Below are positions 1-22,027 of a stretch of 22,027 bases of DNA, one piece after another (position 1 is the first letter of the stretch; every line of letters starts with the position of its first letter). Position numbers and translations under genes: made by a program. The notes below the pieces were generated by a model. The model saw only the letters and a list, made by a program, of their open reading frames with translations. It was not told the origin of the DNA and did not search any database. Origin of the DNA: a virus. The stretch lies in the IMG/VR virus record IMGVR_UViG_3300037193_000647, positions 1 to 22,027 of that record; one strand, written 5' to 3'.

Positions 1-144
1 AAAAACGGACATCTGGACGACCCCGTGCCCCCCTTTCCGTCTCTCTCTCCGCGCGAAATCACGCCCGAGCACGAGCGCGAGCTGATTACGCAGTCAGGCA
101 ACCCGCCTCGCACCAGGGACATCAATCCGCCCGAGGGGGCCAAC

Positions 145-549
145 ATGCAGAATGCCGACCTGGCCCATTTCGCCTATCGCGCGTACAGCACGGCCGCCGG
201 CGAGGTCACCGTCTTCGGTGAGCCGAGCCGCCTGTGGGAGGACCTCCCGCACGCCACCCGCCAGGCGTGGGAAACGACCGCGGGGGCAATCGCCGCGTGC
301 GTCGCCGGCGAGCAGATCGTCCGCGAGAGCCTCGCGGCCACGGCCGAGGCGGCCGAGATCCTCGGCGCCGTCGAAAAGGCCGTCGAGACGCTGCCCGAGT
401 GCTGCCCGTACCACGGCACGGCCACGGACCCGCAGAATTTCCCCTACCCGTGGACGCGTGAGGCGTGCTGCGACATGGGGCGGCCTGCCCAGCGGCGCCG
501 CCGCGCTGATGAGGCGCTGGCCATGCTCCGGCGACTGGTGGGCGTATGA
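145..549 (+). CDS. conserved small phage protein of unknown function
   Basis: A 134-residue protein. Its opening (MQNADLAHFAYRAYS, then LWEDLPHATRQAWETTA around residues 29-45) resembles a small protein common in actinophage genomes, with a pattern of AYxAY, a polar stretch, then W-x-x-L and QAW. No function is known to me for that group. I chose ATG 145 because GAGGGGG lies about 6 bases upstream and because family members start at about this point. The same frame stays open to the left edge and has a GTG at 25, so a longer or truncated product cannot be excluded. The C-terminal half has a Cys-rich patch (PECCPYHG and EACCDMG, about residues 84-112) that could bind metal; this is inference. 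The stop overlaps an ATG of a negligible 28-codon frame, and the small terminase follows 27 bases later. Confidence 0.6.
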   Translation: MQNADLAHFAYRAYSTAAGEVTVFGEPSRLWEDLPHATRQAWETTAGAIAACVAGEQIVRESLAATAEAAEILGAVEKAVETLPECCPYHGTATDPQNFPYPWTREACCDMGRPAQRRRRADEALAMLRRLVGV

Positions 550-576
550 GCGCCGAGCAGCGAGGGGTGACGCCCG

Positions 577-834
577 ATGGCACGTCAGAACGAGATCCCG
601 CCGCCCGACGTCACCAGCGCAGTCCGGGGTGACAAGCGCGACGCCCTGGAGGCCATCCGCGACCGCCTCGCGGCCGAGCTGATCCGCTCCAAGGGCCAGG
701 CCGCCGCCGCGGTCGCCAAGGAGCTGCGGGCCACCATCGACGCGATCGAGGCGCTACCGGGCGGGGAGGTGAGCAAGGTTGACGATCTCGCCGCCCAGCG
801 CGCGAAGAGGCGTGCAGACGCCGCGGGTAGGTAG
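577..834 (+). CDS. terS: terminase small subunit
   Basis: An 85-residue protein. The start (MARQNEIPPPDVTSAV), the helical middle (DALEAIRDRLAAELIR, then AVAKELRATIDAIEALP) and the basic tail (SKVDDLAAQRAKRRAD) match the short terminase small subunits found just before the large subunit in many actinophages. In such systems the small subunit recognises the packaging site and regulates the motor. This protein is shorter than lambda- or SPP1-type small subunits and shows no obvious helix-turn-helix, so DNA recognition is inferred from family and position. A purine-rich GAGGGGTGA lies just upstream of ATG 577. Its last 56 bases overlap the start of the large terminase in another frame, which suggests translational coupling. 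Confidence 0.75.
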   Translation: MARQNEIPPPDVTSAVRGDKRDALEAIRDRLAAELIRSKGQAAAAVAKELRATIDAIEALPGGEVSKVDDLAAQRAKRRADAAGR

Positions 835-2284
835 ATGGCCCGCCTACGCCAGCTCGGCCGGTCAGGAGGCCATCGACCTGGCGGCCGTGGCCGGCCTGCA
901 CCTGGACCCGTGGCAGCAGCACGTGCTGACTCACGCCCTCGGCGAGCGCCCGGACGGCAAGTGGGCGGCGCCCAAGGTGTCGGTGTGGGTGCCCAGACAG
1001 AACGGCAAGGGCGCTCTCTTGGAGGCCCGCGAGCTGTGGGGGCTGTTCCTCGGGGGCGAGCGGCTGATCCTGCACAGCGCCCACGAGTACAAGACCGCCC
1101 AGGAGGCGTTCCTCCGCATCCGCGGGCTGATCGAGGGGACGCCCGACCTGGCCAAGCGGGTGCATCGCGTCTGGCAGGCCAACGGCGAACAGGGCATCGA
1201 GCTGACCCGCGCCGCCGGCGGGGGCCGGTTGCGGTTCGTGGCCCGGTCGAAGTCGAGCGGCCGGGGGTTCTCCGGGGACTGCATCATCCTGGACGAGGGC
1301 CAGGAGCTGACCGCGGACATCATGGCCGCGATGCTGCCCACCATGAGCGCCAGGCCCAACCACCAGCTGTGGATCTGCGGAACCCCGCCGAGCGACCCCG
1401 CCGCGTGGTGCTACGGCGTGCGCGACGACGGAGAGGCCGGCGCCGAGCGGCTGGCGCATTTCGACTGGGGCCAGGACATCGACCTGGCCGACCCTGCCGC
1501 GGTGCGCGCGGCCGTGGCCGACCGCTCGCTGTGGTACGCCGCGAACCCGTCGCTCGGCATCCGGATCACCGAGGAGACGGTGGAGGACGAGCTGGGGCCC
1601 TCGGGTCTCGGCCCTACGGTCACGTTCGCCATGGAGCGGCTCGGCGCCTGGCTGCCGCGGGCCGGCGATGGGCCGCGGGTGCTCGACATCAAGGCGTGGG
1701 AGCAGCTCATGGACGCCGGCTCTCGGGTGGGCGGCGCGTTCGCGCTCGCGGTGGACATCACGCCGAGCCGCGACAGCGCGTGCATCGGGGTCTACGGGTT
1801 GCGCGCCGATGGGCTCGGCCACGCCGAGATCATCGACCAGCGGCCGGGCACGGCGTGGCTCGTGGACCGTCTGGTGGAGCTGCGCGACCGGTGGAACCCG
1901 GTGGCCATCGCGGTGGACGCCAAGGGCCCTGCGGTGACCCTGCTCGAACCGCTGGAGAAGGCGGGCATCACGCGCCCGGAGGACCCCGAGGCTCCGCAGT
2001 ACGGAGACCTTGCGGTGCCCACCGCTCAGGACGTGGCCGCCGCGTGCGGCCAGCTCGCCGACGCGGTGACGCAGCAGGTTTTCCGGCACATCGGTCAGCA
2101 GATCCTCGCCGACGCGATCAGGGGGGCCGCCACGCGCCCGCTCGGCGATGCGTGGGCGTGGGCGCGGCGCATCAGCAGCGTGGATATCTCGCCGCTGGTG
2201 ACCGTGACGCTGGCCCGGTGGGCGTACCTGGCGCGGGCTCATCTGGTGGAGGACGACTACGACGTGGCGGACAGCTTCGGATAG
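779..2284 (+). CDS. terL: terminase large subunit (ATPase and nuclease)
   Basis: A 501-residue packaging motor protein that drives DNA into the prohead through the portal and cuts the concatemer. Visible motifs: an adenine-binding-like PWQQHVL near residue 44, Walker A PRQNGKG at 72-78, Walker B IILDEGQE at 169-176, and a C-terminal RNase H-like nuclease with acidic residues in LAVDITPSRDSA (D326) and IAVDAKGP (D380). A further Asp lies near 457 (GDAWAW). Length is usual for the family. The start is TTG 779, inside the small terminase gene, preceded by GGAGGTGAG at 8-base spacing. The next in-frame start, GTG 812, would leave Walker A intact but has a worse ribosome site. The stop is followed directly by the portal's ribosome site. 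Confidence 0.93.
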   Translation: MTISPPSARRGVQTPRVGRWPAYASSAGQEAIDLAAVAGLHLDPWQQHVLTHALGERPDGKWAAPKVSVWVPRQNGKGALLEARELWGLFLGGERLILHSAHEYKTAQEAFLRIRGLIEGTPDLAKRVHRVWQANGEQGIELTRAAGGGRLRFVARSKSSGRGFSGDCIILDEGQELTADIMAAMLPTMSARPNHQLWICGTPPSDPAAWCYGVRDDGEAGAERLAHFDWGQDIDLADPAAVRAAVADRSLWYAANPSLGIRITEETVEDELGPSGLGPTVTFAMERLGAWLPRAGDGPRVLDIKAWEQLMDAGSRVGGAFALAVDITPSRDSACIGVYGLRADGLGHAEIIDQRPGTAWLVDRLVELRDRWNPVAIAVDAKGPAVTLLEPLEKAGITRPEDPEAPQYGDLAVPTAQDVAAACGQLADAVTQQVFRHIGQQILADAIRGAATRPLGDAWAWARRISSVDISPLVTVTLARWAYLARAHLVEDDYDVADSFG

Positions 2285-2294
2285 GAGGTGATCC
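2284..2294 (+). promoter_or_regulatory. near-perfect Shine-Dalgarno site for the portal gene
   Basis: GGAGGTGATCC directly precedes GTG 2295. It matches almost the whole anti-Shine-Dalgarno tail of 16S rRNA, with six bases between GGAGG and the start. This decides the start at GTG 2295 over ATG 2304, which would be 15 bases from GGAGG. The first G of the site is the last base of the terminase TAG stop, so portal translation is probably coupled to terminase translation. Confidence 0.8.
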
Positions 2295-3506
2295 GTGGGC
2301 GTCATGAGCACGTTGCGCGGGTGGCTCTCGCGTGACGCCAACCTGACGACCCCCGAGCAACTCCTGGCCGATCGGCGGGCGCTGCGCACCGGGGGCGTGC
2401 ACGTCACCAACGACACGGCCATGAGGCACAGCGCGGTGTGGGCCTGCCTACGCTTGCGTGCCGACCTGGTATCGACCATGCCCGTGGACGTGTACCGGCG
2501 GATCAACGGGGTCCAGGTCGAGGTGTTCAAACCGCCGGTGCTGGTCAACCCGGGCGGGGAACGTGTGGGCCTGCTGGAGTGGCTCTACAGCACTCAGCTT
2601 GATCTGGACCGGGCGGGCAACGCGTTCGGGCTGATCACCGAGCGGTCGGGCGTGCTCGGGCCGGACGGCCGAGGGCTGCCGGCGCGCATCGACCTGCTGG
2701 CGCTGTCGGATGTGACCGTGCGCGCCACCGGCGCCGAGATCACCAAGTTCGTGGTTGCGGGTACGGAGTACGACCCGTGGGAGGTCTGGCACGAACGGCA
2801 GTTCACCGTCGCCGGTCTGCCGCTCGGCCTGTCGCCGGTCGCCTACGCCGCGTGGACGATCGAGGAGGCCCTGAACGCCCAGCAGTTCGCCCGCGACTGG
2901 TTCGGCGCCGGCGCGGTGCCGCTGGCCGAGCTGAAGAACACCGCCAAGAAGATCAACAAGGCTGAGGCGCAGATCGCCAAGGACCATTTCAAGGCGGCCG
3001 TGGCCAACGGTGACCTGTTCGTGCACGGCCACGACTGGGAGTACAAGCCGATCCAGGCCGTGGCCCAGCAGAGCGCTTTCATCGAGGCGCGCGAGTTCGC
3101 GCTGACCGACATCGCGCGGTTTTTCGGCGTTCCGGCCGACCTGATCGACGCGGCCGTGAGCACGGGCAGCATCACCTACGCGAGCATCACACAGCGCAAC
3201 CTCCAATTTCTGATCATGAATTTGGGGCCCGCGCTGACCCGCCGCGAGGACGCGCTGAGCCGCGGTCTCGTGCCAGGACCCCGGTACGTGAAGTTCAACC
3301 GCTCGGCCCTGCTGGCGATGGACCCCGAGGCCCGCGCCCGCACCATCCAGACGCAGATCAACTCCCGGACGCTCACGCCGAACGAGGCGCGCGAGCTGGA
3401 AGACCGCCCGCCGCTCACGGCCGAGCAGCTCGCTGAGTTCGACCGCGTATTCGGTGCCGCGCGCACGCAACCCACCACCGCCTCGGCAGGAGGAACGACC
3501 CCATGA
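2295..3506 (+). CDS. portal protein, HK97 family
   Basis: A 403-residue portal of the HK97 gp3-like family, which forms the dodecameric vertex through which DNA enters and leaves. The N-terminus (MSTLRGWLSRDA), HSAVWACLRLRADLVSTMP and VDVYRR (residues about 47-68), the central QFARDWFGAGAVPLAELK, and FFGVPADLIDAAVSTGSIT, then LGPALTRREDALSRGL, are all characteristic. Length matches the compact actinophage members of the family. The C-terminal tail past the portal core (about 370-403) is Thr/Ala rich and probably disordered. The gene overlaps the protease start by four bases (ATGA), the standard portal-protease-capsid order. Confidence 0.93.
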   Translation: MGVMSTLRGWLSRDANLTTPEQLLADRRALRTGGVHVTNDTAMRHSAVWACLRLRADLVSTMPVDVYRRINGVQVEVFKPPVLVNPGGERVGLLEWLYSTQLDLDRAGNAFGLITERSGVLGPDGRGLPARIDLLALSDVTVRATGAEITKFVVAGTEYDPWEVWHERQFTVAGLPLGLSPVAYAAWTIEEALNAQQFARDWFGAGAVPLAELKNTAKKINKAEAQIAKDHFKAAVANGDLFVHGHDWEYKPIQAVAQQSAFIEAREFALTDIARFFGVPADLIDAAVSTGSITYASITQRNLQFLIMNLGPALTRREDALSRGLVPGPRYVKFNRSALLAMDPEARARTIQTQINSRTLTPNEARELEDRPPLTAEQLAEFDRVFGAARTQPTTASAGGTTP

Positions 3507-4165
3507 ACGATCGAGCCGCCGCCGCGGCCGAGCGCGCCCGGCACGTCCGGCAGCGCTGCGACCGGCCGTCACAGCGCCGGTGCGCCGAGCATCCCGGCGC
3601 CCGCGCCGCCGCCCTGGTGCCCGCCCAGATCGAGGTCCGCGCGGCCGAGGGCGCCGAGGGCACGCTGGAGTTCCACGGCTACGCCTCGGCCTACGAGCGC
3701 GCCTACGAGATGTGGGACTACTGGGGGCCCTACACCGAGGTGGTGTCGGCCGGTGCCGGCGCCGAGAGCCTCGCGCGGGCCGACCTGGACGTGCCCCTGG
3801 TCCTTCAGCACGATCAGCTACGGCGCATCGCCCGCACGACCAATGGGACGTTGGACCTCAGCGAAGACGAGACGGGCTTGTCCGTGCGCGCCCTCGCGCT
3901 CGACATGAACGACGCGGACGTGGCCTACATCGTGCCCAAGCTGCGCGCGGGCCTGATCGACGAAATGTCGTTCGCCTTCAGGATCGAGGCCGGCCAGTGG
4001 TCCCCGGACTACACCGAGTACCGGATCGCCCGCTACGACATCCACCGGGGTGACGTGGCGATCGTCGGATTCGGCGCCAACCCCTACACCGAGGCGCACG
4101 CCCGCGCGCGGCCGACGTCGAGCCGCGCCCGCGCCCTGCTGGAAATCGCGCTCCAGAGCCGGTAG
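3503..4165 (+). CDS. HK97-type prohead protease (peptidase S78)
   Basis: A 220-residue maturation protease that removes scaffold sequence from the capsid protein and then degrades itself. The S78 core spans about residues 42-200: LEFHGYASAYE, PLVLQHDQL with catalytic-type His103, DEMSFAFR with catalytic-type Ser156, and HRGDVAIVGFGANPYT, where Asp184 lies near the position of the family's third catalytic acid. The first 40 residues are unusually basic and contain two Cys (residues 19 and 27), and may be a disordered or self-cleaved leader. The start overlaps the portal stop. A 250-base gap with strong inverted repeats separates it from the capsid gene. Confidence 0.9.
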   Translation: MNDRAAAAAERARHVRQRCDRPSQRRCAEHPGARAAALVPAQIEVRAAEGAEGTLEFHGYASAYERAYEMWDYWGPYTEVVSAGAGAESLARADLDVPLVLQHDQLRRIARTTNGTLDLSEDETGLSVRALALDMNDADVAYIVPKLRAGLIDEMSFAFRIEAGQWSPDYTEYRIARYDIHRGDVAIVGFGANPYTEAHARARPTSSRARALLEIALQSR

Positions 4166-4206
4166 CGCCTGACCCCCTGAACGCCCGCCGTCCCCGCGGG
4201 CCCCCC

Positions 4207-4266
4207 GCCCTGCTCGGCCACCCCCCTGGCCCCCCACTGCCCCCGGGTGCACTGGCCGAGCAGGGC
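4207..4266 (+). promoter_or_regulatory. large inverted repeat upstream of capsid gene
   Basis: GCCCTGCTCGGCCA (4207-4220) and TGGCCGAGCAGGGC (4253-4266) are perfect 14-bp complementary arms around a 32-base C-rich loop. No T-tract follows, so it is not a textbook intrinsic terminator. It starts 41 bases after the protease stop and ends 149 bases before the capsid start. A role in RNA stability, partial termination or processing is inference. Confidence 0.7.
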
Positions 4267-4276
4267 CCCACACTCT

Positions 4277-4302
4277 CCCGCCCGGACTACTCCCCGGGCG
4301 GG
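4277..4302 (+). promoter_or_regulatory. second stem-loop upstream of capsid gene
   Basis: CCCGCCCGG (4277-4285) pairs with CCGGGCGGG (4294-4302) across an 8-base loop. It stands ten bases after the larger repeat. The all-GC 9-bp stem is strong but has no T-run after it. The remaining sequence to the capsid ribosome site (4303-4400) shows no promoter I can support. Confidence 0.65.
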
Positions 4303-4415
4303 CTGCCCTACGCATCGCGCGCACGAGCCCATCCGGCGCCACGCCTCGGATGGCCGTCCGACCTGACCGCACGGGGCGTCACGAGATCCCATCGAGCACG
4401 ACAGGAGATCGAGCT

Positions 4416-5801
4416 ATGACGCTCGCCCAGATGATCGAGCAGGCCCGTACGGCCCTCCAGACCGCCATCGCCGCCCGCCAGCAGGCCCAGGACGCCCTCA
4501 TGGCGCTACGGGAAGACCCCGCGCTGACCGAGGAGGCCGTGGCCGAGCGGGTCACCGCCCGGGACGCGGCCGACGCCGAGGTGACCCGCCGCCAGGATGC
4601 CCTCGCCGCCCTGGAAGCCGAGCAGGCCCGCGAGGAGGAGATCGCCCAGCTCTCGCAGCGCGTCACCCCGACCGGGGCCCGCACGCCTGGCCAGGACCGC
4701 CGCATCCGCGTGGGCGCCGAGGAGCGCACCTACCGGCCCGACCTGGACGCGCGCGGCCAGAGCTTCGAGCGCGACGTGACCGCAGCGTTCCTGGGCGACT
4801 ACGAGGCCCAGGAGCGCCTCGCCCGGCACATGCGCGAGGAGCGCGCCGAGCGCGGCGAGCAGCTACAGCGCGCGGTCGGCACCGGCGCGTTCACCGGCCT
4901 GGTGGTGCCCCAGTACCTCACCGACATGTACGCGCCCGCCGCCGCCGCCCGCCGGCCGTTCGCGGACGCGTGCCGGCAGCATGGCCTGCCGCCGTCCGGC
5001 ATGACCGTGAACATCTCGCGGATCACCACGGCGTCGTCGGTCGCGCTCCAGGCGGCCGAGAACGACGCGGTCAGCGAGACGAACATGGACGACACCCTGC
5101 TGACCATCGCGGTGCAGACCGCTGGCGGCCAGCAGACGATCTCCCGCCAGGCGATCGAGCGCGGCACGGGGATCGAGCCGGTCGTCCTGGACGACCTGTT
5201 CCGCCGGTACGCCACCAACCTGGACAGCACGCTGATCAACCAGGCCACCACCGGCCTGTCGGCCGCCGCCACCGCGGTGACCTACACCGACGCCAGCCCG
5301 ACCGCGGCCGAGGCATACCCCAAGATCATTCAGGGGTTGTCCGAGGTGGAAGCCGCGATGCTGGACCAGGCGAGCGGAGACAACATCGCCGTCATGCACT
5401 CGCGCCGCTGGTACTGGCTCCAGGCCGCGATGGGCAGCACATGGCCCATGATCACGCAGCCCGGCATCGTGGAACAGACGCTCGGCGCCAACTTCGCGAC
5501 CGCCTACGGCCGCGGCGTGCGCGGCGTCCTGCCCAACGGCACGCCGGTCATCGTTGACAACAACATCGCGACCAACCTCGGCGCCGGCACCAACGAGGAC
5601 GAGATCTACCTGGTGGACCGCATGGAGTGCCACCTGTGGGAGGACCCCTCCGCGCCGATGTTCATCCGGGCCGAGCAGCCGAAAGCGGCCAACCTCGGCG
5701 TGCTGCTCGTGGTGTACGGCTACTTCGCCTACACCTTCACCCGCTACGCCCACTCGCGCAAGGTGTCCGGCACCGGCCTGGTGACGCCGACCTTCGCGTA
5801 A
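4416..5801 (+). CDS. major capsid protein, HK97 fold, with N-terminal scaffold domain
   Basis: A 461-residue capsid protein. Residues 1 to about 82 form a charged, heptad-like Ala/Glu/Arg coiled coil (MIEQARTALQ through EEEIAQLSQR), equivalent to the HK97 delta scaffold domain that the protease removes. The mature shell part begins somewhere after residue 85. Typical HK97-fold elements follow: RAVGTGAFTGLVVPQYLTD, MTVNISRI, QTISRQAIERG (spine-helix region), a long axial domain, GVLPNGTPVIVDNNI, and a C-terminal FTRYAHSRKVSGTGLVTP. ATG 4416 is chosen because CAGGAG precedes it at good spacing and the coiled coil starts there. The in-frame ATG at 4350 lacks such a site. Expected to be the most abundant late protein, it is flanked on both sides by stem-loops. 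Confidence 0.92.
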   Translation: MTLAQMIEQARTALQTAIAARQQAQDALMALREDPALTEEAVAERVTARDAADAEVTRRQDALAALEAEQAREEEIAQLSQRVTPTGARTPGQDRRIRVGAEERTYRPDLDARGQSFERDVTAAFLGDYEAQERLARHMREERAERGEQLQRAVGTGAFTGLVVPQYLTDMYAPAAAARRPFADACRQHGLPPSGMTVNISRITTASSVALQAAENDAVSETNMDDTLLTIAVQTAGGQQTISRQAIERGTGIEPVVLDDLFRRYATNLDSTLINQATTGLSAAATAVTYTDASPTAAEAYPKIIQGLSEVEAAMLDQASGDNIAVMHSRRWYWLQAAMGSTWPMITQPGIVEQTLGANFATAYGRGVRGVLPNGTPVIVDNNIATNLGAGTNEDEIYLVDRMECHLWEDPSAPMFIRAEQPKAANLGVLLVVYGYFAYTFTRYAHSRKVSGTGLVTPTFA

Positions 5802-5809
5802 CCCGAGCA

Positions 5810-5847
5810 GCCCCGACCCGCCTGGCTCCCTGGGGGCGGGTCGGGGC
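5810..5847 (+). terminator. terminator-like stem-loop after capsid gene
   Basis: GCCCCGACCCGCC (5810-5822) pairs perfectly with GGCGGGTCGGGGC (5835-5847) over a 12-base loop, starting nine bases after the capsid stop. There is no T-tract, so it may act as a weak terminator or as a 3' barrier to exonucleases that raises capsid mRNA. The next gene has its own good ribosome site. Confidence 0.65.
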
Positions 5848-5871
5848 CCCCACCAACAGGAGATCGAACCG

Positions 5872-6126
5872 ATGCCGGAAGAACTGGAGCCGGACAGCAG
5901 CGAACGCCCGCCGCGCGAGCCGATCAGCGACGACCGCATGGTGGCCGCCCTGCTGCGCGAGCGCGAGGGGTACGTCCGGCGCGGGCTCACCGAACGGGTG
6001 GCCGCGGTGGACGAGCAGATCAAGCGCCGCGGCGGCACCCCGCCCAAGGACGGGCCACCGCCCAAGCAGGAGACCACCGACACCAAGCCTCGCGGCCGGC
6101 GCCCGCCCGGCAAGAGCCGCACGTAA
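5872..6126 (+). CDS. small helical protein downstream of capsid, unknown function
   Basis: An 84-residue protein of a kind often found just after the capsid gene in actinophages. A short acidic and proline-containing start leads to one predicted helix (MVAALLREREGYVRRGLTER, continuing VAAVDEQIKRRG, about residues 24-55), then a basic, proline-rich tail (about 57-84) likely to be disordered. No enzyme motif is visible. Placement suggests a head or neck accessory role; that is inference. Its leader ACAGGAGATCGA (5856-5867) is identical over 12 bases to the leader of the capsid gene. Confidence 0.75.
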   Translation: MPEELEPDSSERPPREPISDDRMVAALLREREGYVRRGLTERVAAVDEQIKRRGGTPPKDGPPPKQETTDTKPRGRRPPGKSRT

Positions 6127-6144
6127 CGAGGAGGCGGCCGAGGC

Positions 6145-6735
6145 ATGGCGAACGAGTACAGCGACCGGGCCACGCTGAAACTGGCGCTCGGGATCACAGA
6201 CGGTGCCCGGGACGCTCTGCTGGACAAGGCCCTCACGGCCGCCTCGCGCGCGATCGACCGGCAGACCGGCCGGCGGTTCTGGCTGGACAGCTCGGCCAGC
6301 GCGCGGGTCTTCAGCCCGCACGGCCGCGTAGTCCGCGACGACCGCGGAGAGCTGTTCCTGATCGACGACCTGGGCGCCGCCGACGCCCTGGTGGTCGAGG
6401 TCGGCACGCCAGGCTCGTGGACCGCGGTCACGGACTATGAGACGTGGCCCGATAACGCGCTGACCAAGGGCGAGCCCATCACAGGGCTGTTGCTGCCTAC
6501 CGGGTTCTGGGGCACCGACCGCACCCGGGTGCGCGTCACCGAGAGGTGGGGCTGGCCGGCCATCCCTGACGAGATCGAGCAGGCCGCACGCCTTCAGGCC
6601 GGGCGCCTGTACCGGCGCAAGGACTCCCCCGAGGGCGTGGCCGGCAGCGCTGAGTGGGGCCTGATCCGGGTTCCCCGTCTGGACCCCGACGTGCTCGCGC
6701 TGATCGAGCCCTACACGCTGCCCGGCTTCGCCTGA
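6145..6735 (+). CDS. head-tail connector (gp6-like adaptor)
   Basis: A 196-residue protein resembling the HK97 gp6 and SPP1 gp15 adaptor group that docks on the portal and extends the DNA channel. The N-terminus (YSDRATLKLALGITDGARDALLDKAL) and TAASRAIDRQTGRRFW (residues about 31-46) are the usual helical opening. A beta-rich middle follows (FLIDDLGAADALVVEVGTPG), then RVRVTERWGWPAIPDEIEQA and ARLQAGRLYRRKDSPEGVAG, the conserved C-terminal helix and turn. GAGGAGG precedes ATG 6145. Position after the capsid and before the tail genes agrees. Confidence 0.85.
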   Translation: MANEYSDRATLKLALGITDGARDALLDKALTAASRAIDRQTGRRFWLDSSASARVFSPHGRVVRDDRGELFLIDDLGAADALVVEVGTPGSWTAVTDYETWPDNALTKGEPITGLLLPTGFWGTDRTRVRVTERWGWPAIPDEIEQAARLQAGRLYRRKDSPEGVAGSAEWGLIRVPRLDPDVLALIEPYTLPGFA

Positions 6736-6748
6736 TGAGGAGGACCCC

Positions 6749-7003
6749 ATGAGTCATGTCGTGTACGCCCGAGTCGATACCACCGTGGTGTGGTCAGGCG
6801 GCATCTCCCCCATCACCGTGGGCGAGGTGTGGGACAGCGAGGCCAAGCTGGTCACCGAGCGTCCCGAGCTGTTCTCGGCCGAGCCGACCAGGGTCCGCGG
6901 GCGGGTGGCTCGGCCGCCGGCGGCCACAACCCCGGACACCTGCTCTGAGCCGCAGGAACAGGCCCGAGTCGTCGACAAGACCCGCCGAAAGGGCGCTGAC
7001 TGA
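6749..7003 (+). CDS. small conserved phage protein, possible neck component
   Basis: An 84-residue protein. The opening (VVYARVDTTVVWSGGISPI) and GEVWDSEAKLVTERPELFS (about residues 26-44) match a small protein often found in this place in actinophage genomes. Its biochemical role is not known to me. The C-terminal 40 residues are Pro/Arg/Thr rich and look disordered. It sits where a head-closure or stopper gene is often found, but no sequence signature supports that role. GAGGAGGACCCC precedes the start. Its TGA stop overlaps the next ATG by one base. Confidence 0.65.
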   Translation: MSHVVYARVDTTVVWSGGISPITVGEVWDSEAKLVTERPELFSAEPTRVRGRVARPPAATTPDTCSEPQEQARVVDKTRRKGAD

Positions 7004-7431
7004 TGGAACCGGGCGCGATCCGCGAGGCGCTCGCCACCGCCGTGCGCGACGCCATCCCGGTGCTGAACTGTTTCGGCTACTGCCCGGACTCGATCCCCGA
7101 GCCGTGTTTCTACGCGGGCGAGGTCGAGATCGATTTCGACCGGGCATTCGGCCGAGGCATGGACGAGATGCGGGTGACGTGCCGGCTGCTCGTCTCGCGC
7201 GCCGACGACAAGAGCGGCCAGGCCGCGCTGGACGGCTACCTGGCCGGTTCGGGTCCGCTCTCGGTGAAAGCCGCCATCGAGGCCGCTCGCGGGGCGCCCG
7301 GTCAGCCCGCCCTCGGCGGGCTGTGCGATGACCTCCACCTGATGCGCGTGCAGGGCTACCGCATGTACCAGGTGGGCGAGGTCCAGTTCTACGGCGCCGA
7401 GCTGATCGTGCGCATCATCGGAGAGGGGTGA
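7003..7431 (+). CDS. probable tail terminator protein
   Basis: A 142-residue alpha/beta protein of the sort placed just before the tail tube in actinophages. It has an N-terminal helix (AIREALATAVRDAI), a hydrophobic strand ending YCPDSIPEPCFY, then EVEIDFDRAFGRGMDEMRVT followed by CRLLVSRADDKSGQAALDGY and LAGSGPLSVKAAIE. The IDFDRAFGRGMDE stretch is conserved in homologues I recall, some annotated as tail terminator. Tail terminators cap the tube and join it to the head. The assignment rests on general resemblance and position, so another neck role is possible. It is linked to its neighbours by a one-base overlap upstream and a three-base gap downstream. Confidence 0.6.
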   Translation: MEPGAIREALATAVRDAIPVLNCFGYCPDSIPEPCFYAGEVEIDFDRAFGRGMDEMRVTCRLLVSRADDKSGQAALDGYLAGSGPLSVKAAIEAARGAPGQPALGGLCDDLHLMRVQGYRMYQVGEVQFYGAELIVRIIGEG

Positions 7432-7434
7432 CCC

Positions 7435-8187
7435 GTGGCCAAGACGGTCCTGCTCAACACGCGCATTTTCGCGGCCGGCGCCGACCTGACCAGCAGATCC
7501 AACAAGGTGGAGTTGAGCTGCGAGGTCGAGGACAAGGACGCCACCAGCTTCCGCGCGGCCGACGACCCGGACGCCGGGTGGAAGGAACTGCTCGGCGGTC
7601 TGGCCTCAACAGCGATCAGCGGCGCGGGCCAATGGGAAGCCGGCGACCCTGGCATGGTCGATGACATGGCGTGGACCAACCTCGCCGGGCGCACCGCGCA
7701 CCCGTGGACGGTCTGCCCGCTGTCGGCCGCGGTGGGTGAGCTGGCCTACTCAAGCTCGGGCCTGATCACCTCCTACAAGCTCGGCGAGGCCGTGGGCGAG
7801 GTCGCCCCATGGGAAGCACAGGCCAAGGGCTCGGGCCTGCTCGTGCGCGGCAGCGTGGCGCACCCGCCGGGTACCGCCCGCACCGCCAGCGGCAACGGGA
7901 CCGGGCTCAACCTCGGCGCGCTGACCGCCTCGCAACGGCTGTTCGCCTCGCTGCACGTGCTGTCCGCCACGGGCACCACGCCGAGCCTGACCGTGCGGGT
8001 GGAGTCCGACGCGGACGACACGTGGGCCTCGCCGACGACCCGCGCGACGTTCGCCGCGGCCACGGCCGCCGGCGGGCAGTCCGCCGAGGTGTTGGGCGCG
8101 GTCACGGACACCTGGTGGCGGGTCGCCTGGACGATTTCGGGCACGTCGCCGTCGTTCTTGTTCGTCGCCTCGCTCGGCATCGCCTGA
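7435..8187 (+). CDS. tail tube protein A, with extra C-terminal domain
   Basis: A 250-residue tail tube-like protein starting at GTG 7435. Residues 1 to about 142 align with the whole of the second tube protein at 8369: MAKxVLL, AGxDLxxRxxK, ELxxExEDKDxTxF, WKExLGGLAS, a central VDxxxW, and a closing GxAVGxVA. Residues about 143-250 (GTARTASGNGTGLNLGALTA to the end) form an added beta-rich domain with LFASLHVLSA, LTVRVESDAD and WWRVAWTISG, likely displayed on the tube surface like the extra domains of some other siphophage tail proteins. A four-stem-loop region follows its stop. Confidence 0.8.
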   Translation: MAKTVLLNTRIFAAGADLTSRSNKVELSCEVEDKDATSFRAADDPDAGWKELLGGLASTAISGAGQWEAGDPGMVDDMAWTNLAGRTAHPWTVCPLSAAVGELAYSSSGLITSYKLGEAVGEVAPWEAQAKGSGLLVRGSVAHPPGTARTASGNGTGLNLGALTASQRLFASLHVLSATGTTPSLTVRVESDADDTWASPTTRATFAAATAAGGQSAEVLGAVTDTWWRVAWTISGTSPSFLFVASLGIA

Positions 8188-8333
8188 CCGCCCGCACCCG
8201 GGCGGGCACGCATGGCGCCCGGAAGACGCGCGGCCGAAGGCCGCACCTTCTACCTGACCCGCCCTCGGCCTCGCGCGACCGCGCCAGCGTGCGCGGTGAG
8301 AGTGCGGCCGACAGGCGCGTGGCCGCAGGCCAC
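8188..8333 (+). promoter_or_regulatory. cluster of four stem-loops between the two tail-tube genes
   Basis: Four separate inverted repeats occupy most of this 181-base gap: CCGCCCG/CGGGCGG (8188-8194, 8199-8205), GCGGCC/GGCCGC (8230-8235, 8239-8244), ACCGCGC/GCGCGGT (8278-8284, 8291-8297) and GTGGCC/GGCCAC (8319-8324, 8328-8333). The first begins on the base after the stop codon of tube protein A. None has a T-tract. The second and fourth share GGCCGNAGGCC. No convincing coding frame runs through the gap. A regulatory RNA role is inference. Confidence 0.65.
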
Positions 8334-8368
8334 ACCGCTTATCCGCTCTTCCCGTAAGGAGGGCCCCC

Positions 8369-8785
8369 GTGGCCAAGATGGTGCTTCTGGCAGCTCACCT
8401 GACCCTCGCCGGCAATGACCTATCGGACCGCTGCTCCAAGATCGAACTCACGGCCGAGATCGAGGACAAGGACGTGACCACGTTCGCGTCGCTCGGCTGG
8501 AAGGAGGTGCTCGGCGGGCTCGCGTCGGGCACGCTGGCGATCCAGTTCAAGAACGATTACGCGGCCACCGAGGTGGACAGCATCATGTGGCCGCTGTTCC
8601 TGACGCGCACTCCGCAGACGTTCGCCGTGCGCGCGGACAACGCCGCAGTTGGCACGTCGAACCCGAGCTACTCCGGCAGCGTGCTGATCAAGGAGTGGAA
8701 GCCGATCGCCGGCGCGGTGGGCGACGTGGCCGAGGCCGAGGTGTCCTATCCCACCTCGGGCGCGGTCACCCGGGCCACCGCCTGA
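8369..8785 (+). CDS. tail tube protein B (short paralogue)
   Basis: A 138-residue protein with the features of compact actinophage tail tube proteins: MAKMVLLAAHLTLAGNDLSD, ELTAEIEDKDVTTFASLGW, VLGGLASGTLAIQFKNDYAA, VDSIMWPLF, NPSYSGSVLIKEWKPIAGAV and AEAEVSYPTSGAVTR. It is the minimal form of the fold also found in residues 1-142 of the preceding gene. It lacks a four-residue segment of that protein near residue 42 and its C-terminal domain. GTG 8369 has a strong site (TAAGGAGGG). Which of the two forms the bulk of the tube cannot be read from sequence; B has the more standard length. Confidence 0.82.
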   Translation: MAKMVLLAAHLTLAGNDLSDRCSKIELTAEIEDKDVTTFASLGWKEVLGGLASGTLAIQFKNDYAATEVDSIMWPLFLTRTPQTFAVRADNAAVGTSNPSYSGSVLIKEWKPIAGAVGDVAEAEVSYPTSGAVTRATA

Positions 8786-8788
8786 GCC

Positions 8789-9292
8789 ATGCCCGTACAG
8801 CTGACCATCGAGCAGCGGGCCCTGCTGGAGCTCGGCCGGGCGCTCAGGCGTGAGGCGGACGGCAAGGAGCTGCGCAGAGACCTGATCCGCGAGCTGAAAA
8901 AGCCGCTCGCCCCTGCGGTGGCCGAGATCAAGTCGGGCGTCATGGCGATCGGCGCCGGCGGGCTACCGCCGGGCGAGGGCGAGCCGCTCCGCTCGGCGGT
9001 CGTCCGGCGCATCCGCGCGGAGGTCAAGCTGTCCGGCCACGCCATCGGCGTGCGGGTACGCGCCCGCAAGACCGAGGCCGTACGCGGGTTCAGGCACGCG
9101 CCCAAGCGGCTCAACAGCCCGAAGGGGTGGCGCCACCCGGTGCACGGCCACCGCAACCTGTGGGTGGTCCAGTTCGGCAACCCGAACTACTTTGATCGGC
9201 CGCTGGAGGGGCGCCGGTCGGAGTTCCGCGGCGCGGTCCTGGAGGCCATGGAGGCCACCGCCCGCCGCATCCGTATCCGGATCTTGTTCTAG
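8789..9292 (+). CDS. HK97 gp10-like tail completion or neck protein
   Basis: A 167-residue basic protein. The N-terminal helices (LLELGRALRREADGKELRRD), the Gly-rich turn (GAGGLPPGEGEPLRSAVVRR), and the C-terminal WRHPVHGHRNLWVVQFGN followed by YFDRPLE match the HK97 gp10-like family, where a W-[RK]-HPV-[FWH]-G motif, a W-V-x-Q motif and a PYF-like motif recur. The family acts in tail completion or head-tail joining, though its exact role is not settled. It lies after both tube genes rather than before the tail terminator, a less usual order. No clear Shine-Dalgarno site lies before ATG 8789, three bases after the previous stop, so translation is probably coupled. Confidence 0.7.
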   Translation: MPVQLTIEQRALLELGRALRREADGKELRRDLIRELKKPLAPAVAEIKSGVMAIGAGGLPPGEGEPLRSAVVRRIRAEVKLSGHAIGVRVRARKTEAVRGFRHAPKRLNSPKGWRHPVHGHRNLWVVQFGNPNYFDRPLEGRRSEFRGAVLEAMEATARRIRIRILF

Positions 9293-9305
9293 GTGAGGAC
9301 AACCA

Positions 9306-9779
9306 ATGATCATTACCTACCGCCCAGAGGACGGCACCGAGCTGGCCTGGGAGTTCGATCCGACCCGTGTCCGCGCGAGCCGCGCCGAGATGATCGAGAA
9401 GCGGGCCGGCGAGAGCTGGGAAGCCTGGCTGATGGGCGTCCAGCAGGGCAACATGCGCGCCCGCCGGGTGCTGCTCTGGCACCTGATGAGCATGCCCCAC
9501 CCGGGCATGCGCTACGAGGACACCCCGGATTTCTACGCGGGCGAACTCGAGGTCAAGCACACCAGGGCCGAGCTGGCCGAGATGCGCGACCGCGTCGTCA
9601 AGGCGGGCCTGCCCGACGAGCAGGTGGCGCAGGTCCTCGCGGTCATCGACATGGAGATGGCCGCCGCGCCCGGTGCCGAGGCCGAGGGAAAAGCCCCCTC
9701 GCCGAACGGCGCGAGCACTACCAGTGGGCGATCTCCGAGGTCCTCGGCATCCGCCCGTGGGAGCAGCGCGAACGCCTGA
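9306..9779 (+). CDS. tail assembly chaperone, short form (G-like)
   Basis: A 157-residue zero-frame product equivalent to lambda gpG, which keeps the tape measure soluble and recruits tube subunits; such chaperones are absent from the finished virion. The ordered part runs from IITYRPEDGTELAWEFDPTR through SWEAWLMGVQQGNMRARRVL and DEQVAQVLAVIDMEM (about residue 118). After the slippery site at codons 127-129 the frame turns into Ser/Ala/Arg low complexity and stops, as expected when that part is only a by-product. GGTGAGGA precedes ATG 9306. The neighbour downstream is the tape measure, the standard arrangement. Confidence 0.85.
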   Translation: MIITYRPEDGTELAWEFDPTRVRASRAEMIEKRAGESWEAWLMGVQQGNMRARRVLLWHLMSMPHPGMRYEDTPDFYAGELEVKHTRAELAEMRDRVVKAGLPDEQVAQVLAVIDMEMAAAPGAEAEGKAPSPNGASTTSGRSPRSSASARGSSANA

Positions 9780-9853
9780 CGGTGGACGAGCTGCTCGCCG
9801 CTTGCGACTACATCGAAGAGCTCCACCGGCAGGCCAAGCAGGCCAAGAACTGA
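9306..9853 (+). CDS. tail assembly chaperone, frameshifted long form (GT-like)
   Basis: A product of -1 programmed frameshifting at GGGAAAA. Zero-frame codons 9306-9692 give 129 residues; reading then resumes at base 9692 in the -1 frame for 53 more residues, 182 in total, ending at the TGA at 9851-9853. The T-like extension reads SPLAERREHYQWAISEVLGI followed by RPWEQRERLTVDELLAACDY and ends HRQAKQAKN. The pattern 'W-x-x-SEVLGIRPWEQ ... LTVDEL' is what tail chaperone T domains in actinophages look like. In lambda the G/GT ratio is needed for correct tail assembly. The T frame has no start of its own with a ribosome site, which supports expression by frameshifting. Confidence 0.85.
9686..9692 (+). 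promoter_or_regulatory. -1 ribosomal frameshift site GGGAAAA
   Basis: The zero-frame reading is G GGA AAA, a canonical X XXY YYZ heptamer close to lambda's GGGAAAG. Seven bases downstream CGCC (9700-9703) pairs with GGCG (9708-9711) around a GAAC-type loop, extendable with a small bulge (CTCGCC to GGCGCGAG), a plausible stimulatory hairpin. Confidence 0.85.
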
Positions 9854-9871
9854 AGAGGGCGAGGTGACACC

Positions 9872-12781
9872 GTGTCGGACACCTCGCTGCTTTTCAGCAT
9901 CCTGGCCAGGTCGAACCTGTCGCGGCTGCTCGCGCGTGAGGCCCTCGCGGTCCGCGCGTTCAACGCCACGCTGGGAACCGCCGGGCGGACCACCATCGGC
10001 AGCGCGGTGGGCGCGACCAAGGCCGTGGGCGTGCTCGGCGCGGTCGGCGCGGGCGCGTTCGCGGGCCTGTCGGTCGGTATCGCCGGCGTCGGTCTCGGCA
10101 TCGCCGGGATCGGCATCGCCGCCGCGGCCACCTCCAAGGAGGTCAAGGACGCGTTCAAGGACCTGGGCGCGGACGCCAAGTCCGCCGTGGTCGAGGCCGC
10201 CAAGCCGCTGGTGCCCGTGCTCACCAACGTGGCCAGCCAGGCCCGTACCCTGCTCGGCCCCTTGCAGAGCAGCCTGTCCAGCGCGTTCACCTCGCTGGCG
10301 CCCGCACTGAAGGACCTGACCTCTGGACTGGTCGCAGGTCTGCGTCCGGTGATCGCCAGTTTCGGGCCCATCGCGCAGGCCGTGGCGCCGCTGATCTCGG
10401 CCATCGGGGCCGGGCTCAAGCCGGTGCTGGCCGGGCTCGCCAGCACCTTGACCATGGTCGCCCAGACTGCGGGCCAGTTCGCCCCCCAGCTTGAACAGAT
10501 GTTCCAGGGGCTCGGGCAGATCATGACCGCGCTCGGCCCGCTGCTGGCCGGGTTGATCCAGATGGGCGCCCCGGTGATCGGCCCCCTGCTGTCCCTGGTC
10601 GGGCAGCTCGCCACCTCCCTGGGCGCCACCCTGCAACCGGTGATGGCGCAGCTTGGCCCGATCCTGGCCCAGGCGATGACCGCGCTGGGGCCTCTGGTGG
10701 CCGCGTTCGGCCAGCTCATCGCCGCTGTGGCGCCGCTGATTCCGCCGATCGCGCAGCTCGGAGCGTCCCTGATCGGCGCCCTGGTGCCTGCCCTGACCCC
10801 GCTGCTGGCCGTGGTCGGCCAGGTGGCACAGCAGTTCCTCGGCGCGCTGCTGCCCGCCATCCAGCCCTTGATCCCGATCGTGGGGCAGATCGCCGGTGTG
10901 CTCGCCGGCGTGCTCGGCCAAGCCCTGATCATGATCATGGGGGCGGCGACGCCGCTGCTGCCGGTGCTGTCGCAGCTCGTCCAGACCGTGGGCGCCGCCC
11001 TGCTGTCCGCCCTGCGTCAGCTCGCACCGGCGATCATGCCGGTGGTGTCTGCCGTGCTCGGCCTGCTGCCCGCGTTCATGCCGCTGCTGCCTGTGATCGG
11101 GCAGCTCGTTCAAGCTCTGCTCCCGCCGCTGGTGGCCCTGGTCCAGGCCGTCGCGCCGGTCCTGGCCACTCTGGTGACGTCGTTCGGTCAGCTACTCGGA
11201 GCCATTCTGCCGATCATCCCACCTTTGGCTGAGCTGGTCGTGGCGATCTCGCCGCTGCTGACCATGCTGGCCGAGCTGGTCGGGTGGCTGCTCGGCAAGC
11301 TCGTGCCCATCCTGTCAACGGTGATCGGCTGGATAGCTCAGCTCGCCTCGGTGATCGTCGGAGCGCTGTCCGCCGCGATCCGGTGGCTGATCGCCAACGT
11401 GCCGACCGCGTGGGAAGCGGTGAAGTCCGCCATCGGCCGCGCCGTGTCCGCCATCGGCGGGATCATCTCCTGGTTCGGAAGCCTGCCAGGCAAGATCGGC
11501 GCGTGGTTCACCGGCGCCAAGAACGCCGCAGTCAACGCGTGGAACGCCCTGCTCGCGTGGATCAAGGGCGTACCCGGGCGGATCCTGTCCGGGCTCGGGA
11601 ACCTCGGCTCGCTGCTGGTCGGTGTTGGCCGCAACCTCGTCCAGGGACTCGTCAACGGCATCCGCAACATGGCCAGCGCGGCGGTCAACGCCGCCCGGGG
11701 GGTAGTGTCCGACGCCGTCGCCTCGGCCAAGAACCTGCTCGGCATCTCCTCGCCGTCACGGGTGTTCACCTGGATTGGCCGCATGACCGGCAAGGGCCTG
11801 GTCAAGGGCCTGACCGGCTCGCTGGCCGAGATCAAGTCAGCGGCCAAGAAGATGAGTGACACGATCATCCAGGCGTGGGAGCGGGGCCGCATCTCCCGAG
11901 CCCGCGCCTCAAGCCTGCTGACCATCGTGGACCGGCAGAACACCCGCCTGAAGACGCTCGCTACCCAGCGAGACAGCATCATCAAGCGGATCGCCGACGC
12001 AAAGAAGCTGGCCGAGACCGTCGCGGGCAACACCGCCAGCTCGGCCGCCATCACGTCGATGGACTTCGGCGGGCGCCGCGTCACCGCCGGCGGCATCCAA
12101 GCCCGCCTCGCCGCCAAGCTCGGCCGAATCCAGCGGTTCGCCAGCGTGGTCAAGCAGCTCGCCGCCAAGGGCCTGAACAAGGCCCTGCTACGCCAGGTCA
12201 TCGAGGCCGGCCCCGACGAAGGGCTACCGCTCGCCGAGGCCCTCCTGTCCGCTGACGCGGGCATGCTCGCCTCGATCAACAGCGCTCAGTCCGCAATCGA
12301 CAGCTCATCCAAGAGCCTCGGCCTGACCGCAGCGGACGCGCTCTACGACTCGGGCCGGCAAGCCGGGCGCGGGTTCCTGGCCGGGCTGCTCGCCCAGCAG
12401 AAGGGCATCGAGGCCGCCATGGACAAGCTCGCCAAGACCCTGGTCACGCGCATCCGCAAAGCCCTCAAGATTAAGTCTCCGTCGCAGGTGATGGCCGAGG
12501 CCGGCGTGATGTCCGGCGCAGGCTTCATCTCCGGCGTCCTTTCCACGCTCGCCGGTGTCGGGACCGCCGGCGAGCGTCTGGCCGGCGCGGCGGTGCCCTC
12601 TGGGACTGCCAGAGGCCGCCCGGTCACCTCTCCTCCCCCGCGGGGTGCTGGCGGGGGAGGAGAGATCATCGTCCGTCTCGTGGCAGACGGGGCGCAAACC
12701 GAGATGCTCCGCATGCTCCGCAACATGGTCCGGATCGAGGGCCGCGGCAACGTCCAGATCGCGTTCGGGAAAGCGAGGTGA
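9872..12781 (+). CDS. tape measure protein
   Basis: A 969-residue protein that sets tail length and occupies the tube lumen before DNA ejection. Residues 47-86 are strongly hydrophobic and Gly/Ala rich, like a membrane-spanning segment. Residues about 105-505 are an unusual run of hydrophobic helical repeats of the kind P-[LIV]-[LIVM]-x-x-[LIV]-x-Q-[LIV] (for example PLLSLVGQL at 238 and PLLPVIGQL at 404). Residues 505-600 resemble the Trp-containing segment seen in many tape measures (AWEAVKSAIG, AVNAWNALLAWIKG). Two SPS elements, GISSPSRVF (624-632) and IKSPSQVM (867-874), each lead into a GxxxGxGxxxG pattern. A helical region fills 650-860. No lysozyme or peptidase motif is visible. The start is GTG 9872 after GCGAGGTGA. 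At the usual 0.15 nm per residue the tail would be about 145 nm (inference). Confidence 0.92.
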   Translation: MSDTSLLFSILARSNLSRLLAREALAVRAFNATLGTAGRTTIGSAVGATKAVGVLGAVGAGAFAGLSVGIAGVGLGIAGIGIAAAATSKEVKDAFKDLGADAKSAVVEAAKPLVPVLTNVASQARTLLGPLQSSLSSAFTSLAPALKDLTSGLVAGLRPVIASFGPIAQAVAPLISAIGAGLKPVLAGLASTLTMVAQTAGQFAPQLEQMFQGLGQIMTALGPLLAGLIQMGAPVIGPLLSLVGQLATSLGATLQPVMAQLGPILAQAMTALGPLVAAFGQLIAAVAPLIPPIAQLGASLIGALVPALTPLLAVVGQVAQQFLGALLPAIQPLIPIVGQIAGVLAGVLGQALIMIMGAATPLLPVLSQLVQTVGAALLSALRQLAPAIMPVVSAVLGLLPAFMPLLPVIGQLVQALLPPLVALVQAVAPVLATLVTSFGQLLGAILPIIPPLAELVVAISPLLTMLAELVGWLLGKLVPILSTVIGWIAQLASVIVGALSAAIRWLIANVPTAWEAVKSAIGRAVSAIGGIISWFGSLPGKIGAWFTGAKNAAVNAWNALLAWIKGVPGRILSGLGNLGSLLVGVGRNLVQGLVNGIRNMASAAVNAARGVVSDAVASAKNLLGISSPSRVFTWIGRMTGKGLVKGLTGSLAEIKSAAKKMSDTIIQAWERGRISRARASSLLTIVDRQNTRLKTLATQRDSIIKRIADAKKLAETVAGNTASSAAITSMDFGGRRVTAGGIQARLAAKLGRIQRFASVVKQLAAKGLNKALLRQVIEAGPDEGLPLAEALLSADAGMLASINSAQSAIDSSSKSLGLTAADALYDSGRQAGRGFLAGLLAQQKGIEAAMDKLAKTLVTRIRKALKIKSPSQVMAEAGVMSGAGFISGVLSTLAGVGTAGERLAGAAVPSGTARGRPVTSPPPRGAGGGGEIIVRLVADGAQTEMLRMLRNMVRIEGRGNVQIAFGKAR
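12628..12664 (+). repeat. perfect 14-bp inverted repeat inside the tape measure gene
   Basis: CTCTCCTCCCCCGC (12628-12641) and GCGGGGGAGGAGAG (12651-12664) flank a 9-base loop. The repeat encodes a Pro/Gly-rich linker (TSPPPRGAGGGGEI) near the tape measure C-terminus, about 115 bases before its stop codon. The arms are almost pure pyrimidine and purine. The structure would be very stable in RNA. Confidence 0.75.
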
Positions 12782-12784
12782 CCC

Positions 12785-15544
12785 GTGGCGTTCCCTGCCG
12801 ACCCGCTCGACCTGACCGCCGAGCTGTACGTCTCGGGTGCGTGGACCGACATCACCGAGGACGTGTTTGCCCGTGGCGGCGGCGGGCTGAGCGTCCACCG
12901 CGGCCGGGCCGACGAAGGGGTGCGGACCGACCCCGGACGGGCGTCGTTCAGCTTGAAGAACACGCTCGGCCGCTACTCCCCGCGTAACCCGACGTCGCCG
13001 TACTACGGCCAGATCGGCCGTAACACAGCGGTCAGGTTCTCGGTGGCCGGCGCCTCCACCTACCTGGCCATGCCGGGCGACACCACGTCTAAGGCCACCA
13101 CCCCGGACGTGGCCGCGCTCGGCATCACGGGCGACATAGACGTGCGCGTGGACCTGGAGCTGCTCAACTGGCGTGAGCACGTGGACCTTGCGGCCAAGTA
13201 TCAGGCCGCGAGCGATCAACGCTCGTGGGCGCTCTACCTGATCGGCGACGGGGGCGGAGAGCTGGTGCTGACCTGGTCCACGGCGGGGACCGAGGCCACG
13301 ACCGTGGACCGGATCAGCACCGTCCCCGTCCCAGCGCCCGCCAACGGCCGCCAGGCCGTGAGAGCCACCTTGGACGTGAACAACGGCGCCGGCGGGCACA
13401 CCGTGACGTTCTACGTCGCGCCCACGATGGCGGGCCCGTGGACACAGCTCGGCGATCCGGTGGTGAACGCAGGAACCACGTCCATTTTCGACTCGACCGC
13501 CGCACTTGAGGTGGGCGACGCGGCCAACCTCCTGGCGCTGCCGGTCGAGGGCAAGATTTACGGGTTCGAGCTGCGAAACGGTATCGCCGGCGCTGGCACC
13601 GCGGTGGCAAACCCCGACTTCACCACGCAGACCCCAGGAGCATCGTCGTTCGCCGACGCCGCGGGCCGCACGTGGACCATCAACGGCGACGCCGAGATCA
13701 CCAACCGTAAGACCCGATTCGTGGGCGAGGTGTCGTCATGGCCGCCACGGTGGGACGTGTCCGGCCGTGACGTGTGGGTGACCGCCGAGGCCGCCGGCAT
13801 CCAGCGGCGCCTCGGCCAGGGCCACTCTGTCGAGGGCTCGGTGATGTACCGGGCCATGACGCTGGACGCTCCCGAGGTGGTGGCCTACTGGCCGCTGGAG
13901 GACGCCCCCGGTGCCACGAGCCTGGCCGCGGCGAGCGCGGGCACGGGTCCGCTCCAGGTGGTAGGCGAGCCCGAGCTGGCCTCCTACGACGGGTTCGCCG
14001 CCTCGGCGCCGCTGCTCGTGCTCGCCGGGGCGCAGCTCACCGGCGCAGCGCCGACCTACACCCCGGGCAACCTGACGCAAGTGCGCTGGCTCATGGCGGT
14101 TCCCGCCGCCGGCGACGCGGACAACCAGTCCATCGTCACCTTCTACACGACGGGCAGTCTCAGGCGGTGGGAGTGCCACTACGGCACCGGCGGCACCCTC
14201 GGGTTGCGGGCGTTCGACAGCGGCGGCACCCAGGTATTCGACTCGGGCGACGTCGCCTTCAGTGTCAACGGCGAGCTGCTGCTGGTGTCGGTGGAGCTGA
14301 CCCAAGATGGCGCTGACGTCGATTGGCTGATCGGCACGCTGGAACCCGGCGCGGCCACCGGGCTCACCTTCAGCGGGACGGCCACCGGGCAGACCGTGGG
14401 CCGCGTCGGCACGATCGTGGTTTCACCGAACGGCGGACTCGCTGACACGGCGATCGGCCACCTCAGCATCCAGAACACGATCACGTCGCTGTTCAACCTC
14501 GGCGCCCAGATGAACGCGTGGATCGGCGAGACCGCGGGCCGGCGCATCGTGCGTCTGTGCGCCGAGGAGGGAATCGCGTGCGTCGCCCGCGGCGACATCG
14601 ACGCCACGGCCGAGATGGGCGCCCAGCTCCCCGGGACGTTGCTCGATCTGCTCGGCGAGTGCGCCGAGACAGACGGGGGGATCTTGTATGAGCCGCGCGA
14701 GGTGCTCGGCTTGGCGTACCGCACCCGAGAGAGCCTCTACAACCAGGCCGCCGCCCTGGCGCTCGACTACGAGGCCGGCCACCTGGTGCCGCCGCTGGAA
14801 CCCACCGACGATGACCAGCAGGTCCGCAACGACATCACAGTGACCCGGGAAGGCGGCAGCTCGGCGCGCTCCGTACTCGAGGCCGGCCCGCTGTCGGTCC
14901 AGGCGCCCCCGGATGGGGTGGGCCGCTATGACGAGCAGGTCACCATCAACCCGCGCTATGACGCGGTGCTGGCCGATCACGCGTCGTGGCGTCTGCACGT
15001 GGCCACGGTGGACGAGACCCGATACCCCGTGGTGAGTCTCAACCTCGCCAAGCTGTACGCCAGTGGCGCCTCGGCCGAGGCGGCCGAGGCGGCCGCCCTG
15101 GACGTGGGCGACCTGCTGACGCTCGACAATCTGCCGGCATGGCTGCCGCCGGGCCTGGTCCGACAGCTCACGCTGGGGTTCGTCGAGTTCCTCGCGCATT
15201 TCGACTGGGACATCTCGGTGAACTGCGTGCCTGGCAACCCGTACCAGGTGGCCGCCTACGGGGTGTCGGGCCGCTACGGCCCGCACAGCACGGTGACCGC
15301 CGAGGCGCTGGACTCCACCGAGACCGGGGTGGACATCACCACACCGGTGGGCCCTCTGTGGTCTACCACCGCCACCGGCTACCAGATCGTGATCGGTGGC
15401 GAGGTGATGACCGTCACCGCGGTGAGCGCGCCCTCGGGCACGGCCCAGACGCTGACGGTCACCCGCAGCGTCAACGGGGTGGCCAAGTCGCACGCGTCCG
15501 GGGCTGCGGTCGAGCTGGCCGAGCCCGCCATCTACGCACTGTGA
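12785..15544 (+). CDS. minor tail protein (tail tip, Dit/Tal-like)
   Basis: A 919-residue tail-tip protein. The N-terminus (AELYVSGAWTDITEDVF, RADEGVRTDPGRASFSLKNT, LGRYSPRNPTSPYYGQIGRN) is the signature opening of large actinophage minor tail proteins and would fit a distal-tail hub. Residues about 92-268 look like a laminin-G/concanavalin-type beta sandwich (YLAMPGDTTSKATTP, DIDVRVDLELLNWREHVDLA, RSWALYLIGDGGGELVLTW). Residues about 300-360 return to hub-like sequence (RFVGEVSSWPPRWDVSGRDV). A second LamG-like segment starts near 367 (VAYWPLEDAPGATSL). A helical and mixed region follows (IGETAGRRIVRLCAEEGIAC), and the end is a small beta domain (TAEALDSTETGVDITTPVGP). GTG 12785 begins three bases after the tape measure stop. 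No separate Dit and Tal genes exist here, so this protein may do both jobs (inference). Confidence 0.82.
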   Translation: MAFPADPLDLTAELYVSGAWTDITEDVFARGGGGLSVHRGRADEGVRTDPGRASFSLKNTLGRYSPRNPTSPYYGQIGRNTAVRFSVAGASTYLAMPGDTTSKATTPDVAALGITGDIDVRVDLELLNWREHVDLAAKYQAASDQRSWALYLIGDGGGELVLTWSTAGTEATTVDRISTVPVPAPANGRQAVRATLDVNNGAGGHTVTFYVAPTMAGPWTQLGDPVVNAGTTSIFDSTAALEVGDAANLLALPVEGKIYGFELRNGIAGAGTAVANPDFTTQTPGASSFADAAGRTWTINGDAEITNRKTRFVGEVSSWPPRWDVSGRDVWVTAEAAGIQRRLGQGHSVEGSVMYRAMTLDAPEVVAYWPLEDAPGATSLAAASAGTGPLQVVGEPELASYDGFAASAPLLVLAGAQLTGAAPTYTPGNLTQVRWLMAVPAAGDADNQSIVTFYTTGSLRRWECHYGTGGTLGLRAFDSGGTQVFDSGDVAFSVNGELLLVSVELTQDGADVDWLIGTLEPGAATGLTFSGTATGQTVGRVGTIVVSPNGGLADTAIGHLSIQNTITSLFNLGAQMNAWIGETAGRRIVRLCAEEGIACVARGDIDATAEMGAQLPGTLLDLLGECAETDGGILYEPREVLGLAYRTRESLYNQAAALALDYEAGHLVPPLEPTDDDQQVRNDITVTREGGSSARSVLEAGPLSVQAPPDGVGRYDEQVTINPRYDAVLADHASWRLHVATVDETRYPVVSLNLAKLYASGASAEAAEAAALDVGDLLTLDNLPAWLPPGLVRQLTLGFVEFLAHFDWDISVNCVPGNPYQVAAYGVSGRYGPHSTVTAEALDSTETGVDITTPVGPLWSTTATGYQIVIGGEVMTVTAVSAPSGTAQTLTVTRSVNGVAKSHASGAAVELAEPAIYAL

Positions 15545-15553
15545 GGAGGGCCG

Positions 15554-16474
15554 ATGCCTGACCTCCTGGTGGGGGCGCCCATCTCGGCTGCGGACTTCCC
15601 GCCGGCGGTGTGGGCGTCCGACGCCACGAGCAACGCCAACATCTCGTCAACGAGCTTCATCGCGGGCACGCCGAGCGTGGAAACCACGTTCGTGGCGCCC
15701 ACCTCGGGCGCCGTGCTGCTGTCGGTGGGGTTCGGAGCCTCGGACAACGGCGGGACCAACAGGGTGCACATCGCGCCCGAGGTGCGGGTGGGCAGCGTCG
15801 CCGGCGCGGTCGTCCTGGCTGCCGACGTCACCACGCGCGGCGCCGGCGTGCCGGGAGAGGCCAACGCCAACGCGCACCGCTCCCGCACGACGCTGCTGAC
15901 CGGCCTGACCGCCGGGACGACCTACTACGTGCGGACCATGCACAAGGTGTCCGGGGGCAGCACGGCCGACATCGGGGTGCGCGAGGTGGTCGTGACCCCG
16001 ACGCCGCTGGGGTCCAGCGCGGCAGGCAAGCACGTCAGGGCGCTGGACTACCCGCCGGCGGTGTGGGCGCAGGACGCGACCCAGATCAACAACCCGAGCA
16101 ACTCGGGCTACATCACCGGCACGCCCGAGGTCAGCGTGACGTTCATGGCGCCTACGTCGGGGCGGGTGCTGCTCGTGGTCGGGGGCGGGCTCGGCAACTC
16201 GGCCGGCGCCGACCGGGTGTTCCTCAGCCCTGAGGTGCGCGAGACCAACGCCAGCGGCGCCCTGGTGCTGTCGCCCTCGGTGACAAGTCGGGGGTTCGGC
16301 TCGGACATCGCCGCGAGCGCCTTCGCCTACGGCTCGCGCGAGTCCGTGTTGGAGGGGCTCACCCCTGGCCAGATCTATTACGCGGTGGCCAAGTACGCCG
16401 TGGTGACGTCGGATGCCGGGGCGAGCACGCAGGACATCGCGTGCCGCGAGGTCATCGTGGCGCCGCTGCCATGA
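15554..16474 (+). CDS. minor tail or receptor-binding protein with two tandem domains
   Basis: A 306-residue protein made of two copies of a beta-rich domain of about 145 residues (12-151 and 163-306). Shared positions include D-[FY]-PPAVWA-x-DAT, GTP-x-V-x-x-TF-x-APTSG-x-VLL-x-VG, a PEVR motif, VT-x-RG, and an ending DI-x-x-RE-V-x-V. A third copy is the next gene. At DNA level CCCGCCGGCGGTGTGGGCG occurs at 15598-15616 and 16051-16069, exactly 151 codons apart, so duplication is fairly recent or under selection. Similar domains occur in actinophage tail appendages. GAGGAGGG precedes ATG 15554. The exact target on the host surface cannot be read from sequence. Confidence 0.7.
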   Translation: MPDLLVGAPISAADFPPAVWASDATSNANISSTSFIAGTPSVETTFVAPTSGAVLLSVGFGASDNGGTNRVHIAPEVRVGSVAGAVVLAADVTTRGAGVPGEANANAHRSRTTLLTGLTAGTTYYVRTMHKVSGGSTADIGVREVVVTPTPLGSSAAGKHVRALDYPPAVWAQDATQINNPSNSGYITGTPEVSVTFMAPTSGRVLLVVGGGLGNSAGADRVFLSPEVRETNASGALVLSPSVTSRGFGSDIAASAFAYGSRESVLEGLTPGQIYYAVAKYAVVTSDAGASTQDIACREVIVAPLP

Positions 16475-16923
16475 CGACCACCGGCGCCTATGTGCGCAAC
16501 CCGCAGCCCACCGCCTCGGCCGCCGATGACACGATCATCGCCAACATCACCAACACCAGCTACGCCCCGGGCACGCCCGAGGTCGGGGTGTACTTCGTGG
16601 CGCCGCCCTCGGGCCGCGTCCGCCTGACCATGGGCGGGGGGTTCCGCGACAACAGCTCGGGTGACCGGATCTTCTACGCCCCGCAGCTCTTCCGCGAGGA
16701 CTCCTCCGGTACCGAGGTGCTGGTGCCGAGCGTGACGTTCCGCGGCTACCTGTCGGTGGCGACGGACAACGAATTTCAGTACGGCTCTCGGGTGTCGATG
16801 CTGGAGGACCTCATACCGGGCCAGCGCTATTACCTGCGCTCCATGTTCCTGGCCAACCCCGGCACCGACCCCGACACGGCCGACATCGCCGCCCGGGACA
16901 TCATCGTGATCCCCGTGCCATGA
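16471..16923 (+). CDS. minor tail protein, single-domain third copy
   Basis: A 150-residue protein that is essentially one copy of the domain repeated twice in the previous gene: GTPEVGVYFVAPPSGRVRLT, a GGGFRDNSSGDRIFY loop region, SVTFRGY, YGSRVSMLEDLIPGQRYYL and TADIAARDIIVIPVP. The DxPPAVWA opening of the other copies is replaced by a shorter polar start. The ATG overlaps the previous stop (ATGA), which suggests balanced synthesis, for example of a mixed appendage. Function as a fibre or receptor-binding part is inferred from position and from likeness to its neighbour. Confidence 0.68.
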   Translation: MTTTGAYVRNPQPTASAADDTIIANITNTSYAPGTPEVGVYFVAPPSGRVRLTMGGGFRDNSSGDRIFYAPQLFREDSSGTEVLVPSVTFRGYLSVATDNEFQYGSRVSMLEDLIPGQRYYLRSMFLANPGTDPDTADIAARDIIVIPVP

Positions 16924-16935
16924 GGAGGACCGCCC

Positions 16936-17280
16936 ATGCCCGCGACCACGTGGCGAATCATCATCGAGCAGGGGGCGACATGGCGGTTCCGCCTGACCAT
17001 CGCGGGGCGTGACCTGACCGGCTGCACCGCCCGCATGCAGATTCGCGAGGTCTACGCCTCACCCACTCCGCTGCTCGATCTGACGTCCGACCCCGCAGCA
17101 GGGATCACCATCGACGGGCCCGCCGGGACCATCACCGTGGAGATATCCGCTGCGCAGACCGCGGCGCTCGCCGGCGTGCACCGCGGTGGCGTCTATGACC
17201 TGGAGCTGGAGAGCCCTGACGGAACCGTGGAGCGGCTGCTGAAAGGCGACGTCCTGATCGATCCCGAGGTGACGCGGTGA
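16936..17280 (+). CDS. small beta-domain tail protein (baseplate/fibre accessory)
   Basis: A 114-residue protein matching a widespread phage family seen near tail fibres: an opening like 'W-x-I-x-I-EQGATWRFRLTI', then LTGCTARMQIREVY, LLDLTSDPAAGITI, GTITVEISAAQTAALA and a closing YDLELESPDGTVERLLKGD followed by PEVTR. Homologues occur in phages of many hosts, and it resembles the N-terminal immunoglobulin-like domain of some baseplate upper proteins. Its role is not established. GAGGAGGACC precedes ATG 16936, and seven bases separate it from the collagen-like gene. Confidence 0.72.
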   Translation: MPATTWRIIIEQGATWRFRLTIAGRDLTGCTARMQIREVYASPTPLLDLTSDPAAGITIDGPAGTITVEISAAQTAALAGVHRGGVYDLELESPDGTVERLLKGDVLIDPEVTR

Positions 17281-17287
17281 GGCGGGC

Positions 17288-17611
17288 ATGAGCGAACTCA
17301 CCATTGACCCCGGCACCGTCTACGAGCTGGTGGTGGCGCCACAGACGCCCACGCTGGTGGAGCTGGCCACGCCAGGACCGCAGGGCCCGCCCGGACCGGC
17401 CGGGCCCGCCGGCGGCGCAACCTACCTGTACGACCGGGCGGGCGTGCCCGCCGCCACCTGGACGATCGTCCACGGCCTCGGCCGGCGCGTGCACGTGACC
17501 ATCGCCGGCGACGACGGCCGCGAGGTGGACTCCGACGTCCAGCACGTCGACAGCAACACCATCGTGATCACCTTTGCCGAGCCGTTCTCTGGCACGGCGC
17601 TCATCGGATAG
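17288..17611 (+). CDS. collagen-like tail fibre protein with C-terminal knob
   Basis: A 107-residue protein. A short N-terminal beta segment (LTIDPGTVYELVVAPQT) is followed by four collagen triplets, GPQGPPGPAGPAG (residues 30-42), and a C-terminal domain of about 60 residues (TWTIVHGLGRRVHVTIAGDD to GTALIG). Short collagen stretches in phage fibres promote trimer formation. The C-terminal domain shares the H-x-LG opening and D-[ST]-NT-[IV]-x-[IL]-x-FA-x-[AP] pattern with the end of the next gene, so both fibres carry related knobs. A weak GAGGCGG precedes ATG 17288. Confidence 0.72.
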   Translation: MSELTIDPGTVYELVVAPQTPTLVELATPGPQGPPGPAGPAGGATYLYDRAGVPAATWTIVHGLGRRVHVTIAGDDGREVDSDVQHVDSNTIVITFAEPFSGTALIG

Positions 17612-17620
17612 GAGCCCCCC

Positions 17621-18616
17621 ATGGCACGCGCCGTACTGAACGGACTCGACCTCTCCAACCAGCGGATCACCAACCTGGCCGACCCGTCGTCAGCGACCGA
17701 CGCCGCGACCCGCCAGTACGTCGATGCGGTCGCACGCGGGCTGAGCTGGAAACAGTCGGTACGCGCCGCGACCACCACGGCGGGCACGCTGGCCACGAGC
17801 TTCGAGGACGGGGACGTCGTCGACGGGGTCACGCTCGCCACCGGCGATCGCATCCTCATCAAGGACCAGGCCAGCGGCGCCGAGAACGGCATCTACGTCG
17901 TGGCCGCGAGCGGCGCGCCCACCCGGGCGGCCGACATGCCCGCCGCCAGCGACGGCAAGGGCGTGGCCGTCACCGTGACCTCGGGCACGGTCAACGCTGA
18001 TCGGGTCTACATCCAGACCGCCGACACCGCCACGGTGGGCACCGACGCGCTGACCTGGTCGCAGCTCGGTGGTGGCGGCACGAGCTACACCGCCGGCGAC
18101 GGCCTGTCGGAGAGCCCGGCGGGCACCTTCAACGTGGCCACGGGCGCGGGCCTGGAGATCTCCTCCGACACGGTCCGCATCGCCGCCGCGGCGGCCGGCG
18201 CGGGCCTGACCGGCGGCGGCGGCTCCGCGCTCGCGGTCGGCGCCGGGAACGGCATCACCGTCAACGCCGACGACGTCGCCCTGGCCAGCTCGACGGCCGG
18301 GGCGGGCCTCACCTACACGACCGGCGTGCTCGCGGTCGGGGCCGGTACGGGCATCTCGGTGGCGGCCGACGCCGTAGCCGTTGACACCGGCGTCGTGTCG
18401 CGGCATGTGGCGGCCAACGTCGGGGACGGCTCGGCGACGCAGATTGACGTCGCCCACAACCTCGGCACGTACGACGTCAGCGTTGAAGTGTTCGTCAACT
18501 CTGGTAGCCGCGAAACGGTGATCTGTGATGTGAGCAGGCCGGACACCAACACCGTCCGGCTGAATTTCGCCAGCGCGCCCAGCTCGTCGCAGTACCGCGT
18601 CGTCGTCCAGGGCTGA
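17621..18616 (+). CDS. tail fibre protein with glycine-rich repeats
   Basis: A 331-residue fibre. Residues 9-36 hold the tail-fibre motif NLADPSSATDAATRQYVDA. Residues about 46-150 hold a domain common in phage fibres (SVRAATTTAGTLATSFEDGD, VDGVTLATGDRILIKDQASG, AENGIYVVAASGAPTRAADM). Residues 157-256 are repeats built on GAGxGIxVxADxVA and AGxGL, likely a beta-helical or trimeric shaft. Residues 262-331 form a knob (ATQIDVAHNLGTYDVSVEVF through NTVRLNFASAPSS) related to the end of the previous gene. AGGAG precedes ATG 17621. It is the most fibre-like protein of the window and a likely host adhesin; specificity cannot be inferred. Confidence 0.8.
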   Translation: MARAVLNGLDLSNQRITNLADPSSATDAATRQYVDAVARGLSWKQSVRAATTTAGTLATSFEDGDVVDGVTLATGDRILIKDQASGAENGIYVVAASGAPTRAADMPAASDGKGVAVTVTSGTVNADRVYIQTADTATVGTDALTWSQLGGGGTSYTAGDGLSESPAGTFNVATGAGLEISSDTVRIAAAAAGAGLTGGGGSALAVGAGNGITVNADDVALASSTAGAGLTYTTGVLAVGAGTGISVAADAVAVDTGVVSRHVAANVGDGSATQIDVAHNLGTYDVSVEVFVNSGSRETVICDVSRPDTNTVRLNFASAPSSSQYRVVVQG

Positions 18617-18622
18617 CCCGCC

Positions 18623-19204
18623 GTGCCCCGCGCGATCACGCCCCTGCATCTGGCGCACATCGCCGCACCGGCCAGCCCGCCCTCTGGCTACACGGCGCTG
18701 TCAGCTCGGGCCGGGGACCTGCTCTACAGCGAGGACTCGGCCGGGGCCGAGCGGCTCGTGGCCGCCGGCCCCGAACCGGTCCGCCTCACCTCGGCGCAGA
18801 ACTCCACCTCAACGTCCCTCGCGGACGTGACAGGGCTCGGCCTGGCCGTCGAGGCTGGCCGACGCTACATGTTCCGATTCGTCGGCCAGTACACGGCCGC
18901 CGCCACGACCACCGGGCTGGGTCTGGCCGTCAACGGGCCCACGCTCGGGTCCGAGGGGCTGCTGTGCAACCTGTTCATCGGCCAGACCCAGCAGGTGCCG
19001 AACCTGGGCACCGCGACCGCCTACAACACTGCCCTGCTGGCCACGGCGTCGTCAGGGTCCACCCGGATGCCGTGGGAGTGCTGGGGCCACATCCACATCG
19101 GGGGCAGCGCGGGCACGCTGCAACTCCGCTTCCGTTCCGAGGTGAACGGCTCGCAGGTGTCCATTCAGGCCGGCTCGATCGGTTTCGCCTGGGCGGTCGG
19201 CTGA
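18623..19204 (+). CDS. tail appendage protein, tandem paralogue 1
   Basis: A 193-residue protein starting at GTG 18623. The N-terminal signature MPRAITPLHLAHIAAPASPP is shared with the next gene (MPRSLNPVHLPELASASNPP). A compact beta domain follows: SLADVTGLGLAVEAGRRYMF, TTGLGLAVNGPTLGSEG, then WECWGHIHIGGSAGTLQLRF and VSIQAGSIGFAWAVG. Domains with LADVTGL, NGP and a final AGS-like motif are frequent in actinophage tail appendages and may fold like a C1q jelly roll (inference). No strong ribosome site is present, so expression may depend on the upstream fibre gene. Its stop overlaps the next ATG. Confidence 0.68.
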   Translation: MPRAITPLHLAHIAAPASPPSGYTALSARAGDLLYSEDSAGAERLVAAGPEPVRLTSAQNSTSTSLADVTGLGLAVEAGRRYMFRFVGQYTAAATTTGLGLAVNGPTLGSEGLLCNLFIGQTQQVPNLGTATAYNTALLATASSGSTRMPWECWGHIHIGGSAGTLQLRFRSEVNGSQVSIQAGSIGFAWAVG

Positions 19205-19788
19205 TGCCCCGCAGCCTTAACCCCGTGCATCTGCCCGAGCTGGCCAGCGCCAGCAACCCGCCCAGCGATACCACCGCGGTGCATGGCCTGGCCCACGGGT
19301 GGGCGCAGCGCGGCGCCGCCGGCGACACCCGCCGGCTGTACGACGTCGTCACGGGCCGGGTGGCGTCCAACTTGACCAGCACCACGACCACGCTGGCCGA
19401 CATGACCGGCCTGGCCCTGCCCGTCGTCGCGGGTGGCCACTACTACTACGAGTGGTCGGGCACCTACAGCTCGTCCAGCACGGCGAGCTTTCTCGCCGCG
19501 GGCGTCAATGGCCCATCGACGGGCGCGAGCGGCGTCGCGGCCAACGTGCACATCCACGTCGGGGCCGGCGCCGACTGGTGGGACAACGGCTGTCTGACCT
19601 CGTTCGGCACGTCCAGGACCACAGGGTTTATCAGCGCGGCCAACACGCCGATCGTCTGGCGCATTCATGGCTACTGCCACATCGGGGCGAGCGGCGGCGA
19701 CGTCGTCCCCCAGTTCGCCCGCAACTCCGGCAGCGGCACGATCACCATCCAGGCCGGCGCCTGGGGCTGGCTGTGGCGCCTCGGCTGA
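19204..19788 (+). CDS. tail appendage protein, tandem paralogue 2
   Basis: A 194-residue paralogue of the preceding protein. Aligned features: MPRSLNPVHLPELASASNPP, TTTLADMTGLALPVVAGGHY, FLAAGVNGPSTGASGVAANV, WRIHGYCHIGASGGDVVPQF and ITIQAGAWGWLWRLG. Compared with copy 1 it is richer in aromatic residues in the middle (HYYYEWSG and ADWWDNG), typical of carbohydrate-contact surfaces, but that is inference. ATG 19204 shares its A with the previous TGA. The two copies have drifted strongly, so the duplication is old or under diversifying selection. A 16-base gap with GAGAGGGGG leads to the membrane protein. Confidence 0.68.
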   Translation: MPRSLNPVHLPELASASNPPSDTTAVHGLAHGWAQRGAAGDTRRLYDVVTGRVASNLTSTTTTLADMTGLALPVVAGGHYYYEWSGTYSSSSTASFLAAGVNGPSTGASGVAANVHIHVGAGADWWDNGCLTSFGTSRTTGFISAANTPIVWRIHGYCHIGASGGDVVPQFARNSGSGTITIQAGAWGWLWRLG

Positions 19789-19804
19789 CCCAGAGAGGGG
19801 GCCC

Positions 19805-20242
19805 ATGAGCGGTGTCCACGAACGCGACCGAGACCCCCTCGGCCGGCGCATCCGCGCACGCCTCGGCCGGCGCGGTGCGAGCCTGCTGTTCTTCGCCTTC
19901 CTTGACCTGGCCTTCGCGCTCATCATGGCGACGACCACGGACCCGTCCACCAGCGCCGGGTACGCGTTCCTGAGCCGCATCGCACCGCTGTGGGTGTGGG
20001 CGGTGCCGTGGGCTGTCGTGGGCCTGCTGTGCCTCGCCTACTCGATCGCCGAGCATGACCGCCCGGCGTTCATCGCGGTGTCCGCGCTCAAGGTCGGGTG
20101 GGGCGTGCTCTACCTCGCGGGCTGGCTGTGGGGCGAGATAGACCGCGGGTACGTGGCCGCGGTGATCTGGGGCGCCTTCGCGGGGTTCGTGCAGGTGATC
20201 GCAGGGTGGGCCGAGCGGCCACGGCCACGCGAGGAGACGTGA
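19805..20242 (+). CDS. four-helix membrane protein, possible lysis accessory
   Basis: A 145-residue membrane protein. A basic N-terminus (RRIRARLGRRG) precedes four predicted transmembrane segments: about 25-42 (LLFFAFLDLAFALIMA), 61-81 (WVWAVPWAVVGLLCLAYS), 88-109 (FIAVSALKVGWGVLYLAGW) and 115-134 (YVAAVIWGAFAGFVQVIAGW). Similar proteins stand between fibre and lysin genes in many actinophages, usually with no assigned role. It could be a second holin or antiholin beside the r1t-like holin downstream; sequence alone does not decide. ATG 19805 is preceded by GAGAGGGGG. Its TGA overlaps the next ATG by one base. Confidence 0.65.
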   Translation: MSGVHERDRDPLGRRIRARLGRRGASLLFFAFLDLAFALIMATTTDPSTSAGYAFLSRIAPLWVWAVPWAVVGLLCLAYSIAEHDRPAFIAVSALKVGWGVLYLAGWLWGEIDRGYVAAVIWGAFAGFVQVIAGWAERPRPREET

Positions 20243-20547
20243 TGGACCCGACCGCGGTCATCGTGGCCGCGATCGGGGCAGCGGCCAGCATCGCCGCCGC
20301 CATCACCACCGCCAGGACCGCCACCCGCGGCGCCCAGACGAGTGAGCGGGTCACCGTGCACCAGATCGAGGCCGACGCCTACAAGCGGGCCCGCGAGGTC
20401 TACGAGGGCGCCCTGGAGCGCATGCAAAGCGAGATCACCCGGCAGGCCGACCAGATCAACGCGTTGCAGCGCCAAGTAGGCCGGCTCACCCGCCAGGTAC
20501 GTGCCGCGGGCCTGGTGCCCGTGACCAGCAGTGAGGAGGAGGAGTGA
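20242..20547 (+). CDS. single-span coiled-coil membrane protein
   Basis: A 101-residue protein. One hydrophobic segment (VIVAAIGAAASIAAAITT, about residues 6-23) is followed by a charged coiled coil (about 42-88: EADAYKRAREVYEGALERMQ, ITRQADQINALQRQVGRLTR) and an acidic end (SSEEEE). This N-anchor plus coiled coil design is common in actinophage lysis cassettes; the role may be regulation of the holin or support of lysin release, which is inference. It overlaps its upstream neighbour by one base and its downstream neighbour by four (GTGA). The acidic tail is encoded by GAGGAGGAGGAG, which also provides the ribosome site for the next gene. Confidence 0.62.
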   Translation: MDPTAVIVAAIGAAASIAAAITTARTATRGAQTSERVTVHQIEADAYKRAREVYEGALERMQSEITRQADQINALQRQVGRLTRQVRAAGLVPVTSSEEEE

Positions 20548-20705
20548 GCAAGCCAACCGAGCGTGACCACGAGGCCGTGCTGGTCGCCACACGGGTCAAC
20601 CGCCGGCCCGCCGGGGCGAGCGACCCCGAGGAGGAGGCCATCTTGGAGCGCCTCTACGGGCCGCCCGACGCCGCAGGCATCTACCGCGGCGAGCCGCGGT
20701 CATGA
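20544..20705 (+). CDS. 53-residue conserved phage protein
   Basis: A small gene starting at GTG 20544 within the preceding stop (GTGA) and ending at TGA 20703-20705, which overlaps the endolysin ATG by four bases. The protein reads VSKPTERDHEAVLVATRVNR and continues DPEEEAILERLYGPPDAAGI. The pattern 'DPEEE-x-x-L-x-x-LYG-x-PD-x-x-G-[IVF]' recurs in small proteins near the lysis genes of actinophages that I recall. The exact tiling of GTGA and ATGA junctions and the GAGGAGGAG upstream support real translation. No function is known to me. Confidence 0.65.
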   Translation: MSKPTERDHEAVLVATRVNRRPAGASDPEEEAILERLYGPPDAAGIYRGEPRS

Positions 20706-21508
20706 CCGGCGCACGCGCGATGCTCGCCGAGGCCCGCGCGGACCTCGGCATGAGCGGACGCCCGAACGAGATCACCCGCTGGTACGCCAAGCGCAACGGC
20801 GCCGAGTTCCTCAGCGCGCCCTGGTGCGACCAGGCGATCACGCACTGGGCGCACCTGGCCGGCGTCGCCTACGCCGTGCTGCCCGCCGGGGACCGGGCCT
20901 ACACCGTGTGGCACGCCCAGGACGGCCAGCGCCTCGGCCGCTGGGAAGTCGGCACCCCTACCAACATCCGCGAGAACGCCAAGCCCGGGGCAATCGTCTT
21001 TTTCGACTGGGGCGGCACGAACGACATCGCCCACATCGACCACGTGGGGATCGTGGAGGTCAACCTGGGCGACGGCCGCGTGCAGACCATCGAGGCCAAC
21101 ACCGGCGATGCCGTCAAGCGGCGCGTGCGAGGGCCCGAAGTGATCGCCGGGTTCTGGAATCCCGGCTACCAGGAGGAGGGCGACGTGACCGGAGACGCCA
21201 TCTACAAGGCGGTGTGGGAGCAGGACCGCATGCCCGTGCCGTACGGCAGCGAGGGCAACCCCGAGTGGAAGCCCCGCTCGGTGCTGGTTGACCACGGGGT
21301 GAAGCTGCGCCAGGTCCTCACCCTGCTGGGGCAGAGCCTCGCGCTCCAGGAGGCCCAGGGCGTCGCCATCCGCGAGCTGACTGCCGCCATCGCAGCCAGC
21401 CAGGCCGGGCCCGTCGACGTCGAGGCGCTCGTCTCTCGGATCGAGCAGGCCATCCGGGGCGTCCGGGTGCGGCTCGACGTGGAAGACCCCGCGGCACCCG
21501 CCGCCTGA
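20702..21508 (+). CDS. endolysin with N-terminal CHAP amidase/peptidase domain
   Basis: A 268-residue cell-wall hydrolase. The CHAP domain covers about residues 1-155: APWCDQAITHWA with catalytic-type Cys42, KPGAIVFFDWGG, IDHVGIVEV with catalytic-type His114, and TIEANTGD with Glu131/Asn133 as third-residue candidates. CHAP enzymes cut peptide or amide bonds in peptidoglycan. No signal peptide is visible, so export should depend on the holin. The C-terminal part (about 162-268) is not a recognised LysM, SH3 or PGRP-type binding domain. It holds AIYKAVWEQDRMPVPYGS and NPEWKPRSVL, resembling a small helical module found in other actinophage proteins, then a helical stretch rich in Ala, Glu and Val. 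Confidence 0.85.
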   Translation: MTGARAMLAEARADLGMSGRPNEITRWYAKRNGAEFLSAPWCDQAITHWAHLAGVAYAVLPAGDRAYTVWHAQDGQRLGRWEVGTPTNIRENAKPGAIVFFDWGGTNDIAHIDHVGIVEVNLGDGRVQTIEANTGDAVKRRVRGPEVIAGFWNPGYQEEGDVTGDAIYKAVWEQDRMPVPYGSEGNPEWKPRSVLVDHGVKLRQVLTLLGQSLALQEAQGVAIRELTAAIAASQAGPVDVEALVSRIEQAIRGVRVRLDVEDPAAPAA

Positions 21509-21525
21509 CCAGGAGGAGACCCCCC

Positions 21526-21774
21526 ATGTTCACCACCTCACGGCGCCTGCTCAACGGCGCGTTCTGGGGCGACGCGATCGAGCGCGCCATCTCGGCCGGC
21601 GCCGCCTCGGCCCTGGCCACCTTCGGCGCGGGCGGCCTCGGCCTGCTGGACGCCGATTGGGCGCTGGCGGGTTCGCTCGCCGGCATGGCCGCGGTCGTCA
21701 GTCTCCTGAAGTCGATCGTTGCCGGTACGTCCGGCGATCCCCAGACTGCCGGGTTCACGACGACCCGCCAGTGA
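21526..21774 (+). CDS. holin, r1t-like
   Basis: An 82-residue protein of the phage r1t holin type, which opens the cytoplasmic membrane at a set time so the endolysin reaches the wall. The N-terminus contains FWGDAIERAISAGAASALA, where F-W-x-DA-x-ERA is the family signature. Two transmembrane segments are plausible: about 20-40 (AGAASALATFGAGGLGLL) and 46-66 (LAGSLAGMAAVVSLLKSIVA), with a short turn at LDADW between them. AGGAGGAG lies upstream of ATG 21526. It is the last gene before the terminal stem-loops. Confidence 0.85.
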   Translation: MFTTSRRLLNGAFWGDAIERAISAGAASALATFGAGGLGLLDADWALAGSLAGMAAVVSLLKSIVAGTSGDPQTAGFTTTRQ

Positions 21775-21784
21775 TCATCGAGCC

Positions 21785-21814
21785 GGGCCCTACCGCCCTC
21801 ACCCGGTAGGGCCC
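21785..21814 (+). terminator. stem-loop terminator after the holin gene
   Basis: GGGCCCTACCG (21785-21795) pairs perfectly with CGGTAGGGCCC (21804-21814) over an 8-base loop, ten bases after the holin stop. No long T-run follows, as is common in high-GC hosts. It probably ends the late transcript. Confidence 0.75.
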
Positions 21815-21822
21815 TCATGCAG

Positions 21823-21873
21823 ACGGCCGCCGGTCGCGCCCTCCTCCGACGGGGCACGACCGGCGGCCGTTTC
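21823..21873 (+). terminator. second terminator-like stem-loop with short T-tail
   Basis: ACGGCCGCCGGTCG (21823-21836) pairs with CGACCGGCGGCCGT (21857-21870), a perfect 14-bp stem. Inner bases GCCC (21838-21841) and GGGC (21852-21855) can extend it past one mismatch, and TTT at 21870-21872 follows. Together with the preceding stem-loop this makes a double terminator at the operon end. It could also serve a convergent transcript from the right. Confidence 0.72.
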
Positions 21874-21887
21874 TGCTGTGTCCGCGA

Positions 21888-22027
21888 GCGGTGGGCGAGC
21901 GCCCCGGCAAGCGGTGGGCGAGCGCCCCGGCAAGCGGTGGGCGAGCGCCCCGGCAAGCGGTGGGCGAGCGCCCCGGCAAGCGGTGGGCGAGCGCCCCGGC
22001 AAGCGGTGGGCGAGCGCCCCGGCAAGC
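21888..22027. repeat. 23-bp perfect tandem repeat, six copies, open at window end
   Basis: Units begin at 21888, 21911, 21934, 21957, 21980 and 22003, all identical, and two bases of a seventh unit end the window. Each unit starts GCGGTGGGCGAG and ends CCCCGGCAA, is 19/23 G+C, and holds the self-complementary GGGCGAGCGCCC. The period is not a multiple of three, so the array is non-coding. There are no unique spacers, so it is not a CRISPR array. Confidence 0.9.

Follow-up and report, generated by a model that had tools for sequence, protein, structure and literature searches.

A conserved structured RNA before, and a strong hairpin after, the major capsid gene in a family of actinobacterial phages

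A single operon supplies both capsid protein, required in hundreds of copies, and proteins of which a dozen copies suffice. To our knowledge, the setting of such protein ratios in tailed phages is poorly known beyond a few models. The question is posed by the viral DNA analysed here, a stretch of 22,027 nt (positions 1 to 22,027 of IMG/VR record IMGVR_UViG_3300037193_000647; hereafter the window), in which all features described lie on the plus strand. The ORF table confirmed the tight gene packing reported by a first-pass annotation, nearly all spacings being -25 to +23 nt, with exceptional gaps of 250 nt (4166–4415), 70 nt (5802–5871) and 181 nt (8188–8368); an apparent 92-nt gap at 9780–9871 is mostly occupied by a tail-assembly chaperone product, probably made by frameshifting, that reaches 9853. 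Stem-loops were also found as described in all three gaps: stems of 14 bp and 9 bp before the capsid gene, 13 bp after it, and about four between the two tail-tube genes. The further proposal that these stem-loops bracket both capsid and tube genes holds for the former, around which structures are kept across relatives (more than 100 compared), and finds no support for the latter, where no conserved fold was found; likewise, pairing examined in the gaps of relatives is conserved on both sides of the capsid gene and not in the inter-tube gap. That the flanking RNA structures persist among relatives of widely differing sequence supports selection on structure around the capsid gene.

The two long gaps (250 and 181 nt) fold more stably than dinucleotide shuffles (z = -3.98 and -3.49; 0 of 200 shuffles matched their stability). 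Taken by itself, the 70-nt gap is ordinary for its composition (z = -0.96; 37 of 200 shuffles), and only comparison with relatives allowed its hairpin to be recognised as conserved. The gene between the first two gaps encodes an HK97-type major capsid protein (4416–5801; PHROG 2263, E = 1e-55), residues 1 to about 95 of which form an N-terminal delta (scaffold) domain. A perfect 14-bp stem with a 32-nt loop (4207–4220/4253–4266), the first stem-loop of the earlier annotation, is common to the window and its close relative L257 and missing from most relatives, and was rejected as the key element for that reason. The second, a short GC hairpin with a 9-bp stem (4277–4285/4294–4302), has a counterpart in most relatives directly past the protease stop (CCCGCC-NNN-GGCGGG), with some paired changes. 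Between this hairpin and the capsid start sits a 75-nt element (4303–4380), missed at first pass and identified by alignments and a model. Thus a conserved RNA does precede the capsid gene, but its most conserved feature is this element and not the stem-loops originally noted. Readthrough or fusion from protease to capsid was rejected, as the two genes of the window are in different frames and the length of the gap falls in all classes modulo 3.

The leader element is closed by a helix, P1 (4305–4308 with 4374–4377), and contains a long interrupted hairpin, P3 (4323–4357), with an invariant GGCGC...GCCTCG near its tip. Covariation was assessed in an initial alignment of 32 copies and later in 60 aligned copies; in the latter, 99.4% of cells pair and compensatory changes occur in 8 of 17 base pairs (28 cells), which none of 500 shuffles reproduced, and sliding the pairing partners as a control left such changes in only 0–2 pairs. 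The invariant unpaired stretches lie in CGCACGAG and GGCGC...GCCUCG, and they stay fixed in relatives where the hairpins nearby and the sequence of the gap have been replaced. Folded as a single sequence, the core has ordinary stability (z about 0); the case for the leader rests on conservation and covariation. It is noncoding, having core lengths in all three residue classes modulo 3 and stops in all three frames, and an upstream ORF was discarded because its ATG, present in some family members (GCCATGCCTCGGGTGGCCGTCTGA), is lacking from others, the window among them. No Rfam match was found for this place in the window even at E values up to 5 (4227 families), nor at the gathering threshold in six relatives. 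The element always occurs in one orientation and at a nearly fixed distance from the start codon, its core ending 28–37 nt before the capsid start; in the window the element ends 35 nt before it. The ribosome-binding stretch AGGAGATCGAGCT (4403–4415, by direct reading) lies outside it, ahead of the capsid ATG at 4416, and is not clearly sequestered in the predicted fold; hence, the fold gives no obvious sign of a switch that would turn translation directly on or off.

The leader is specific to capsid genes. All 59 viral stretches retrieved by DNA pattern carry it directly before a capsid start, and model searches of six host genomes of 8–11 Mb gave one strong match in each. As both sequence and structure are conserved and the element occurs only before capsid genes, it points to specific recognition rather than to generic stabilising stems. 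It is also present in 36 of 37 tested loci encoding one type of delta domain (delta-A), L278 being the exception, and a chimeric locus, L176, keeps leader and delta homologue with a mature capsid that is only 34% identical. This co-occurrence could reflect physical linkage, the two being neighbours. Furthermore, the accompanying delta domain is acidic (pI 4.6, charge -6.5), as are those of all three clades examined (pI 4.6–5.2), which argues against the capsid protein as the RNA-binding partner.

Beyond the capsid gene, a GC hairpin (5810–5847) begins 8 nt past the stop codon, with an exact 13-bp stem (5810–5822/5835–5847) that reaches 14 pairs with the next one. It is near-universal: 87% of 103 non-redundant relatives have a post-capsid stem of at least 9 bp, compared with 9.5% of shuffles, the median hairpin being 14 bp long and starting 8 nt past the stop (mean z -3.6), whereas only 4–26% of other gene ends have such a stem (z between -0.8 and +0.2). 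Among relatives the structure is kept and the sequence has turned over. The hairpin has the stable GC-rich stem of a terminator and lacks the U-tract, its tail in the window being C-rich (CCCCACCA); over 89 tails the following 8 nt contain 17% T, with five or more T in a single case, and a terminator scan of the window does not list 5810–5847. Given this missing U-tract, a classical intrinsic terminator is unlikely, and judged from sequence the structure resembles a hairpin at an RNA 3' end or a processing site. Among the transcript ends mapped in Streptomyces clavuligerus, a stable hairpin lacks a U-rich tail at 353 and possesses one at 182 (PMC8269248). The post-capsid hairpin resembles those U-less, I-shaped ends (the HS-U-lack class) in its stable GC-rich stem; unlike the mapped ends, it is a predicted structure conserved past one particular gene inside an operon.

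The gap between the two tail-tube paralogues (8188–8368, about four stems by MFE) behaves differently from the capsid flanks. Its length of about 180 nt is confined to the window and its two closest relatives, L099 and L100, other relatives having 55–90 nt or 4–15 nt, and RNAalifold returned three weak pairs with no compensatory change; we therefore rejected it as a conserved RNA. The gene ends past tube A and tube B exceed shuffles only modestly. A small predicted hairpin (8345–8364) pairs the Shine-Dalgarno sequence of the second tube gene (AAGGAGGG) with an upstream CTCTTCC, and in relatives CCCTGAAAGGGGG is retained around the corresponding ribosome site. Two other candidates in this region were set aside: the inter-tube repeat GGCCGAAGGCCGCACCTTCTA is no dispersed host repeat, occurring twice in each of just two viral relatives and in none of four host genomes, and a seemingly noncoding 'gap' of about 200 nt before tube A in relatives apparently holds, by reading, an uncalled positional counterpart of the small ORF at 6749.

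Hairpins directly past capsid genes are of an already known kind. The HK97 record (NC_002167) annotates putative terminators past the major head gene and flanking the major tail gene, corresponding to hairpins at the same places here, among them the one directly past the capsid gene and those near the tail-tube gene. The HK97 stems past the head gene and before the tail gene, however, run into T-rich tails, in contrast to the C-rich tail in the window, and the 2 nt between its protease and head genes leave no room for a leader element. phiC31 and TM4, and phages of the Omega-, Typha- and Bipper-like types, also have strong hairpins right past the capsid gene, and gaps with hairpins flank the major tail gene in TM4 and Che8; the hairpins of phiC31, TM4, Che8 and Omega-like phages differ in sequence from those of the window, and a structured gap ahead of the capsid gene is present in only some of these phages. 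None of those examined carries the 75-nt element.

In other capsid clades, the place before the capsid gene is taken by different hairpins, arranged in tandem and with fixed loops. Two copies of a CAGAU-loop hairpin with covarying stems occur in 22 of 56 leaders, and a CCC[UGGCACU]GGG hairpin occurs exactly twice per mycobacteriophage genome, all 10 viral stretches with this tandem motif placing it before a capsid gene. Loop-loop kissing of CAGAUCGC hairpins was rejected, since the GAUC palindrome is absent from the variant loops CAGAUGAC and CAGAUACC. Our searches of open papers turned up no described capsid-leader RNA, and the cluster J paper makes no mention of its tandem hairpins (PMC3706429). 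We tentatively raise, as less likely than our main reading below, a general and undescribed class of leader RNA operators in actinobacterial phages with an HK97-fold capsid, of which several unrelated designs (the 75-nt element, tandem stem-[CAGAUNNC]-stem, tandem CCC[UGGCACU]GGG and perhaps GCCC[NGCUC]GGGC pairs) would occupy the same place, each recognised by a cognate phage protein that matches capsid synthesis to assembly.

We consider it somewhat probable that two RNA signals set the capsid cistron apart within the late polycistronic mRNA. The leader, with P1 and the long P3 and standing outside the ribosome-binding stretch, would be bound or cut by a specific factor, whose action would set the amount of capsid protein made from the cistron; the likeliest factor is a protein encoded by the phage, given that other capsid clades have, at this position, different hairpins specific to each clade. 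The GC hairpin that lies about 8 nt past the stop and has no U-tract would define or protect the 3' end of the capsid mRNA, arising by Rho-dependent or pause-type termination with exonuclease trimming, or by processing. Together, both signals would allow capsid output to differ from that of operon neighbours. The unequal-dosage mechanism proposed at first pass is a plausible hypothesis.

The factor might be the capsid system itself. Autogenous translational operators are familiar in phages (the MS2 coat hairpin, the T4 gp32 and RegA sites, and that of the P22 scaffolding protein, which controls its own synthesis), and the leader shares with them a small structured site closely upstream of a start codon, in which the loop bases are fixed and the stems vary. 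In this reading, either the adjacent prohead protease or capsid protein not yet assembled, the latter by way of its scaffold-like delta domain, would bind the leader and repress capsid translation until assembly consumes the protein. That leader type tracks delta-domain type, even in the chimeric L176, agrees with this, as does the look of protein operators in the repeated fixed-loop hairpins of other clades; in TM4 and Che8, whose scaffold has a gene of its own, a gap with hairpins precedes that gene. Nevertheless, the candidate domain is acidic, the candidate site ends 35 nt upstream of the start, unlike the known operators, the co-occurrence may be linkage, and phiC31 has a cleaved N-terminal part yet only an 11-nt gap before its capsid gene, and we regard autogenous control as rather doubtful. 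Generic 5' and 3' stabilisers, for which any stable stem suffices and leader conservation reflects recent common descent, would suit the 3' hairpin well, its structure being kept and its sequence free; they are an improbable account of a leader whose unpaired stretches stay invariant amid turned-over sequence and which remains with so divergent a capsid.

An antitermination site, RNA-based or N-like (of the lambda nut or HK022 put type), would modify RNA polymerase to read through downstream hairpins. Tandem fixed-loop hairpins of phage-specific sequence resemble the nut/put layout and a strong hairpin does lie downstream of the capsid gene, but the sites are deep in the late operon, immediately ahead of a single gene and absent from the rest of the genome, with no known promoter in front of them; an antiterminator this close upstream would also cancel the adjacent hairpin, and the downstream hairpins lack a U-tract, which makes this quite improbable. 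We give least credence to a DNA-level element (an internal promoter, recombination or packaging site). A cruciform would show compensatory changes too, and a promoter would be well placed before the most needed protein; against this stand the single orientation and nearly fixed distance from the start codon, the lack of an AT-rich -10-like hexamer in the conserved core on direct reading, and a sigma-70 scan that found nothing in 2000–12000, itself a weak test at 71% GC.

In this actinobacterial phage family, an uncatalogued 75-base structured RNA before the capsid gene and a strong hairpin after it appear to set the gene apart as a unit of the late mRNA under its own control. The leader adds a structured RNA family absent from public libraries. 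With a compact, specific and clade-swapped RNA element, together with a 3' hairpin, at the capsid genes of a large phage group, the question of protein ratios becomes directly testable.

The window is a linear viral record of 22 kb with 71% GC. Its packaging, head and tail genes form an operon, whose products were assigned by PHROG and Pfam as terminase, portal, S78-type prohead protease, HK97-type major capsid protein, head-tail adaptor, tail terminator and two paralogous tail-tube proteins. Its nearest relatives, both prophages and viral contigs, come from Nonomuraea, Thermocatellispora, Acrocarpospora and Streptomyces; no isolated phage in the collection searched has a capsid above about 35% identity to that of the window. 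The same head and tail module also occurs on two 34-kb records deposited as plasmids, the linear plasmid pFP3 of Streptomyces sp. F2 (L296) and a record from Streptomyces sp. NBC_01335 (H53), which look like phage-plasmids. The first-pass annotation proposed that stem-loops bracket the capsid and tail-tube genes and so set unequal dosage. The three gaps concerned, before the capsid gene, after it and between the tube genes, are present exactly as it gave them, the remaining spacings being nearly all -25 to +23 nt, and the stems it named were located. Against dinucleotide shuffles the two long gaps are far more stable (z -3.98 and -3.49), while the 70-nt gap after the capsid gene, taken by itself, does not exceed them (z -0.96).

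Comparison with relatives makes it somewhat probable that a specific RNA in the leader and a hairpin at the 3' end set the capsid cistron apart; upstream and downstream of the gene (4416-5801, plus strand), the two would delimit a separate cistron, although we infer each functional step of this mechanism from sequence. The protease and capsid genes of relatives are separated by about 137 nt, the last part of which is a strongly conserved element, the counterpart of a 75-nt element at 4303-4380 in the window. An alignment of 32 unique copies needs few gaps and shows a closing helix of 4 bp and a long interrupted hairpin, 99.8% of cells pairing, with three compensated pairs. A covariance model built from these recovered more divergent copies, giving a combined set of 60 (56 distinct) in which 99.4% of cells pair and both sides change at 8 of 17 pairs (28 cells), although this alignment, unlike that of the first 32, was made by the model and is biased toward its structure. 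None of 500 shuffles reached the covariation of the combined set, a count that is not a probability because the copies are related by descent, and sliding the pairing partners by one to three columns abolishes it. Unpaired stretches, too, are invariant. Between the end of the core and the capsid start are 28-37 nt, which places the ribosome site outside the core. The element matched nothing in Rfam, nor in the phage collection by blastn.

The element is specific to capsid genes. Run on six actinobacterial genomes (8-11 Mb), the model found one strong match in each, at the capsid gene; a seventh, Lentzea, gave only a chance-level match. A search through 394 genomes from the class and 298 from the Streptomyces family yielded four matches, two of them seeds and the others likewise upstream of a capsid gene. 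A DNA-pattern scan of IMG/VR returned 59 stretches: in all 54 new ones a capsid start lies 55-64 nt past the pattern, and the other five, which carry the element in their leader, are loci previously obtained via the capsid.

The leader also accompanies the delta domain, the N-terminal scaffold domain of the capsid (residues 1 to about 95), being present in 36 of 37 tested loci that encode the window's type. One relative's locus, L176 (minus strand, capsid start near 4214), carries the element together with a delta-domain homologue (39% identical), followed by a mature capsid of only 34% identity, and from sequence is a capsid chimera. This co-occurrence makes direct autogenous control, with the capsid precursor binding the leader, an attractive reading, as does the hairpin-bearing gap upstream of the separate scaffold gene in TM4 and Che8; however, the delta domains are acidic, for which reason we regard this version as doubtful, and the co-occurrence may be linkage, since the two are neighbours. 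We rate antitermination, generic stabilisation and an element acting as DNA as less likely still.

At the other end of the capsid cistron, the stem-loop after the capsid gene (5810-5847) proved a sound observation. For each late gene, we examined the 75 nt following the stop codon in every relative retrieved; once windows over 80% alike had been dropped, the longest stem was recorded and folding stability was scored (z) against shuffles. A stem of at least 9 bp follows the capsid gene in 87% of 103 windows, against 9.5% in shuffles (median 14 bp, median start 8 nt past the stop, mean z -3.6). Past the portal, protease, adaptor, tail terminator, tube A, tube B and two small genes the figure is 4-26%, with z of -0.8 to +0.2. 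The capsid stems differ almost wholly in sequence among relatives and are AT-richer in some, so that conservation lies in structure and position. The 8 nt that follow the stem are 50% C and 17% T, and on this composition the hairpin is apparently not a textbook terminator. Among Streptomyces clavuligerus transcript ends, stable stems without a U-rich tail outnumber those with one (353 versus 182), and are interpreted as I-shaped terminators or 3' ends of Rho-terminated transcripts (PMC8269248). The hairpin is of a known kind: phiC31, TM4 and HK97 likewise have one at this position, and the HK97 record annotates putative terminators past the head gene and either side of the major tail gene. Directly 3' of the hairpin (5872-6126) is a gene for a small basic protein (84 aa, pI 9.7), kept in both capsid clades, to which Pfam and PHROG give no match.

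A general bracket of structures is not apparent at the tail-tube genes. These tandem paralogues (7435-8187 and 8369-8785), the first product having an extra C-terminal part, are adjacent in most relatives, but the gap between them varies by lineage: the window (8188-8368) and the two relatives nearest to it have about 180 nt, some 30 non-redundant relatives have 55-90 nt, and others have 4-15 nt. The 55-90 nt class has a conserved sequence that includes a GC-rich inverted repeat, and its ribosome site is embedded in CCCTGAAAGGGGG; RNAalifold found no conserved fold with compensatory changes in it. In the window, the second tube gene has its ribosome site paired in the predicted fold (8345-8364), and its translation could possibly be controlled locally. 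Further along, the tail-assembly chaperone gene (9306-9779) contains a slippery heptamer, GGGAAAA, at 9686-9692; the other-frame product would stop at 9853, and we take this to be the programmed frameshift usual in siphophages. Two strong hairpins close the operon, the second at 21820-21873 and followed by TTTC, upstream of a 23-nt unit, GAGCGCCCCGGCAAGCGGTGGGC, that is repeated head to tail about seven times and fills the end of the record (21865-22027); this could be either a true repeat or an end produced by assembly.

Where the delta domain is of another type, relatives lack the leader element and have instead, at the corresponding position, small fixed-loop hairpins, usually two, of the design stem-[CAGAUNNC]-stem. 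In the 56 leaders scored, which cover every clade whose capsid is more distant, two such hairpins occur in 22 and three in one, while about 1% of random 220-nt windows of the same loci have at least two; one to three sites were present in 10 of 11 records. When hairpins are chosen by loop alone their stems covary, both sides changing at six of six pairs, and none of 500 shuffles matched their covariation score. Omega-, Typha- and Bipper-like mycobacteriophages, with capsids about 30-35% identical to the window's, carry CCC[UGGCACU]GGG: each genome (76-109 kb) has exactly two perfect copies, and both lie upstream of the capsid gene. All ten IMG/VR stretches with this motif in tandem have a capsid homologue encoded on the motif's strand, the match beginning 11-153 nt past the motif. 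Tandem CCCTGGCACTGGG hairpins, exactly two in each mycobacteriophage genome, lie upstream of the capsid gene in the capsid leaders of loci L213, L215, L216 and L217 and in L286-L295, with a third, variant copy in L287 (stem altered, GGCC/GGCC) and at least three copies in L293; in a single case, found by reading, GCCC[NGCUC]GGGC occurs twice in a Mycobacterium abscessus prophage. The presence of different RNA designs at one homologous place suggests that the leader RNA may be recognised by a partner that the phage encodes and that differs from clade to clade.
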